From Microbispora amethystogenes (GTDB lineage Bacteria; Actinomycetota; Actinomycetes; Streptosporangiales; Streptosporangiaceae), in assembly GCF_016863015.1 (NCBI RefSeq), contig NZ_BOOB01000053.1, forward strand, positions 1 to 64,000: a stretch of 64,000 bases of DNA. Direction: 5' to 3'. Positions 1 through 64,000 of the stretch are shown here, piece by piece (position 1 is the stretch's first letter; every line of letters starts with the position of its first letter). A program made the translations under genes and the position numbers. The notes beneath the pieces were generated by a model that did no database searches, had not been told where the DNA came from, and saw nothing but the letters and a program-made list of their open reading frames with translations.

Positions 1-1
1 C

Positions 2-3000
2 GTGCTGTTCACTGGCACCGACGGCTCAACCGAGACCTACACCGTCCAGCCGGACGGCACCTATCAGGGCATCTCCGACGCATCCGACGGGTCGAAGGTC
101 GTCAAGGACTCGGCCACCCAGTTCACCCACACCGACACGGCGGGCACCAAGACCGTCTTCACCGCCACCGGCGGCGCATGGGCGGTCAGCTCGATCGACG
201 AGGCGGGCGCCGAGAACACCACCACCTACACCTACGACGCCTCCGGACGGGTCAGCCGGATGCTCGCCCCCGTTCCCGCCGGGGTCACCTGCACCACTCT
301 GGTCGCCGGCTGCAAGACACTCGACATCACCTACGCGGGAAGCACCACGGCGAGCGGCGTGTCCAGCGGCTGGGGCGACTACACCGGCCTGGTCAAGTCC
401 ATCTCCTACACCGCCTACGACCCCGCCACCTCGGCGATGAAGACCACCACCCTCGCCACCTACACTTACGACTCCACCGGCCACCTGCGCACGGCGACGG
501 ACCCCCGCACCACCCTGACCCTCACCTACTACTACAACGCCGCCGGCCGGATCTCGCAGATCACCCCACCGGGGCTCAACCCCTGGCGGGTGAACTACGA
601 CACCTCGGGCCGGGTCGCCGACGTCCAGCGCGAGGCAGGCGCCACCGACATCGTCCAGGCGGTCTCCTACGGAGTGCCGATCAACTCGCCCGTCGACGTC
701 ACCGGCGCCACCGCCGCGACCTGGTCGCAGACCACCGACCTGCCCCGCACCGGCACTGCGGTCTTCCCCGCCTGGCGCGTGCCCCCGCAGGCCGGCGACG
801 GGTCCTACGCCCCGGTGGCGGCCGACTACCCGTACGCGGCGCTGACGTACATGGACGTCAACGGCCGCGCCGTGAACACGGCCACGTACGGCGCGGGCGC
901 CTGGCAGGTCTCGGCGACTAGGTACGACGACAACGGCAATACCATCTGGGAGCTGTCCGCAGGCAACCGGATCGAGGCTCTGACGCCCACGTCCTCGACG
1001 GACGCGTACGTGGCCGGGCGCGCCAGCACCGCCGAGCGCGCTGACCTGCTGGCGGACGTCACGGTCTACAACGACGACGGGGACGTCGTCAGCAGTTACG
1101 GGCCCGCCCACCAGGCGATGCTCACGGACGGCACGCTTGTGTCCGCCCGCCAGCACACCGACTACACCTATGACGAGGGCAAGCCCGACCCGGACACCGA
1201 CTACCACCTCGTGACCACGACGACGGTGAAGCCCCTGGTCGTCAATGGAGCAGGCGTGGTCGCGGCGGGCGACACCCACACCGAGAAGACCGGTTACGCC
1301 CCGATCGTCTCCGGCGACCCCTCCGGCTGGGACCTCTTCCAACCGACCAGCCAGAAGACCGTCGTCGCGGGCGGCACGGACATCATCCGGAAGGTCCGCT
1401 ACGACGATGCAGGCCGGCAGGTTGAGCGGCGCATGCCGTCCTCCTCGGGCTCGGATGCGGGCACCGCGACCACGACCTACTACACCGCCGCCGCCAACTC
1501 CACGTACCCCTCGTGCGGTGGCAAACCCCAGTGGTCCGGGCTCGTGTGCCGCGAAGCCGCCGCCGCTGGCCCCTCCAGCGGCGGGACCCTGCCTGTCACC
1601 GCCACCACCTATGGCTACTGGGGTCAGACCGCTCAGACCGTGGAGACATCGGGTTCAGCGACGCGGACGTCGACGGTGACGGTCGACGCCGCGGGCCGCG
1701 CGAGCCAGACCAGCGTGACGGAGACCGGCGCCGGCAGCACCGCGCTGCCGGACCGGACCTATGCCTACGACAGTGCCACCGGTCTGCGGACCGGGGTCAC
1801 CGCCGGCGGGGTCTCGGTTACGACCGCCTACGACGCCCTGGGCCGGGCCTACTCGACCACGGACGCGGATGGCAACACCGCCCTCACGACATTCGACACA
1901 GCGGGCCGGGTGGCCTCGGTCAACGACGGCAAGGGCACCTACACCTACACCTACGACGGCACCGACGCCGCGGGAAAGACCGAGCGGCGCGGTGTGCCGA
2001 CGGGAATCGCGGTCTCCACGATCGGCTCCTTCACGGCTGCCTTCGACGCCGCCGGCAACCTCAGCAAGCAGGTGTACCCGAACGGTCTGACCGCCACCAG
2101 CACGTGGGATGGCGCCGGCAAACAAACCAGCCTGACCTACGCCAAGTCGGGCACGACCTGGCTGGCATTCACCGCGACTCCGGACGCCGACGGCCGGACG
2201 GCGGAGACGACCGGGCCGAACGGCAGCCGACAGCGCTACACCTACGACACCGCCGGACGCCTGACCAAGGTCGCCGACACCTACAACCTGTCGTGCGAGA
2301 CCCGTACCTACGGGTTCGACGTGGACACCAACCGCACCTCCCAGGCGAGCTACCCCGCGGCCGACGACGGCTCCTGCTCCACCTCGACAACCCCGACGAC
2401 CGCAACCCACACCTTCGACTCGGCCGACCGGATCACCGATTCGGGGTACTCCTATGACGCCTTCGGCCGTACGACCGCCGTCCCAGCCTCGTCCACGGCC
2501 AACGGCGCGGCGGTCACGGCCGGCTACTACGCGGGCGACATGGTCAGGACCCTCACCCAGGCGTCCACGACCAAGACCTTCACCCTCGACCCGCTCGGCC
2601 GCATCCGCCAGACCACGTCATCGGCCGGCACCCAGACCAACCACTACATCGGTGGCGGCGACTCGCCGGCCTGGATCGGCGAGGCCAACGGCAGCTGGAC
2701 CCGCAACGTCACCGCGTTCACCGGCCTGGAAGCCACGCAGACCAGCGGCGGCACGCTCACGCTGCAACTCACCAACCTGCACGGCGACGTGATCGCGACC
2801 TGCGCCGACAGCAGCAGCGCCACCGGAGTGGACAACTACGCCGAACAGACCGAATACGGCCTTGACCGCGCGGTCAACACCAACGACCGCTACGAATGGC
2901 TGGGAGGCGCCCAACGCGCCAGCGACACCGTCGCCGACATCGTCCTCATGGGAGTCCGCCTCTACAATCCCGCGACCGGCCGATTCCTTCAGGTCGATCC

Positions 3001-3550
3001 GGTGGTCGGGGCGAGCGCCAATGCCTACGATTACTGCAATTCAGACCCGATAAACTGCAGGGACCTCGACGGGAGATGCCCCAACGGGTTGAGTTGGTCG
3101 AGCGCTGCCTGCAACATCGCCGTAGGAGCGGTCGACGGTATAGTCGAAACGGTTGTTCTCGCCGCCTGCGGCGGCGCCACGTCTGGCCTTGGAATCGCGC
3201 TCTGCCATGTCGTCGCGGTGGCAGCGGCGACAGGTATCAGTTACTGGGTGGAGACGCGTTGGGACGGCGGGTTCACCTGGGGAAACTTGGGGAGCAAGCT
3301 GATAGGTTCCGTCGTCAAGGCAGCTCTCGCTGTTCCTGGGGCGAGCAAGTTCCTCAGGACCAAGTGGGGAAAGTGGCTGATCGGAAAGATACGCTCGTTG
3401 GCCAACAAGCTTGGCTCGGCTCTTACCCGAGCAATTCGTTGGGCGCTCGGCACGAAGGCGGGCAGGCAGGTCTCCATCGTCATGTCGGCCGTGGTCGGCT
3501 ATATCCTTTCGGGTATTTACAGTGTTCAGCACGCGAACAACAACAAGTAG
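2..3550 (+). CDS. RHS/YD-repeat protein, 5' end outside the window
   Basis: The frame is open to the left edge, so the N-terminus is missing; 1182 residues are visible. Most of the protein is a run of YD-type repeats (many copies of forms like TYTYDASGR, YDDAGR, YDALGRAY), which in RHS proteins build a beta-cocoon shell around a C-terminal toxic tip. The shell ends in the usual RHS core boundary (VRLYNPATGRFLQVDP, then NAYDYCNSDPINCRDLDG). The last ~160 residues differ: hydrophobic, Cys- and Gly-containing helices followed by a basic segment (FLRTKWGKWL onwards). Codon use also becomes less G/C-rich there. I do not recognise a known toxin domain; a membrane-acting tip is plausible. A strong hairpin terminator follows. 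Polymorphic toxin is inference; the RHS fold assignment is firm. Confidence 0.9.
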   Translation: MLFTGTDGSTETYTVQPDGTYQGISDASDGSKVVKDSATQFTHTDTAGTKTVFTATGGAWAVSSIDEAGAENTTTYTYDASGRVSRMLAPVPAGVTCTTLVAGCKTLDITYAGSTTASGVSSGWGDYTGLVKSISYTAYDPATSAMKTTTLATYTYDSTGHLRTATDPRTTLTLTYYYNAAGRISQITPPGLNPWRVNYDTSGRVADVQREAGATDIVQAVSYGVPINSPVDVTGATAATWSQTTDLPRTGTAVFPAWRVPPQAGDGSYAPVAADYPYAALTYMDVNGRAVNTATYGAGAWQVSATRYDDNGNTIWELSAGNRIEALTPTSSTDAYVAGRASTAERADLLADVTVYNDDGDVVSSYGPAHQAMLTDGTLVSARQHTDYTYDEGKPDPDTDYHLVTTTTVKPLVVNGAGVVAAGDTHTEKTGYAPIVSGDPSGWDLFQPTSQKTVVAGGTDIIRKVRYDDAGRQVERRMPSSSGSDAGTATTTYYTAAANSTYPSCGGKPQWSGLVCREAAAAGPSSGGTLPVTATTYGYWGQTAQTVETSGSATRTSTVTVDAAGRASQTSVTETGAGSTALPDRTYAYDSATGLRTGVTAGGVSVTTAYDALGRAYSTTDADGNTALTTFDTAGRVASVNDGKGTYTYTYDGTDAAGKTERRGVPTGIAVSTIGSFTAAFDAAGNLSKQVYPNGLTATSTWDGAGKQTSLTYAKSGTTWLAFTATPDADGRTAETTGPNGSRQRYTYDTAGRLTKVADTYNLSCETRTYGFDVDTNRTSQASYPAADDGSCSTSTTPTTATHTFDSADRITDSGYSYDAFGRTTAVPASSTANGAAVTAGYYAGDMVRTLTQASTTKTFTLDPLGRIRQTTSSAGTQTNHYIGGGDSPAWIGEANGSWTRNVTAFTGLEATQTSGGTLTLQLTNLHGDVIATCADSSSATGVDNYAEQTEYGLDRAVNTNDRYEWLGGAQRASDTVADIVLMGVRLYNPATGRFLQVDPVVGASANAYDYCNSDPINCRDLDGRCPNGLSWSSAACNIAVGAVDGIVETVVLAACGGATSGLGIALCHVVAVAAATGISYWVETRWDGGFTWGNLGSKLIGSVVKAALAVPGASKFLRTKWGKWLIGKIRSLANKLGSALTRAIRWALGTKAGRQVSIVMSAVVGYILSGIYSVQHANNNK

Positions 3551-3563
3551 CTGAATAGAACTC

Positions 3564-3597
3564 GGGGGTGGCCGCACCTGGTGTGGCCGCCCCCCTT
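3564..3597 (+). terminator. Hairpin terminator after the RHS gene
   Basis: GGGGGTGGCCGCAC pairs with GTGTGGCCGCCCCC across a 3-nt loop (12 of 14 Watson-Crick, the others G-U wobble), 13 nt after the RHS stop. It is followed only by CCTTCG, so the U-tract is poor, as is common in high-GC actinobacteria. The ribosome binding site of the next small gene follows within about 10 nt. Confidence 0.7.
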
Positions 3598-3617
3598 CGT
3601 TCGCAGGAGGGTCGCTT

Positions 3618-3821
3618 ATGGCTCGACGTAGGGTGACGGGGCGAGAAGTTGCCTTCGCAGTACTGTGCGGCACCGGGACGGTTCTGGTGATCACCGTCGT
3701 GGCTGTCCTCAACCAGGGGACGGTCGCCGGCGGTCTGGCGGCCGGAATCATTCCAGGTATCCTCATCGCAAGCGTGATGATCATAGCTGACATGTTTCGT
3801 GACCGGCCCTCGGAGAAGTGA
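3618..3821 (+). CDS. Small two-helix membrane protein, candidate RHS immunity protein
   Basis: 67 residues with ATG start and a good ribosome binding site (CAGGAGGG, 8 nt upstream). After a basic N-terminus (MARRRVTGRE) there are two hydrophobic segments, about residues 11-31 and 36-58, then a charged tail ending DRPSEK. The protein is therefore probably a two-pass membrane protein. I recognise no family. It lies 67 nt behind an RHS gene whose tip is also hydrophobic. Small membrane proteins in that position are often immunity proteins for membrane-acting toxins, so that is my inferred role; no motif shows it directly. Confidence 0.6.
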   Translation: MARRRVTGREVAFAVLCGTGTVLVITVVAVLNQGTVAGGLAAGIIPGILIASVMIIADMFRDRPSEK

Positions 3822-3917
3822 TGCCCACCGCGCGACCGGCGCCATCCACGCTCCCCGCCGCGGCACCCGCGAGGCCTGCCGTTCGACGTCCATTGAGTCT
3901 CTGCATACGGACAGCAC

Positions 3918-4436
3918 TTGGATCCCTACGATCAGTTCGCGCAGTGGGTCTCGCTGCTGCGGGAGGACGAGGCGTTTGATGCCGAGGTGGATCGCCTCGG
4001 TGCGGAGGCCATCGCAGAGCTGCGGAGAATTCACGCCGAAGACGGCCTGCTCTTCGGGGACGACCTTAGAAGACGATTGCTCGCCCTGCGGTTCGCTCAT
4101 GCCGAACGTGCTCTTCGGCTGGTGCTTTCGGACTTTCCCGCTGCCGTCGCCTGGGACATCGCCCCCACCGTCTCGATGGGTGAACCCGCTCGGGAGGGAG
4201 TGGTCGTGCACGGGTGGGAAGTGTTCGGGATCGGGTTTCAGGACACTCTGGTAGAGATCGCGGTGAACATTCAAGCGGACTACATCGACGAGTTTTTCCA
4301 CGTCTGGCCACTGTGTCCTGGCCATCGACTCGGTTTGAAGCCGGACATGCGAAACGGCGTCGGTGTGTGGATGTGCGGTTCCGGACCTCATGAGGTCGCA
4401 CGAATAGGCAAAACAGAAGGCAGCCGCAGGCGCTGA
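3918..4436 (+). CDS. Hypothetical soluble protein downstream of the RHS gene
   Basis: 172 residues. The start is TTG: an in-frame stop lies at 3894-3896 and no ATG or GTG occurs before it, so TTG at 3918 (MDPYDQFAQW) is the only early start; a downstream internal start is possible. No clear Shine-Dalgarno is seen. The sequence is acidic and Trp-containing (WVSLLREDEAF, DEFFHVWPLCPGH), with no signal peptide or membrane segment. I do not recognise the family. Its location behind an RHS toxin-like gene and a small membrane protein makes a second immunity or accessory gene possible. Confidence 0.5.
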   Translation: MDPYDQFAQWVSLLREDEAFDAEVDRLGAEAIAELRRIHAEDGLLFGDDLRRRLLALRFAHAERALRLVLSDFPAAVAWDIAPTVSMGEPAREGVVVHGWEVFGIGFQDTLVEIAVNIQADYIDEFFHVWPLCPGHRLGLKPDMRNGVGVWMCGSGPHEVARIGKTEGSRRR

Positions 4437-4517
4437 GAGCCCCGCCTCGGAGCTTGGTCTCCCCGGATGACTGCCATGCCGGCTCTCAATCGCGGTGCCG
4501 TTTCGGGAGGGGATTCG

Positions 4518-5072
4518 ATGCGCGCGGTTCCGTGGACTGTCCGGGCGGTATGGATCGTGGTGCCGGTCGCGACCACGCTGTTGTCGATGGTGACCATGAC
4601 GGCGGCGGCCACCCCCGGCGTCAGGTGGATGCTTCGTGAGCCGATCGCGCTCGGCTGGCTTCTGCTGTTCTGCACCTGGCTCACGGCGGTAGTGGTAACC
4701 AAGCGGCATCGTCCGGTCTTCACGGTCGCGCTGGCGCCGGTCATCGCGCTGGTCACACTGGTGGCGGCCGTCAGTGGAGCGTGCACGTGGGTGGGCTTCA
4801 CGCTGTCCGAAGCAGCCCTGAACGACTACGCGCACGCGGTGGTTGCCGGGACCGCCGGTGAGGGACAAAAGAGGGTCGGTCTCTTCACGGTCACCTCTCC
4901 CCAGCGGCTGAAGGGGGACGGTGTCAGCTTCGCCATCGCCGGGTCGGGGTCGCTCCTGTCCCTGGAGCGGTACGGCATGGCCTACCTGCCCAAGGGGGCT
5001 GACGACGGAGGAGAACTCGACGAGTTGGATCGTCACCTCGGCGGAGACTGGTACCTCTGGATGACGGACTGA
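4518..5072 (+). CDS. Hypothetical membrane protein
   Basis: 184 residues from ATG at 4518, preferred over an in-frame ATG at 4467 because GGGAGGGG lies just upstream and the protein then begins MRAVPWTVRAVW, a typical membrane-protein N-terminus. There are about three hydrophobic segments (residues 10-30, 40-60, 70-95), then a polar extracytoplasmic or cytoplasmic region with a conserved-looking 'RYGMAYLPKGADDGGELDEL' stretch. I do not recognise the family. It converges with the next minus-strand gene, 14 nt away. It could be a third RHS-linked accessory gene, but nothing beyond position supports this. Confidence 0.6.
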   Translation: MRAVPWTVRAVWIVVPVATTLLSMVTMTAAATPGVRWMLREPIALGWLLLFCTWLTAVVVTKRHRPVFTVALAPVIALVTLVAAVSGACTWVGFTLSEAALNDYAHAVVAGTAGEGQKRVGLFTVTSPQRLKGDGVSFAIAGSGSLLSLERYGMAYLPKGADDGGELDELDRHLGGDWYLWMTD

Positions 5073-5086
5073 CCGCCACACGAGGA

Positions 5087-5782
5087 TCAGGAGCGGGTTC
5101 CGGCGGCCTCGACGAGAGCGCGGAAGAGGGGGCCGTCCTCGTCGGCCTCGGGGTGCCACTGGACGGCGAGGGCGAACGCCGCGCCGGTGACCTCGACGGC
5201 CTCGATGGTGCCGTCGTCCGAGCGGGCGGTGACCTCCAGGCCCTCGGCCAGGCGGTCGATCGCCTGGTGGTGGTAGTGCGCCGGGGCCAACTCCTCGTCC
5301 CCGTAGACCTTGGCCAGCGACGGCGACAGCCGTACGGGGAGGCGGCCGAAGACTCCAGGGGCGGGGGAGTGGCCCGTGTGGTCCACGACCGCGGGAAGGT
5401 GCTGGTGGAGGGTGCCGCCGAGCGCCACGTTGAGCACCTGCAGGCCGCGGCAGATGCCCAGGAACGGCAGCCCGGCCGCCAGCGCGGCGCCCATCAGCCC
5501 GAACTCGGCGTCATCACGAAATTTCCGGATGTAGCCGGTCTGCTCGGCGGGGGCGGCCCCGTACCGCGCGGGGTCGATGTCGCCCCCGCCCGCGATGATC
5601 AGCCCGTCGAGACGGCCGGCCAGCGCGGCGGGCTCCCCGGCGGGCGGCAGGATGACCGGCTGCCCGCCCGCCCGCACGACGTGGTCGACGTACATGTACG
5701 GCAGCAGCGCCGCCGGCATGTCCCACACGGTGAACCGCGCCGGCTCCACATAGCAGGTCACGCCGATGACCGGACGGGACAT
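5087..5782 (-). CDS. puuD: Gamma-glutamyl-GABA hydrolase-like class-I amidotransferase (peptidase C26)
   Basis: 231 residues. The fold is the glutamine-amidotransferase type used by PuuD, which cleaves gamma-glutamyl bonds of gamma-glutamyl-GABA or similar intermediates. Seen directly: the GGGDIDPARYG motif, the nucleophile Cys in FLGICRGLQVLN, and the catalytic His-Glu in VQWHPEAD; an HYHHQAID segment lies between them. ATG start with an excellent ribosome binding site (GGGGGGAGG). It is the last gene of a minus-strand operon with a glutamine-synthetase-like ligase, an aldehyde dehydrogenase and an SDR, which supports the final deglutamylation step. The precise amine substrate cannot be read from sequence. 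Confidence 0.85.
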   Translation of the reverse strand: MSRPVIGVTCYVEPARFTVWDMPAALLPYMYVDHVVRAGGQPVILPPAGEPAALAGRLDGLIIAGGGDIDPARYGAAPAEQTGYIRKFRDDAEFGLMGAALAAGLPFLGICRGLQVLNVALGGTLHQHLPAVVDHTGHSPAPGVFGRLPVRLSPSLAKVYGDEELAPAHYHHQAIDRLAEGLEVTARSDDGTIEAVEVTGAAFALAVQWHPEADEDGPLFRALVEAAGTRS

Positions 5783-5819
5783 GCCCTGCCTCCCCCCTCG
5801 TCTGACAGGACGCTTCCGC

Positions 5820-6584
5820 CTACAGCGGGGTGACGTACGCGCCGGAGATGCCGCCGTCGACCAGGAACTCCGAGGCGGTGATGAACGACGCGTCGTCGGA
5901 GGCGAGGAACGCGACCGCCGCGGCGATCTCCTCGGCCCGGGCGAAGCGGCCGATCGGCACGTGGACCAGGCGGCGCTGCGCGCGCTCGGGGTCCTTGGCG
6001 AACAGTTCCCGCAGCAGCGGGGTGTCCACCGGTCCGGGGCACAGCGCGTTCACCCGGATGCCCTCGCGGGCGAACTGGACGCCCAGTTCCCGGCTCATCG
6101 CGAGCACCCCGCCCTTGGACGCGGTGTAGGAGATCTGCGAGGTGGCCGAGCCCATCACCGCGACGAACGACGCGGTGTTGATGATCGACCCCTTGCCCTG
6201 CCGCCGCATGTACGGAATGACGTGCTTGCAGCACAGGTACACGCTGGTGAGGTTGACCTCCTGCACCCGGCGCCACGCGTCGATCCCGGTCTCCAGGATC
6301 GAGTCGTCGTCGGGCGGGGAGATGCCCGCGTTGTTGAACGCGATGTCCACGCTGCCGAACTCCTCGGACGCGGTCCGGTACATCCGGGCCACGTCGTCCT
6401 CGTTCGCCACGTCCACGCGGACGAACAGGCCGCCCACCTCGTCGGCGGCCTTGGCCCCGGCCGTCTCGTCGAGGTCGGCGACCACGACCTTCGCGCCCTC
6501 CTCGGCGAACCGGCGGGCCGTGGCCAGCCCGATGCCGCTGCCCGCCCCGGTGATGACGGCGACGCGGTCCTGCAAACGCTGCAT
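5820..6584 (-). CDS. SDR-family oxidoreductase in the gamma-glutamyl operon
   Basis: 254 residues, classical short-chain dehydrogenase. Nucleotide-binding TGAGSGIG is near residue 12, Asp in VVVADLDE suggests NAD preference, NNAG is near residue 88, and the catalytic Ser-Tyr-Lys is in TASFVAVMGSATSQISYTASK. I use ATG at 6584 (MQRLQDRVAVITG) rather than a longer in-frame extension because only 4 nt separate it from the upstream stop and family members begin here. It lies between aldehyde dehydrogenase and puuD-like genes. It probably interconverts an alcohol or keto group of the gamma-glutamylated intermediate; annotation as 3-oxoacyl-ACP reductase would be only by homology. Confidence 0.85.
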   Translation of the reverse strand: MQRLQDRVAVITGAGSGIGLATARRFAEEGAKVVVADLDETAGAKAADEVGGLFVRVDVANEDDVARMYRTASEEFGSVDIAFNNAGISPPDDDSILETGIDAWRRVQEVNLTSVYLCCKHVIPYMRRQGKGSIINTASFVAVMGSATSQISYTASKGGVLAMSRELGVQFAREGIRVNALCPGPVDTPLLRELFAKDPERAQRRLVHVPIGRFARAEEIAAAVAFLASDDASFITASEFLVDGGISGAYVTPL

Positions 6585-6588
6585 TGAT

Positions 6589-7944
6589 CTACTCCGTGGA
6601 GATGAAGACGTTCTTGGTCTCGGTGAAGGCGGACAGTGCGTCGGGGCCGAGCTCACGGCCCAGGCCCGACTGCTTGAAGCCGCCGAAGGGGGTCCAGTAG
6701 CGGACGCTGGAGTGCGAGTTGACCGACAGGTTGCCCGCCTCGACGGCCCGTGCCACGCGCAGCGCCCGGCCGACGTCGCGGGTCCAGATCGACCCCGACA
6801 GGCCGTACGCCGTGTCGTTGGCGATCCGCACCGCGTCGGCCTCGTCCTCGAACGGCACGACGGCGACCACCGGCCCGAAGATCTCCTCGGTGAACGCCCT
6901 CCGAAAGGACTCCGAGGACGACCCGGCGAGCACCGTCGGCGGGAACCAGTAGCCCGGCCCGGTCGGGCACGACCCCCGCGCGTACACGTCCGCCTCGGTG
7001 ACGAACGAGGCGACCCGCTCCCGGTGCTCGGCGCTGATCAGCGGGCCCATCTGCGACGCCGGGTCGTTCGGGTCCCCGACCTTCACCTCGCGTACGGCCT
7101 CGGTGAGCCGCGCGAGGAAGTCGTCGTGGACGGAACGCTCCACCAGGATGCGCGAGCGGGCGCAGCAGTCCTGGCCGGAGTTGTCGAAGACCGCCATCGG
7201 GGCCGAGGCGGCCGCCTTTTCCAGGTCGGAGTCGGCGAAGACGATGTTGGCGCTCTTGCCGCCCAGCTCCAGTGTGACCCGCTTGACCTGCTCGGCGGCC
7301 TTCGCGGCGATCAGCTTCCCGACCTCGGTCGAGCCGGTGAACACGATCTTCCGTACGTCCGGGTGCTCGACGAGGCGGGCTCCCGCGACCTCCCCCTCGC
7401 CGGGGACGACCTGGAGCACTCCCTCCGGCAGCCCGGCCTCCAGGGCGAGCTCGGCCAGCCGCAGCGCGGTCAGCGGCGTCCACTCGGCGGGCTTCACGAT
7501 CACCGTGTTGCCGGCGGCCAGGGCCGGGGCGACCCCCCAGGTCATGATGACCATCGGGAAGTTCCACGGCACGATGATCCCGACCACGCCCAGCGGCTCG
7601 GCGAAGGTGACGTCCACCCCGCCCGCCACCGGGATCTGCCTGCCGTGGTCGCGCTCGGGCGCGCCCGCGTAGAAGTCGAGCACGTCGCGGACGTTGCCCG
7701 CCTCCCAGCGCGCGTTGCCCGCGGTGTGCCCGGCGCCGGTGATCTCCAGCCGCGCCAGCTCCTCCGCGTGCTCCTCCACGAGCCGCGCGAAGCGGCGCAG
7801 CAGCCGGGCCCGGTCGCCGGGCGCGACCGCCCGCCAGGCGGGGAAGGCCCGTACGGCCCGCTCGACGGCGCGGTCCACCTCGGCGGCGTCCGCCATCTCG
7901 ACCTCGGCGATCACTTCCTCGGTCGCCGGATTGACTATCTTCAC
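6589..7944 (-). CDS. NAD(P)-dependent aldehyde dehydrogenase
   Basis: 451 residues. It oxidises an aldehyde to the acid, here most likely a gamma-glutamylated amino-aldehyde. Seen: VPWNFP and IVKPAEWTPLT cofactor motifs, FTGSTEVGK, general-base Glu in TLELGGKSA, and the nucleophile in NSGQDCCARSR. GTG start at 7944 overlaps the preceding ligase stop by 4 nt (GTGA), good evidence for translational coupling. Length is slightly short for the family (usually 470-500) because the N-terminus is compact. It resembles PuuC/GabD-type enzymes; substrate is inferred from the neighbours. Confidence 0.9.
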   Translation of the reverse strand: MKIVNPATEEVIAEVEMADAAEVDRAVERAVRAFPAWRAVAPGDRARLLRRFARLVEEHAEELARLEITGAGHTAGNARWEAGNVRDVLDFYAGAPERDHGRQIPVAGGVDVTFAEPLGVVGIIVPWNFPMVIMTWGVAPALAAGNTVIVKPAEWTPLTALRLAELALEAGLPEGVLQVVPGEGEVAGARLVEHPDVRKIVFTGSTEVGKLIAAKAAEQVKRVTLELGGKSANIVFADSDLEKAAASAPMAVFDNSGQDCCARSRILVERSVHDDFLARLTEAVREVKVGDPNDPASQMGPLISAEHRERVASFVTEADVYARGSCPTGPGYWFPPTVLAGSSSESFRRAFTEEIFGPVVAVVPFEDEADAVRIANDTAYGLSGSIWTRDVGRALRVARAVEAGNLSVNSHSSVRYWTPFGGFKQSGLGRELGPDALSAFTETKNVFISTE

Positions 7945-9287
7945 AGCCGTTCGAACCCCCGATAGAGCTCCCAGTCGGTGACCGCCGCGTCGAAGGCGGC
8001 CAGTTCGACCCTCGCGTTGTTGGCGTAGTGGTCGACCACGTCCTTGCCGAACGCCTCCTCGGCGATGCTCGATCCCTCCCACAGGGCCAGGGCGTCGCGG
8101 AGCGTGGCCGGCACCCGCTCGGCCGGGGAGTCGTAGGCGTTCCCGCCGAACGGCTCCTCCAGATCGAGCTCCGCGTCCACGCCGCGCAACCCGGCCGCGA
8201 TCATGGCCGCGACCGCGAGGTACGGGTTCACGTCGCCGCCCGGCACCCGGTTCTCCACCCGCAACGAGGACCCGTGGCCGACCAGCCGCATCGAGCAGGT
8301 GCGGTTGTCCACCCCCCACTTCACGGCCGTGGGCGCGAAGCTGCCGGGCACGAAGCGCTTGTAGGAATTGATGTTGGGAGCGTAGGAGAGCGTGAGCTCG
8401 CGCAACCCCGCGAGCTGACCGGCCACGAACCGCCGCCCGGTCTCCGACAGCCCGTACGGCCCGTCGCCCGCCATGACCGGCCCGCCGTCGGCGTCCCGCA
8501 GCGAGAGGTGGATGTGGCAGGAGTTGCCCTCGCGCTGGTTCGGCTTGGCCATGAAGGTGATCGACCGGCCCTCCTGGGCGGCGATCTCCTTGGCGCCGTT
8601 CTTGTAGAACACGTGGTTGTCGCAGGTGGTCAGCGCATCGGCGTAACGGAAGGCGATCTCGTGCTGGCCCAGGTTGCACTCGCCCTTGGCGGACTCGACG
8701 TACAGCCCGGCGCCCTCCATGCCGAGCCTGATCTTCCGCAGCAGCGGCTCGATGCGCGAGGTGCCGAGCAGCGAGTAGTCGACGTTGTAGAGGTTGGCCG
8801 GGGTGAGATCGCGGTAGCCCCGCTGCCACGCCTGCTCGTAGCTGTCGTCGTAGACGACGAACTCCAGCTCGGTGCCGACCTGGGCGGTCCAGCCGCGCTC
8901 GGCGAGCCGGGCGAGCTGGCGGCGCAGGATCTGCCGGGGAGAGGCCACGACGTCCGAGCCGTCCTCCCACACCAGGTCGGCCAGCAGCAGCACGGTGCCC
9001 TCGTGCCAGGGCACCCGGCGCAGCGTCGACAGGTCGGGCCGCATCACGAAGTCGCCGTAACCGCGCTCCCAGGACGACATGGCGTAGCCGTTCACGGTGT
9101 TCATGTCGACGTCCACGGCGAGCAGGTAGTTGCAGCCCTCCGCGGCGTGGTCCAGCACCTCCTCCAGGAAGTACCGCGCCGACAGCCGCTTGCCCTGCAG
9201 CCGTCCCTGCATGTCGGTGACGGCGAGCAGGACCGTGTCGACCCGGCCCGCCTCGACATCGTCGCGAAGTCGTTCCACGCCGAGCAC
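7941..9287 (-). CDS. Glutamine-synthetase-like gamma-glutamyl-amine ligase
   Basis: 448 residues from GTG at 9287, chosen because GGGAGG lies 4 nt upstream. The fold is GlnA-type: TELEFVVYDD and ESAKGECNLGQHEI metal-binding strands, GNSCHIHLSL, and NRTCSMRLVG with the substrate/ATP arginine. It lacks the typical GlnA adenylylation loop and belongs with PuuA / actinobacterial GlnA3-GlnA4-like enzymes, which attach glutamate to polyamines or ethanolamine instead of ammonia. It heads the four-gene operon with aldehyde dehydrogenase, SDR and PuuD-like hydrolase, which together form a gamma-glutamylation route for amine use. True glutamine synthetase activity is unlikely. A palindrome lies immediately upstream. 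Confidence 0.85.
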   Translation of the reverse strand: MLGVERLRDDVEAGRVDTVLLAVTDMQGRLQGKRLSARYFLEEVLDHAAEGCNYLLAVDVDMNTVNGYAMSSWERGYGDFVMRPDLSTLRRVPWHEGTVLLLADLVWEDGSDVVASPRQILRRQLARLAERGWTAQVGTELEFVVYDDSYEQAWQRGYRDLTPANLYNVDYSLLGTSRIEPLLRKIRLGMEGAGLYVESAKGECNLGQHEIAFRYADALTTCDNHVFYKNGAKEIAAQEGRSITFMAKPNQREGNSCHIHLSLRDADGGPVMAGDGPYGLSETGRRFVAGQLAGLRELTLSYAPNINSYKRFVPGSFAPTAVKWGVDNRTCSMRLVGHGSSLRVENRVPGGDVNPYLAVAAMIAAGLRGVDAELDLEEPFGGNAYDSPAERVPATLRDALALWEGSSIAEEAFGKDVVDHYANNARVELAAFDAAVTDWELYRGFERL

Positions 9288-9301
9288 GACGCCTCCCGTC
9301 C

Positions 9302-9323
9302 AATTGTCTAGAATCAGACCATT
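9302..9323. promoter_or_regulatory. 22-bp palindrome, candidate operator
   Basis: AATTGTCT-AGAATC-AGACCATT: two 8-nt arms, 7 of 8 matching as an inverted repeat, 6-nt centre. It lies 14 nt upstream of the ligase start codon, between that operon and a divergent FadR-type regulator. Its position overlaps where RNA polymerase or the ribosome would load, so repression by the neighbouring regulator is a reasonable inference. Confidence 0.5.
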
Positions 9324-9514
9324 GAAGGCATGCAAGCACCCTGCTCCCCTCGTCGTCAACAACACCCGGGACGAACCTCCATCGCGTAGCGGGGCGCCGC
9401 CGCGCGACGGACCCGGCGGCCCCGCCGCTGGTCACCTGGGACGTACGAGGGCGTGGCGGGACGTGCCGGCACACGCGGTGCTTGGGCTGCGAAGGGGCGG
9501 AGGGACGGCGAGGC

Positions 9515-10258
9515 ATGGACAGCACCCCGGCGCGGGCGCCCGCTCCCGCGCCCATGTCGCTGCTGCGGCCGGTGCGGGCGGGCAACGCGTTCGAGGAGAC
9601 GGTCGAGCGCCTGCTCCAGGCCGTCAAGCTGGGAGTCGTCGCGCACGGGGAGAAACTGCCGCCCGAGCGGGAGCTCGCGGCCCGGCTCGGCATCAGCCGG
9701 GTCACCCTGCGCGAGGCGATCCGCGCCCTGCAGGAAGCCGGCTACCTCGACGTACGGCGGGGCAGGTACGGCGGCGCGTTCGTCGTCTACCGCCCGCCGA
9801 GCCCGCGCAAGGGCGACCTGCGCAGAGCGCTCACCCGGATGGGTGAGGACGAGCTCGAAGACGCCCTGACGTTCCGGATGGCCGTGGAGTGCGGGGCGGC
9901 CCGGGTCCTCGCGACGACCGAGCTGACCCCGGGTCAGCGGGAGACGCTGAAGGCCCGGCTGGCCGAGGTGAACGACGCCGCCCCGGCCGACTACCGCCGC
10001 AGGGACATCGCCTTCCACCTCGCCATCGCGGAGCTGACCGGCTCACCGCTGCTGGCCGCCGCGTGCGCGGACGCCCGGCTGCGGGTCACCGACCTGCTCA
10101 ACGCGATCCCGGTGCTGGGTCCCAACATCGAGCACGCGGCGGTGCAGCACGCCGCCATCGCCGCCGCGATCCTGGACGGCGACCCCGAGGCGGCGGGCCG
10201 GGCGGTGGCCGAGCACCTGGAGGGGACGGCCGCGCTGCTGCGCGGCTTCCTCGCATGA
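9515..10258 (+). CDS. GntR-family (FadR/FCD subfamily) transcriptional regulator
   Basis: 247 residues from ATG at 9515 (MDSTPARAP); an in-frame upstream start exists but GGCGAGG before this ATG and the family's usual length favour it. Winged HTH at about residues 26-90 (GEKLPPERELAARLGISRVTLREAIRALQEAGYL). The C-terminal FCD ligand domain (about 100-245) keeps metal/ligand-binding positions: Glu in RMAVECGAAR, Asp and His in RRDIAFHLAIAELTGS, and His in VQHAAIAAAI. Divergent from the gamma-glutamyl ligase operon, so it probably represses or activates it in response to an amine-derived ligand. Confidence 0.88.
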   Translation: MDSTPARAPAPAPMSLLRPVRAGNAFEETVERLLQAVKLGVVAHGEKLPPERELAARLGISRVTLREAIRALQEAGYLDVRRGRYGGAFVVYRPPSPRKGDLRRALTRMGEDELEDALTFRMAVECGAARVLATTELTPGQRETLKARLAEVNDAAPADYRRRDIAFHLAIAELTGSPLLAAACADARLRVTDLLNAIPVLGPNIEHAAVQHAAIAAAILDGDPEAAGRAVAEHLEGTAALLRGFLA

Positions 10259-10318
10259 CCGTTGCCTGACCACTCCGAGGTGAGCCGTAGCATCGGAGAC
10301 CAGGGGACTGATATCTGT

Positions 10319-11200
10319 ATGGCCGACTGGTTTCGCGAACGCGTCGTCGACGCGCACCGCCTGCCGTTGTTCTGCTTCTTCGTGGCGCTGATCACGGCGT
10401 TCCTCTGCACGCGGGTGAACGTGCGGCTGATCAGGGCCCGGACGCGGTGGTTCGGCAACGTCAGCGTCGGCGAGATGCACATCCACCACGTCGTCTTCGG
10501 GGTGGTGCTCACCCTGCTCGGCGGGGTGGCCGGGCTGGTCCTGTCGGGCGTCTCCCAGGGGTGGTACTCGTTCAGTTCGGCCGTCTTCGGCGTGGGCGCG
10601 GCCCTCGTGCTCGACGAGTTCGCGCTGATCCTGCACCTGCGCGACGTCTACTGGCAGGAGGAGGGCCGCACCTCGGTCGACGCGGTCTTCGTGGCGATCG
10701 CGGCCACCGGACTGCTCCTGTTCGGGCTGCACCCGCTCGGCTGGGACGGCGGCACCACCGCCGGCGACTGGACCGCCCCCGCCTTCCTCGTGGTCAACCT
10801 CGTCTTCGCCGTGATCACCCTGCTCAAGGGGAAGATCTGGAGCGGCCTGCTGGGACTGTTCGTGCCGCCGTCGCTGTACGTGGGAGCGGTGCGGGTGGCC
10901 CGCCCCGGCTCGCCGTGGGCCCGCTGGTTCTACTCGGAGCGGGCGCGGCGGCCCCGGCCCCGCCTCATGGCCAAGGCGGTCCATCGCGAGGAGCGCTGGC
11001 GCAGGCCGGTCATCCGGGTGAAGATCGCCGTGCAGGAGTTCGTCTCCGGCCGTCACGACCTGCCCGCGCCCGCGTCGCCCGCGTCGCCCGTACGGCGTCA
11101 CCGGCGGCGGGCGATGGCCCCGCGTCCCCGGCGGGGCGCGGAGCGGGGCGCCGAGCGGGCCGGGCGGCACTGGCGGTCGGGACGCCCCCGCGCCCGCTGA
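10319..11200 (+). CDS. Conserved integral membrane protein
   Basis: 293 residues from ATG at 10319 (MADWFRERVV), which lies after AGGGGA and gives an N-terminus just before the first membrane helix. At least five hydrophobic segments occur between residues about 18 and 190. A motif of interest is GEMHIHHVVFGVVL, with three His in a helix, and DEFALILHLRDVYW, which could bind metal. The last ~90 residues are very basic and Arg/Pro/Ala-rich, cytoplasmic, ending in RSGRPRAR. I do not recognise a named family; similar unnamed membrane proteins are common in actinomycetes. It starts about 60 nt after the GntR gene and may be cotranscribed. Confidence 0.75.
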   Translation: MADWFRERVVDAHRLPLFCFFVALITAFLCTRVNVRLIRARTRWFGNVSVGEMHIHHVVFGVVLTLLGGVAGLVLSGVSQGWYSFSSAVFGVGAALVLDEFALILHLRDVYWQEEGRTSVDAVFVAIAATGLLLFGLHPLGWDGGTTAGDWTAPAFLVVNLVFAVITLLKGKIWSGLLGLFVPPSLYVGAVRVARPGSPWARWFYSERARRPRPRLMAKAVHREERWRRPVIRVKIAVQEFVSGRHDLPAPASPASPVRRHRRRAMAPRPRRGAERGAERAGRHWRSGRPRAR

Positions 11201-11280
11201 GCCTTCGACGAAAAGAATTTCGCCCGATTATGTGGGTATTTCACCCTAGGTAAATGCTGTCGGGGGGCGGGAGGGTCGGC

Positions 11281-11475
11281 ATGGAGTCTCGCGGGCGATT
11301 CGTGTTCCGGAAAATGGCGGCGCAACTCAAACAGGAGGCGGCGTTCCTCACCGGCGACCGCCTGATGGCGGCCGAGGCGCGCACCGAGGAGGCCGAGGCC
11401 TCCCTGTGCCTCACGTGGTACGAGATCATGGACACCATCAGGGACCTCCGGCTGCTGTACGGCGTACGAGGCTGA
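11281..11475 (+). CDS. Small hypothetical helical protein
   Basis: 64 residues from ATG at 11281 with a good ribosome binding site (GGGAGGG, 6 nt). An in-frame ATG 27 nt earlier lacks one. The protein is charged and probably all-helical (RKMAAQLKQEAAFL, RTEEAEASLCLTWYEI), with no signal or membrane segment. Just upstream, 11210-11260, the DNA is unusually AT-rich for this genome (AAAAGAATTTCG, TATTTCACCC), which could be its promoter. I do not recognise the family. Confidence 0.55.
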   Translation: MESRGRFVFRKMAAQLKQEAAFLTGDRLMAAEARTEEAEASLCLTWYEIMDTIRDLRLLYGVRG

Positions 11476-11618
11476 GGGGTCGCCCGCCGCTGTCGCCCGA
11501 GGTCGCCGGCCGGTCGGAGCCGTCGCCCAGAGGGGCGAAATCCCCGCGCGCACCGGCTTTTCCGCTGCGTTAGGGTCCACAGAAGATCGCAGAGTGGGCT
11601 CTCGCGGAGGGGGTTGCG

Positions 11619-13415
11619 GTGGCGACGGACGGCGACGACCCCGGCGACGGTTCACCCGCCCGGCAGCGCAAGGCGTCCCTGGGGGACCGGGCCGCCTGGC
11701 GGGTGCTGCTCGACCAGGTCCGTCCTCATCGGCGGACGCTTCTGCTGGGCGGCCTGCTCAGCCTCGCCGGCAGCCTCGCCGGGCTCGCGATGCCGCTGAT
11801 GGCCAAGCAGGTGATCGACGCGTTCGGCGCGGGCGGCACGACGACCGGGCCGGTGCTCGGCCTCTCGGCCGCGGTCATGGCCGGCGCGCTGGTCGCGGCG
11901 GCGGGGCGCTTCCTGCTCGAACGCATGGGCGAGACCATCGTGCTCGCCTCGCGCCGGACGCTGGTGGACCGCATCCTGCGGCTCAGGGTCCCCGAGGTGG
12001 ACCGGCTCAGCCCCGGCGACCTGCTGTCCCGCGTCGGCTCCGACACCACCCTGCTGCGGGCCGTCTGCACGGACGCGCTGGCGTCGCTGGTCGGAGGCGC
12101 GTTCACGTTCCTCGGAGCGGCCGTGATGATGGCGGTCATGGACGGCCTGCTGCTCGGGGTCACCCTGGCCGTCGTCGCCCTGGTCGCGGTCATGGGCGTG
12201 GTGATCGCCCCGCGCATCCGGCGGGCCTCGCTGCGGGCCCAGGAGGCGCTGGGCGAGATGGGCTCGATGCTCGACCGGGCGCTTCAGGCGTTCCGTACGG
12301 TCAAGGCCAGCGGCGCGGAGATCCGCGAGACCGCGGTGGTGACCGCCGCGGCCACCGAGGCGCGCGACCGCGGGGTGGCCGCCGCCGGATGGACGTCGCT
12401 GGCCGGGGTCGGCGCGTGGACGTCGATCCAGCTCGCGTTCCTCGCTGTGCTGGGGGTCGGCGGCGCGCGGGTCGCGTCGGGGGAGATGGAGATCTCCGCC
12501 CTGATCGCGTTCCTCATGTACCTGTTCTACCTGGTCTCCCCGATCGGGCAGGTCATCCAGAGCCTCACCCAGATGCAGAACGGCCTGGCCGCGGTCACCC
12601 GCATCCAGGAGATCGCCCTGCTGCCCGCCGAACCGGTCGCCGCGCCCGCGCCCATGCCCACCCAGGCGGGCGGCGACCCCGTCGGGGTGACGTTCACCGA
12701 CGTCGTCTTCCGGTACGACGAGGACCGGCCGATCGTGCACCACGGCGTGACCTTCGAGGTGCCCGCGGGCGGCATGACCGCGCTGGTCGGCCCTTCCGGC
12801 GCGGGCAAGTCGACGGTGTTCGGCCTGATCGAGCGGTTCTACGAGGCGGACGAGGGCGCCATCGCGATCGGCGGGCGCGACATCCGCGACTGGCCGCTCG
12901 GCGAGCTGCGGTCCATGCTCGGGTACGTCGAGCAGGACGCCCCCGTGCTCGCCGGGACGCTGCGGGAGAACCTGGTCTTCGGCGCGCCGGAGGCGACCGG
13001 CGAGGAGATCGCCCGCGCACTGGCCCGCACCCGCCTCGACGACCTGGTCGAGCGGCTGCCCGAAGGGTTGGAGACGCCGGTCGGGCACCGCGGCGTCCTG
13101 CTGTCGGGAGGGGAGCGGCAGCGGGTGGCCATCGCCAGGGCGCTGCTGCGCCGGCCGAGGCTGCTGCTGCTCGACGAGGCGACGTCCCAGCTCGACGCCG
13201 TCAACGAGCTGCGCCTGCGGGAGGTCGTGGCGGAGGTGGCGCGGGAGACGACGGTCCTGGTGATCGCCCACCGCCTGTCCACCGTGACCGGGGCCGACCG
13301 GATCGTGGTGATGGAGGCCGGGCGCGTGCGGGCCTGGGGCACCCACGACGAGCTCGTCGCGGCCGACGCGCTCTACCGGGAGCTCGCCGCCACGCAGTTC
13401 CTCGTCGCGACCTGA
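11619..13415 (+). CDS. ABC exporter, fused permease and ATPase
   Basis: 598 residues, GTG start behind GCGGAGG. N-terminal six-helix exporter domain (about 35-320), C-terminal ATPase (about 355-595). Seen: Walker A GPSGAGKST near residue 392, ABC signature LSGGERQRVAIARALL, Walker B LLLLDEATSQLD with the catalytic Glu, and H-loop VIAHRLSTV. All motifs are canonical, so it probably works as a homodimer. It resembles multidrug/lipid exporters (MsbA/LmrA/BmrA type); the substrate cannot be told from sequence. It stands alone, 144 nt after the small gene and about 300 nt before an SDR. Confidence 0.92.
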   Translation: MATDGDDPGDGSPARQRKASLGDRAAWRVLLDQVRPHRRTLLLGGLLSLAGSLAGLAMPLMAKQVIDAFGAGGTTTGPVLGLSAAVMAGALVAAAGRFLLERMGETIVLASRRTLVDRILRLRVPEVDRLSPGDLLSRVGSDTTLLRAVCTDALASLVGGAFTFLGAAVMMAVMDGLLLGVTLAVVALVAVMGVVIAPRIRRASLRAQEALGEMGSMLDRALQAFRTVKASGAEIRETAVVTAAATEARDRGVAAAGWTSLAGVGAWTSIQLAFLAVLGVGGARVASGEMEISALIAFLMYLFYLVSPIGQVIQSLTQMQNGLAAVTRIQEIALLPAEPVAAPAPMPTQAGGDPVGVTFTDVVFRYDEDRPIVHHGVTFEVPAGGMTALVGPSGAGKSTVFGLIERFYEADEGAIAIGGRDIRDWPLGELRSMLGYVEQDAPVLAGTLRENLVFGAPEATGEEIARALARTRLDDLVERLPEGLETPVGHRGVLLSGGERQRVAIARALLRRPRLLLLDEATSQLDAVNELRLREVVAEVARETTVLVIAHRLSTVTGADRIVVMEAGRVRAWGTHDELVAADALYRELAATQFLVAT

Positions 13416-13722
13416 CCGGACGACCGGAGGGCGGGCGAGTCGGGTCGGCGATGGGGAACCGTGAGCAGCCCTTACACCTGACCACAGCTTCTTTCGACCG
13501 GGAGCCGGGAAGGCAGGAGGTGCGTTACCTCTCCTTCACCACCGACCCGGACGCCGGGGGCAACGCGCGTGCGGGCGCGCCCGGTGGCCGGGCCGGAGGC
13601 GGGGCGCTCCGGTCAGTGGGCCGGGGCGCCCCGCCGCGTTCCAGCGCCGTCCACACAGACGCCGGCCGGCGTGCGCGGGGCGGGACGGCGGTGACTGACG
13701 TGGCGACCTAAGGTAGTGCTCC
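13416..13722 (+). other. 307-nt gap between ABC exporter and SDR
   Basis: A short open frame (13451-13711, starting MGNREQPLHL) fills most of the gap, but it has no good ribosome binding site and its second half is Gly/Arg/Ala-rich as random GC-rich sequence would be. I see no convincing gene, terminator or repeat here. Confidence 0.4.
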
Positions 13723-14409
13723 ATGCGACCCACGGCTTTGATCACCGGCGCCTCGCGCGGTATCGGCGCGGCGATCGCCCGCGCCCTCGCCCCCACGCAC
13801 GACCTGCTGCTCGGCGGCCGGGACGGCACGGCGCTCGACGCGCTCTGCCACGAGCTGCCCGGGTCCCGTCCCTGGGCGGTGGAGCTCACCGACCTGACCC
13901 CCGCCGAGGTGGAGGGGATCGAACGGCTCGACCTGCTGGTGCACAGCGCGGGGATCGCCAGGCTCGGCCACCTCGCCGACACCCCGGCCGAGGTGTGGCG
14001 CCGGACGCTGGACGTCAACGTCGTCGCGGTCGCCGAGCTGACCCGGCTGCTGCTGCCCGCCCTCCGGGCGGCCCGGGGGCACGTCGTGCTGATCAACTCC
14101 GGCGCGGGGCAGCGGGCCAACCCCAACTGGGGCTCCTACGCCGCCAGCAAGTTCGCCCTCCGCGCCTACGGCGACGTGCTGCGCGAGGAGGAGCAGCCGA
14201 ACGGCGTACGGGTCACCTCGATCTTCCCCGGGCGGGTGGGCACGGACATGCAAAGGGACGTGCGCGAGCAGGAGGGTGAGCCGTACGAGCCGGGAAGGTA
14301 TCTGGAGGCGGAGTCGGTGGCGCGCGCCGTGCTGGCCGCCGTGACGGCGACCCCGGACGCGCACGTCACCGAGATCACCGTGCGGCCGGCGGCGGGGCCC
14401 ACCCGCTGA
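13723..14409 (+). CDS. Short-chain dehydrogenase
   Basis: 228 residues. TGASRGIGAAIA (residues 7-18) is the nucleotide-binding loop; HSAGIARLG replaces the usual NNAG; the catalytic triad is Ser in LINSGAGQRANPNWGSY plus YAASK. The chain is short for the family because the segment after the first strand is reduced (residue 40-70), without the usual acidic residue, suggesting NADP use. Substrate unknown. It precedes hutF by 64 nt on the same strand but nothing connects the functions. Confidence 0.85.
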   Translation: MRPTALITGASRGIGAAIARALAPTHDLLLGGRDGTALDALCHELPGSRPWAVELTDLTPAEVEGIERLDLLVHSAGIARLGHLADTPAEVWRRTLDVNVVAVAELTRLLLPALRAARGHVVLINSGAGQRANPNWGSYAASKFALRAYGDVLREEEQPNGVRVTSIFPGRVGTDMQRDVREQEGEPYEPGRYLEAESVARAVLAAVTATPDAHVTEITVRPAAGPTR

Positions 14410-14473
14410 CGGCCCGTCGGACCGGCCGTGGCGCCCGCCACGCCACCCGTCTTGCCGCCCACCTGGAGGACCG

Positions 14474-15817
14474 GTGCACGTGACTTACTGGTGCGAGATG
14501 GCGTGGCTGCCGCCCGGCGAGGTCGTGGAGAGCGTCGCGGTGGCGATCGAGGGCTCCCGCATCGGGGACGTCCGGCCGGGCGTGCCGCCTCCGCCGGGAG
14601 CCGAGCGGCTGGCCGGGCTGACCCTGCCCGGCCTGGCCAACTGCCACTCGCACGCCTTCCACCGCGCGCTGCGCGGCCACACCCAGACGGGCCGGGGCGA
14701 CTTCTGGAGCTGGCGGGAGCGGATGTACGCGGTCGCCGAGACGCTCGACCCGGACCGCTACCTCGCGCTGGCCACCGCGACGTACGCGGAGATGGCGCTC
14801 GCCGGGATCACCGCCGTGGCCGAGTTCCACTACCTGCACCACGGGCCCGGGGGCACGCCGTACGCGGACCCGAACGCGATGGGCGAGGCGCTGGTCGAGG
14901 CGGCCAGGCGGGCCGGGCTGCGCATCGCCCTGCTGGACACCTGCTACCTGACCGGCGGCATCGGCGACGCCCTCGCCGGCCCCCAGGTGCGGTTCGGCGA
15001 CGGGGACGCCGAGCGCTGGGCGGCCAGGGCCGACGCGCTGGCGCGGGCCCACGAGGGCGCGCGGGACGTGGAGATCGGCGCGGCCATCCACTCCGTGCGA
15101 GCGGTGCCCCCCGAGCAGATGCACGTCGTCGTCGACTTCGCCCACCGGCACACCGGCCCGCTGCACGCCCACGTGTCCGAGCAGCGGGCCGAGAACGAGG
15201 CGTGCGTGGAGGCGTACGCCGCGACGCCCGTGCAGGTGCTGCACGACCACGGCGCGCTCGGGCCGCGCTCGACGGCGGTGCACGCCACCCACCTGTCCGA
15301 CGTGGACGTGGCGCTGCTGGGCGGGTCGACCAGCCACGTGTGCATGTGTCCCACCACCGAGCGGGACCTCGCCGACGGCGTCGGCCCCGCCCGCCGGCTC
15401 CTGGACGCCGGCTCGCCCGTCACGCTGGGCAGCGACAGCCAGGCGGTCATCGACCTGTTCGAGGAGGCCCGGGCGGTCGAGCTGGACGAGCGGCTGGTCA
15501 CGGGGGAGCGCGGCCACTGGCCGGCCGCCGACCTCCTGCACGCCGCCACCGCCGCCGGGCAGGCGTCCCTGGGCTTCCCCGACGCGGGGTGCCTGGTGCC
15601 GGGCGCGTGGGCCGACCTCGTCTCCGTACGGCTCGACTCGGTCCGGACGGCGGGGGCGACGCGGGCGTCGGCGGTCGCCTCGGTGATCTTCGCCGCGACG
15701 GCCGCCGACGTGCACTCGGTGGTGTCCGGCGGGCGGCGCGTCGTGACGGACGGACGGCACGTCCTCGGCGACGCGGGCGCGCTGCTCCGAGAGGCGCTCG
15801 CCCCGCTGATCCCCTGA
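14474..15817 (+). CDS. hutF: N-formimidoyl-L-glutamate deiminase
   Basis: 447 residues, amidohydrolase fold. HutF converts N-formimidoyl-glutamate to N-formyl-glutamate and ammonia in the five-step histidine degradation path. Seen: zinc motif LANCHSHAFHRAL (about residue 54-64), PLHAHVSEQ, VHATHL and the late Asp in TLGSDSQAVIDL. GTG start behind TGGAGGACCG; a second in-frame GTG two codons on is an alternative. In many actinobacteria hutF is followed directly by hutI; here hutI lies 10.3 kb further on, with an opposite-strand RiPP cluster between. Confidence 0.9.
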   Translation: MHVTYWCEMAWLPPGEVVESVAVAIEGSRIGDVRPGVPPPPGAERLAGLTLPGLANCHSHAFHRALRGHTQTGRGDFWSWRERMYAVAETLDPDRYLALATATYAEMALAGITAVAEFHYLHHGPGGTPYADPNAMGEALVEAARRAGLRIALLDTCYLTGGIGDALAGPQVRFGDGDAERWAARADALARAHEGARDVEIGAAIHSVRAVPPEQMHVVVDFAHRHTGPLHAHVSEQRAENEACVEAYAATPVQVLHDHGALGPRSTAVHATHLSDVDVALLGGSTSHVCMCPTTERDLADGVGPARRLLDAGSPVTLGSDSQAVIDLFEEARAVELDERLVTGERGHWPAADLLHAATAAGQASLGFPDAGCLVPGAWADLVSVRLDSVRTAGATRASAVASVIFAATAADVHSVVSGGRRVVTDGRHVLGDAGALLREALAPLIP

Positions 15818-15840
15818 TCCGGCGGTACGGCCGGCGGACG

Positions 15841-16878
15841 TCAGACGGGCGTGGCCTGGTAGTCGGGCCGCCGGTCGATGCGCCGCCTGACCGCGTCGGA
15901 TCCGAAGCGGTAGTCGATGCGGCGGGTCGCCTCCGCCCAGTCCGCCCAGGTGCGCACCGCGGAAAGGGTCTCGACGACGAAGGGGTCGCTCCACCGCGCG
16001 ACCGCGCGTGCCCACAGCACCGCCGGATCCTCGCTCAGCAGGCTGCCGACGGTGCCCTCGTAGATGGGCATGGCGCGCACCTCTCCGTCGGGCTCGATCT
16101 GCAGCAGGGGGAACCCGTAGCGCTCCACGAGTTCGGGCCGCATCAGCAGCATCGCGTTGTCGTTGGTGTTCACCACGACCGAGGAGGGAACCCGGGCCCG
16201 CAGCGTGTCGTGGTGCTCGGGGCTGGTGAGCGTCCGGACCTGCTCGCCGGTGAGGAGCTCCAGGTCGCCGAAGCCGGGCCTGCTGGCCAGCCCCGACGGT
16301 ATCGCGGCCCCGAACGTGAGGAACCGGATCCGCTCGAACCGGGAGGTGACGGTCGTGCAGAGGTCGCCCATCTGGTCGAAGTTGCCGCGCATCACCGCGC
16401 AGTCGACTCCGAACATCACGGGGGCGTCGCCGCGGGCCGTCCGGCGGCGCGAGACGTCGTCGAGGAGGGCCAGCGCGTTCATCGCGCGGTCGAAGGAGCC
16501 GGCCCTGCCCCTGATCCGGTCGTGGGTGGCGGCGTCGGCTCCGTCGACGCTCACCGTGATCCTCGTGAACACCCGGGCCGCCTCCTCGGCCGCCGCCGGT
16601 GTCAGCGTCCACCCGCTGGTGTAGAGATTGACCTCGACACCGGCCCGGGAGATGCGCTCGGCCACCTCGTGAACGTCCCTGACGAGCAGGGGCTCGCCAC
16701 CCGCGAACTCGACCGCCCGCGGGCCCAGGGAGACGATCGCGTCGGCCACCCTGAGCATGTCCTCGTGGCCCAACTGCCGGGCGGGCCGCCTGCCCGACTC
16801 CGAATAGCAGTGGGTGCAGCGCAGGGGGCACGCGTACGTGATGTCCCAGATGATGTCGGTAGGTCCGGGGTGTCGCAT
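15841..16878 (-). CDS. Radical SAM protein with degenerate SPASM-like tail, RiPP cluster
   Basis: 345 residues. The radical-SAM [4Fe-4S] motif CPLRCTHC (Cys 17, 21, 24) and the SAM-binding GGEP (60-63) are intact, with a TIM-barrel-like body to about residue 240. The C-terminal IEPDGEVRAMPIYEGTVGSL (261-280) matches the 'PDG.V..C......G' start of a SPASM domain, but Met sits where Cys is expected and there are no cysteines after residue 174, so it should not hold auxiliary clusters. Good ribosome binding site (GGAAGG). It is the last gene of the lanthipeptide-type operon, 70 nt after the exporter. It may epimerise, crosslink or otherwise modify the precursor peptides; which one is unknown. 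Confidence 0.85.
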   Translation of the reverse strand: MRHPGPTDIIWDITYACPLRCTHCYSESGRRPARQLGHEDMLRVADAIVSLGPRAVEFAGGEPLLVRDVHEVAERISRAGVEVNLYTSGWTLTPAAAEEAARVFTRITVSVDGADAATHDRIRGRAGSFDRAMNALALLDDVSRRRTARGDAPVMFGVDCAVMRGNFDQMGDLCTTVTSRFERIRFLTFGAAIPSGLASRPGFGDLELLTGEQVRTLTSPEHHDTLRARVPSSVVVNTNDNAMLLMRPELVERYGFPLLQIEPDGEVRAMPIYEGTVGSLLSEDPAVLWARAVARWSDPFVVETLSAVRTWADWAEATRRIDYRFGSDAVRRRIDRRPDYQATPV

Positions 16879-16890
16879 GTGCAGGTCCTT

Positions 16891-16929
16891 CCGTGCTGTC
16901 CTGAGGGGTCGCCGTGCTGTCCTGAGGGG
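16891..16929. repeat. Two 18-bp direct repeats, 21-bp period
   Basis: CCGTGCTGTCCTGAGGGG occurs at 16891-16908 and again at 16912-16929, exact. The pair fills most of the short gap between the exporter gene's end and the radical SAM gene's ribosome binding site. It may be a simple slip duplication. Confidence 0.75.
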
Positions 16930-16948
16930 CGCGAAGATCGCTCCGGGA

Positions 16949-18763
16949 TCACTCCGGCAGCCGGTCCCGTCCCGGGGCGTCGTGGTTCCAGTGACCGACC
17001 AGGTCGGCGTAGAGAGGCGAGCGCGTCACGAGGTCCCGGTGCGTGCCGGTGATCGCGCGTGCGCCGTCCAGGAGCAGGACGCGGTCGGCCCGGGCGGCCG
17101 AGCTGACGCGGTGGGCGATGACGATGAGCGTCCCCTGCCTGGCCGCGAAGGCGGCCTCGGCCCGTGCCTCGCCGGCGGGGTCGAGGTGGCAGGTGGCCTC
17201 GTCGAGGATCACGATCCGCGCCCGGGAGGCGTACGCGCGCGCGAGGGTGACGAGCTGCCGTTCCCCCGCGGACAGGGTGGACGGTTCGTCGATCGCGCCG
17301 TCGAGCCCGCCCAGCCGCGTGAGCAGCGGCCCGGCGCCGACGGCGTCCGCCGCCGCGAGGAGCCGCTCGTCGGCGGTCGCCTCCCCGGCGGGGCGGAGAT
17401 AGCCCAGGTTCTCGCGGACCGTCCCGGCGAAGACGTACGCCTCCTGGGGCACCAGCGCCACGACCTCGTGCAGGTGCCGCCGGGGCACCGCGTCCAGCGC
17501 GAGCCCGCCGAGCCGGACCACGCCCTCGGTGGGCCGGCGGAGCCCGGACAGCAGCATGGCCAGGGTGGACTTGCCGATGCCGCTGGGGCCGACCACGACC
17601 AGGTGCTCGCCTTCGCCGACCGTGAGGTCGAGTTCCCGTACGACCGGCTCCGCCCGGGGCGAGTAGGCGAAGGTCAGGCGGTCCGTCCGGAGGTCGTGGC
17701 CGACCGGCGTCTCCGGGACGCACGCGGGCTCGTCCCGCGGCGGGAGTGGCGTCACGACGTCGCCGAGCCGCTGGGCGGTCACCGCCAGGGTGATCCCCCA
17801 GGAGCCGACGGTGCCGAGGAGGGTGCGCACGGCGGGCTCGAGACCGGTGGACAGATAGGTCAGTGCCCCCACGATCTCCCCGGCGGTCAGCCGGCCGCTC
17901 GCCGTCAGCGGCCCGGCCGCGAGCAGCAGCGCGACCATGGGCACGTGCGCGCCGATCGTGACGACCAGCCGTCGCCTGGCGCCCGCCCACGCGAGCGCGC
18001 GCATCGCCGCGGCCTGCGCGGCCACGAGCGACCGGACCGACTCCCTCGCCTGGTCCCTCGCCCCGCAGGCCGCGATGTCCCGCAGCCCCCCGAGGGCGGG
18101 AGTGACCTCGGCCGTCAGCCTCTCCCCGGCGAGGAGGAGGTCGCGCTGACGCGCGGCGAGCAGGCGCAGCAGCCGGACGAACGCGAACGCGGCGACCAGC
18201 ACGGGCCCGGCGACGACGGCCGCGGCGAGCGGAGACAGCAGCAGGAGCCCCGCGACGGCGGCGACCACGGCGACCCCGACCTGCCGGGTGTTTCTCAGCA
18301 CCGCCGACAACAGGGCGCGGACCGTCTCGATCTGCTCGGTGAGGCGGTTGACGGCGGCACCGTCGGGCGCCTGCTCCCCGGCCGACGCGTGGGTCACGGT
18401 CGCCTCGACCACGGCGCGTACCAGGTCGTCGCGGAGAGGCTCGACCACCGCGGCGAGGTGCGGGAACATCAGCCGGGTCGCGATCGCTCCCACCAGCATC
18501 GCCGCGGCCAGCAGGCCGAGCAGGACGAGGCCCAGCCCGGGGCGCCCGGCGCGGAAGCCGCGGTCGACCGCCGTCGCGACCAGCAGGCCGGACAGCAGAG
18601 CCGGAGCCGCCTCGACGATCGACCAGGCCATGACCAGGGCGAGGGGGCGCGGGCGCCGGCGCAGCAGGGCCGCCAGCAGCCGCCACGGCCCCTGAGCGCG
18701 ATCGCCGGCGGGCGGAGGAGAGGCCGGCGGGGACTGCCGCCGGGCGGTGGTCACCGCGGACAC
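16949..18763 (-). CDS. ABC exporter subunit B (canonical ATPase), RiPP cluster
   Basis: 604 residues from GTG at 18763, which follows AGGAGG and overlaps the preceding exporter gene by 13 nt. N-terminal six-helix domain (about 30-320), C-terminal ATPase: Walker A GPSGIGKST near residue 388, signature LSAGERQLVTLARAY, Walker B IVILDEATCHLD with catalytic Glu, H-loop VIAHRVSS. With the upstream subunit it should form a heterodimeric exporter for the modified peptides. No C39 peptidase domain is present, so leader removal must be done elsewhere, probably by the S9 peptidase of the cluster. Confidence 0.9.
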   Translation of the reverse strand: MSAVTTARRQSPPASPPPAGDRAQGPWRLLAALLRRRPRPLALVMAWSIVEAAPALLSGLLVATAVDRGFRAGRPGLGLVLLGLLAAAMLVGAIATRLMFPHLAAVVEPLRDDLVRAVVEATVTHASAGEQAPDGAAVNRLTEQIETVRALLSAVLRNTRQVGVAVVAAVAGLLLLSPLAAAVVAGPVLVAAFAFVRLLRLLAARQRDLLLAGERLTAEVTPALGGLRDIAACGARDQARESVRSLVAAQAAAMRALAWAGARRRLVVTIGAHVPMVALLLAAGPLTASGRLTAGEIVGALTYLSTGLEPAVRTLLGTVGSWGITLAVTAQRLGDVVTPLPPRDEPACVPETPVGHDLRTDRLTFAYSPRAEPVVRELDLTVGEGEHLVVVGPSGIGKSTLAMLLSGLRRPTEGVVRLGGLALDAVPRRHLHEVVALVPQEAYVFAGTVRENLGYLRPAGEATADERLLAAADAVGAGPLLTRLGGLDGAIDEPSTLSAGERQLVTLARAYASRARIVILDEATCHLDPAGEARAEAAFAARQGTLIVIAHRVSSAARADRVLLLDGARAITGTHRDLVTRSPLYADLVGHWNHDAPGRDRLPE

Positions 18764-20550
18764 GACGCCTCCTGCCGCGAGGCGACCCCGGCGGGCTCGC
18801 CGCCGTGCGGTTCCCCGCGGGAATCCGGCGCATCCGGGGCGAAGAGGTCTCGGTAGTCCCGGTGCCGCCACAGCTCCCGGTGGGTGCCGCGGCCGCGTAC
18901 CCGCCCCGCCTCCAGCCAGATCACCAGGTCCGCCCTGGCCGCCGTGGCCGGACGGTGGGCGACGACCAGGCGCGTCCTGCCGCGCATCCCCTCCACGAGG
19001 GTGCGGGTCACCTGCGCCTCGGTCACGGTGTCGAGGCCGCTGGTGGCGTCGTCGAGGATGGTCAGGCGGGCCCGCCGCAGCAACGCGCGGGCGAGCCCGA
19101 GCCGCTGGATCTCGCCGCCGGACAGCGGTGCCCCGGCCGACGGGGTGTCGTACCCGAGGGGGAGACGGGAGACCACGTCGTCGACCTCCGCGGCCCTCGC
19201 CGCCGCGCGGACGGCCTCGCGCGTCGTCCCGGCCGTGCCGTACGCGATGGCCGAGGCGATGTCCCCGCCGAGGAGGGCGGGTCGTTCGAACGCGTAGGCC
19301 ACGGCGTCGCGCAGGCACCCCGGCTCGAGGTCGCTCAGGCTCAGCCCGTCGAGCAGCACCCGGCCACGATCGGGCTCCGTCAGCCGCCCGGCGAGCATGG
19401 CGAGAGTGGTCTTGCCGGCGCCGGAGCGGCCGACGACCGCGGTCAGCGCCCCGGCGGGAATCTCCAGGTCGACGTCGTCGAGCACCCGGGCGTCTCCCCG
19501 CGTGACGGTCACGCCGCGGAAGGACAGCGCCCCCGGGCCGTCCGGCAACCGGCGGCGGCCCGCGGGCAGGACCGGCAGCGCGAGCACCTCCAGCACCCGG
19601 ACGGCCGCGGACCGGCCGTAGGCCAGGCCCAGCAGCGGGTCGATCTGCTCGACGAAGGTCAGGCCGAGCGCGGCGTATCCGGCCACGGCCACGAGTGCGC
19701 CCGGAGTGAGCCTGCCCTCGGCGACGCCGAGCCCGGCGACCGCCAGCACGAGGATCTCCACGAGCGGCATCAGCAGCATGATCTGCCACACGGTGCGCGA
19801 CTGCGCCCTCCAGAGGGCGTGCCCGGTGGAGGAGAGGTCCGCCAGCGGCCGGAGCACACGGTCGATCTCCCGGCTCGCGGTGCCCGCGGCCCTGACCGTG
19901 CGGATGCCGGCCAGGGTCTCGGTGAGGCGGGCGGCCAGGCGGCCCTGCGCGCTCTGGTACTCGTCGTACAGCCCCGACACACGGGAGACGAACACGCGCA
20001 GCACGACGACCAGGACGGGCGTCCCGGCGAGGAAGGCGAGGCCCGCGCGCGGGTCGACGGCGAACAGCGCGACGACGGCGCCGGCGGAGGCGGCCACGCC
20101 CGTGAGCGTCCCCAGCAGGGTCACCGGCGCGGACCCGGCCGTCGCCGTGTTGCTCACGAGACGGTTGACGAGCTCACCGGTGGAGAAGCGGGTGGCGCCG
20201 GAGACGTCGGCCGACAGGAGGTGACCGGCGACACGCAGGCGCAGCGTACCGATCGCCGAGGCTGTCGCGGTGGTGCTCGTGATTCCGGTGGCGACCTCGG
20301 CCAGCGCGGCGCCGGCGAGCAGGAGCGCGAGGTACGCGGTCGCCGTCAGCGCCCCCCGGCCGGTGACGACGGCGTTCACGGCGGCGGCGAGCGCCGCGGG
20401 CAGGGCAAGCGCGACGGCGGTCGTGGCGATCGAGCCGGTCGCGGTCGCGGCCAGCGGCATCCAGGAGTCCCGGCTAAGGGCGGCGATGAGACGGTCGCCG
20501 TGCCCGTGGCTCACCTGCTCTTCGGATGATCTCGGGGCGGGGCCGGGCAT
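18751..20550 (-). CDS. ABC exporter subunit A (degenerate ATPase site), RiPP cluster
   Basis: 599 residues from ATG at 20550 (MPGPAPRSSEEQ); a start 36 nt earlier is possible but less well placed. Six-helix domain about 25-310, then ATPase with Walker A GRSGAGKTT near 371 and signature LSGGEIQRLGLARALL. Walker B reads LTILDDATSGLD, so the catalytic Glu is Asp, and the H-loop is VVAHRPAT. One hydrolytically weak and one canonical site is the usual pattern of heterodimeric exporters. It overlaps the next subunit gene, so they are translationally coupled. Confidence 0.9.
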   Translation of the reverse strand: MPGPAPRSSEEQVSHGHGDRLIAALSRDSWMPLAATATGSIATTAVALALPAALAAAVNAVVTGRGALTATAYLALLLAGAALAEVATGITSTTATASAIGTLRLRVAGHLLSADVSGATRFSTGELVNRLVSNTATAGSAPVTLLGTLTGVAASAGAVVALFAVDPRAGLAFLAGTPVLVVVLRVFVSRVSGLYDEYQSAQGRLAARLTETLAGIRTVRAAGTASREIDRVLRPLADLSSTGHALWRAQSRTVWQIMLLMPLVEILVLAVAGLGVAEGRLTPGALVAVAGYAALGLTFVEQIDPLLGLAYGRSAAVRVLEVLALPVLPAGRRRLPDGPGALSFRGVTVTRGDARVLDDVDLEIPAGALTAVVGRSGAGKTTLAMLAGRLTEPDRGRVLLDGLSLSDLEPGCLRDAVAYAFERPALLGGDIASAIAYGTAGTTREAVRAAARAAEVDDVVSRLPLGYDTPSAGAPLSGGEIQRLGLARALLRRARLTILDDATSGLDTVTEAQVTRTLVEGMRGRTRLVVAHRPATAARADLVIWLEAGRVRGRGTHRELWRHRDYRDLFAPDAPDSRGEPHGGEPAGVASRQEASCPR

Positions 20551-20621
20551 CGTCTCACTCTCTTTCCGGTCGGCCGCCGCGAACACCGTCGGGCGCGGCG
20601 GGGCGAGCTGGGAGGGATGTC

Positions 20622-20663
20622 GCGCCCAGGGACGACCGGCCGAGGACGGCCGTCCCTGGGCGC
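20622..20663 (-). terminator. Strong hairpin after the precursor genes
   Basis: GCGCCCAGGGACG (20622-20634) and CGTCCCTGGGCGC (20651-20663) are a perfect 13-bp inverted repeat with a 16-nt GC-rich loop. It sits in the 208-nt gap between the last precursor gene and the exporter genes, with no U-run. It could be a partial terminator or an mRNA-stabilising end that keeps precursor transcript above exporter transcript. Confidence 0.6.
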
Positions 20664-20758
20664 TCGCGGCGGCTCCGTCACGTGGACGGCTCCGTCACGC
20701 CGCGGGTCCTGCCGAGGCAGGTGAGCGGACAGGAGCGGAGCGCCTGCTCAGCAGGTGC

Positions 20759-20887
20759 TCAGATCTGGGTGATGCCACAGGTGCCGGTGGCCCCGTAGCA
20801 GGACCTGCCGCAGGTGACGGTGCACGCCATCAGCCGGCTCTCCTCGGGGGCGGGAAGCATGTCCAGTGCGTTGATGTCGAGTTCCAC
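20759..20887 (-). CDS. Lanthipeptide-type precursor peptide 1 (third in transcription order)
   Basis: 42 residues, GTG start with a near-perfect ribosome binding site (AAGGAGG). The leader reads MELDINALDMLPAPEES and is almost identical in the two genes upstream. The core region (from about residue 18) is RLMACTVTCGRSCYGATGTC with Cys at 22, 26, 30 and 37, and Ser/Thr at 23, 25, 29, 34, 36 and 40; it ends ITQI. Thr or Ser directly precedes Cys three times (TC, SC, TC). These are the residues a lanthionine synthetase dehydrates and cyclises. Gene product, maturation and ring pattern are inferred from cluster context. Confidence 0.85.
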   Translation of the reverse strand: MELDINALDMLPAPEESRLMACTVTCGRSCYGATGTCGITQI

Positions 20888-20949
20888 GGTTCCTCCTTGA
20901 TTCGTTTTCTCGCGCTTCGCGGTGTTGTGTGTCCGGTGCCCCTGACCGA

Positions 20950-21072
20950 TCAGGGCTGGTCCGTAAGGCTCGCGGCGCCGCAGGTCCAGCGGGTGCAGGT
21001 GAACTGGCACGGGTACAGCTCGCTCTCCTCGGGGACGGGGAGCATGTCCAGGGCGTTGATGTCCAGTTCCAC
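20950..21072 (-). CDS. Lanthipeptide-type precursor peptide 2
   Basis: 40 residues, GTG start after AGAGGAACC. Leader MELDINALDMLPVPEES, differing by one residue from precursor 1. Core ELYPCQFTCTRWTCGAASLT then DQP: Cys 22, 26 and 31; Ser/Thr 25, 27, 30, 35 and 37. It has two Thr-Cys dipeptides and lacks the third Cys-containing segment of the other two, having AAS there. It lies 15 nt downstream of precursor 3 and 62 nt upstream of precursor 1. Role as RiPP substrate is inferred from the adjacent synthetase, protease and exporter. Confidence 0.85.
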   Translation of the reverse strand: MELDINALDMLPVPEESELYPCQFTCTRWTCGAASLTDQP

Positions 21073-21087
21073 GGTTCCTCTGGCGCG

Positions 21088-21216
21088 TCAGTAGTCGGTG
21101 CTCCAGCAGGTCCAGCCGCCGCAGGTCCTGCCTCCGGCGCAGGTGATCTGGCACGGGTACAGCTCGCTCTCCTCGGAGGCGGGGAGCATGTCCAGGGCCT
21201 TGACGTCGAGTTCCAT
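21088..21216 (-). CDS. Lanthipeptide-type precursor peptide 3 (first in transcription order)
   Basis: 42 residues, ATG start after AAAGGAG. Leader MELDVKALDMLPASEES. Core ELYPCQITCAGGRTCGGWTC then WSTDY: Cys 22, 26, 32 and 37; Ser/Thr 25, 31, 36, 39 and 40. Three Thr-Cys dipeptides. The sequence C-x-x-T-C at 22-26 is shared by all three precursors, and Ser17 plus Leu19 are invariant. It is the first precursor after the S9 peptidase gene, separated from it by a strong hairpin. The boundary between leader and core is not certain: candidate cuts are after Pro12, or near residues 17-21. Confidence 0.85.
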   Translation of the reverse strand: MELDVKALDMLPASEESELYPCQITCAGGRTCGGWTCWSTDY

Positions 21217-21269
21217 GCGGTTCTCCTTTCGTACCGGGCCACCGCTCTGTCATGCGGCGGCTCCTGGTG

Positions 21270-21307
21270 CCGCAGGCTCGCCGCGGATGCGAAGGGCGAG
21301 CCTGCGG
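21270..21307 (-). terminator. Strong hairpin between S9 peptidase and precursor genes
   Basis: CCGCAGGCTCGCC (21270-21282) and GGCGAGCCTGCGG (21295-21307) form a perfect 13-bp inverted repeat with a 12-nt loop. It follows the peptidase stop by about 50 nt and precedes the first precursor by about 50 nt. It could end the synthetase-peptidase transcript, or protect a processed precursor mRNA 5' end. Confidence 0.6.
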
Positions 21308-21353
21308 GGCCTCGGGGCCGTACGCGGCCTGGCGTACGGCGGTGCTCCGGGCG

Positions 21354-23150
21354 TCAGCTCCACCGAGCGGAGCCGGTGCCCAGGAAGTGGACGAGGCGGT
21401 CACGGACGAGATGGGCGTCGCGGCCGGTCAACGGGTCGTGCCCCGCGCCGGTGACCTCCAGGTAGGTGAGTTCGGCGCCCGGCGGGGCGATCTCGGCGAG
21501 CCGGTCGCGCAGCCGCCGGGAGTGGCTCACGGGAATCACGTCGTCGTGTTCTCCGTGGACCACGAGAAGCGGCAGCCGCAGACGGCCGGCCAGCCGCAGC
21601 AGGTCACGGGGGCCGAGTTCGTCGTCCGTGATCTCCTCCAGGCCGCCCAGGCGGTCGAGCATCGCCCGGACCGTGGCCGGGCCGTCGGTGTAGAGCTCCC
21701 GCCCCGACAGGAACGGCGCGACCACTGCGGCCCGCGACCACAGGTGCGGGTCCGCGGCGACCGCCAGGAGCGCGAGGTACGCCCCGTAGCTGGCGCCGTA
21801 CAGCATCGGGCGGCTGGCGCCGAGCCCGCGTCCGGCGCCGACGACGCGGCCCAGGTGAAGGATGTCCGCCAGGTCGGGCCCGCCCCACGCCCCGCGGATC
21901 GCGTCGCGGTGCGCCGCCCCGTAGCCGGTGCTTCCGCGCTGGTTGGGCGCGACGACGGCGATGCCCCGCGCGGCCATCTGCTGGAAGAGGGGATCGAAGG
22001 AGAGCTGCCAGGCGGCCTCCGGCCCTCCGTGCAGCGCCAGCACCACCTGCCGGCTCCGGGCCGGGTCGCCGTAGACCACGGCCTCGATGCGGCCGCCGGG
22101 ACCGTCGTAGCTCCGCGCCCGGGCGGCCGCCCGCTCACCGCCTCGCCGGGTGGCGGGCGCACCGGACGCGTTCAGCACGGTCAGCGGGGCGTAGGGACGG
22201 TCCGGCGTCGTGTGGATCACGTGCAGGCCGGCCGTGCTCCAGTGGGCACTCGGATACAGCGCCCCGGCCGGAAGGGCGGCCTCCCGGATCTCCTCCGTCG
22301 TCAGGTCGTACACGAGCAGGTGGGAGCGGACCCCGCGGGTGACCAGGAGCGCCAGCCGCCTTCCCTCCGGATCGAAGGCCAGCGGTGTGACCGCGCCGTC
22401 GATCTCGTTCAACGGGCGGGGAAAGACGGTGGGGCCGTCGTCGTCCGTGCCGCGCACGCCCAGGCGATAGGCGCCCTCGTGGCGGAGCGTCGTGAGCAGC
22501 ACACCGCCCCGCGGGGCCGCGAGCAGGAGGTGCTCGCCGCCGGCCAGGCCCTGCAGCGGCGACAGCGAGCCGTCCGCCAGATCCAGCACCACGGTGCCCG
22601 GCTCGTCCCCGTGGCGGGACAGGGCCAGGCGCCGGCCGAACGCGTCGAGCCAGACGCCCCCTCCGAGGACGGCCGGGACGGTGGCGACCGCTTCCAGGGG
22701 ACCGGGCTCCGCGGGCACGCGCCACACCGTCGTCCGGCCCTCCCCGGCGCCGTGGAAGGCCAGGGCGGCGGCTCCCTCCGGCCCGCCGGCCACCAGCCGG
22801 AATCCGCCGCCGTGGAAGGTGGTCGGCATCGGCGCCGGCGCCTCGCCGGGGGTGATGAGGAGCAGGCGGTGCACGCCTCCCGCCTGGGCGCGGCCCAGCA
22901 GGATCCTGCCGCCGTCGGTCGGGACGACCGTGCTCCAGGAGCTCTCGCCGGCCGGCTGGCCCAGCGTCATGGGCACCGGAGTCCCGCCGCCGAGATCCCA
23001 CAGCTCCGGGACGAGGGGACCACGACCACGGGCGGACAGGCAGGCGGCGTACCGCCCGCGCCGGGAGAACCGGAAGTTGATCCGCCGCGTCTCGGAGGAG
23101 CGGTGCGCGGTCTCCTCGCCGGCCGTGCCGGTGATGACGGGGGCGGTCAT
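21354..23150 (-). CDS. S9 (prolyl oligopeptidase family) peptidase, candidate leader protease
   Basis: 598 residues. N-terminal ~340 residues form a beta-propeller-like region; the C-terminal alpha/beta hydrolase has the oxyanion segment LALHGGPEAAW, nucleophile Ser in LYGASYGAYL (about 450), Asp in VHGEHDDVIPVSHS (about 537) and His in GAGHDPLTG (about 571). ATG start overlaps the synthetase stop by 4 nt (ATGA). No signal peptide, so it is cytoplasmic. S9/POP enzymes such as FlaP remove leaders in class III lanthipeptide clusters and prefer to cut after Pro; all three precursors carry an invariant Pro12. Its substrate here is inference. Confidence 0.87.
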   Translation of the reverse strand: MTAPVITGTAGEETAHRSSETRRINFRFSRRGRYAACLSARGRGPLVPELWDLGGGTPVPMTLGQPAGESSWSTVVPTDGGRILLGRAQAGGVHRLLLITPGEAPAPMPTTFHGGGFRLVAGGPEGAAALAFHGAGEGRTTVWRVPAEPGPLEAVATVPAVLGGGVWLDAFGRRLALSRHGDEPGTVVLDLADGSLSPLQGLAGGEHLLLAAPRGGVLLTTLRHEGAYRLGVRGTDDDGPTVFPRPLNEIDGAVTPLAFDPEGRRLALLVTRGVRSHLLVYDLTTEEIREAALPAGALYPSAHWSTAGLHVIHTTPDRPYAPLTVLNASGAPATRRGGERAAARARSYDGPGGRIEAVVYGDPARSRQVVLALHGGPEAAWQLSFDPLFQQMAARGIAVVAPNQRGSTGYGAAHRDAIRGAWGGPDLADILHLGRVVGAGRGLGASRPMLYGASYGAYLALLAVAADPHLWSRAAVVAPFLSGRELYTDGPATVRAMLDRLGGLEEITDDELGPRDLLRLAGRLRLPLLVVHGEHDDVIPVSHSRRLRDRLAEIAPPGAELTYLEVTGAGHDPLTGRDAHLVRDRLVHFLGTGSARWS

Positions 23151-25930
23151 CGGGCCGCCCCGTCGCCGGCGTCGGCCATCCAGGAGCGGGGCCCGCCGTG
23201 GCGCAGCCGGTGGAGGAAGTCCAGCACCCCTGCCAGGCCGGTGTTCCAGCCGGCGCTCAGCTCGAACCCGTTCTCGTCGGGCACCAGCAGCAACCCGTCG
23301 CGCGACACCGCCCGCGCCCACAGGTACGCGGCCAGTTCCCCGGCCTGGTCGTGGTAGGCCGGTTCGCCGAGCAGGTCGGCCATGTCGAGCAGGAACTGCC
23401 CGTCACCGGCCAGGCCGTGACACTGGGAGCTTCCCGAGGAGACCCGGCTCAGGTGGACGGTGCGCGCCGCCCCCCTGGCGGCGTCGAGGAACCGCCGGTC
23501 GCCGGTGGCGCGGTGCAGCCGGATCAGGAAGGTGCCGACGCCCGAGGAGCCGTTGCACCAGTGCGGCATCCTGGCGCCGCCGGCCGGACCCTGGTCCCAC
23601 CACGCGGCGCCGTCCATGATCTCGGCCGCCTCCACCAGCGTGCGCCCACCGGCCGCGGCCGTCTCCAGGCAGTCGTCGCGGCCGAGAGCCAGGCCGGCGG
23701 CGAGCAGGAAGGCCCCCACGCCGGCGACGCCGTGGGCGAAGCCGTAGTGCACGACTCCGGCCAGCGAGGACGCGAAGGTCGCGGGGATCGGCCACAGCAC
23801 CGTCCCGGCTGTGCGCTCGGCCGCGGCGAGCAGACTGTCGGCGCAACGGCCGGCCTTGTCGCGGAAGCGGCCGTCCCCGGTGGCCCGCCAGAAGTGCAGC
23901 AGCGTCAGCCCCGTCCCCGACAGGCCGTGGCACACGTCGGGGTTCGGCCAGCTGTCCGGCAGTCCGGACGCCAGTTCGACGCCCGCGGCGCACATGTCGT
24001 CGTCACCGAGCACCCGGCCCGCCTCGTGCAGTCCCCAGGCGATGCCCGCCCGCCCGAAGTAGAGCCCGGGGGAGGGCCGTGGCTCGCGGTCGAGGCGCCG
24101 CAGCGTCCACCCCGCCGCGTCCGCGAGCGTGCCGGTGACATCGGTCCGCCACGTCGCCGGAAGACCGGGGTCGCGGGCGAAAGGACCGTCGAGCAGGGAC
24201 GCCAGCACCGTCAGGACCCCCGCCGAGCCGTACTGCACCGCGCAGGGGTCCGCGTCGGCCCCGAACCCGGTGACGGGCCACAGGCGCAGCGGGTCCGGCC
24301 CGCCGGGCGCCGGCCGGGCCATGGTCCTTACGAGGTGGGCGACCCCGTCCCGCAGCAGGCGGTCCCCTTCGTCCGCACCGAGACGGCGCACCGGCCGCAC
24401 GGAGACGAACGGCAGGGGCTCGGCGTCCAGTTTGGCGAGGAACTCCTCGACGCGCCGCAGATCCCAGCGTTCCGACCGTTCCTCGCGCATCAGTCCCGAG
24501 ATCATCGGAGCGAACGCCTCGGCCACCGGATCGCCCGCCGTCGCCACGCTCACGAGCGTCCGCACCCGGTCGCCCCAGGACCGTTCCTCGTCCGGCCCGT
24601 CGTCCGCCAGCATGGGCGGGCAGCCCGTGGTCAGGAAGAACACGGTGGCCCCGAGCGCGTACAGGTCGGCCTCGACGCCGGGAGCCGGAGCGTGCCTGGG
24701 CGCGTTCATCTGCTCGGGCGGTGCGAAGCCCGGAGTGAAGGCTCTCGCCACGGGCGTGCCGGGGATGGCGGCCATCTCCAGGTCGACGAGGCGGCAGCCG
24801 CCGCCGGCGGTGACGAGGACGTTGTTGGGCGTGAGGTCCCGCAGCACGTAGCCCTGCTCGTGCACGGCCGCGACCAGGGCGGTCAGCCCGCGCACCACAG
24901 TGAGCACCTCGTCGTGCCCCCGCCGGTCCGGGCCGGTTCGCTCGCCGGCCCAGACGGTGAGCATGGTCCCGTCGAGATGCTCCTGTACGAGGAACAGGTT
25001 GTCGCTCTGCTCGAACAGGTCCACCTTGCGCGCCGTGATCCCCGGCGGGCCGAACAGGTCGAGCATGGCGGCCTCGTGACGGAGCTGGTCGCACTCGTCA
25101 CGGCCCTGCAGGGTGGAACCGAGGTGCGGGCGCGCCTGCTTGACGACGACCCTGGCCCCCGAGAGCCGGTCCTCGGCGAGGAACACGCCGCCTTTCGCGC
25201 TGTGCCGGATCGCCTGCCGCACCACGAACCGGTCCGCCAGCAGCACCGCCTCGGGCGCGGTGGTGCGCGCCGGCGCCCGCCCCGAAGGGAACGGGCTGAC
25301 CGCCCAGGCCGGCGGCGAGTACCAGGCGTTGCGGCTGTCCTTCACGGTCGTGCCGTCGGGGGCGACCAGAAGGGAGGCGTAGGTCCCGTCGTTGTCGAGC
25401 ACGCTCGTGGCCGAGAACACGCCGTAGCGGTAGTGGACCGGGCTCCCGGGCCGATAGGGCCGGTCGGACAGGATCGGCGGGCCGGGCAGGCCGTAGGTGG
25501 CGGAGTGCAGCTCCTCGGCGATCGACACGGCCGCGGCGTCGTCGGGCGGATACACCGTGATGAACTTGCCGAGCGTTCCGCGGTCGACGTCCCTCGACAG
25601 CAGGCCGCTCAGCTCCTCGAACGTCGCGGCGAACTTGAAGGGCACCCGGCGCCGCACCAGCACTTCGGCCGTCCGCGCCAGCACGACCGCGGCCGACAGC
25701 TGCGTCGCCGAGACGTGCAGTTTCCACCCCTGCGCCGGCATCGCGCACCCGGCCGGCGTCACGTACGTCCACGGCGTGCCGGAGTGGATCTCCCAGTCCC
25801 GGCCGTTCCGCGTCTCCTCACCCGCCGAGCGGGACTCCGTCCCCCGGCGCACGGCGGCCATGACGATGTCCGCGAGCAGGTGAGAGTCCGCGCCGGTGCC
25901 TTCGGCCACGCCCGCGCTGCCTGTGTTCAC
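23147..25930 (-). CDS. LanL/LanKC-like lanthionine synthetase (lyase-kinase-cyclase)
   Basis: 927 residues from GTG at 25930, with AGGAG about 10 nt upstream; ATG at 25864 is an alternative. Three domains: N-terminal lyase-type region (about 45-225, GWKLHVSAT, KFITVYPPDD, YRYGVF), Ser/Thr-kinase domain (about 230-500: Lys264 in VVVKQ, LRDLTPNN with Asp365 and Asn370, LVDLE with Asp383), and LanC-like cyclase (about 560-910). The cyclase keeps HWCNGSSGVG (Cys792) and QCHGLAG (Cys837, His838), the zinc ligands expected in class IV LanL and missing from class III LanKC. It phosphorylates Ser/Thr of the precursors, eliminates phosphate and adds Cys. First gene of the RiPP operon. Confidence 0.92.
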   Translation of the reverse strand: MNTGSAGVAEGTGADSHLLADIVMAAVRRGTESRSAGEETRNGRDWEIHSGTPWTYVTPAGCAMPAQGWKLHVSATQLSAAVVLARTAEVLVRRRVPFKFAATFEELSGLLSRDVDRGTLGKFITVYPPDDAAAVSIAEELHSATYGLPGPPILSDRPYRPGSPVHYRYGVFSATSVLDNDGTYASLLVAPDGTTVKDSRNAWYSPPAWAVSPFPSGRAPARTTAPEAVLLADRFVVRQAIRHSAKGGVFLAEDRLSGARVVVKQARPHLGSTLQGRDECDQLRHEAAMLDLFGPPGITARKVDLFEQSDNLFLVQEHLDGTMLTVWAGERTGPDRRGHDEVLTVVRGLTALVAAVHEQGYVLRDLTPNNVLVTAGGGCRLVDLEMAAIPGTPVARAFTPGFAPPEQMNAPRHAPAPGVEADLYALGATVFFLTTGCPPMLADDGPDEERSWGDRVRTLVSVATAGDPVAEAFAPMISGLMREERSERWDLRRVEEFLAKLDAEPLPFVSVRPVRRLGADEGDRLLRDGVAHLVRTMARPAPGGPDPLRLWPVTGFGADADPCAVQYGSAGVLTVLASLLDGPFARDPGLPATWRTDVTGTLADAAGWTLRRLDREPRPSPGLYFGRAGIAWGLHEAGRVLGDDDMCAAGVELASGLPDSWPNPDVCHGLSGTGLTLLHFWRATGDGRFRDKAGRCADSLLAAAERTAGTVLWPIPATFASSLAGVVHYGFAHGVAGVGAFLLAAGLALGRDDCLETAAAGGRTLVEAAEIMDGAAWWDQGPAGGARMPHWCNGSSGVGTFLIRLHRATGDRRFLDAARGAARTVHLSRVSSGSSQCHGLAGDGQFLLDMADLLGEPAYHDQAGELAAYLWARAVSRDGLLLVPDENGFELSAGWNTGLAGVLDFLHRLRHGGPRSWMADAGDGAAR

Positions 25931-26168
25931 GCCGCCGTCACTCCTGTCGTCTCGTCCACGAGGCTCGGTGTCGGATACCGTCCGGTCGTCCCGTCCGGCG
26001 CCGCGCTCCGCCTGAACGCAGAGTCGGCAACGGCCCTTGTCGGCGGCTAGTGACGACTTGTCTGCCGCGGTCTGAGAACGACTTAGTGGCACTGGTCGGC
26101 CCCTAAAGGGGATCCCAGGTGGGCCCGGCGGGTTTGCGCGGCGCGGGGCCTGGCGAGGATCAGGAGAC
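25931..26168. promoter_or_regulatory. Divergent promoter region, RiPP operon / hutI
   Basis: 238 nt between the synthetase start and hutI. ACGACTT occurs twice, at 26053-26059 and 26078-26084, 25 bp apart (about 2.4 helical turns), each followed by similar bases. A small palindrome CCCCTAAAGGGG lies just to the hutI side, around 26100-26111. These are candidates for regulator binding. No cluster-specific regulator gene is visible. I cannot place the -10 and -35 elements with confidence. Confidence 0.4.
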
Positions 26169-27332
26169 GTGTGGCCGAGCGACGCGAATTCCACGGTTTT
26201 CACCGAGATCGGACTGCTGTTCACGGCGGACCCCGAACGGGAGGAGATCCGGGACGCCGCGCTGGTCGCGGAGAACGGGGTGGTCCGCTGGATCGGGCCC
26301 TCGGGCGACGCCCCGGCCGCCGACGAGCGGGTCGGCGTCGAGGGACGCGCCGTCATCCCGGGGTTTGTCGACAGCCACGCCCATCTCGTGTTCGCGGGCG
26401 ACCGCACCGAGGAGTTCGCCGCGCGGATGGCCGGCCGGCCCTACACGGCGGGCGGCATCCGCGCGACCGTCGCCGCGACCCGGGCGGCGACCATCCCCGA
26501 GCTCGTCTCCACGACCGCGCTGCTGGTCGCGGAGATGACGACGCAGGGCACCACGACCTTCGAGATCAAGAGCGGGTACGGCCTCACCGTCGAGCACGAG
26601 CGCCGCAGCCTGGAGATCGCGCGGCAGTTCACCGAGGAGACCACCTTCCTGGGCGCGCACGTCGTCCCGCCGGAGACCACCCCCGACGCGTACGTCGAGC
26701 TGGTGACCGGCCCGATGCTGGAGGCGTGCGCGCCGTTCGCCCGATGGGTGGACGTGTTCTGCGAGCGCGGCGCGTTCGGCGAGGAGCACGCGAGGCGGGT
26801 GCTCGCGGCGGGCCGCGCGGCCGGGCTCCAGGTCAGGGTGCACGCGAACCAGCTGGAGGAGGGGCCGGGCGTACGGCTGGCCTGCGAGATGGGGGCGGCG
26901 TCGGCCGACCACTGCACCTATCTCGCCGACGCCGACGTGGACGCGCTCGCGTCCTCCGGGGTGGTCGCCACGCTGCTGCCGGGGGCCGAGTTCTCCACCA
27001 GGTCGCCGTACCCCGACGCGCGGCGGCTGCTCGACGCCGGGGTCGCCGTGGCCCTCGCCACCGACTGCAACCCGGGGTCGTCGTTCACCACGTCGATGCC
27101 GTTCTGCGTCGCCCTGGCCGTACGGGAGATGGGCATGACGCCGCTGGAGGCCGTACGCGCGGCCACCCGTGGCGGCGCGCGGGCGCTGCGGCGCACCGAC
27201 GTCGGCGCCCTGTGTGTCGGCTCCCGCGCGGACCTCGTCATCCTGGAGGCGCCGTCGTACGTCCACCTGGCGTACCGGCCCGGCGTGCCACTGGTGGCAC
27301 AGGTGTGGCGCGGGGGACGCCGCCTTGTTTAG
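26169..27332 (+). CDS. hutI: Imidazolonepropionase
   Basis: 387 residues, GTG start after CAGGAGACGT. HutI hydrolyses 4-imidazolone-5-propionate to N-formimidoyl-L-glutamate, the substrate of HutF. Seen: metal motif [14 protein letters not shown], substrate-binding [22 protein letters not shown] and [15 protein letters not shown], in the order expected for the family; length is normal (about 390-410). It would form a pair with hutF, which lies 10.3 kb upstream on the same strand beyond the RiPP cluster. hutH and hutU are not in the window. Confidence 0.92.
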
Positions 27333-27400
27333 ACCCGCGAGATCTGGGTAATCGGCTTTTTTCCCGGCCCCGCATCCTCCTTGGGGAGGAACTGTAAACC

Positions 27401-27428
27401 ATTCCCCGGTCGTATTCATTTGGGGAAT
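27401..27428. promoter_or_regulatory. Inverted repeat upstream of the sigma factor
   Basis: ATTCCCC (27401-27407) and GGGGAAT (27422-27428) are a perfect 7-bp inverted repeat with 14-nt spacing in the 225-nt gap between hutI and the sigma gene. Arms are AT-tipped in a GC-rich genome. It could be a terminator for hutI, as CTTTG follows, or a regulator site. Confidence 0.35.
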
Positions 27429-27557
27429 CTTTGCCATGGACCGGCCGTTGACCGGGTCAGGAGCAGGAAGCCGGAGGCCACGCCGAGCGGGGCGGACGTG
27501 TCCGGTTCGCCGGCTCACTTATTGCATATCGCGGGCGGCGGAACGAGGTGCCATCGT

Positions 27558-28490
27558 ATGGCGACGGGGAATCGGACGCATGAGCAGCAGGTCTCTGACC
27601 GGGATCTGCTGGGGACGTATCTGGCCGAGATCGGCCGCGTTCCGTTGCTGACCGCGGATCAGGAGGTCGAGCTCGCCAAGCGGATCGAGGCGGGGTTGTT
27701 CGCCGAGCAGTTGCTCGACAGCGGGCGGGCGGAGCCCAAGGCCGCGGATGCGACCGACGAGGAGCTTGAGCGCATCGCCGTTTCGGGGCGGCGGGCGAAG
27801 GACGAGTTCATCCAGGCCAACCTGCGTCTCGTGGTCGCCGTGGCGAGGAAGTACTCGGGGCGGGGGATGCCCCTGATCGACCTTGTGCAGGAGGGCAACC
27901 TCGGGCTGGTCCGGGCGGTGGAGAAGTTCGACTACCGCCGGGGATACAAGTTCTCGACCTACGCCACCTGGTGGATCCGGCAGTCGGTCGGCCGCTCGAT
28001 CCACGAGCAGGCGCGGCCGGTGCGGCTGCCCACCCACGCGGGAGAGCAGATGACCCGGCTCATGCGGGTCCGCCGGGACATGCTGGCCGAGTTCGACGCC
28101 GAGCCGACCGACGCCGACCTCGCCGCGGTGCTCGACCTGCCGATCGAGCGTGTGCAGGAGCTGCGTCGCTGGGCGTCCGACCCCGTCTCGCTCCAGCTCG
28201 GGGTGGGCGACGAGGACGAGACCGAGCTGGGCGACATGATCGCCGACGAGACGTGGGCGGACCCGGAGCAGCAGGCCATGGCCACGCTGGAGAAGGAGCG
28301 CCTGGAGCAGTGGCTGACCGGCCTGGAGGGCCAGATCCGCGACATGCTCCGCTGGCGGTACGGCCTGGTGGACGGCCGGGAGCACACCCTCACCGAGGTG
28401 GGCGAGCGTTACGGCATCGGCCGTGACCGCGCCCGGCGGATCGAGCGCGACGCGCTGACGCGGCTGCGGAAGATGGCCAGCGCCGCCTGA
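27558..28490 (+). CDS. Group-2 sigma-70 family RNA polymerase sigma factor
   Basis: 310 residues from ATG at 27558 (MATGNRTHEQQV); longer in-frame extensions lack family similarity. Region 1.2 DLLGTYLAEIGRVPLLTADQEVELA, region 2 with NLRLVVAVARKYSGRGM, DLVQEGNLGLVRAVEKFDY and the -10-recognising YKFSTYATWWIRQ, region 3, and region 4 ending in YGIGRDRARRIERDALTRLR. It lacks the long acidic N-terminal domain of the primary sigma factor, so it resembles the alternative HrdB-like (HrdD/SigB type) factors of actinomycetes. Region 4.2 TLTEVGERYGIGRDRARRIE differs from the classic TLEEVG..FGVTRERIRQIE, so -35 preference may differ. Monocistronic, with a strong terminator. Confidence 0.9.
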   Translation: MATGNRTHEQQVSDRDLLGTYLAEIGRVPLLTADQEVELAKRIEAGLFAEQLLDSGRAEPKAADATDEELERIAVSGRRAKDEFIQANLRLVVAVARKYSGRGMPLIDLVQEGNLGLVRAVEKFDYRRGYKFSTYATWWIRQSVGRSIHEQARPVRLPTHAGEQMTRLMRVRRDMLAEFDAEPTDADLAAVLDLPIERVQELRRWASDPVSLQLGVGDEDETELGDMIADETWADPEQQAMATLEKERLEQWLTGLEGQIRDMLRWRYGLVDGREHTLTEVGERYGIGRDRARRIERDALTRLRKMASAA

Positions 28491-28517
28491 CGGCCGGCCG
28501 TACCGGTATCACGACGA

Positions 28518-28546
28518 CGCGCACCCTCCCAGGGGTGCGCGTTTTG
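28518..28546 (+). terminator. Rho-independent terminator after the sigma gene
   Basis: CGCGCACCC (28518-28526) pairs perfectly with GGGTGCGCG (28533-28541), 6-nt loop, followed by TTTT. It is 28 nt downstream of the sigma stop and separates it from the amt promoter region. Confidence 0.85.
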
Positions 28547-28563
28547 TCGTTCCCAGCACGTCC

Positions 28564-28632
28564 GAAACCTGGCCGAAACACGGCATCGGCGAGTTTCACA
28601 CCAGTGAAACACGCATGGTCATGAGCTGAAAC
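28564..28632 (+). promoter_or_regulatory. GlnR-type nitrogen boxes upstream of amt
   Basis: GAAAC-n6-GAAAC lies at 28564-28579, and GAAAC-n6-GGTCA-n6-GAAAC at 28606-28632. The 5-n6-5 layout (11-bp steps) with GAAAC half-sites matches the known actinomycete GlnR operator. A perfect inverted repeat GTTTCAC-n4-GTGAAAC (28593-28610) overlaps. The block ends 116 nt before the amt start codon, suited to activation under nitrogen limitation. Confidence 0.72.
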
Positions 28633-28748
28633 GGCGGAAGAACACGCTTTCGCCAACGTCAGTGAGCCAGCCGGCCGAGGAAGCCCGGGACGACGCCACT
28701 GAGGGAGTGATAACCGGCCACACGCCAAATGTAAGGAGGGCCGCGTCG

Positions 28749-30403
<1,655 letters not shown>

Positions 30404-30407
30404 CCGG

Positions 30408-32714
30408 ATGATGAGAGGGGAGGCGCGCTCGTTCGCCGCGACCCGCAAGGACCGGGCCGCGGACATCGACAGATGGCTCACCGATCTGTTCCGCACGGCG
30501 GCCACCCGGCCGTACGCGCGGGAGGAGGGATCGGGAGGGAAGGGCGGCCTCCCCGACGAGCGAGGCCCCGCCGCTCCCATCGGGATCAGCGGCGTGGCCC
30601 TGGTCGCGGTCGGCAGCCTGGGCCGGGGCGAACTCGCCCCCGGCAGTGACCTGGACCTCGTCCTGCTCCACAACGGGCGCGAGGACGTGGCGAGGATCGC
30701 CGATCGCATCTGGTACCCCATCTGGGACTCCGGGATCGGTCTCGACCACTCCGTCCGCACCGTGGACGAGGCGGTGAAGGTCGCCAGGGAGGACCTCAAG
30801 GCCGTGCTCGGGCTCATCCAGGCGCGGCACGTGGTGGGCGATCCCGAACTGACCCGGTCCGCCCGGGAGGCGGTGCTCGTGGAGTGGCGGGCCGACTCCC
30901 GGCGCCGGCTGGCCGAGCTGCGGGCGTCGGCGGACAAACGCGCCGAGACCGGCGGCGAGCTGGCCTTCCTCCTCGAACCCGACCTCAAGGACGCCAGGGG
31001 CGGCCTGCGCGACGTGCAGGCGATGCAGGCCGTGGCCGCCGCCTGGGTGGCCTCGGCCCCCGGCCCCCGGGTCCGCGAGGCGTACGAACTACTGCTGGAC
31101 ATCAGGCACGGGCTGCACCTGGTCACCGCCCGGGGAACCGACCGCCTGGTCCTCCAGGAGCAGGACGCGGTCGCCGGGACGCTCGGCATGCTCGACGCCG
31201 AGGCGCTGATGCGCCGCCTGGCGGAGGCCGGCCGCACCATCTCCCACGCCTTCGACGCCACCTGGCGCACCGTCGACCGGCTGCTGACCGGTCCCGCGCC
31301 GCGCGGACGGCGGCCGCTCGCGGACGGCGTCGTCGAACACGGCGGCGAGGTCGTGCTGGCCCGCGGCGTCACCCCGCGCTCCGACCCCACGCTCGTGCTG
31401 CGGGCGGCGGCGGCCGCCGCCGAGGCGGGGCTGCCGCTGGCGCCGGCGACGGTCAGCGCGCTCGCCGCCCAGTCGCCTCCGCTGCCCGTGCCGTGGCCCC
31501 CGGAGGCCCGCGGCGCGCTGGTGGCGCTGCTCGGCGCGGGCCGCGCCGCCGTACCGGTCTGGGAGGAGCTCGACCAGGCCGGCGTGCTGGTCAAGCTGAT
31601 CCCCGACTGGGAGCGCGTGCGGCACCGTCCCCAGCGCAACCCGGTCCACCGGTACACCGTGGACCGGCACCTCATCGAGACCGCGGCCGGCGCCGCCGCC
31701 TTCACCCGCGAGGTGTCCCGCCCGGATTTGCTGCTCATCTCGGCGCTCCTGCACGACATCGGCAAGGGCTGGCCGGGCGACCACTCGACCACCGGTGAGA
31801 TCGTCGCCCGGGACATCGGCGCCCGGATGGGCCTGCCGCAGGCGGACGTGGAGATCCTCGCCACGGTGGTGCGGCATCACCTGCTGCTGCCCGAGACCGC
31901 CACCCGGCGGGACCTCGACGACCCGGTGACCATCTCCCGGGTGGCCGAGGCGATCGGCTCCCGGGAGGTCCTCGAACTGCTGGCCGCGCTCGCCGTGGCC
32001 GACGGCTCCGCGACCGGCCCGGCCGCGTGGAACTCCTGGAAGGCGTCCCTGGTCTCCGACCTGGTCCGGCGGGTGAGGTCGGTGCTGTCCGGCGCGCCGC
32101 CGGCGCCCGCGCCCGCGTTGTCGCCCGAGCAGGCGGCGCTCGCCCGGCACGGCGGCGGAGCGGTGCGGGTGAACGGCAGCGCGGTCACCGTGGTCGCGCC
32201 GGACCGGCCGGGCCTGTTGTGGCGGGCGGCCGGGGTGCTCGCGGCGCACCGGATGGCGGTGCGCGCCGCCTCCGCCGCGTCCGCCGGGTCGACCGCCGTC
32301 ATCGAGTTCGTCGTCGTCCCCGAGTACGGCTCGCCGCCGGATCCGGCGACGCTGGAGGCCGACCTGCGCCTCGTCCTGGCCGGACGGCTCGACATCGAGC
32401 AGCGCCTGGCCCGGCGGGCGAGGTCCATGCGCCCTTCCCGGGTGCCGGTGGCGCCGCCGCGCGTCACCCTGCTCGACGACGCGTCCAACACGGCGAGTGT
32501 GGTGGAGGTGAGAGCGCACGACAGACCCGGTCTGCTGTGGCGGATCGGCCGTGCCTTCGGCGAGTGCGGACTTGACGTACGGGCCGCGCGTGTGGAGACT
32601 CTGGGCGCAGAAGCGGTGGATGTCTTCTATGTGGCGGATCGTACGGGCCGCCCCATTGTGGACGAACAGCAGCGGATCCAGGTACGGGAGCACGTCCTCG
32701 CGGCCCTCAGGTGA
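30408..32714 (+). CDS. glnD: PII uridylyl/adenylyl-transferase
   Basis: 768 residues, shorter than E. coli GlnD (890). Nucleotidyltransferase motif GSLGRGELAPGSDLDL (about 69-84), a helical linker with DLKDARGGLRDVQ, HD hydrolase domain with LLISALLHDIGKG (about 440-452), and two C-terminal ACT domains, each with a (P/H)DRPGLLWR motif (about 595 and 704). In actinobacteria the enzyme adenylylates GlnK Tyr51. It starts 5 nt after the glnK stop. Start ATG may be the first or the second of two adjacent ATG codons. Confidence 0.93.
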   Translation: MMRGEARSFAATRKDRAADIDRWLTDLFRTAATRPYAREEGSGGKGGLPDERGPAAPIGISGVALVAVGSLGRGELAPGSDLDLVLLHNGREDVARIADRIWYPIWDSGIGLDHSVRTVDEAVKVAREDLKAVLGLIQARHVVGDPELTRSAREAVLVEWRADSRRRLAELRASADKRAETGGELAFLLEPDLKDARGGLRDVQAMQAVAAAWVASAPGPRVREAYELLLDIRHGLHLVTARGTDRLVLQEQDAVAGTLGMLDAEALMRRLAEAGRTISHAFDATWRTVDRLLTGPAPRGRRPLADGVVEHGGEVVLARGVTPRSDPTLVLRAAAAAAEAGLPLAPATVSALAAQSPPLPVPWPPEARGALVALLGAGRAAVPVWEELDQAGVLVKLIPDWERVRHRPQRNPVHRYTVDRHLIETAAGAAAFTREVSRPDLLLISALLHDIGKGWPGDHSTTGEIVARDIGARMGLPQADVEILATVVRHHLLLPETATRRDLDDPVTISRVAEAIGSREVLELLAALAVADGSATGPAAWNSWKASLVSDLVRRVRSVLSGAPPAPAPALSPEQAALARHGGGAVRVNGSAVTVVAPDRPGLLWRAAGVLAAHRMAVRAASAASAGSTAVIEFVVVPEYGSPPDPATLEADLRLVLAGRLDIEQRLARRARSMRPSRVPVAPPRVTLLDDASNTASVVEVRAHDRPGLLWRIGRAFGECGLDVRAARVETLGAEAVDVFYVADRTGRPIVDEQQRIQVREHVLAALR

Positions 32715-32789
32715 TAAGGGTCACGATCCTCACCTCTTGGTAACAATTGGGGTGCTGCGGCAGGGGTAGGGCCGCTCACCTTGATGACC

Positions 32790-32817
32790 TTGTGGTCGAA
32801 TTGTCCCCGCTTATAGA
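32790..32817 (+). promoter_or_regulatory. Candidate promoter of conservon 1
   Basis: TTGTGG (32790-32795), 16-nt spacer, TATAGA (32812-32817), in an AT-richer stretch 46 nt upstream of the first cvnA start. It is a reasonable housekeeping-type promoter but untested. Confidence 0.4.
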
Positions 32818-32863
32818 GCTATGTCACTTCATGCTGTCCAGACGCGTGAAGGCAGGCCGAACG

Positions 32864-35800
32864 ATGGCGGGGCCGGTGAGCATGGAGCAGTCGAATACCG
32901 ATAACCGCAGGCGGAGGAGCCCGTTCTCACCGCGCAACTGGAGGGTTCCCACACGCCTGACGGCGCTGATCCTCGCCCCGACGCTCGTGGCCGTGCTCCT
33001 CGCCGGTCTCCGCGTCGTCAGCTCGATGGACAGCCTGACCGGCTACCAGCGGACCAGGTCGGCGGCGGAGTACTCGGTGCACCTGCGGGACCTGGCCGAG
33101 CAGCTCGCCCTCGAACGCGACCTGTTCGTCTGGGGAGGCAACACCAGGCGCAAGTTCGACATCGACGGCCAGACCGAGCTCACCCGAGCCCAGCAGCGCG
33201 CGGTGGTCGACCCTCTGGTGCAGCAGGTGAGGGCCGACCTCAAGAACGTCGACGCGGACTACGGCGCGCGGGCGGGGGAGCAGGCCCAGCAGCTCACCAG
33301 CCGTTTCGCCAGCCTCGCCGGCATCCGCGCCAACGGCGCGCCGGAGGACTACAGCGCGCTGATCGCCAACATCCTGCGCCTGCACGACGAACTGGGCGCC
33401 AGCGACAGCGCCACCGAGATCGTGGGCAACGTCCGCGCGCTGGGCGGTCTCGCCCACGCCAAGGAGGAGGTGGCCCTGCAGCGGGCCGCCCTCACCCGCG
33501 AGTTCATGGAGCGCAACCAGACCTTCACCACCTTCGAGCTGCAGGACTTCCTGGCCGCCCAGTCGCGCCAGGCGAGCTACCTCGCGACGTTCTACTCGGA
33601 GGCCCCGCAGGCCGAGGCGGCCCGCCTGGTGACCCTCTTCGCCGACCCGAGCGTCGTGAACGGCGAGCTGACCAAGTCGTGGGCGCTCAGGCTGGGCCTG
33701 CAGAACCAGTCCCTCAGCCGTTACCGCAGCAGGGACACCACGGCCCAGCGGTGGTTCCAGGACAGCACCAAGACCATCGAGCAGATGTCGGCCGTCGAGG
33801 GCCGCGTGTCGTCGCTGGTGCAGGACCGGACCCGTGACCTGCAGTCGGCCGAACAGCGCAACGCCCTCATCGCCGGGGCGCTGATCCTCGCCCTCCTGGT
33901 GCTCGTGCTGGCCACCACCGCGCTCATCGCGCGGTCGATGGTCCGGCCGCTGCGCCGCCTGCGGGTGGAGGCGCTCGACATCGCCGGACGCCGGCTGCCC
34001 GAGATCGTGCGGCGGATGCGCGAGTCGGACGACCCCGACCGGGAGTCGCAGGTGCAGCCGATCGCGGTCGGCAGCACCGACGAGATCGGCGAGGTCGCCC
34101 AGGCCTTCGACGAGGTCCACCTGCAGGCCGTACGGCTGGCCGCCGAGGAGTCGCGCCTGCGCGCCAACGTCAACTCGATGTTCGTGAACCTGTCGCGCCG
34201 CACCCAGACGCTGGTGGAGCGGCAGATCTCGCTGATCGACGGCCTGGAGCGGGGCGAGGAGGACGGCCGGCGCCTCGCCGACCTGTTCAAGCTGGACCAC
34301 CTCGCCACCCGCATGCGCCGCAACAGTGAGAACCTCCTGGTGCTCGCCGGGCACGAGCCGCCGCGCAAGCGCAGCCAGCCCGCCCGGCTGGTCGACGTGG
34401 TCCGCGCCTCGCTGTCGGAGGTCGAGGACTACGAACGGGTCGTCGTCCGGATCCCGCGCAGCATCGCCCTGGCCGGGCACGCCGCCAACGACGTCGTCCA
34501 CCTCCTGGCCGAGCTCGTCGAGAACGCCATCGCCTTCTCGCCGCGCAACACCAAGGTCGTGGTCTCCAGCAGCCCGGTCGAGGGCGGGGCCGTGATGCTC
34601 GGGGTCACCGACGCCGGGATCGGCATGTCCGCCGAGGAACTGGCGGAGATCAACCGCCGCCTCGCCGAGCCGCCCACGATCGACGTGTCGGTCTCCCGCC
34701 GGATGGGCCTGTTCGTGGTCGGCCGCCTCGCGCTGCGCCACGGCATCCGGGTGCAGCTGCGCCGGGGCGACGGCGCGGGCATCATCGCGATGGTGCTGTT
34801 CCCCGCGCAACTCATCTCCAACGCCGACCAGCCCCTCATGCCGCGTCCGTCCGTCCCGGTCGGGCAGACCGCGGCCGGCCTGCCGGCCCGGCAGGCGTTC
34901 GCCGAGCCCAACCCGGCCGGTCAGGCGCCGGGAGCGGGTCCGTTCGAGCCGTGGAACCCCGGCAACGGCGCGGCCGGCGGCGTGGGATCGCGCCGGCCCC
35001 CGGCGCCGAGCGGCGCCGGGTCCGGCGGGAACGGCTCGGGCGGCTTCTCCGCCTTCGGCGCTCCGGTCAGGGAGGCGCCGCCCGCGCCGGCCGAGCACCC
35101 GTACGGCCCGCCGGGTCCCGCCGAGGCGCCGCCGGCCGAAAGCGCGTATACAGGAAACACGTACACGGGAAACTCGGGACCGCAGCCGATGCCCGGAGCA
35201 CCCGGAGGGTCTCCGGACGCGGATCTCCCCCGCCCGGCCTTCGGCGAGCAGCCGGGCGCGTCGTGGCCGCCGGCGTTCGGCACGCCGATGGGTGAGGAGC
35301 CCGCGCCAAGCCGGTCCGAATCCTCCTGGCCGTCGCTGCCCACCGGGCCGACCCCGCTCCCGCGCCGGGACACGGCCACGCCGGCCGGCACGACCGGGCC
35401 GAACGCCTTCCCGCCGTCGGCGCAGGGCACCGGGCCGAACGCCTTCCCGCCGTCGGCGCAGAGCACGGGTGAGCACGCGTTCACCCCCTCCGTTCACGGC
35501 ACTGGGCCGAACGCGTTCCCGTCGTCCTCGCAGGGCACGGGTCCGAACGCCTTCCCGCCGCCGCAGAGCGCGGGTTCCCCGGGAAGCACGGGGCCGACCG
35601 CGTTCCCGTCGTCCCCGCACAGCGCGGGTTCCCCGGCGAGCACCGGTCCGAACGCGTTCCCGCCGTCTCCTCAGAGCACGGGACCCAGCGCGTTCACCCC
35701 GGCGCGGGGAGACACGGGACCGAACGTCTTCGCTCCGGCGCCGGGGAGCGCGGGGTCGCCGGGAAACACGGGGCCGACCGCCTTCCCGCCGCCCCCCGCG

Positions 35801-36421
35801 ATGGGGCGAGCCGACGGCTCCGGTGACCTCGCGTCGGCGACCGGTCCGCTTCCCGCGGTGGAGGACTCGCCGCTGGAGCGCGGCGACGAGTTCCTGCCGA
35901 TCTTCGCCTCGGTCGAGTCGGCCTGGTTCCGCCGTCCTTCCGACACCGGTCCCACCGCGGTTCCGCGTACGGACGGGGAGAGCGCCGCGGAGAGCACCGG
36001 GGAGATCGCGAGAACCCCCAGGGCCGCCGCGGCCCCCGCACCGGCGAACGGACCGGCAAATGGACCGGGGGACGGGCGGGGGGACGCGCCGGCGGACAGG
36101 CGGGAGACCCCCGCGGAGCAGTCCGGCGACACCGGCGTGTGGCGGTCGCGGGCCGACAGCGGTTTCCAGGCCGCGGCGAGCGTGCGGGACCCGTCGCTCG
36201 GCGGCGTCACCGCGGCCGGACTGCCCAAGCGCATGCCGAAGGCCAACCTGGTGCCCGGCTCGGTCGGTGCGGAGAGCGCCGCGGCGCCCCCGCGTCCGCC
36301 GGTCTCGGCCGAGGCGGTCCGCAACCGCCTCTCCAGCTTCCAGCAGGGTGTGCGGCGGGGCCGGGCCCAAGCGGCCGGCGGCCTCACCGAAGGGTCGGGT
36401 AAAGAGGAGGAGGGCTCGTGA
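32864..36421 (+). CDS. cvnA: Conservon 1 sensor-kinase-like protein (NIT-HAMP-HATPase)
   Basis: 1185 residues from ATG at 32864; ATG codons at 32831 and 32882 are alternatives. A membrane helix (about 31-52) is followed by an extracytoplasmic nitrate/nitrite-sensing-like (NIT) domain, a second helix (about 336-360), HAMP, a helical region with LFKLDHLATRMRRNSENL, and an ATPase domain (about 540-650: AELVENAIAFSP, VTDAGIGM). The last ~540 residues are a disordered Pro/Gly/Ala tail with tandem repeats, ending in GLPKRMPKANLVPG and LSSFQQGVRRGRA, motifs shared with the second copy. It heads cvnABCD; such kinases signal to the GTPase module at the membrane. Stop overlaps cvnB start (GTGA). Confidence 0.9.
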   Translation: MAGPVSMEQSNTDNRRRRSPFSPRNWRVPTRLTALILAPTLVAVLLAGLRVVSSMDSLTGYQRTRSAAEYSVHLRDLAEQLALERDLFVWGGNTRRKFDIDGQTELTRAQQRAVVDPLVQQVRADLKNVDADYGARAGEQAQQLTSRFASLAGIRANGAPEDYSALIANILRLHDELGASDSATEIVGNVRALGGLAHAKEEVALQRAALTREFMERNQTFTTFELQDFLAAQSRQASYLATFYSEAPQAEAARLVTLFADPSVVNGELTKSWALRLGLQNQSLSRYRSRDTTAQRWFQDSTKTIEQMSAVEGRVSSLVQDRTRDLQSAEQRNALIAGALILALLVLVLATTALIARSMVRPLRRLRVEALDIAGRRLPEIVRRMRESDDPDRESQVQPIAVGSTDEIGEVAQAFDEVHLQAVRLAAEESRLRANVNSMFVNLSRRTQTLVERQISLIDGLERGEEDGRRLADLFKLDHLATRMRRNSENLLVLAGHEPPRKRSQPARLVDVVRASLSEVEDYERVVVRIPRSIALAGHAANDVVHLLAELVENAIAFSPRNTKVVVSSSPVEGGAVMLGVTDAGIGMSAEELAEINRRLAEPPTIDVSVSRRMGLFVVGRLALRHGIRVQLRRGDGAGIIAMVLFPAQLISNADQPLMPRPSVPVGQTAAGLPARQAFAEPNPAGQAPGAGPFEPWNPGNGAAGGVGSRRPPAPSGAGSGGNGSGGFSAFGAPVREAPPAPAEHPYGPPGPAEAPPAESAYTGNTYTGNSGPQPMPGAPGGSPDADLPRPAFGEQPGASWPPAFGTPMGEEPAPSRSESSWPSLPTGPTPLPRRDTATPAGTTGPNAFPPSAQGTGPNAFPPSAQSTGEHAFTPSVHGTGPNAFPSSSQGTGPNAFPPPQSAGSPGSTGPTAFPSSPHSAGSPASTGPNAFPPSPQSTGPSAFTPARGDTGPNVFAPAPGSAGSPGNTGPTAFPPPPAMGRADGSGDLASATGPLPAVEDSPLERGDEFLPIFASVESAWFRRPSDTGPTAVPRTDGESAAESTGEIARTPRAAAAPAPANGPANGPGDGRGDAPADRRETPAEQSGDTGVWRSRADSGFQAAASVRDPSLGGVTAAGLPKRMPKANLVPGSVGAESAAAPPRPPVSAEAVRNRLSSFQQGVRRGRAQAAGGLTEGSGKEEEGS
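35393..35805 (+). repeat. Coding tandem repeat, TGPNAFPPS type, in cvnA copy 1
   Basis: About ten units built on TGPNAFPPSAQG, TGPNAFPSSSQG, TGPTAFPSSPHS and variants, spacing 12-18 residues. Units differ at single positions, so the array is not fresh, but it is absent from the second cvnA, which has a different repeat at the same place. Confidence 0.85.
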
Positions 36422-36837
36422 CTGAGCTGAGCGTGGAAGCACGCAGGTTCGACTGGCTGATCACCGACTTCGTCGGCACCACCCCCGGGGTGGCGCACGC
36501 TGTGGTGGTCTCGTCGGACGGCCTGCGGCTGGCCCAATCGGACGGCTTCCCCCATGACCGGGCCGACCAGCTCGCGGCGGTCGCCGCCGGCCTGCTCAGC
36601 CTCACCGTCGGCGCCTCGCGAGTGTTCGAGGGAGGCTCGGTCACCCAGACCGTGGTCGAGATGCAGCGCGGCCTGCTGCTGGTCATGGCGATCAGCGACG
36701 GCTCCTGCCTGGCCGTGCTGGCCTCCCCGGACTGCGACATGGGTCTGGTGGCCTACCAGATGACCCTGCTCGTGGAACGGGCCGGACAGGTGCTCACCCC
36801 GGCGCTGCGCGCCGAGCTGCAGACATCGCGGCGATGA
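36418..36837 (+). CDS. cvnB: Conservon 1 roadblock/LC7 protein
   Basis: 139 residues, GTG start overlapping the cvnA stop, behind GGAGGAGGG. Roadblock/LC7 fold: WLITDFVGTTPGVAHAVVVSSDGL at the N-terminus, LAAVAAGLLSLTVGASRVFEG in the middle, and a MTLLVERAGQVLTP helix. In conservons it regulates the partner GTPase (MglB-like role toward an MglA-like GTPase). 61% or more of positions look identical to the second copy by eye. Confidence 0.92.
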   Translation: MTELSVEARRFDWLITDFVGTTPGVAHAVVVSSDGLRLAQSDGFPHDRADQLAAVAAGLLSLTVGASRVFEGGSVTQTVVEMQRGLLLVMAISDGSCLAVLASPDCDMGLVAYQMTLLVERAGQVLTPALRAELQTSRR

Positions 36838-36852
36838 TCATGGGAGTGGGGC

Positions 36853-37212
36853 ATGCGGGATCGTGACGGGACAGAGGACGAGCCTCTGTTCCGTCCGTAC
36901 GCCGTCACCGGCGGGCGAGCCGAGCCGCGCTATCACCTGGCGATGGAAACGCTCGTATCATCGGTGGCCTTGAAGAGCAATGACTATTCCCTGCTCAGTC
37001 CGGAGCAGGAATCGATCATGATGCTGTGTCGTACCGTACGATCGGTCGCGGAGATCTCGGCGCTGCTCCGGGTCCCGCTCGGCGTGGCCCGTGTGCTCAT
37101 CGCCGACATGGCCGACGAGGGTCTGGTCCGCCTGCACATGCCGCAGCTCAACCAGGGACAGCCAGACCTCAACCTGCTCGAAAGGGTGCTCAGTGGACTA
37201 CGCAGGCTCTAG
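36853..37212 (+). CDS. cvnC: Conservon 1 DUF742 protein
   Basis: 119 residues, DUF742 family: LFRPYAVTGGRAEPRYHLAMETLVSS is reduced here as FRPYAVTGG plus HLAMETLVSS, then a winged-helix-like part (RSVAEISALLRVPLGVARVLIADMADEGLV) and the terminal LNLLERVLSGLRRL. Its 3' end overlaps the GTPase gene by 20 nt, a conserved feature of these operons and repeated in the second copy. Confidence 0.9.
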   Translation: MRDRDGTEDEPLFRPYAVTGGRAEPRYHLAMETLVSSVALKSNDYSLLSPEQESIMMLCRTVRSVAEISALLRVPLGVARVLIADMADEGLVRLHMPQLNQGQPDLNLLERVLSGLRRL

Positions 37213-37777
37213 TCGTGGTCTTACCTCGACGAAGATCGTCGTGGCGGGTGGGTTCGGCGTCGGGAAGACGACCTTCGTCGGTGCCGTCTCCGAGATCCTT
37301 CCGCTGACGACCGAGGCCGTGATGACCGACGCCAGCGCCGGCATCGACGACCTGGGGCTCACGCCGAACAAGACGACCACGACGGTCGCGATGGACTTCG
37401 GCCGGCTGTCGCTCGACCAGGACCTCATCCTCTACCTGTTCGGGACGCCGGGCCAGCACCGCTTCTGGTTCATGTGGGACGACCTCGTCCGCGGAGCCAT
37501 CGGGGCGGTCGTGCTGGTGGACAGCCGCAGGCTCGCCGACTGTTTCCCGGCCATCGACTACTTCGAGGAGGCCCAGCTTCCGTTCCTCGTCGCGATGAAC
37601 GGCTGGGAGGGACAGTTCCTCCACTCGGAGGAGGAGGTCCGCGAGGCGCTGTCGCTGCCCCCGCACGTTCCGGTCGTCCGTACGGACGCCAGGTCGCGGG
37701 ACGCCGTCAAGTCCACGCTCATCAGCCTGGTCGAGTACGTGCTCACGGTCCGCGCCGCGTACGGCAGGACCTACTGA
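37193..37777 (+). CDS. cvnD: Conservon 1 small GTPase
   Basis: 194 residues from GTG at 37193 (MDYAGSSRGLTS), with GAAAGGG upstream inside cvnC. P-loop GGFGVGKTTFVGAV, G3-like FGTPGQHRFWFMWDD (DxxG replaced by TPGQ), and MNGWEG in place of the usual NKxD. Such MglA-like GTPases of conservons work with CvnB at the membrane. Followed by a terminator hairpin. Confidence 0.92.
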   Translation: MDYAGSSRGLTSTKIVVAGGFGVGKTTFVGAVSEILPLTTEAVMTDASAGIDDLGLTPNKTTTTVAMDFGRLSLDQDLILYLFGTPGQHRFWFMWDDLVRGAIGAVVLVDSRRLADCFPAIDYFEEAQLPFLVAMNGWEGQFLHSEEEVREALSLPPHVPVVRTDARSRDAVKSTLISLVEYVLTVRAAYGRTY

Positions 37778-37813
37778 GCGCTGTCCCGTGAGCCCTCGGC
37801 GAGAGGGCGGCGA

Positions 37814-37838
37814 GGGCGGTACCCCCGGGGTGCCGCCC
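37814..37838 (+). terminator. Terminator after conservon 1
   Basis: GGGCGGTACCCC and GGGGTGCCGCCC form a 12-bp stem with one G-U pair and almost no loop, starting 37 nt after the cvnD stop and followed by TTCG. Separates the two conservons. Confidence 0.65.
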
Positions 37839-38155
37839 TTCGTGGCGTCCGGGCGCGGGCGCGCCCCTCCGGGCTGCCCGCTTCACCGGATTCCGAGCCT
37901 TCTGCCTGTGGTTTCGTGAGATGGTGACCTAGCCGGAAGGGCAGAATCCGGTAATGAAGACGACCCGATATTTAATCAAATAACATCATCTCCGTGCCTG
38001 TATAGGTTGTTTGTGCACGGGTGTTCGGTTGGCCTCCCTGGTGTCGGTGTGCTGCAATTACCCTCGCCTGCAGGACGTCTCCCGTGTCACGCCAACCACA
38101 TCCGTGACGAGACATTCCCCCCTGTGCGCACATACGGCGAGAGGTTGCGAAGCCT
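37839..38155. promoter_or_regulatory. Intergenic region upstream of conservon 2
   Basis: 317 nt with no gene. It holds an exceptional AT-rich patch, ATATTTAATCAAATAA near 37967-37982, about 175 nt before the cvnA2 start. In this GC-rich window such a patch may mark a promoter or a nucleoid-protein site. No clear -35/-10 pair is called. Confidence 0.4.
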
Positions 38156-41100
38156 GTGAGGACACTAGACCCCCGGACCGACGAGAGCCCCGGGACCGGG
38201 GTTCCGGCTGAGCAGGAGCCCGACGAGGGAAGCCGTTTCCTCCTGCGTAACTGGCGGGTGCGTTCACGGCTGGTGGCCCTGATCCTCATCCCGACGCTGG
38301 CCGCCCTGGTGCTCGGTGGGTTCCGCATCGTCAGCTCGGTGACCACCGCGTCGCAGTACCAGCAGACGAGCGACCTGGCCCGGCTGGTGGACCGCGTCGC
38401 GAACCTCACCCACGAGTTGCAGAACGAGCGGGACCGGTCCGCGTGGAGCGCCACGATCGGCCGCCCGCCCAAGGCGGCCGCCGCCGTCAAGGCGCAGACC
38501 ATCCTCACGAACAAGGCGGCCACGGCCGTACGCAACCTGGCGAACGAGGTCAGGACGGGCGTGGGCGACCGGGGCTCGGCCGAGATCGAGCACATCCTCG
38601 GCAAGCTCGACGGGGTGGAGTCGCTGCGCGGTCAGACCGCGGAGGGGAACCTGCAGCCGCGAGCCGTGCTCGACCAGTACACCCTCGTCATCGGCAACCT
38701 GCTGGCTCTGCAGGACGAACTGTCCAAGGGCACGGTCGACGACCGGCTCGGCGCGATGTCGGTCACCCTGGCCGCCCTCGCCCGCGCGAAGGAGAACGCC
38801 TCTCTGCAGCGCGGCCTGCTGTCCACGGTGCTGACCTCCGGCCGGTTCGAGCAGGCGCAGCTCCAGAGCTTCCTCGGCGCGATGTCCGCCCAGGAGAGCG
38901 AGCTGCGCGCGTTCCGCAAGAGCGCCACGCCGGAGGAACGGACCGACTACGACAACACGGTGTCCGGCGGCCGGGTCGACGAGGCGGAGTTCCTCCGGAC
39001 GCTCGTGCTCGACCGGGCCAACTCGGGCTTCGACCTGAGAGGCCTCGACCAGTCCGTACGCGACGACACCCGCCTGTGGTTCGACGCGATCTCGCAGCCG
39101 ATCAACCGGATGCGCACCGTCGAGGCCAAGCTGACGTCGGCGATCGTGGTGCGCGCCCAGTCGCTCAAGGACGACGAGCAGCAGCGGGCCGTCGTCATCG
39201 CCGTCGCGGTGGTCCTCCTGCTGATCGCGGTGCTGCTCGTCACCACCGGCGTCGCCCGCTCGCTCGTACGCCCGCTGCGGCGACTGCGCAGTGAGGCGCT
39301 GGAGGTCGCCGGGCACCGTCTGCCCGACACGGTCCAGAAGCTGCGGGAGGCCGGAGACGCCGCCCAGGTGCCGGCCATCGCCCCCATCGGCGTGGTCGGC
39401 CGTGACGAGATCGGCGAGGTGGCGCGGGCCTTCGACGAGGTCCACCGTGAGGCCATCCGCCTCGCGGGTGACGAGGCGCGCCTGCGCAGCAACGTCAACG
39501 CGATGTTCGTGAACCTGTCGCGGCGTACGCAGACCCTGGTGGAGCGCCAGCTCTCCCTGATCGAGGGCCTGGAGCAGGGCGAGCAGGACGAAGACCGGCT
39601 GGGCAACCTGTTCAAGCTCGACCACCTGGCCACCCGCATGCGCCGCAACAGTGAGAACCTGCTGGTCCTCGCCGGGCAGGAGGCCGCGCGCCGGTGGGGC
39701 CAGCCGGTGCCCATCGTCGACATCGTCCGCGCCTCCCTGTCGGAGGTCGAGAGCTACGAGCGCGTCGACATCCAGGTGCAGCCCGGCGCGTCGATCGTCG
39801 GCCAGGCCGTCAACGACGTCGTCCACCTGGTGGCCGAGCTGGTCGAGAACGCCATCTCCTTCTCGCCCCGCGACACCAAGGTCACGGTGTCGAGCAACCG
39901 CATCGACGGCGGCGGCCTGATCATCTCCGTGAGCGACCTCGGCATCGGCATGACGCCCGAGGAACTGGCCGAGACGAACCACCGCCTGGCGAACCCGCCG
40001 GTGGTGGACGTGTCGGTGTCCCGCCGGATGGGCCTGTTCGTGGTCGGCCGCCTAGCGCTGCGCCACGGCATCCGGGTGCAGTTGCGCCAGCAGGACACCG
40101 GCGGCCTGACGGCCATGGTGCTGCTGCCCGAGTCGCTGCTGGCCCACGCCGGCCCGGCCTTCCCGGGGGTGCCGGGCATGCCCCAGCCGGAGCTGACCAG
40201 CCCGATGCCGGCCGTCGGGACCGGGCCGCAGTTCGGCGCTCCCGCGTTCGGGGAGCCCGCGTTCGGCGCGCCCGCTCTCGCCAGCCCGACCCCGTTCGAG
40301 AACCCGCCGCGCACCCCCGTGTTCGGGGCGGACGCGCCGGGGGTCGGCACCCCGGCCGCCGCCTCCTTCGAGCGCGGGCCGTTCGAGACCTTCCCGCGCG
40401 AGACGACCGGCTTCGATCCCGACCCGTTCTCGCGCAATCCGTTCGAGCCGCCGCAGCGGAACACGGGCAACGACCCCTTCGCCCGCAACCCCTTCGAATC
40501 GGGCGGCTTCGAGCGCCCCGCGGAGCCGGACCCCTTCGCCCGCAACCCGTTCGACAGCGGCGCGTTCGGCCAGCCCGATCCGTTCGCCCGCAGTCCGTTC
40601 GAGTCCGGCCCCTTCGACCGGGCGGCCTTCGACAAGACGCCCCTCGACAAGGAGTCCGTCGACAGGGACTTCGCCGGCAGGACGCCGTTCGAGAAGACGC
40701 CGGCCGAGCGGGACCCGTTCGAGACCACGACCTTCGACTCCGGGCCCTTCGACTCGCGTCCGTTCGAAACGGGCGGGTTCGATTCGGGCGCGTTCGAGTC
40801 CAGTCCGTTCGACACCAATCCCTTCAGCCGCGGCCGCGTGGGTGAGGCGCCCGTCGACACGCCCTGGCCCGGCCACCTGCCGCCGCCGGGGAGCACCTCC
40901 TGGCCGGCAGGGCAGGAGGACGGCGGCGGGGGCTGGCCCGGGTGGGCCGGACGCGGTCCCTTCGAAGGCGAGGACAACACCGGCCCGCTTCCGGTGGTGC
41001 GAAGCTCGCCGCTGGAGTCGGAGGAGGAGTACCTCCCCATCTTCGCCGCGGTCGAGTCGGACTGGTTCAAGAAGGCCGACGGCCCGGAGGAGAAGAGCGA

Positions 41101-41485
41101 CTCCGACGAGGACGGCGCGGAGAGCAGGGCCTGGTCGTCCCCGGCCGACGTCGGCTGGCAGGCGGCCCAGGCGGCCAGCGAACCGGCCCTTGGCGGGGTC
41201 ACCTCGTCGGGTCTGCCCAAGCGGGTGCCCAAGGCCAACCTCGTGCCGGGTTCGGCCACCGCTCCGGCGCCCTCCGCGGAACCCGCCCCCGCGGCGGCGG
41301 TCACCCCGCCGCCACCCCCGCCCGTGCTCTCGCCCGAGCGGGTGCGCAGCAGGCTCTCCAGCTTCCAGCAGGGCGTACGGCAGGGCCGTGCGGTCGCGCG
41401 CGGGGAGGCCGGAGAGGACCAGGGATACCCCGGGGCGGCGTCCCTGGGCATGCCTGATGCCCAGGACAGTGAGAAGGAGGACTGA
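38156..41485 (+). CDS. cvnA: Conservon 2 sensor-kinase-like protein (NIT-HAMP-HATPase)
   Basis: 1109 residues, GTG start after AGAGG. Same architecture as copy 1: helix about 38-59, NIT-like extracytoplasmic domain, second helix about 348-367, HAMP, LFKLDHLATRMRRNSENL, ATPase domain about 550-655 (AELVENAISFSP, VSDLGIGM). The tail differs: it is built from PF-rich repeats (FARNPFES, SGPFDSRPFE) instead of the TGPNAFPP units of copy 1, then ends in the same GLPKRVPKANLVPG and LSSFQQGVRQGRA motifs. The stop overlaps cvnB by one base. Domain part is highly similar to copy 1, so this is a tandem duplication with diverged sensors and tails. Confidence 0.9.
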   Translation: MRTLDPRTDESPGTGVPAEQEPDEGSRFLLRNWRVRSRLVALILIPTLAALVLGGFRIVSSVTTASQYQQTSDLARLVDRVANLTHELQNERDRSAWSATIGRPPKAAAAVKAQTILTNKAATAVRNLANEVRTGVGDRGSAEIEHILGKLDGVESLRGQTAEGNLQPRAVLDQYTLVIGNLLALQDELSKGTVDDRLGAMSVTLAALARAKENASLQRGLLSTVLTSGRFEQAQLQSFLGAMSAQESELRAFRKSATPEERTDYDNTVSGGRVDEAEFLRTLVLDRANSGFDLRGLDQSVRDDTRLWFDAISQPINRMRTVEAKLTSAIVVRAQSLKDDEQQRAVVIAVAVVLLLIAVLLVTTGVARSLVRPLRRLRSEALEVAGHRLPDTVQKLREAGDAAQVPAIAPIGVVGRDEIGEVARAFDEVHREAIRLAGDEARLRSNVNAMFVNLSRRTQTLVERQLSLIEGLEQGEQDEDRLGNLFKLDHLATRMRRNSENLLVLAGQEAARRWGQPVPIVDIVRASLSEVESYERVDIQVQPGASIVGQAVNDVVHLVAELVENAISFSPRDTKVTVSSNRIDGGGLIISVSDLGIGMTPEELAETNHRLANPPVVDVSVSRRMGLFVVGRLALRHGIRVQLRQQDTGGLTAMVLLPESLLAHAGPAFPGVPGMPQPELTSPMPAVGTGPQFGAPAFGEPAFGAPALASPTPFENPPRTPVFGADAPGVGTPAAASFERGPFETFPRETTGFDPDPFSRNPFEPPQRNTGNDPFARNPFESGGFERPAEPDPFARNPFDSGAFGQPDPFARSPFESGPFDRAAFDKTPLDKESVDRDFAGRTPFEKTPAERDPFETTTFDSGPFDSRPFETGGFDSGAFESSPFDTNPFSRGRVGEAPVDTPWPGHLPPPGSTSWPAGQEDGGGGWPGWAGRGPFEGEDNTGPLPVVRSSPLESEEEYLPIFAAVESDWFKKADGPEEKSDSDEDGAESRAWSSPADVGWQAAQAASEPALGGVTSSGLPKRVPKANLVPGSATAPAPSAEPAPAAAVTPPPPPPVLSPERVRSRLSSFQQGVRQGRAVARGEAGEDQGYPGAASLGMPDAQDSEKED
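40367..40836 (+). repeat. Coding repeat, DPFARNPFE / SGPFD type, in cvnA copy 2
   Basis: A run of about 20 short units around (N/G/S)PF(E/D/A), such as DPFARNPFES, SGPFDRAAF, TTFDSGPFDSRPFE. It occupies the position where copy 1 has TGPNAFPP repeats. Confidence 0.8.
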
Positions 41486-41907
41486 TGAGGGAGATGAGTC
41501 AGGCCGCACGCGGCATCAACTGGTTGATCACGGACTTCGTGAACAACGTGCCCGGTGTGGCGCACACTGTGGTGGTGTCGGCCGACGGGTTGCCTCTGGC
41601 GTTCTCGGACGGATTTCCCAAGGATCGGGCGGATCAGCTGGCGGCGGTGGCCGCGGGGTTGATCAGTCTGACGCAGGGGGCGTCCCGGGTGTTCGAGGGA
41701 GGTCCCGTCACGCAGACCGTGGTGGAGATGCAGCGGGGGTTGTTGCTGATCATGTCGATCAGTGACGGGTCGTGTCTGGCGGTTCTGGCGGCGGCCGACT
41801 CCGATCTCGGTCTGGTGGCCTATCAGATGACGTTGCTGGTGGAGCGTGCGGGGCAGGTGCTGACCCCCGCGGTCCGGGCCGAGCTGCAGTCCTCCCACCC
41901 GAGGTGA
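41485..41907 (+). CDS. cvnB: Conservon 2 roadblock/LC7 protein
   Basis: 140 residues, ATG overlapping the cvnA stop (TGATG), behind AAGGAGG. Same family and length as copy 1 (WLITDFVNNVPGVAHTVVVSADGLP, SRVFEGGPVTQTVVEMQ). Codon use differs clearly from copy 1: many G- and T-ending codons where copy 1 uses C, for example GGTGTGGCG and CTGATCATGTCG. This points to a separate history for this stretch. Confidence 0.92.
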   Translation: MREMSQAARGINWLITDFVNNVPGVAHTVVVSADGLPLAFSDGFPKDRADQLAAVAAGLISLTQGASRVFEGGPVTQTVVEMQRGLLLIMSISDGSCLAVLAAADSDLGLVAYQMTLLVERAGQVLTPAVRAELQSSHPR

Positions 41908-42046
41908 CCCGCCGTTCCGCGAGGTGAGACCCGCGGGACGACAGGTCGGGAGACGCGCCCGGGAGCGGGCGCACCGGGTGGCCACCGGGATTCCGGAGCG
42001 CGGCCACCAGGCGTCCGAGCGATAACAAGAACGTCAGGAGGACGTT

Positions 42047-42484
42047 GTGGCAGGCGGCGGCTGGAACAACGAGCCCTACTCGCCGGTGGCCGACGCCCAC
42101 CGGCAGTACGGCGGTGCGACCCCCAACCCGAGGCCGGCGCAGACGGAGCAGAGCTCCCTCGTACGCCCCTACGCGGTGACGGGAGGACGCACGGCGCCAC
42201 GCGTCCAGCTGGCGATGGAAGCGCTCGTGTCCTCCGCCACCTCGGTGCAGCAGGACCTTTCCACGTTCACCCCGGAGCGCCAGGCGATCAGCACGCTGTG
42301 CCGTCAGGTGCGGTCGGTGGCGGAGGTGTCGGCGTTGCTGCGGATTCCGCTGGGTGTGGTCCGTGTGGTTATCGCGGACATGGCGGCGGAGGGGTTGGTG
42401 CATGTGCATCAGCCGCAGTTGGAGGCGGGTAAGCCGGATCTGAACTTGCTGGAAAGGGTGCTCAGTGGACTTCGCAGGCTCTAG
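42047..42484 (+). CDS. cvnC: Conservon 2 DUF742 protein
   Basis: 145 residues, GTG start behind AGGAGGACGTT, 26 residues longer than copy 1 at the N-terminus (MAGGGWNNEPYSPVADAHRQ). DUF742 core as in copy 1 (RSVAEVSALLRIPLGVVRVV, LNLLERVLSGLRRL). The first half uses C-ending codons like its neighbours, whereas from about 42300 G/T-ending codons take over. It overlaps cvnD by 20 nt. A 139-nt gap separates it from cvnB, unlike the tight spacing of copy 1. Confidence 0.9.
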   Translation: MAGGGWNNEPYSPVADAHRQYGGATPNPRPAQTEQSSLVRPYAVTGGRTAPRVQLAMEALVSSATSVQQDLSTFTPERQAISTLCRQVRSVAEVSALLRIPLGVVRVVIADMAAEGLVHVHQPQLEAGKPDLNLLERVLSGLRRL

Positions 42485-43043
42485 CCGGGGGCTGACCTCG
42501 ACGAAGATCGTGGTCGCGGGGGGTTTCGGTGTGGGCAAGACGACTTTCGTGGGGGCGGTGTCGGAGATTGTGCCGCTGACGACGGAGGCGGTGATGACCG
42601 ACGCGTCGGCGGGTGTGGATGATGTGGGGCTGGTGCCGCACAAGACGACCACGACGGTGGCGATGGACTTCGGGCGGGTGTCGCTGGATCGGGATCTGAT
42701 CTTGTATCTGTTCGGTACGCCGGGTCAGCATCGGTTCTGGTTCATGTGGGATGACCTGGTGCGGGGGGCGATCGGTGCGGTGGTGCTGGTCGACACCCGG
42801 CGGTTGGCCGACAGTTTTCCCGCGGTGGACTACTTCGAGGAGGCGCGGCTGCCGTTCGTCGTCGGCGTCAACGGCTTCGACGGGCAGTACACCCACTCGG
42901 AGGACGAACTGCGGGAGGCGCTCACGATCTCACCCGGGGTCCCGATCGTCCGTACGGACGCCCGGGACCGGGGATCGGTGAAGAGCACCCTGATCACGCT
43001 CGTCGAGCACGCCCTGACATCGCACGTCGGCGCGTTCCGGTGA
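42465..43043 (+). CDS. cvnD: Conservon 2 small GTPase
   Basis: 192 residues from GTG at 42465. GGFGVGKTTFVGAV P-loop and FGTPGQHRFWFMWDD as in copy 1. About 75-80% identical by eye to copy 1, with differences concentrated after residue 105. The first ~105 codons have unusual G/T-ending choices (GGTGTGGATGATGTG), then normal C-ending use resumes near 42800. Works with CvnB2 and the kinase-like CvnA2. Confidence 0.92.
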   Translation: MDFAGSSRGLTSTKIVVAGGFGVGKTTFVGAVSEIVPLTTEAVMTDASAGVDDVGLVPHKTTTTVAMDFGRVSLDRDLILYLFGTPGQHRFWFMWDDLVRGAIGAVVLVDTRRLADSFPAVDYFEEARLPFVVGVNGFDGQYTHSEDELREALTISPGVPIVRTDARDRGSVKSTLITLVEHALTSHVGAFR

Positions 43044-43168
43044 CGCCCCCGGTCCGCCGCCCGGCGATCTCACCACGGCGGCGCGGGCGTGAACGCCGTA
43101 CGGGCGGATAGTCTGGGGAGACTGATGGTTCACCGACCCGTCCACTCGCTTCGAGGCTGGCCAAACAC

Positions 43169-44725
43169 GTGTTCGAGACGCTTTCCGACCGGCTGACTTC
43201 GGTCTTCTCCTCCCTTCGGTCCAAAGGCAGGCTTTCCGACGCCGACATCGACGCGACCTGCCGCGAGATCCGCATCGCGCTTCTTGAGGCGGACGTCGCG
43301 CTGCCGGTCGTGAAGGACTTCGTGGCCCGGATCAAGGAGCGGGCCCGCGGCGCCGAGGTCTCTCAGGCGCTGAACCCCGCCCAGCAGGTCGTGAAGATCG
43401 TCAACGACGAGCTCATCGAGGTGCTGGGCGGTGAGACGCGGCGGCTGCGCTACGCCAAGAACCCGCCGACCGTGATCATGCTGGCCGGTCTCCAGGGCTC
43501 GGGCAAGACGACCCTCGCCGGCAAGCTCGCGAGGTGGCTGAGCGAGCAGGGGCACGCCCCGCTGCTCGTGGCCTGTGACCTCCAGCGCCCCAACGCCGTG
43601 CAGCAGCTCGCCGTCATGGCCGAGCGGGCCGGAGTGGCGGTGTACGCCCCCGAGCCCGGCAACGGCGTGGGCGACCCGGTCGCGGTGGCGCGGCAGTCGG
43701 TGGACCACGCGCGGCGCCAGCAGCACGACGTGGTCATCGTCGACACCGCCGGCCGCCTCGGCATCGACCAGGAGCTGATGAAGCAGGCCGCCGACATCCG
43801 CGACGCGGTCACGCCGGACGAGGTCCTGTTCGTGCTCGACGCGATGATCGGCCAGGACGCGGTGAGCACCGCCCGCGCCTTCATGGACGGCGTCGGCTTC
43901 GACGGCGTCGTGCTGACCAAGCTCGACGGCGACGCCCGCGGCGGCGCGGCCCTGTCGGTGCGGCACGTCACCGGCCGGCCGATCATGTTCGCCAGCACCG
44001 GCGAGAAGCTCGAGGACTTCGACGCCTTCCACCCCGACCGGATGGCGGGCCGCATCCTCGACATGGGTGACATCCTCACCCTGATCGAGCAGGCGCAGAA
44101 GACGTTCGACGAGCAGGAGGCCGCCAAGATGGCGGGCAAGCTCGTCTCCGGCGACGGCTTCACCCTCGACGACTTCCTCGAGCAGATGATGATGGTCCGC
44201 CGCATGGGGCCCATCAAGAACCTCCTCGGCATGATGCCGGGCATGGGCCAGATGCGCGAGCAGCTCAACCAGGTCGACGACCGCGACCTGGACCGCGTCG
44301 CCGCCATCATCCGCTCGATGACCCCCGGCGAGCGGCAGGACCCGAAGATCATCAACGGCTCCCGCCGGGCGCGCATCGCCAAGGGCTCCGGAGTGACGGT
44401 CACCGAGGTGAACAACCTGGTCGTCCGGTTCTTCGAGGCCCAGAAGATGATGAAGCGGATGACCCAGGGCATGGGCATCCCGGGCATGCCCGGCGGGCGC
44501 AAGCAGAAGGCGCAGAAGCCCAAGAAGGGCCGCCGCGTCAGCGGCGACCCCCGCAAGGCCGCGCTGGGCAAGGCCGGGGCGAACGCGGCCTCGGACGGCT
44601 CGGACGAGCCGAAGCTGCCCAAGGGCCTGCTCGGCAACCTCGGGAACGGCGGTCAGCTGCCCCCCGGCCTGGAGCTTCCGCCCGGCTTCGACCCCTCCAA
44701 GCTCAAGCTGCCGGGCCAGAAGTAA
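43169..44725 (+). CDS. ffh: Signal recognition particle protein
   Basis: 518 residues, GTG start. N domain (MFETLSDRLTSVFSSLRSKG), G domain with GLQGSGKTTLAGKLA (about 105), DTAGRLGID, TKLDGDARGG, and a Met-rich M domain (about 300-450: EQMMMVRRMGP, MMPGMGQM, RFFEAQKMMKRM) that binds 4.5S RNA and signal peptides. A longer C-terminal tail (LPPGLELPPGFDPSKLKLPG) is typical of actinobacteria. It targets nascent membrane proteins to the translocon. A TAGTCT -10-like element lies about 55 nt upstream. Confidence 0.95.
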   Translation: MFETLSDRLTSVFSSLRSKGRLSDADIDATCREIRIALLEADVALPVVKDFVARIKERARGAEVSQALNPAQQVVKIVNDELIEVLGGETRRLRYAKNPPTVIMLAGLQGSGKTTLAGKLARWLSEQGHAPLLVACDLQRPNAVQQLAVMAERAGVAVYAPEPGNGVGDPVAVARQSVDHARRQQHDVVIVDTAGRLGIDQELMKQAADIRDAVTPDEVLFVLDAMIGQDAVSTARAFMDGVGFDGVVLTKLDGDARGGAALSVRHVTGRPIMFASTGEKLEDFDAFHPDRMAGRILDMGDILTLIEQAQKTFDEQEAAKMAGKLVSGDGFTLDDFLEQMMMVRRMGPIKNLLGMMPGMGQMREQLNQVDDRDLDRVAAIIRSMTPGERQDPKIINGSRRARIAKGSGVTVTEVNNLVVRFFEAQKMMKRMTQGMGIPGMPGGRKQKAQKPKKGRRVSGDPRKAALGKAGANAASDGSDEPKLPKGLLGNLGNGGQLPPGLELPPGFDPSKLKLPGQK

Positions 44726-44741
44726 CGGCCGGCCGGCGGGG

Positions 44742-45422
44742 TCAGAGGCCGGCGCCGGGGGCCATCGGCCTGGCGTCGATCCTGCCGTCGTCGCAGACCG
44801 TGGCGCTGAACGGGACCTCCAGGTGCGCCACCTCGTCCGGTGGAATGATCATCAGCCGGGCCGAGGCGGGGCACCGGGTCTCGTGGTCGGTCGGCACCAC
44901 CGTCCAGTGCAGTCGCGCGTGCGCGCTCGCGCCGGGCCGCAGCGTGACCCGGTGCGGCGTCACGCTCTCCCGGCGGGTACGGGTGCGCAGCACGTCGCCT
45001 CGGCCGTCGATCAGGACGAGCCCGACGAAGCCGTAGACCCAGCAGGTCCGGCCCGAGGTGTTGGTCAGCACGAGCGGCGCGTAGCGGTTCCCCGCTCCCG
45101 GGTCCTGCCGTCCGACGCGGGCCCGCAGTCCCGTCGTACGGCACCGCGCGGGCGCCTTGGCGGAGAAGCCGGTGGAGGTGGTGGAGACGGAGGCGGCGCG
45201 GATCGTGTCGTGCGCCGCCGGTGCCGACGAGGCGGCCGGTGCCGGAGCGGCGGAGACCGCGCCGGCGGCCCTGCCCGTACCCTCGCCGGAACCTCCGCCC
45301 GGGCCCGCGGCCGATGCTCCGGACGCCGGACGCGCGGCGTCGACGGCGGACAGGGCGTAGCCGGTGGACAGCAGGATGGCCGCCGCCGCCGCGACGCCGG
45401 CTGTGCTCGTGATTACTCGCAT
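44742..45422 (-). CDS. Secreted DUF4232-family protein
   Basis: 226 residues. N-terminal signal peptide (MRVITSTAGVAAAAAILLSTGYALSA), then a Ser/Ala/Gly/Pro linker (to about residue 75), then a DUF4232-type domain: CRTTGLRARV, NRYAPLVLTNTSGRTCWVYGF, and the final Cys in SATVCDDG. Two or more Cys pairs probably form disulphides. Function unknown; such domains are common exported proteins of actinomycetes. It converges with ffh, 16 nt apart, and is divergent from the rpsP operon. Confidence 0.82.
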   Translation of the reverse strand: MRVITSTAGVAAAAAILLSTGYALSAVDAARPASGASAAGPGGGSGEGTGRAAGAVSAAPAPAASSAPAAHDTIRAASVSTTSTGFSAKAPARCRTTGLRARVGRQDPGAGNRYAPLVLTNTSGRTCWVYGFVGLVLIDGRGDVLRTRTRRESVTPHRVTLRPGASAHARLHWTVVPTDHETRCPASARLMIIPPDEVAHLEVPFSATVCDDGRIDARPMAPGAGL

Positions 45423-45750
45423 GCCTGTTGGACGGCTGATCCCGCCGGTCAGTTCGCCTGATCGGGCGCCCTTTCCACGAGGGCGCGTGTCTCCCCGTCA
45501 CCGGCGGAGCCTCTTCGGGTCCATTCCGGGTGCCCCTTTTCCCGGGAGGGGGGAAAACCGGGAGCGGCGGCGGGGCCGTCGTTGCCCGAGCATGCGCAAT
45601 CATCTGGCAGAATGTCAGGCTGGAACATCGTGACCAGGCGGATGCCCTCTCACCTCTGCCGGTCGCGTCTGTCCCTCGAGCGGGCTCCCGTCGTGCCCCA
45701 CTCGACGAGACACCGCTCACCCACGCTCTAATGCAGGAGAGACCACACCC
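45423..45750. promoter_or_regulatory. rpsP operon promoter region and leader
   Basis: 328 nt between the DUF4232 gene and rpsP. A -10-like TGGCAGAAT is at 45605-45613, similar to elements upstream of rplS and rpsB in this window. A 7-bp hairpin TTTTCCC-n7-GGGAAAA lies at 45537-45557. The implied rpsP leader is about 135 nt. Confidence 0.45.
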
Positions 45751-46206
45751 GTGGCAGTCAAGATCAAGCTCAAGCGGCTCGGAATGATCCGCAACCCGCA
45801 GTACCGCATCGTCATCGCCGACGCCCGGAGCAAGCGGGACGGCCGGGCGATCGAGGAGATCGGCCTCTACCACCCGAAGGAGAACCCCTCGCGCATCGAG
45901 GTGAACTCCGAGCGGGCGCAGTACTGGCTGAGCGTCGGCGCGCAGCCGACCGACCCGGTCCTCAAGATCTTCAAGCTGACCGGCGACTGGCAGAAGTTCA
46001 AGGGCGAGCCGGCCCCCGCCACTCCGCTCCTGGTCGCCGAGCCCAAGCCCGACCGGCACGCGGCGTACGAGGCCGCGGCCCGGGAGTCGCTGTCGAGCGA
46101 CTCCGGCGCCGCCGCCACCACGCCGAAGAAGGCCAGGAAGCCTGCGAAGGCCGAAGAGACCGCCGAGGTCCCGGCCGCGGAGGAGAAGCCGGAAGGCGAG
46201 GCCTGA
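45751..46206 (+). CDS. rpsP: 30S ribosomal protein S16
   Basis: 151 residues, GTG start after GCAGGAGAGACC. S16 core in the first ~85 residues ([56 protein letters not shown]). The last ~60 residues are a Lys/Ala/Glu tail, as in other actinobacterial S16. First gene of rpsP-khpA-rimM-trmD; the gap to khpA is 1 nt. Confidence 0.95.
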
Positions 46207-46207
46207 G

Positions 46208-46450
46208 GTGCTCGAGGAAGCCCTCGAACACCTGGTCAAGGGCATCGTCGAGCATCCGGACGACGTCCGGGTCCGCGCCCGGCGCATTCGCACCGGGCGC
46301 GTTCTCGAGGTCCGGGTTCACCCCGACGACCTCGGCAAGGTGATCGGCCGTGGCGGCCGTACGGCCAGGGCGTTGCGCACCGTCGTCAACGCCCTGTCGG
46401 ACGGCAAGTACGTGCGGATCGACCTGGTCGACCTTGAAGAGGCGCGCTGA
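46208..46450 (+). CDS. khpA: KH-domain RNA-binding protein
   Basis: 80 residues. KH motif GKVIGRGGRTARALRTVV in the second half, with LEEALEHLVKGIVEHPDDV at the start, typical of KhpA. It binds RNA, usually with KhpB, in cell-envelope and ribosome regulation. GTG start directly after the rpsP stop. A strong hairpin terminator follows, although rimM continues on the same strand. Confidence 0.92.
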   Translation: MLEEALEHLVKGIVEHPDDVRVRARRIRTGRVLEVRVHPDDLGKVIGRGGRTARALRTVVNALSDGKYVRIDLVDLEEAR

Positions 46451-46476
46451 GCCCGCTCCAGCGGCGACGCTCGCGC

Positions 46477-46513
46477 CCGGGGGACCCCGCACCGGGGTCC
46501 CCCGGTGTGTTTT
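46477..46513 (+). terminator. Terminator or attenuator between khpA and rimM
   Basis: CCGGGGGACCCC (46477-46488) and GGGGTCCCCCGG (46494-46505) form a perfect 12-bp stem with 5-nt loop, followed by TGTGTTTT. Its location inside an otherwise conserved operon suggests partial termination, uncoupling rpsP-khpA from rimM-trmD. Confidence 0.8.
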
Positions 46514-46614
46514 CCGGGACTTTCCGCGAGTGGTCGCGAGGCGGTCGCAGGGATGCGGCGGCGCCTCGGGACGAAAAGTGACGAAGAAGGATTGTTGGCG
46601 GAGGTAGGCGGCAC

Positions 46615-47142
46615 GTGCAGCTAGTCGTGGGCAGGATCGGCCGTCCGCACGGCGTGCGGGGCGAGGTCACGGTCGAGGTGCGCACCGACGACCCCGACTC
46701 GCGGTTCGCCCCGGGTACGACGCTGGTCACCGACCCGGCCTCGGCCGGCCCGGTGACCGTCGAGCGGTCCCGGTGGCACAAGGACATCCTGCTGCTGACC
46801 ATCGAGGGCGTGGCGAACCGCGACGCCGCCGAGGCGCTGCGCGGCACCCTGCTCGTCGTGGACTCCGCCGACCTGCCGCCGCTGGAGGACCCCGACGAGT
46901 TCCACGACCACGAACTCATCGGCCTGACGGTCGTGACGACCGAGGGAGAACGGGTCGGCGAGGTGGGCGACGTCCTCCACCACGGCCAGGACCTGCTGGT
47001 GGTGACCCGGCCGGCCCTCGACGACGCGTACATCCCGTTCGTCAAGGCGCTCGTGCCCGAGATCGACCTCGGGAAGGGGATCCTGGTCGTCGACCCTCCG
47101 CCCGGACTGCTCGACACCGAGCTCGACACCGGGGCGGAGTAG
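46615..47142 (+). CDS. rimM: Ribosome maturation factor RimM
   Basis: 175 residues, GTG start with GCGGAGG upstream. N-terminal beta-barrel (MQLVVGRIGRPHGVRGEVTVE, SRFAPGTTL) and PRC-barrel (DHELIGLTVVT, IPFVKALVPEIDLGKGILVVDPPPGL). It helps 30S head assembly by binding S19. Ten nt before trmD. Confidence 0.95.
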   Translation: MQLVVGRIGRPHGVRGEVTVEVRTDDPDSRFAPGTTLVTDPASAGPVTVERSRWHKDILLLTIEGVANRDAAEALRGTLLVVDSADLPPLEDPDEFHDHELIGLTVVTTEGERVGEVGDVLHHGQDLLVVTRPALDDAYIPFVKALVPEIDLGKGILVVDPPPGLLDTELDTGAE

Positions 47143-47152
47143 GAGCGGCCGC

Positions 47153-48025
47153 ATGCGCGTCGACATCATCTCGATCTTCCCGGAGTACTTCGCCCCGCTC
47201 GACGTCTCCTTGATGGGCAAGGCGCGCGAGCGCGGCATCCTGGACATCCACCTGCACCAGCTCCGCGACTGGACCCACGACGTCCACAAGACGGTGGACG
47301 ACACGCCGTACGGCGGCGGGCCCGGCATGGTGATGAAGCCGGAGATCTGGGGTGCGGCCGTCGACGCCGTGATCGGGGAGGGACGCGCCGCCTCCGGCGA
47401 GGACACGCTGCCCCGGATGATCGTGCCCACGCCGAGCGGACGGCCGTTCACCCAGGAAGTGGCGCTGGAGTACGCCAAGGAGCCGTGGCTGCTGTTCGCG
47501 CCCGCGCGCTACGAGGGCATCGACTCCCGGGTCGTGGCCGAGTACGGCGCCCGCCTGCGGGCCGACGAGGTGAGCATCGGCGACTACGTCCTGGCCGGGG
47601 GAGAGGCCGCCGTCCTGGTGATGGTCGAGGCCGTGGGCAGGCTGCTGCCCGGGGTCCTCGGCAACGCGCGGTCGGTGGCCGACGACTCCTTCGCCCCGGG
47701 TGCCATGGCCAACCTGCTGGAAGGCCCCGTCTACACGAAACCGCCCGTGTGGCGGGGGCACGAGGTGCCCGAGGTCCTCCTGTCGGGTCATCACGGCAGG
47801 ATCGCCCGGTGGCGGCGGGATGAGGCGCTGCGCCGCACGCTGGAGCGCAGGCCGGAACTGGCCGCCAGACTCGACCGGGAGAGCTTCGACAAGCACGACC
47901 GGCGGGTCGTCGAGGAGTTCGAGGAACGCCGGTCCGCCGCAGTGTCGGTCGGCGGGTCGGTCGGCGGGTCGGTCGGCGGGTCGGGCGGCGAGTTTCGCGC
48001 AGCGCCGGAAGATGTGGCAGACTGA
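47153..48025 (+). CDS. trmD: tRNA (guanine-N1)-methyltransferase with repeat tail
   Basis: 290 residues. SPOUT methyltransferase: VDIISIFPEYF, DDTPYGGGPGMVMKPEIW, ARYEGIDSRV and the knot IGDYVLAGGEAAVLVM. It makes m1G37 in tRNAs. The body ends near residue 262; the tail is (VGGS)3 followed by GGEFRAAPEDVAD, from a 12-bp DNA repeat. Family members are usually shorter (240-270). A promoter-like element for rplS overlaps the 3' end. Confidence 0.94.
   Translation: MRVDIISIFPEYFAPLDVSLMGKARERGILDIHLHQLRDWTHDVHKTVDDTPYGGGPGMVMKPEIWGAAVDAVIGEGRAASGEDTLPRMIVPTPSGRPFTQEVALEYAKEPWLLFAPARYEGIDSRVVAEYGARLRADEVSIGDYVLAGGEAAVLVMVEAVGRLLPGVLGNARSVADDSFAPGAMANLLEGPVYTKPPVWRGHEVPEVLLSGHHGRIARWRRDEALRRTLERRPELAARLDRESFDKHDRRVVEEFEERRSAAVSVGGSVGGSVGGSGGEFRAAPEDVAD
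47944..47989 (+). repeat. 12-bp tandem repeat in the 3' end of trmD
   Basis: GTCGGTCGGCGG occurs three times head to tail (47944-47979), followed by a partial GTCGGGCGGC. It codes for VGGS repeats. Exact copies suggest recent slippage. Confidence 0.85.
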
Positions 48026-48179
48026 GTCGCTGCTGCCTACTTCCGCATGTCCGGGTGAGCCCCGGTCGAGGGGTGGCAGACAAGACGTATCAAGCCAAGC
48101 GCGCGTGTCCCCCTCGATGCCGAGCCGCGGCCCGGCCGGGTGGACCTCCGCGTGCTCATGTCAATGAGGAACCGCCGCC
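48015..48179 (+). promoter_or_regulatory. rplS promoter and structured leader
   Basis: TGGCAGACT at 48015-48023 resembles the element before rpsP. The ~155-nt leader contains TCGAGGGG (48066-48073) and CCCCTCGA (48110-48117), a perfect 8-bp long-range stem with flanking CGG/CCG pairs. It may be a ribosomal-protein leader or only a structured 5' UTR. Confidence 0.4.
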
Positions 48180-48545
48180 ATGCACACGCAGATCCAGGAG
48201 CTCGAGAAGGCTGCCCTGCGCAGCGACGTACCGGACTTCCGCCCGGGTGACACGCTGGAGGTTCACGTCCGCGTCGTCGAGGGCAACCGGTCCCGTATCC
48301 AGGTGTTCAAGGGGTTCGTCCTGCGCCGTCAGGGCGGCGGCATCCGTGAGACGTTCACGGTCCGCAAGGTCAGCTACGGCGTCGGCGTCGAGCGCACCTT
48401 CCCGGTCCACAGCCCGGTGATCGAGAAGATCACGCTGGTCACCCGCGGCGACGTCCGCAGGGCCAAGCTGTACTACATGCGTGACCTGCGCGGAAAGGCC
48501 GCCCGCATCCGCGAGAAGCGCGAGGCGCTGCCGGCCGCCAAGTAG
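48180..48545 (+). CDS. rplS: 50S ribosomal protein L19
   Basis: 121 residues, full length. Typical L19 features: [58 protein letters not shown] and [17 protein letters not shown] start after GAGGAACCGCC. Transcribed with its own promoter-like element and followed by a strong terminator. Confidence 0.95.
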
Positions 48546-48558
48546 GGCCTTGGGGATC

Positions 48559-48594
48559 GTGGTCCGTGCCTCAGGTGCGGGCCACTTTCTTTTT
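48559..48594 (+). terminator. Terminator after rplS
   Basis: GTGGTCCG (48559-48566) pairs with CGGGCCAC (48578-48585), one G-U pair, 11-nt loop, followed by TTTCTTTTT. It is a classic rho-independent terminator, unusually U-rich for this genome. Confidence 0.85.
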
Positions 48595-48703
48595 GGCCGG
48601 GGATGCGGTGTCCTCGACGCTCGCCGTCCTGGACATCATCTAGGCTCAGCAGCGTTGGCTAGCGAGGACAGGGGCCGGGCACGAGTCGCCTGTCGAGGAC
48701 GGG

Positions 48704-49513
48704 GTGGACGTGGTCGCCGAAGACGTCAAGCAGAACGCCGAGGACGGCAAGAAGAAAGGCTCGTTCTGGCGTGAGTTGCCCGTTCTGATCGTGGTCGCTC
48801 TCGCTCTGGCCCTGCTGATCAAGTCTTTCGTGGTCCAGGCGTTCTACATCCCGTCGGGGTCGATGGAGAACACGCTCCTCATCAACGACCGGGTCCTGGT
48901 CAACAAGCTCGTCTACCGCGTACGCGACATCGCGCGCGGCGACGTCGTCGTGTTCTCCGGAGTGGACTCCTGGGATCCCGAGGTGCAGATAGAGGAGCCG
49001 TCGAACCCCGTCGTCGGGGCCATGCGCTGGATCGGCACGGCCTTCGGAATGGTCCCGGGGGAGAAGGACTACATCAAGCGGGTCATCGGCGTGCCCGGAG
49101 ACAAGGTCAAGTGCTGCGACGCCCAGGGCCGCGTCACCGTGAACGGCGTGCCGCTCGAAGAGAAGTCGTATTTGTACCCGGGCAACGCGCCGTCGGACCG
49201 GCCGTTCGAGGTCACCGTGCCGCCGGGCCGCCTGTGGGTCATGGGCGACCACCGCTCGCTCTCCTGGGACTCCCGCCTGCACACCGGTGACCCGGGCGGC
49301 GGTACGATCCCCGCCGACAAGGTGATCGGGCGCGCGTTCGTCATCGTCTGGCCGTTCGACCGGGCCAAGATCCTGCCGATCCCGGACACGTTCGGGCAGC
49401 CGGGCTTCCAGGCCGCCGCCGGAGCGGCGCCGTTCGCGGCCGGCTTCGCCGGGGCCGTGCCGCTGGTCGCCGTGGGGCGCCGGATGGGGCGCAGGCTCAG
49501 GCGGCGGCGGTAG
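48704..49513 (+). CDS. lepB: Type I signal peptidase, copy 1
   Basis: 269 residues, GTG start. One N-terminal membrane helix (about 26-45), catalytic Ser in IPSGSMENTLL, catalytic Lys in DYIKRVIGVPGD, GDHRSLSWDSR box E. A C-terminal hydrophobic segment (FAAGFAGAVPLVAVG) suggests a second membrane anchor, absent from copy 2. It removes Sec/Tat signal peptides on the outer membrane face. It has an insertion between boxes (VDSWDPEVQIEEPSNPVVG) compared with copy 2. Confidence 0.93.
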   Translation: MDVVAEDVKQNAEDGKKKGSFWRELPVLIVVALALALLIKSFVVQAFYIPSGSMENTLLINDRVLVNKLVYRVRDIARGDVVVFSGVDSWDPEVQIEEPSNPVVGAMRWIGTAFGMVPGEKDYIKRVIGVPGDKVKCCDAQGRVTVNGVPLEEKSYLYPGNAPSDRPFEVTVPPGRLWVMGDHRSLSWDSRLHTGDPGGGTIPADKVIGRAFVIVWPFDRAKILPIPDTFGQPGFQAAAGAAPFAAGFAGAVPLVAVGRRMGRRLRRRR

Positions 49514-49552
49514 GGCGGACGTGCGCGAGCCCGGAGGAGAGAGCGAGAGCAA

Positions 49553-50272
49553 GTGAGCGAGGCCGACGAGAGCCGCTTAGGCGCGGGCGGCGGGCCCGTG
49601 CGTCCCGTGGACGAGAGCCCGGCCGGGGCCGGACCTCCGGAGACGGTGCCTCCGGAGACGGTGCCGACGGAGACCGGGCCCGGGAAGCAGGAGAAGGACG
49701 CCGCCAAGAAGGGCTCAGGCCTGCGGGACACCCTCCTGTACATGGTCGGCGGGGTGGTCGCCGCGCTGCTGATCCACACGTTCCTCCTGCAGTCGTTCTA
49801 CATTCCGTCGGAGTCGATGCAGAACACGCTGCTGATCAACGACTACGTCGTGGTCAACAAGCTCGCGTACAAGCTGGGGTCCGTGGAGCGCGGCGACATC
49901 GTGGTCTTCAAGGGCTGGGACGGCGAGGACACGATCAAGCGGGTGATCGGCGTCGGCGGCGACCATGTGAAGTGCTGCGACGACAAGCGCCGCATCACCG
50001 TGAACGGGACGCCTCTGGACGAGGAGGGCAAGTACCTCTACCCCGGGGTCTACCCCTCCGGCCGGGACTTCGACGTGAAGGTCCCCAAGGGACGGGTGTG
50101 GCTGATGGGCGACCACCGGAACAACTCCGCGGACTCGCGCTTCTACCTGGACGATGGACACCAGGGCACGATCTCGGAGGACGACATCATCGGGCGCGCG
50201 TTCCTGCGCTACTGGCCGCTGAACCGGATCTCGCTCCTGTCCCGCCCCGACACTTTCTCGGTCGTTCGCTGA
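49553..50272 (+). CDS. lepB: Type I signal peptidase, copy 2
   Basis: 239 residues, GTG start 39 nt after copy 1. A long acidic Pro/Glu-rich N-terminus with ETVPPETVPTETGPG repeats (about residues 30-44), one membrane helix (about 60-80), catalytic Ser in IPSESMQNTLL and Lys in DTIKRVIGVGGD, and GDHRNNSADSR. Tandem signal peptidases are usual in actinomycetes and can differ in substrate preference. Confidence 0.93.
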   Translation: MSEADESRLGAGGGPVRPVDESPAGAGPPETVPPETVPTETGPGKQEKDAAKKGSGLRDTLLYMVGGVVAALLIHTFLLQSFYIPSESMQNTLLINDYVVVNKLAYKLGSVERGDIVVFKGWDGEDTIKRVIGVGGDHVKCCDDKRRITVNGTPLDEEGKYLYPGVYPSGRDFDVKVPKGRVWLMGDHRNNSADSRFYLDDGHQGTISEDDIIGRAFLRYWPLNRISLLSRPDTFSVVR

Positions 50273-50350
50273 TCTCACCTGCGGCTTTGCCGCCGAAGGC
50301 GGTTTCGGCCGTATCGCGGGTCGCGAATGGGGCGTAATCTGCTTCTCGTC

Positions 50351-51076
50351 ATGACAGCTGCCTATCGTCCGCGCCCGAGTGTCGTACGGCGGGACTCCGG
50401 ACTCTACGGCTACGAGCGGGCCCTGGCCCGGCGGGGTTTCACGCCGGTCGCCGGGGTGGACGAGGCCGGGCGCGGCGCCTGCGCCGGACCGCTGGTGGTC
50501 GCCGCGGTCGTGCTGGGGCGGGAGATCGACGGGCTGGGCGACTCCAAGCTGCTGACCGAGGCCGTCCGCGAGCGTCTTCACGAGCGGATCATGGCGACCG
50601 CGCGGGCCGTGAGCGTGGTCGTCATCCCGCCCCGGGAGATCGACGAGCGCGGCCTGCACAAGTGCAACATCTCCGGCATGCGGCGGGCCGTCGCCGGGCT
50701 GGGACTCGTCCCCGGTTACGTGCTCGTGGACGGCTTCCCGGTGGCCGGGTTGCCCGCGCCGTCGCTGGCCGTCTGGAAGGGCGACCAAGTCGCGGCATGC
50801 GTGGCGGCGGCCTCGATCGTGGCGAAGGTGACCAGGGACCGGCTGATGCACGGTCTCGACGAGACCTACCCGCAGTACGGCTTCGCCCTGCACAAGGGGT
50901 ACGTGACACCGGGCCACAGACGGGCGCTGGCCCGCCACGGGCCGTGTGCCCAGCACCGGTTCTCGTTCGTGACGGTGGCCAGGGTGACTCATGGGACACC
51001 GGTCCCGGCGGGGGGACTGTGGACGGGGCAGGATGGGGACATGCGCGAGAATGAGGTCGGGGCCGGTGTCCTCTGA
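50351..51076 (+). CDS. rnhB: Ribonuclease HII
   Basis: 241 residues from ATG at 50351 ([15 protein letters not shown]); an in-frame ATG at 50327 is an alternative and neither has a strong ribosome binding site. Metal-binding Asp-Glu in [17 protein letters not shown], Asp in [10 protein letters not shown] and in [13 protein letters not shown]. It removes ribonucleotides from DNA:RNA hybrids. The tail ([17 protein letters not shown]) is an extension. Confidence 0.92.
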
Positions 51077-51166
51077 AGAGGACCGGTCTCAACCGGCGAT
51101 CTTGATGGGGACCTCGACGGGAGTCTCGGCAGGGATCTCGACGGGGAGCGGAAGAGGAGGACCGGG

Positions 51167-51490
51167 ATGAGCGCCGAAGATCTCGAAAAGTACGAGACCG
51201 AGATGGAGTTGCAGCTCTACCGGGAGTACCGCGATGTGGTCGGACTGTTCACCTACGTGGTCGAGACCGAGCGGCGCTTCTATCTCACCAACTCCGTCGA
51301 TCTCGACGTGCGCACCGCCGAGAACGGCGACGTCTTCTTCGACGTCAAGATGCAGGACGCCTGGGTCTGGGACATGTACCGCCCGGCCCGCTTCGTGAAG
51401 AACGTGCGGGTCGTGACCTTCAAGGACGTCAACGTCGAGGAACTGGCCAAGCCGGACCTCGAGATGCCGAAGGAAGGCTTCTCCAACTGA
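51167..51490 (+). CDS. DUF2469 family protein
   Basis: 107 residues, ATG start after GGAAGAGGAGGACCGGG. Matches the actinobacterial DUF2469 family, which sits next to rnhB in most actinobacteria: MSAEDLEKYETEMELQLYRE, ETERRFYLTNSVD and DVKMQDAWVWDMYRPARFVK. Function unknown. It is the last gene before the rearranged segment. Confidence 0.92.
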   Translation: MSAEDLEKYETEMELQLYREYRDVVGLFTYVVETERRFYLTNSVDLDVRTAENGDVFFDVKMQDAWVWDMYRPARFVKNVRVVTFKDVNVEELAKPDLEMPKEGFSN

Positions 51491-51569
51491 CCGCGTCCGA
51501 CCTCGGCCGACCCGGTACGGCGGCCCATCCGGTGGGCCGCCGACAGAGCATGAGGCGGCCTGCTCCAGC

Positions 51570-51830
51570 GTGGCTGATCGATGACGAGCCCTCATCCGAT
51601 ACGAGGGCGGCTGACGCGGCACAGCGGCTGATTGTGTGCGGCGGCTGATCGAGTAGGAGCCCTGCTCCGGCACGAGGCCGGCTCAACTGGCACGGTGGCC
51701 GCTCAGGCGCGGCGGCTGATCGAGGACGAGTCCTGTTTCCGGCACGAGAGTGGCTGCCTGATTACGGCAGTGACCGTCACGGCGGCTGATCGTGTGCGAC
51801 GGCTGTCCTCCGTGGAGTGCCTGTCCACAG
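51570..51830 (+). repeat. 71-bp degenerate tandem repeat array
   Basis: Units begin at 51570, 51641, 51712 and 51782 (periods 71, 71, 70), each opening with G(C/T)GGCTGATCG. The first three share GAGYCCT and CCGRYACGAG segments about 18 and 27 nt in; the fourth is truncated. The tail of unit 1 (GCGGCTGATTGTGTGCG) closely matches the start of unit 4, so the array has mixed subunits. It lies between DUF2469 and the M23 gene, at the edge of an inverted block. No CRISPR features. Confidence 0.8.
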
Positions 51831-51837
51831 AACGGCG
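51818..51837. repeat. 20-bp inverted repeat, left copy
   Basis: TGCCTGTCCACAGAACGGCG. The reverse complement of the sequence at 57128-57147 matches it at 18 of 20 positions. The two copies bracket exactly the M23-xerC-dprA-comM-yraN block. It also holds a DnaA-box-like CTGTCCACA. Confidence 0.65.
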
Positions 51838-51880
51838 CTCGGTCGCCTGGCGCGGGACTGTACGGCACATCCTGGCCCGC

Positions 51881-52669
51881 ATGCGTCTCGTCACGTATCC
51901 GCTCGTCCTCGTCCTGCTGATCGCGGCTCTGGCCTCTCCCTCGGACGCCGCCCGCTTCACCGGCGCCGTTCTTCTCCCGAATCCTCCTCCGAAGCCGTCC
52001 CCGGCACCCGCGTCCTCGAAGGCGCCCCACCCTTCCGCCGCGCCGATGCGGGCGGCCAGACCCACTGAGGCCCTTCCGCCCGGGACGGAGCACTCCGCGG
52101 CGGCGGGCCATCCGCCCGAGGTGGAGCGGGCCCTGGCGGCGGGCCATCCGCGCGAGGCGGCTTCGTCCAGCCCGTCCCGGGCGGAGGGGATGCGGCTCCC
52201 CGGAGGAGCGTCCAGGTGGACGTGGCCGCTTTCTAAGCACGCACGGCCGCTCAGGCGCTTCGATCCGCCCGCACAGCGCTGGCTCGCCGGGCATCGAGGA
52301 GTGGACCTCGCGGCGGAGCCCGGCGAGGAGGTCAGGGCCGCGGGGCCGGGAAGAGCCGGTGTGGCGGGGCGGATCGCCGGGCGGGGAGTCGTGACGGTCG
52401 TGCACGCCGGAGGGTTGCGCACCACCTACCTGCCGGTGCGTGCCCTGGTACGCCCCGGTGAGGTCGTCGCGGCCGGACAGGTCATCGGCGTCGTCGAGGA
52501 CGGCGCCGAGCACTGCCCGGTGTCCTGCCTGCACTGGGGTCTGTTGAGCGACGGGGGCGTGATGAGTGACCGGGGCCGGTCGAGTGGCCGGCTCTACCTC
52601 GATCCGCTCCTCCTCTTCGGGCAGGGACAGGTCCGTCTCCTGCCCCGCTGGCCCGCCGGCGGCCCCTGA
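51881..52669 (+). CDS. Secreted M23-family peptidase (LytM domain)
   Basis: 262 residues from ATG at 51881, which gives a signal peptide MRLVTYPLVLVLLIAALASP; earlier in-frame starts would read through the repeat array. Then a Pro/Ala-rich linker (about 30-115) and an M23 domain with HRGVDLAAEPGEEVRAAGPG, zinc His/Asp, and CLHWGLLSDG. M23 enzymes cut peptidoglycan cross-bridges. No good ribosome binding site. In most actinobacteria this gene is divergent from rpsB; here it is 8 kb away on the same strand. Confidence 0.85.
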   Translation: MRLVTYPLVLVLLIAALASPSDAARFTGAVLLPNPPPKPSPAPASSKAPHPSAAPMRAARPTEALPPGTEHSAAAGHPPEVERALAAGHPREAASSSPSRAEGMRLPGGASRWTWPLSKHARPLRRFDPPAQRWLAGHRGVDLAAEPGEEVRAAGPGRAGVAGRIAGRGVVTVVHAGGLRTTYLPVRALVRPGEVVAAGQVIGVVEDGAEHCPVSCLHWGLLSDGGVMSDRGRSSGRLYLDPLLLFGQGQVRLLPRWPAGGP

Positions 52670-52784
52670 CAGCCGCGACGAGGCGTCAGACCGGGCGGGC
52701 TTCCATGCGGATGGCCCAGGCCTGGCCCGGCCGTGCGCTGGTGGAGGGCAGGGTTGGCCGGCTGAGGATCGGGACGAGGAGTCG

Positions 52785-53705
52785 TCAGGCCCGGGGGTGG
52801 GCCTGACGGTAGGCCGCCCGGAGCCGTTCTATCGACACATGGGTGTAGATCTGCGTGGTGGCCAACGAGGCGTGTCCGAGCAGTTCCTGGACGGACCGGA
52901 GGTCGGCCCCGCCTTCGAGCAGGTGGGTGGCGGCGGTGTGGCGGAGCCCGTGCGGACCCATGTCGGGCGCCCCCTCGACCTGCGCCAGCCGGGCGTGGAC
53001 GACTCGCCGGACGGTGCCCTGGTCGACGCGCCCTCCCCGGACGCCGAGGAAGAGCGCCGGACCGCTTCCTTCGCGGACCCAAAGAGGCCTGCCGCGCACA
53101 CACCACGCGTCGAGGGCCCGGAGCGCGGGCAGGCCGAACGGGACGGTCCGCTCCCTGCGCCCCTTTCCCATCACCCGGACCGTGTTGCGGTCCCGGTCCA
53201 CGTCGTCGACGTCCAGGCCGCACAACTCGCTCACCCGCATGCCTGTGGCGTACAACAGTTCGAGCATGGCCCGGTCGCGCAGGTCCTTGGGTTCGTCCGG
53301 TGCGGGCGCGTCGAGAACGGCCCCGGCCTCGGTCTGATCCAGCACCTTGGGCAGCCGGCGCTCCGCCTTGGCGGTGCCGAGAAGCAGACCCGGGTCGTTC
53401 GCCAGCCAGCCCCGGCGGTGGCAGAAGGCGGTGAAGACCCGGGCACACGCCGTCCGGCGGGCCAGCGTCGCCCGGGAGCGGCCGGCCTGGTGCTGGTCGC
53501 CCAGCCAGTCACGCAGGGCGGTGATGTCCAGGCCGGACAGGTCCGTCTGCCCGGCGGTGGTCAGGTGAGTGATCAGTGCGGTGACGTCACCCCGGTAGGC
53601 CCGCACCGTGTGGGGCGACAGGTCCCGTTCGAGACGCAGATGCCGTTCGAACTGCTCCAGCACGACATCGAACCGCCCGTGATCCCGCCTTTCGCCCGCT
53701 GTCAT
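52785..53705 (-). CDS. xerC: Tyrosine recombinase XerC
   Basis: 306 residues from ATG at 53705, with AAGGGCCGGC upstream; an in-frame GTG at 53735 is less likely. SAM-like N-terminal domain (FDVVLEQFERHLRLERDLS) and catalytic residues Arg in ATGMRVSELCG, Lys in GKGRRERTVP, HGLRHTAATHLLEGG, and LGHASLATTQIYTHVS with the nucleophile Tyr. Resolves chromosome dimers at dif with XerD. Part of the inverted block. Confidence 0.92.
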   Translation of the reverse strand: MTAGERRDHGRFDVVLEQFERHLRLERDLSPHTVRAYRGDVTALITHLTTAGQTDLSGLDITALRDWLGDQHQAGRSRATLARRTACARVFTAFCHRRGWLANDPGLLLGTAKAERRLPKVLDQTEAGAVLDAPAPDEPKDLRDRAMLELLYATGMRVSELCGLDVDDVDRDRNTVRVMGKGRRERTVPFGLPALRALDAWCVRGRPLWVREGSGPALFLGVRGGRVDQGTVRRVVHARLAQVEGAPDMGPHGLRHTAATHLLEGGADLRSVQELLGHASLATTQIYTHVSIERLRAAYRQAHPRA

Positions 53706-53815
53706 GCCGGCCCTTCCCTTCGCGCTCCCTGCCACCTCGACGGGCCGCGCCGGCGGCCCGCACTGGTGAACCTACGCGCGTTCGGGGCGGCGCGGGGGAG
53801 TGCCGGGTTGACGTG

Positions 53816-55168
53816 TCAGCCCCGGGCGGTGGGCCGCAGCCGCCATCCCCGGTCGGCGTTCTCGACGAAGCCGGCGGCGGCCAGGCCGCCGAGGCAGGAC
53901 AGCGCCGTCCCGATGTCGACGCCGGCGGTGACGGCGATCGCGGCGGGACCCGCGGCGCCCCGCGCCGGGATGGCCTCCAGGACGCGCCTGGTCTCGTCGT
54001 TCAGCCCGTCACGAGGCCAGACGGGGCCGCGTCGCTCCGGGGCGAGGTCGTCCCCGATGGCGCCGACCACTTCGACGATCTCCTCGGCGGAGGTCACGCA
54101 GACGGCCTTGCCCTGCCGGATCAGGATGTGGCAGCCCGCGGAGACGTCGGTGGTGATGGGACCGGGCACGGCCATCAGATGCCTGGTGAGACCTGAGGCG
54201 TGGGAGGCCGTGTTGAGCGCTCCGCTGCGGGCGGCGGCCTGGACGACGACCGTTCCCCGGGACAGGGCGGCGATCACTCGGTTGCGGACGAGGAAGCGGA
54301 GCCGGGTGGGGTGGGCCCCCGGCGGCCATTCGCTGACGATCACCCCCTGCTCCCGCACGGCGCGGAACAGGTCCTCGTGGGCGCTGGGATAACAGACGTC
54401 CGTTCCGCAGGCCAGCACGACGATCGTCGGTGTGCCGGAGGCCAGGGCACCCCGATGCGCGGCGCCGTCGATCCCGTACGCGCCGCCGCTGATCACGGTC
54501 CAGCCTCGCCCACCGAGACTCATGGCGAACTCGGCCGCCACGGTCGTGCCGTACGCGGTGGCGGCTCTGGCCCCGACGACCGACACCGAACGCAGGCAGG
54601 AGAAGCGCAGGTTCGCCCGTCCGTCCACCCAGAGCCCGAAAGGCCTGACATCTCCCAGGTCGTCAAGCTGGGTGGGCCACTCGGCGTCGCCCGGGACGAC
54701 GAGCCGCGCCCCCTGCCGGCGACCCTCAGCGAGGTCGGCGGCAGGATCTCTGTAGCGGGCCGCCCAGGCGGCCGCGTGCCGATCGAGGTCCCCATTACGG
54801 GTCGATGGACCGCCTCGGTCGCTCTCCTCGCGTACGAAGCCGGGGTCGAGCGCTCCCCGCCTCGCCTGCTCCATGGCGGACACCGGGCCGCAGCGGGCGA
54901 TCAGGCGGCCCATCACCGCGTCACCCGCCTCCGCCATGCGCATGAGAGCCACCCGCGCCAGCCGCACCGCCTCATCCGGCCGCGCCCGCTGTTCCGCTCC
55001 GTCCGGCTGTTCAGCCTCGCCCGGCCGCTCCGCTCTGTCCGACTGTCCCGCCTGGTCCGGTTGCCCCGCTCCGCCTGGCCGTTCCGCCTCGCCGGGGAGT
55101 CGCGCTCCATCCGGCCATCCGGGCTCCCCGGGCCGTTCGGTTTCCTTCGAGGAGTCGGTCACTCGCAT
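53816..55168 (-). CDS. dprA: DNA-protecting protein DprA with repeat-rich N-terminus
   Basis: 450 residues, ATG overlapping the comM stop (TGATG). After a low-complexity N-terminal segment of about 60 residues (ERPGEPGWPDG, AERPGGAGQPDQ, AEQPDGAEQ), a helical part (RLARVALMRMAEAGDAVMG) and the Rossmann domain (VVGARAATAYG, SGGAYGIDGAAHRGAL, VLACGTDVCYPSAHEDL, VVVQAAARSGALNTA) follow, and a C-terminal winged-helix region. It loads RecA on single-stranded DNA. The repeat N-terminus is not typical. Confidence 0.9.
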   Translation of the reverse strand: MRVTDSSKETERPGEPGWPDGARLPGEAERPGGAGQPDQAGQSDRAERPGEAEQPDGAEQRARPDEAVRLARVALMRMAEAGDAVMGRLIARCGPVSAMEQARRGALDPGFVREESDRGGPSTRNGDLDRHAAAWAARYRDPAADLAEGRRQGARLVVPGDAEWPTQLDDLGDVRPFGLWVDGRANLRFSCLRSVSVVGARAATAYGTTVAAEFAMSLGGRGWTVISGGAYGIDGAAHRGALASGTPTIVVLACGTDVCYPSAHEDLFRAVREQGVIVSEWPPGAHPTRLRFLVRNRVIAALSRGTVVVQAAARSGALNTASHASGLTRHLMAVPGPITTDVSAGCHILIRQGKAVCVTSAEEIVEVVGAIGDDLAPERRGPVWPRDGLNDETRRVLEAIPARGAAGPAAIAVTAGVDIGTALSCLGGLAAAGFVENADRGWRLRPTARG

Positions 55169-56715
55169 CAGTCCACTCCGAGCCATAGTGCGAGGGCCGC
55201 CGATGTCTCGGTGCGGCCCGGACGGTCTTCGCCCGCGAGGTCCGCGAGCGTCCAGGAGATCCGGAGCACGCGGTCGAGGCCGCGTGCGCTGAGCGTGCCC
55301 ACGTCGAGCCCCCGGTGCAGCGGGGCCATCACGCTGTCGGGCAGGCGGAACCGGCGATGCAGCGCGGACGAGGACACCTCGGCGTTGGTGTGCCACGGAG
55401 TGCCGGCGAGCCTCCGGGCGGCCCGCTCCCGGGCCTGCCTGACCCGCTCGGCCACGGTCGCGCTGTTCTCCACGAAGTGCCGGTCCGCGAGCAACTCGGC
55501 CCGGGTGGCCCGGCCGACCCGCACCTTGACGTCGACGCGGTCCAGCAGCGGCCCCGAGAGCCGGTCGAGGTAGCGGCGCCGGCCCGCCGGGGTGCATCTG
55601 CAGGGATGCCCCGCGGTGCCCTGAAGCCCGCAGGGGCAGGGATTCGCCGCCAGCACCAACATGAACCGGGCGGGGAACGTGACCGTGCCGACGGCCCGGG
55701 CGATTGTGACCGCCCCCGACTCGAGCGGCTGGCGCAGGGAGTCGAGCACGGTGGCCGCGAACTCGGGCGCCTCGTCGAGGAAGAGCACGCCACGGTGCGC
55801 GAGCGAGACCGCCCCGGGCCGCACCACGCCGCCGCTCCCGCCCCCGACGACGGCCGCCATCGTCGCGCTGTGATGCGGGGCCATGAAAGGCGGCCGGGTG
55901 AGCAGTGGGCGTCCCGCCGGCAGCGTGCCCGCCACCGAGTGGATGGCCGACACCTCCAGGGCCTTGTCCTGGTCCAGGGGAGGCAGCAGGGTCGGCAGGC
56001 GCTCGGCGAGCATGGTCTTGCCGCTCCCCGGGGGACCAAGCATCCACAGGTTGTGCCCTCCGGCGGCACACACCTCCAGCGCCTTGCGGCCCATCGGCTG
56101 CCCGGCGACGTCGCACAGGTCGGGCCCGGGGGCGTCCTCCGTGCGGTCGTCGTCCCGCGACAGGGACGCGGCGTCCGCCACCACCGGGAGCCGGCGCAGG
56201 TCGCCCGCTCGCAGCCACCCCACGAGCTCGCCGAGGCCGGCGACCGGAACGACGGTGAGGCCGGGCACCAGCGCGGCCTCGGTGGCGTTGAACGCGGGCA
56301 CCACGATGGTGCCCACGCCCGCCTGGGCCGCGGCGAGCGCGGCGGGCAACACACCCCTGACGGGCCGAACCCGGCCGTCGAGACCGAGCTCGCCCAGGAA
56401 CGCCGGCGTCGCGATCCGCTGTGCGGGCACCGCGCCGGCCGCGGCGAGGATCGCGACCGCGATGGCCAGATCGAAGATCGATCCTCGTTTGGGCAGGGTG
56501 GCGGGGAACAGGCTCACGGTGATCCGCGCGTCGGGCCAGGCGAACCCGCTGTTGATCAGCGCGGACCGCACGCGGCCACGGGCCTCGCTGATCGCGGTGT
56601 CGAGGAGCCCGATGAAGTGCGTTCCCGCGACGCCGCGGCCGACGTCGGCCTCGACCTCCACGAGGCGTCCGGCGACGCCCACGATGCCGGCGCAGTGGGT
56701 CCGGGCGACGGGCAC
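55168..56715 (-). CDS. comM: ComM/YifB magnesium-chelatase-like AAA ATPase
   Basis: 515 residues, GTG start 1 nt after the yraN stop. N-terminal Lon-like domain (HFIGLLDTAISEARGRVRSA), AAA core Walker A LGPPGSGKTMLAE and Walker B GVLFLDEAPEF, a Cys motif CPCGLQGTAGHPCRC, and a C-terminal domain (ARGLDRVLRISWTLADLAG). ComM is a helicase that supports branch migration in DNA uptake; in actinobacteria the gene is conserved with dprA. Confidence 0.92.
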   Translation of the reverse strand: MPVARTHCAGIVGVAGRLVEVEADVGRGVAGTHFIGLLDTAISEARGRVRSALINSGFAWPDARITVSLFPATLPKRGSIFDLAIAVAILAAAGAVPAQRIATPAFLGELGLDGRVRPVRGVLPAALAAAQAGVGTIVVPAFNATEAALVPGLTVVPVAGLGELVGWLRAGDLRRLPVVADAASLSRDDDRTEDAPGPDLCDVAGQPMGRKALEVCAAGGHNLWMLGPPGSGKTMLAERLPTLLPPLDQDKALEVSAIHSVAGTLPAGRPLLTRPPFMAPHHSATMAAVVGGGSGGVVRPGAVSLAHRGVLFLDEAPEFAATVLDSLRQPLESGAVTIARAVGTVTFPARFMLVLAANPCPCGLQGTAGHPCRCTPAGRRRYLDRLSGPLLDRVDVKVRVGRATRAELLADRHFVENSATVAERVRQARERAARRLAGTPWHTNAEVSSSALHRRFRLPDSVMAPLHRGLDVGTLSARGLDRVLRISWTLADLAGEDRPGRTETSAALALWLGVD

Positions 56716-56716
56716 C

Positions 56717-57070
56717 TCAGACCACCCCGCGTTCGTGCCTGAGCGAGAAGTCGCCGGCGAACCTCTCCAGCGCGATCACGTCGACCCGGATCGTGTCGAA
56801 CCGCTCGGTGTGCGCGGCCAGCCACCGGCCGGCCAGGGCGCGCAGGCGCAGCAGCTTCTCACCGGTCACCGCCTCGAACGCGGTGCCGTGGCTGCGCCCG
56901 GAGCGGGTCTTCACCTCCACGACCACCAGCGCGTTCCCGTCACGGGCGACGATGTCGATCTCGCCGTCGGCGCAGCGCCAGTTCCGGTCGAGGACGCGCA
57001 TGCCTCGCGCCGTCAGATAGGTCACGGCCAGCTGCTCGCCGTGCCTGCCCAGTTGATCCTTCGCGGCCAT
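56717..57070 (-). CDS. yraN: YraN/UPF0102 endonuclease-like protein
   Basis: 117 residues from ATG at 57070, with GGAGGTGG upstream; a 40-residue in-frame extension is unlikely. Nuclease-like fold: [26 protein letters not shown], catalytic-type [23 protein letters not shown] (D/ExK). Function not settled; conserved next to comM and dprA. It is the outermost gene of the inverted block. Confidence 0.92.
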
Positions 57071-57127
57071 GGGACCACCTCCGGCCCCCGACACTCGCCG
57101 AGCCCGCCTCGGCCGCGTCCTGCCGAA

Positions 57128-57147
57128 CGCCTTTCTGTGGACAGGCG
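57128..57147. repeat. 20-bp inverted repeat, right copy
   Basis: CGCCTTTCTGTGGACAGGCG, whose reverse complement matches 51818-51837 at 18 of 20 positions. Lies 58 nt beyond the yraN start codon. Confidence 0.65.
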
Positions 57148-57191
57148 CAGCGATCCACAGGCGCGGAACCGAGAGCGCTTCCTTGTCCACA
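57136..57191. promoter_or_regulatory. Cluster of DnaA-box-like sequences
   Basis: TGTGGACAG (57136-57144, reverse of CTGTCCACA), CGATCCACA (57151-57159) and TTGTCCACA (57183-57191) lie within 56 bp. TTGTCCACA is the favoured high-GC actinobacterial DnaA box. The chromosome origin itself is expected next to dnaA, not here. Confidence 0.5.
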
Positions 57192-57415
57192 GCTCGGTCC
57201 GCCGCCGGAGATCGGGAGGGGTGGCCGCGGCAGGCTGGGCACGAGCGTGGCTATCTACCCCAGCCCACGGCCCGGTCCGCGCCGGTCCGCGCCGGTCCAT
57301 GCCTCGGCCCAGGCGGGCGGGTCGGCGGAGCGCCGCCCTCTCCCTCATCGATCACGAGGTGACGGGCCTGGCCGCACACCCCTGCGGTTCGGAACGGGCA
57401 GGGTGACATCCGTGG

Positions 57416-58420
57416 TCACTCGCGGGTGGCGCTGATCAGGCGGTGCGCCCCCTGGTGGAGCAGGTCGGCGGCCACGCGGGAGCCGAGGGCGGCCGCGTCG
57501 TCCAGGTCGCCCCAGGCGTGGGAGCGGACGAGCTCGCTTCCGTCGCGGTTGAACACCATGCCGAACAGCGACAGCCTGCCGTCGGCGGTCCGCGCGGCGT
57601 ATCCGGCGATCGGGCTGTTGCAGTGGCCACGCAGCATGTGCAGCATGGTCCGCTCGGCCAGGATGTACCGGGTGGTCACAGCGTCGTTGAGCTCGCCGAG
57701 CAGCCGCATCACGGGGCCGTCCGCGTGCCGGGCCTGGACGCCGATCGTGCCCGCGCCGACCGCGGGCACCATGGAGACGACACCGGTGTCGCAGGAGTGG
57801 AACTCCACGGGGAGCACCTCGTGGTGGTACCGGTCGAGAATGCCCAGCCGTACCAGCCCGGCTCGGGCCAGGACCAGGGCGGCGTAGTGGCTCCCGTCTT
57901 CAAGCAGCTTGTCCAGCCGGGTATCGATGTTGCCGCGGACGCGTTCCGTGCGAAGGCCGGGCCGGTACATGGTCAGCTGCGCGCGGCGGCGCACCGAGCT
58001 GGTACCGATCAGGGATCCGGGGGGCAGGCCGGCGAGCGGTGTGCCGTCGCGGGTGATGACCACGTCGTGGACGTCGTCTCGGGGCAGGTAGGCGCCGAAG
58101 GCGGTGCCCTCGGCCAGGGGAACGTCTCCTGGGACGTCTTTCATGCAGTGGACCGCGATGTCGATCTGGCCGGACACGAGGGCGCGGTCGATCTCCTTCG
58201 AGAAGGCTCCCTTGCCGCCGACTTCGGCCAGGTCACCGGGCCACAGGTCGGCGCTGACCTGGGTGGGCGCGATCTCGGTCTCGATGCCGGGCGCGTGCTT
58301 GCCGATCAGCGCGGCCACGTTCTCGGCCTGGACCCTGGCAAGGGCCGAGGTGCGGGTGCCGATCCGCAACGGGCCGGCGGCGAACCGGGAGAGCAGGATG
58401 TCGGGCAGGGCATCGGTCAT
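57416..58420 (-). CDS. hemC: Hydroxymethylbilane synthase (porphobilinogen deaminase)
   Basis: 334 residues from ATG at 58420, after GAGAGAGATCA. It makes hydroxymethylbilane from four porphobilinogens. Seen: IGTRTSALARVQAE (family usually IGTRGS), HCMKDVPGD with the catalytic Lys-Asp, GTSSVRRRAQL, RGNIDTRLDKL, and the cofactor Cys in HCNSPIAGYA. All key residues are present, but the sequence is divergent and the gene stands alone, without hemA, hemB or hemD neighbours. It could be a second hemC or one used in special metabolism. Confidence 0.85.
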   Translation of the reverse strand: MTDALPDILLSRFAAGPLRIGTRTSALARVQAENVAALIGKHAPGIETEIAPTQVSADLWPGDLAEVGGKGAFSKEIDRALVSGQIDIAVHCMKDVPGDVPLAEGTAFGAYLPRDDVHDVVITRDGTPLAGLPPGSLIGTSSVRRRAQLTMYRPGLRTERVRGNIDTRLDKLLEDGSHYAALVLARAGLVRLGILDRYHHEVLPVEFHSCDTGVVSMVPAVGAGTIGVQARHADGPVMRLLGELNDAVTTRYILAERTMLHMLRGHCNSPIAGYAARTADGRLSLFGMVFNRDGSELVRSHAWGDLDDAAALGSRVAADLLHQGAHRLISATRE

Positions 58421-58543
58421 GGATTGATCTCTCTCGGCGGCTGCGGTTCGGCGGCGGGCCGCGGAAGAGGCGGCCCGCCAGAACGGAAGGTAGCCCTCGC
58501 CCGCCTGCCGTACGGGCGATATCGGCGGGCGGGCGGGCGGATG

Positions 58544-58580
58544 GGCGGTCCCTTCTCGCGGGGGCCGAGGAGGGACCGCC
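58544..58580. promoter_or_regulatory. 15-bp hairpin in the hemC / CoA-transferase divergent region
   Basis: GGCGGTCCCTTCTCG (58544-58558) pairs with CGAGGAGGGACCGCC (58566-58580), 14 of 15 plus one wobble, 7-nt loop. It lies about 125 nt before the hemC start and 170 nt before the CoA-transferase start. Without a U-tract it may be a 5' UTR structure or a protein site. Confidence 0.45.
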
Positions 58581-58747
58581 GGGCCCCGTTCGGCGGGGGG
58601 ACCGCATCGGGCTGGGTTGCGCACCGATGTGCATACTTGCCCCAACCCATGCCCGGTCCACGCCAGTGGGACGGCGAAGGGCTGCGCCAGGTGACGCGTC
58701 GTGCGAGCGGAGCGTCCGCCGGGGGGTTCGGGAGTGAGGAGCCGGTG

Positions 58748-60409
58748 GTGATCGAAAAGCTCATCGCGGAGCTGGGGGCGAGCGTCGGAGTCGCCCTGCC
58801 CGCCGTGCATGTCACGGGCCAGGACCCCGTGCTGCCGTCCGTCTTCCGGCTCGGCACGATGGCCGCGGCCTCGGCCGGCGCGGTGAACGCTGCCGTGGCC
58901 GCGTACGCCGCCGGGCGCGGGCGCGCCGTTGAGTCGGTCCCTGAACCGAGCCCCGAGCCGAAGCCAGCGCCCAACTTCGGGCTGAACCCAGCGCCGGACC
59001 TTGCGCCGAACTCCGGACCGAACTCTGCGCCGAACTCGGGGCCGGGAAGCCGTGATCCCGAGGTGGCGATCGACGTCCGCCACGCCGCCGTGGCCTTCCA
59101 GAGCGAGCGCCACTTCCGTACGGACGGGAAGGCCATGGACGTCTGGGCGGCCCTGTCGGGGGACTACCCCGCCTCCGACGGCTGGGTCCGGCTCCACTGC
59201 AACTTCGACCACCACCGGGACGCCGCCCTGCGCGCGCTCGGGCTCGCCCCGGGGTCGGGCAGGGAGGCCGTCGAGAGGGCCTGCGCCGGTCGTACGGCCG
59301 TGGAGGTCGAGGAGGCGGTCGTCCGGGAGGGTGGCTGCGCCGCCGCGATGCGGAGCAGGGCGGAATGGCTCGCGCACCCGCAGGCGCAGGCCCTCGCCGG
59401 CCTTCCTCTGGTCGGTCTCTCCCGCCTCTCGGGCCCCGGCGGCCGGGACAACGGCCGTGGGGCCGGTCACCGTGCCGGTGAAGTTGAAGGCGGAGCGCGA
59501 GGTGGGGCCCGCGGCGCAGGTGGTGGCGTGGACCTTTCCGCGGGGCACGGTCCGGGTCTGGGTGAGATGGGGGAGCGCGGCGCGGGTGTGGGGCACGGTT
59601 CGGGTCCGGGTGAGGTGGGGGAGCGTGGCGCGGGCGGCGGGGAACGACCGCTCAGCGGCGTCCGGGTGCTCGATCTCACCAGGGTGATCGCCGGTCCGGT
59701 GGCCGCCCGCACGCTCGCTGCCTACGGCGCGGAGGTCCTGCGGGTGGGCGCCGCGCACCTGCCGGAGGTGCCGGGGCTCGTGGTGGAGACGGCGTTCGGC
59801 AAGCGGTCGTGCCACGTCGACCTGCGCTCGGAGGCGGGCCGGGACCGGCTGCGGGAGCTGGTCCGCGGGGCCGACGTCGTCATCCAGGCGTATCGGCCCG
59901 GGACGCTCCAGGCCAGGGGCTTCGGGCCGGACGACCTGGCCGCCCTGCGGCCCGGCGTCGTCCGCGTCGACGTCTCCGCCTACGGAAGCCGGGGGCCGTG
60001 GGCCTCCAGGCGGGGGTTCGACAGTCTGGTCCAGATGGCGAGCGGGATCGCCCATGAGAACGGCGACGGCCAGCGGCCCGCGCCGCTGCCCGCCCAGGCC
60101 CTCGACCACGGCACGGGATATCTGGCGGCCTTCGGCGCGGTCGCGGCGCTGATCCGGCGCGCGGCCGAAGGCGGCTCCTGGCACGTCGAGGTGTCGCTGG
60201 CGAGGACCGCCGCGTGGCTCGACGATCTCGGCCGGATCGACGGCGGGGGAGTGTCGGTCCCCCCGGCCGAGGATCTGCTGGCGACGATGGACAGCCCCTT
60301 CGGCACTCTCACCTATGTGACGCCTCCCGGCCTCGCCGGGGGTGCGCGACCGGGCTGGACGACCCCGCCGCCCCGCCAGGGGGAGCATCCCGCCGCCTGG
60401 CTCCCCTGA
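58748..60409 (+). CDS. Class III CoA-transferase family protein with internal repeats
   Basis: 553 residues from GTG at 58748, with GAGGAG upstream; ATG at 58649 in frame is the alternative. Two CoA-transferase III halves: first (HVTGQDPVLPSVFRLG, VDVRHAAVAF-like IDVRHAAVAFQSERHFR, NFDHHRDAALRALGL) and second (GVRVLDLTRVIAGPVAARTLAAYGAEVLRV, HVDLRSEAGRDRLRE, DVVIQAYRPG, DVSAYGSRGPW). Between them is a Gly-rich stretch with a 16-residue repeat, and an earlier Pro/Asn/Ser repeat (LNPAPDLAPNSGPNSAPN). Probably moves CoA between acyl groups; substrate unknown. Not part of the usual rpsB neighbourhood. Confidence 0.82.
   Translation: MIEKLIAELGASVGVALPAVHVTGQDPVLPSVFRLGTMAAASAGAVNAAVAAYAAGRGRAVESVPEPSPEPKPAPNFGLNPAPDLAPNSGPNSAPNSGPGSRDPEVAIDVRHAAVAFQSERHFRTDGKAMDVWAALSGDYPASDGWVRLHCNFDHHRDAALRALGLAPGSGREAVERACAGRTAVEVEEAVVREGGCAAAMRSRAEWLAHPQAQALAGLPLVGLSRLSGPGGRDNGRGAGHRAGEVEGGARGGARGAGGGVDLSAGHGPGLGEMGERGAGVGHGSGPGEVGERGAGGGERPLSGVRVLDLTRVIAGPVAARTLAAYGAEVLRVGAAHLPEVPGLVVETAFGKRSCHVDLRSEAGRDRLRELVRGADVVIQAYRPGTLQARGFGPDDLAALRPGVVRVDVSAYGSRGPWASRRGFDSLVQMASGIAHENGDGQRPAPLPAQALDHGTGYLAAFGAVAALIRRAAEGGSWHVEVSLARTAAWLDDLGRIDGGGVSVPPAEDLLATMDSPFGTLTYVTPPGLAGGARPGWTTPPPRQGEHPAAWLP
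59541..59636 (+). repeat. 48-bp tandem repeat inside the CoA-transferase gene
   Basis: Two units start at 59541 and 59589 with GGGGCACGGT and read GHGPGLGEMGERGAGV and GHGSGPGEVGERGAGG in protein. They form part of the linker between the two domains. Confidence 0.8.
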
Positions 60410-60567
60410 AGCCGCCTCGGCGCCCCGAAGCCGAGGGGGTGCGCCGAGCGGGCCGCACCCGTGGGAATCGCCGAGGTGAAGGTCACTTTCCGGGGTGCCG
60501 GGAGGAGTGTGCGGGGTGCCGCCGGGGGCCGCGCCCGTGGAGGGTCATCGGAAGGGGCGGATCCGGG

Positions 60568-60743
60568 TAGACTGTTCGACGGCCTGCTAGGCCGAATTCG
60601 CACGCCCATTCACGAGCCGCCTTTCTCGGTCCGGACCGCGTCCGGTGAAAGCGGCGGCCCGGGGCGTCAGGGCGCGGGCAATAGGGCCCGCGTGACCAAC
60701 CGAGACCGTGCCCGAGGGCACACGACCATGGAGGACCATCACC
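60568..60743 (+). promoter_or_regulatory. rpsB promoter and leader
   Basis: TAGACT (60568-60573) is a good -10 element. The ~165-nt leader starts with a small hairpin CGGCCT-GCT-AGGCCG (60580-60594). Length and place are like the leaders of rpsP and rplS in this window. In the 300-nt gap before it (60410-60567) I see no gene. Confidence 0.5.
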
Positions 60744-61679
60744 ATGGCCCCTGTCGTCACCATGCGGCAGCTGCTGGAGAGCGGCGTTCACTTCGGCCAC
60801 CAGACCCGCCGGTGGAACCCGAAGATGAAGCGCTTCATCTTCACCGAGCGCAACGGCATCTACATCATCGACCTGCAGAAGTCGCTGTCGTACATCGACC
60901 GTGCCTACGACTTCGTGAAGGAGACCGTCGCGCACGGCGGCACCATCATGTTCATCGGCACGAAGAAGCAGGCGCAGGAGTCGATCGTCGAGCAGGCGTC
61001 GCGCGTCGGCATGCCGTACGTGAACCAGCGCTGGCTGGGCGGCATGCTCACCAACTTCTCCACCGTGCACAAGAGGCTCCAGCGGCTCAAGGAGCTGGAG
61101 GAGCTCGACTTCGACAACGTGGCCGGCTCCGGGCTCACCAAGAAGGAGCTCCTCATGCGCCGCCGCGAGAAGGAGAAGCTCGAGCGCACCCTCGGCGGTA
61201 TCCGTGACATGGCCCGTGTTCCGAGCGCGGTCTGGGTCGTGGACACCAAGAAGGAGCACATCGCGATCAACGAGGCCAAGAAGCTCGGCATCCCGGTCGT
61301 CGCGATCCTGGACACCAACTGCGACCCGGACGAGGTCGACTACCCGATCCCGGGCAACGACGACGCCATCCGCGCCGTCAGCCTCCTCACTCGCGTGATC
61401 GCCGACGCCGTCGCCGACGGCCTGATGACCCGTGCGGGCGCCGGCCGCGGTGACGAGAAGCCCGCGGGCGTCGCCGCCGCCGAGCCGCTGGCCGAGTGGG
61501 AGCGCGAGCTCCTGGAGGCCCCCGCCGCCGAGGCTCCGGCCGCCGAGACCGCTGAGGCTCCGGCCGCCGAGGCCGCCGAGGCCACCGAGACCGCCGAGGC
61601 TCCGGCCGCCGAGACCGCTGAGGCCCCGGCTGCCGAGGCCCCCGCCGCCGAGCAGGGCGAGCAGGCCGAGCAGGCCTAG
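60744..61679 (+). CDS. rpsB: 30S ribosomal protein S2
   Basis: 311 residues from ATG at 60744 ([19 protein letters not shown]), with GGAGG 9 nt upstream. S2 body is complete ([70 protein letters not shown] shortened here). From about residue 260 the tail is an Ala/Glu/Pro repeat ([17 protein letters not shown]), long for S2. First gene of rpsB-tsf-pyrH-frr. Confidence 0.95.
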
Positions 61680-61691
61680 GGATCGGCCACC

Positions 61692-61788
61692 GGTCCCCGC
61701 CGGCTCGGCCTCCGGCCGCTTCCGACAGGCGGGGACCCCAGGGAAGACCTGGTCCCAGGCGCCGGTGCCTCAACCGGGCACCGGCGCC
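61692..61788 (+). terminator. Two strong hairpins between rpsB and tsf
   Basis: GGTCCCCGCC/GGCGGGGACC (61692-61701 with 61728-61737) and GGCGCCGGTGCC/GGCACCGGCGCC (61758-61769 with 61777-61788) are both perfect stems. No U-run. They probably act as an attenuator or RNA-processing site in the rpsB-tsf transcript. Confidence 0.65.
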
Positions 61789-61873
61789 CACGGCTCCACC
61801 GGGCGGGCGCGCCACACCGGCCGGCCCTGCCCCCATGACGATTCGCATCCGGGTCCCGAAGAGGAAATGGACA

Positions 61874-63524
<1,651 letters not shown>

Positions 63525-63533
63525 GGAGCCGCA

Positions 63534-64000
63534 GTGATCGACGAAACCCTCCTCGAGGCCGAGGAGAAGATGGACAAGGCGGTGACGGTCGCCAAGGACG
63601 ACTTCGCGAGCATCCGCACCGGCCGCGTCACGCCCTCGATGTTCAACAAGATCAACGTTGACTACTACGGGTCGCCGACGCCCGTCCAGCAGCTCGCGTC
63701 GTTCCACGTCCCCGAGGCGCGCATGGTGCTCGTGCAGCCGTACGACAAGGGCTCGCTGAACGCGGTCGAGAGGGCCATCCGCGACAGCGACCTCGGCGTC
63801 AACCCCAGCAACGACGGCTCCGTGATCCGCGTGGTGTTCCCCGAGCTGTCGGAGGAGCGCCGCAAGGAGTACATCAAGGTCGCCCGCAACAAGGCCGAGC
63901 ACGGCCGGGTCTCCGTGCGGAACATCCGGCGGCACGCCAAGGAGATCCTCGACAAGCTCGTCAAGGACGGCGAGGCCGGCGAGGACGAGGTCCACCGTGC
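63534..64000 (+). CDS. frr: Ribosome recycling factor, 3' end outside the window
   Basis: GTG start after AGGGAGCCGCA. 155 residues visible (full length about 185): [79 protein letters not shown]. The domains up to the second half of domain I are present. It splits post-termination ribosomes with EF-G. Confidence 0.95.

Follow-up and report, generated by a model that had tools for sequence, protein, structure and literature searches.

The first-pass annotation of a 64,000-nucleotide stretch of Microbispora amethystogenes DNA (contig NZ_BOOB01000053.1, here the window) described a lanthipeptide-type operon with a class III/IV synthetase and an unusual enzyme combination that included an S9 peptidase and a radical SAM protein. 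The locus raises the question of what class of lanthipeptide cluster this is, which of its genes are unusual, and on what the radical SAM enzyme may act.

Gene content and class of the cluster

Domain and precursor matches confirmed the operon at the place where it had been read, with five enzyme and transport genes and three precursor genes; the earlier count of seven genes plus three precursors was wrong. The features are as follows.

15837..26099, no strand: inserted segment, ~10.26 kb, holding the entire cluster (flank alignment to locus L158)
23147..25930, minus: class IV lanthionine synthetase LanL, 927 aa, GTG start behind AGGAG; RamC_N, Pkinase and LANC_like domains
21354..23150, minus: S9-family serine peptidase; Peptidase_S9 domain match and PDB sequence matches
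21088..21216, minus: precursor 1, 42 aa, has LYPC; NF038157 25.6 bits (cutoff 19)
20950..21072, minus: precursor 2, 40 aa, GTG start, has LYPC; NF038157 26.1 bits (cutoff 19)
20758..20886, minus: precursor 3, 42 aa, GTG start, has RLMAC; NF038157 29.7 bits (cutoff 19)
18751..20586, minus: ABC half-transporter 1; ABC_membrane and ABC_tran domains
16949..18763, minus: ABC half-transporter 2; ABC_tran and ABC_membrane domains
15841..16878, minus: radical SAM enzyme, 345 aa, CX3CX2C at residues 17-24; PF04055 79.6 bits

The order of transcription is LanL, S9 peptidase, precursors 1 to 3, ABC half-transporters 1 and 2, and radical SAM enzyme. Both gene overlaps noted before were found: the ATGA at 23150-23147 holds the LanL stop and the peptidase start, and half-transporter 2 starts (18763) 13 bases within half-transporter 1, whose stop is at 18751. 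The longest open reading frame of half-transporter 1 begins with the GTG at 20586, with an in-frame ATG 36 bases further on. The three precursors also have the 40-42 residues assigned to them, and all three exceed the cutoff of NF038157, the model of ALQxL class IV leaders.

LanL unites lyase, kinase and LanC-like cyclase domains in a single protein and contains WCNG and CHG motifs, which we take to be the zinc-ligand positions. It scored 1072.1 bits against the class IV model NF038150 (cutoff 650) and 459.7 bits against the class III model NF038151, below the cutoff of 575. Hence the class IV part of the "class III/IV" label stood and the class III part was ruled out. On these matches the cluster is a class IV (ALQxL-family) lanthipeptide cluster, with a lanthionine product predicted. 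The S9 gene, regarded before as part of the unusual combination, is present in 22 of the 22 clusters examined in the window's LanL clade and is ordinary there; the unusual part is the radical SAM gene. The solved structures nearest to the S9 peptidase by sequence (PDB) are acylaminoacyl peptidases, and it is probably the leader protease.

Insertion between hutF and hutI

The genes hutF and hutI adjoin in 11 of 12 same-genus genomes, while ~10.26 kb lies between them in the window. The window flanks align at ~96% to locus L158, where the two genes adjoin, up to position 15836 and from position 26100. Judging by these alignments, the cluster was horizontally inserted as a complete unit. One relative, Microtetraspora glauca, came from a scan of genome contigs. 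Other genomes also contain LanL, S9 peptidase, ABC pair and radical SAM enzyme together with matching precursors; this recurrence, and the discreteness of the insert between hutF and hutI, make the cluster more than a chance assembly.

The radical SAM enzyme and its relatives

The CX3CX2C motif is kept in all 27 aligned members of the radical SAM family. The alignment contained no conserved auxiliary-cluster cysteines, as no column after position 174 had Cys in at least 5 of the 27 sequences. C174 is found in 26 of 27 sequences, inside a predicted helix, and C160 in 21 of 27; outside CX3CX2C, the same alignment showed no invariant Cys that could be a catalytic candidate. Radical SAM peptide epimerases have a conserved hydrogen-donor Cys. 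The C-terminal 165 residues matched no Pfam or NCBIfam model. The AF2 model (mean pLDDT 87.9) had Foldseek matches to SkfB, SuiB, ChlB and EpeE, with a TM score of 0.69 by query length over 307 columns for SkfB. The protein includes a PDGxVRAMPxYEGTVGN stretch that resembles the SPASM signature minus its cysteines. The enzyme reached no curated maturase cutoff among the 25 of 52 NCBIfam matches listed, the best partial match among them being the sactipeptide maturase StsB (99.2 bits, cutoff 625).

A search of 297 genomes in the bacterial family found homologues in 26 (E<=1e-60), and a search of 297 in a second family found them in 5 (E<=1e-50), these five all in one genus. The enzyme family is not unique to the window cluster and is found in class III clusters, most with a P450, and class V clusters as well as in class IV clusters. 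For the loci scanned, this three-class assignment holds by curated synthetase models: LanKC scored 953, 948 and 648 bits in class III loci L012, L055 and L101 (cutoff 575), LanL 1084-1093 bits in class IV loci L053, L056 and L113 (cutoff 650), and LxmK 420.7 bits in class V locus L048 (cutoff 315). The radical SAM tree mixes the lanthipeptide classes. Two distant relatives (42-44%) were also inspected; L102 had no LanL, LanKC or HopA1 nearby, and L014, queried with LanL only, had no LanL nearby.

An aromatic/His-Pro dyad accompanies the radical SAM gene

Precursors were compared in 87 loci, kept after dropping duplicates (L039 and L154, at the places of L064 and L040; L145, overlapping L050); 14 of them yielded no precursor (L102 with the radical SAM gene, 13 without it) and lie outside the 31 and 42 clusters counted below. 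The LanL loci fetched were 53 of 83 matches listed, including those with the radical SAM gene, and the controls are a subset; the class III controls were 8 loci from a far longer list and the class V regions 12 from 38 listed matches. L011 (the contig of L039), L014, G242's broken nearest-clade LanL and some peptides with no recognised ribosome-binding site were outside the count, and the leader pattern used for sorting put one class V peptide of L151 under class IV.

A Tyr, Trp, Phe or His residue followed by Pro was present before the first core Cys of at least one precursor in 31/31 clusters with the radical SAM gene versus 1/42 without it, "without" meaning within the fetched locus (~11-24 kb), as some genomes, for example G210 and G230, have the gene elsewhere. 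Counted per peptide, the values were 38/41 and 2/71. The dyad was the strongest of 162 patterns, and 0 of 5000 within-class label permutations were as strong. Most of the counting used the data that had first suggested the motif, which was widened from aromatic-Pro-Cys to aromatic-Pro once the class V loci were read. Among loci fetched after the idea of the dyad arose, it was present in 4/4 with the radical SAM gene (L111-L114) and, wherever a precursor was detected, absent from class III (7/7) and class V (6/6) loci without the gene. Across eight independent pairs from the synthetase tree, the direction was the same 7.7 times on average and opposite 0 times (p ~0.0078). Near-matched precursors illustrate the difference: AHPCYSHVTSYNNTAC (L055, with the gene) versus PRTCYSHVTSYNNTEC (L105, without) in class III, and EAFPPNSWLTSPLC (L048, with) versus EAVPTPDTSWLTSPLC (L146, without) in class V.

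The 3 of 41 precursors lacking the dyad in clusters with the gene are window precursor 3, one of the two in L048 and the class IV precursor of L050, a locus that has the dyad solely through a class V precursor. The converse exception is L081, where two peptides of another kind, ~8 kb from its LanL, carry the dyad ahead of the first Cys. If the dyad is counted at any position in the core, 5/42 clusters without the gene have it.

The dyad could be a stop signal for the leader protease or for an aminopeptidase, not directly tied to the radical SAM enzyme. X-Pro bonds are resistant to many aminopeptidases, and the dyad is close to the leader-core border. Trimming of class III/IV leaders by aminopeptidases, described in PMC10885120, also agrees with such a signal. 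We consider it unlikely, since the dyad tracks the radical SAM gene: the S9 and ABC genes are equally present in the 10 of 22 clusters of the nearest LanL clade that lack this gene, and these 10 have no dyad ahead of the first Cys; class III loci L103-L105, also lacking the gene, have P450 and LanKC like their counterparts and yet no dyad. An S9 cleavage site after Pro was rejected as the cause of the motif by those S9-bearing, dyad-less clusters, and by class III clusters that have the radical SAM gene and the dyad and in which no S9 gene was found.

The class mixing in the radical SAM tree, as expected from transfer, and the insertion of the window cluster as a unit would also fit radical SAM and precursor genes that move as a module, the dyad marking a precursor lineage rather than an enzyme target. 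This is improbable because class III, IV and V precursors differ in leader and core and the dyad appears in each, close relatives differ chiefly at the dyad, and the association recurs in the eight independent pairs. It is very improbable that the gene merely rides along without contributing to the window pathway: it is absent from many related LanL clusters (the same 10 of 22), but it lies intact within the insert, and its relatives are repeatedly found next to lanthipeptide genes of classes III, IV and V whose precursors carry the dyad.

Proposed pathway and chemistry

From the sequence we infer each catalytic step of the following pathway. LanL would bind the MELDxxALDMLP leader, phosphorylate core Ser/Thr, eliminate the phosphate and use the Cys of the TC-rich cores to close thioether rings. 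The leader would be removed by the S9 peptidase, probably aided by housekeeping peptidases, and the product exported by the ABC pair. The radical SAM enzyme would be a portable tailoring enzyme, exchanged between lanthipeptide clusters of all three classes, with the (Tyr, Trp, Phe, His)-Pro dyad at the core's N-terminal edge as its substrate element; its targets here would be precursors 1 and 2 (LYPC) and probably not precursor 3. To the whole account, an inserted class IV cluster with a portable radical SAM enzyme acting on an aromatic/His-Pro dyad, we give a probability of about 0.72.

The co-occurrence of enzyme and dyad hints at an undescribed peptide modification. Ring chemistry, either oxidation of the ring or its crosslinking with Pro or the residue that follows, is favoured because only aromatic or imidazole-ring residues precede Pro, and we predict it with even odds. 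Epimerisation is a rather doubtful prediction, and so is any other chemistry. Because C, Q, D, P and R all occur directly after Pro, a single crosslink partner is not expected. The same variation led us to reject Cys crosslinking as the general reaction. Sactionine-like thioether crosslinks with the Cys of YPC would agree with the presence of Pro-Cys in 27/31 clusters with the gene and 8/42 without it, and with the partial match to StsB, but they are unlikely given the Q, D, P or R after Pro in L056, L040, L048 and L050 and an enzyme lacking conserved auxiliary-cluster cysteines.

It is possible, at somewhat less than even odds, that this family is a class-independent radical SAM enzyme with no auxiliary-cluster cysteines that carries out an undescribed aromatic-Pro modification and was acquired repeatedly, the dyad having converged in unrelated precursors. 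If so, class IV lanthipeptides gain a dedicated tailoring enzyme, one enzyme family serves three synthetase classes, and the dyad predicts modified lanthipeptides from sequence alone. An enzyme tolerant of leader and core would be a useful peptide engineering module, and a RiPP radical SAM enzyme lacking auxiliary-cluster ligands would bear on the purpose of auxiliary clusters.

Comparison with known systems

Among the papers listed by full-text literature searches, none was recognised as describing a compound family with the window's enzyme combination, or a radical SAM enzyme that modifies an aromatic-Pro unit at the start of lanthipeptide cores. The window cluster has the synthetase class and leader family of the class IV lanthipeptides (LanL; NF038150/NF038157) and differs in carrying a radical SAM gene; according to Walker et al. 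2020 (PMC7268733), secondary modification had not been reported for class IV up to then. Class V clusters (LxmK/HopA1 type) carry relatives of the window enzyme together with the dyad, with a synthetase and leader unlike those of the window. The flavipeptin cluster also encodes an S9-family leader protease, the prolyl oligopeptidase FlaP (PMC10885120), but it is class III, while the window is class IV and its peptidase best matches acylaminoacyl peptidases among solved structures. The SPASM-kind RiPP maturases (SkfB, SuiB, ChlB, EpeE and PqqE) have an overall fold in common with the window enzyme by Foldseek; the window enzyme differs in having no conserved auxiliary-cluster cysteines. Three-residue cyclophane (triceptide) enzymes form a C-C bond from an aromatic ring to the third residue, and their motif also begins with an aromatic residue. 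The window family differs from them in a fixed Pro at the second residue, a variable third residue and an enzyme devoid of auxiliary-cluster cysteines.

Organization and Insertion of the Gene Set

The minus strand of the window, in which the GC content is approximately 72%, carries a class IV lanthipeptide gene set read in the order LanL synthetase, S9-family serine peptidase (S9), three short precursors, two ABC half-transporters and a radical SAM (rSAM) gene.

25930-15841, minus strand: the complete gene set
16878-15841, minus strand: radical SAM gene
11619-13415, plus strand: third gene for an ABC exporter, lying outside the insert

The first-pass annotation had described an operon of seven genes plus three precursor genes with overlapping reading frames; the overlaps were found as described, and the genes number five plus three. 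With 1072 bits the synthetase clears the cutoff of the class IV LanL model (650), and with 460 bits it stays below that of the class III model (575); all three precursors passed the ALQxL class IV leader model. The S9 gene, whose nearest solved structures by sequence are acylaminoacyl peptidases, was present in 22/22 clusters of the LanL clade nearest to the window's (22 entries on the synthetase tree, leaving out a broken LanL of the same kind in genome G242), 12 with an rSAM relative in the fetched locus of about 11-24 kb (rSAM+) and 10 without one (rSAM-). It is therefore a standing part of this cluster type.

The hutF-hutI junction was examined in 12 of the 14 same-genus genomes found. The two genes adjoin in 11 of the 12; the remaining one, L157, is cut short by the end of its contig. 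The flanks of the window align to the same-genus locus L158 at approximately 96% as far as 15836 and again from 26100, and between them are 19 bases in L158 versus about 10.26 kb in the window. The cluster fills the insert, with the rSAM stop codon at one end and the region immediately upstream of LanL at the other, which makes the rSAM gene part of the transferred unit. The exporter gene at 11619-13415 shares 55-66% identity over most of its length with the single ABC exporter of class III loci, rSAM+ or rSAM-, and the same range covers the exporter of the class V locus L048; it has no precursor assigned to it.

The Radical SAM Family and Its Cluster Types

Homologues of the rSAM protein were found at E<=1e-60 in 26/297 genomes of the window's family (27 matches), and at E<=1e-50 in 4/394 genomes from across the class, including two from the window's family, and in 5/297 genomes of a second family, all of one genus. 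The CX3CX2C motif is invariant in 27/27 aligned proteins, and after position 174 no column of this alignment has Cys in at least five sequences. An AF2 model built from 29 sequences (mean pLDDT 87.9) resembles RiPP maturases such as SkfB. The window protein also contains the stretch PDG..RAMP..YEGTVGN, which we take to look like a SPASM signature minus its cysteines, a likeness that no family model confirmed.

Relatives of the rSAM gene accompany class IV LanL, class III LanKC with a P450, another kind of class III LanKC, present in the other family and with no P450 match, and class V gene sets; these classes are intermingled on the rSAM tree. In the class V set of L048, LxmK (420.7 bits, cutoff 315) and HopA1 are accompanied by a flavoprotein and a luciferase-like oxidoreductase. 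L040 combines HopA1-like DNA with flavoprotein and luciferase-like genes, but no model matched its LxmK candidate, and against the LxmA leader model its precursor fell short at 20.7 (cutoff 25). None of the tested class III precursors reached a precursor-model cutoff, and no precursor model matched that of L056.

The P450-bearing class III type is rSAM+ in L012, L013, L051, L052, L054, L055, L059 and L060, and rSAM- in L103-L105. Several loci have distinctive arrangements. In L114 (6860-12579), a single class IV locus, the ABC pair is flanked by two rSAM copies. In L064 (G153, taken as Microtetraspora glauca), a gap of about 12.5 kb separates LanL and S9 from the precursor and rSAM gene, which follow downstream on that strand; the arrangement looks like that of a split cluster. 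L101, L111 and L112 hold two LanKC genes each, and in the precursor found there, QWPCSNSYxSTxGQV, every core Ser/Thr comes after the single Cys, so that the usual ring from Ser to a later Cys is impossible within the core. The LanL reading frames in G123, G147 and G283 (loci L085, L086 and L099) each contain a single in-frame TGA.

A Precursor Dyad Co-Varies with the Radical SAM Gene

The presence of the rSAM gene co-varies with a precursor dyad located ahead of the first core Cys: an aromatic or His residue (Tyr, Trp, Phe or His) and then Pro. Precursors were picked by leader pattern and ribosome-binding site, the dyad not being a criterion, and some of those counted had first been noticed through patterns that included it. 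The dyad was present in 31/31 rSAM+ clusters with a precursor versus 1/42 rSAM- clusters (31/31 versus 5/42 when counted anywhere in the core), and in 38/41 versus 2/71 peptides. By class, with one class V peptide of L151 filed under class IV, the peptide counts were 11/11 versus 0/8 (class III), 24/26 versus 2/49 (class IV) and 3/4 versus 0/14 (class V). Both rSAM- dyad peptides are from L081 and are of a different kind from its LanL precursor.

Among 162 residue-group dipeptide patterns the dyad was the strongest, and 0/5000 within-class permutations were as strong. A quick tree built from 65 class III/IV synthetases gave eight independent pairs on supported branches; with L050 scored against the association, the dyad tracked rSAM in 7.7 of them on average and was opposite in 0 (p ~0.0078).

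The motif was first written down as aromatic-Pro-Cys, before the later loci were fetched, and was broadened to aromatic-Pro once residues other than Cys had been seen after Pro in L056 and the class V rSAM+ loci. Among the loci fetched after the motif was noted, the dyad was present in 4/4 rSAM+ loci (L111-L114) and absent from 7/7 class III (L106 yielded no precursor) and 6/6 class V (four more yielded none) rSAM- loci with a precursor.

Near-matched precursors differ accordingly. The class III pairs are AHPCYSHVTSYNNTAC (L055, rSAM+) versus PRTCYSHVTSYNNTEC (L105, rSAM-) and AHPCYSHVTSYAGTC (L059, rSAM+) versus SACYSHVTSYAGTC (L104, rSAM-); in class V, EAFPPNSWLTSPLC (L048) and ERWPDQSYLTSPLC (L040), both rSAM+, compare with EAVPTPDTSWLTSPLC (L146, rSAM-). 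Within genome G210, LFPC occurs in the rSAM+ LanL cluster, and LQVC, LQPC, LKYC and RAIC in two other fetched LanL clusters. In L050 a class IV precursor lacks the dyad and the class V precursor has GAWPRTSYLT.

In L050 and L145 (G262), a class V set and a class IV LanL cluster are neighbours, with a single rSAM gene close by; of the precursors found there, the class V one has the dyad and the class IV ones lack it.

Proposed Pathway and Comparison with Known Lanthipeptides

The gene content, the lanthipeptide class, the insertion and the co-variation of dyad and rSAM gene are established by the sequence data. In the pathway that we propose, LanL would make the rings, S9 and other peptidases would trim the product, the ABC pair would export it, and the rSAM enzyme would modify the aromatic-Pro unit. 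Across rSAM+ precursors the dyad is followed by C, Q, D, P or R; since this position varies, the dyad itself is the common element. The third precursor of the window, with RLMAC, is predicted to be left unmodified by the rSAM enzyme.

A full-text literature search that covered a minority of subscription papers returned no title or abstract opening in which the combination was recognised. PMC10885120, PMC7794033 and PMC4514598 were also consulted. According to PMC7268733, class IV lanthipeptides had no reported secondary modification at the time of that article, which also describes radical SAM, P450 and other enzymes as occurring in lanthipeptide clusters.
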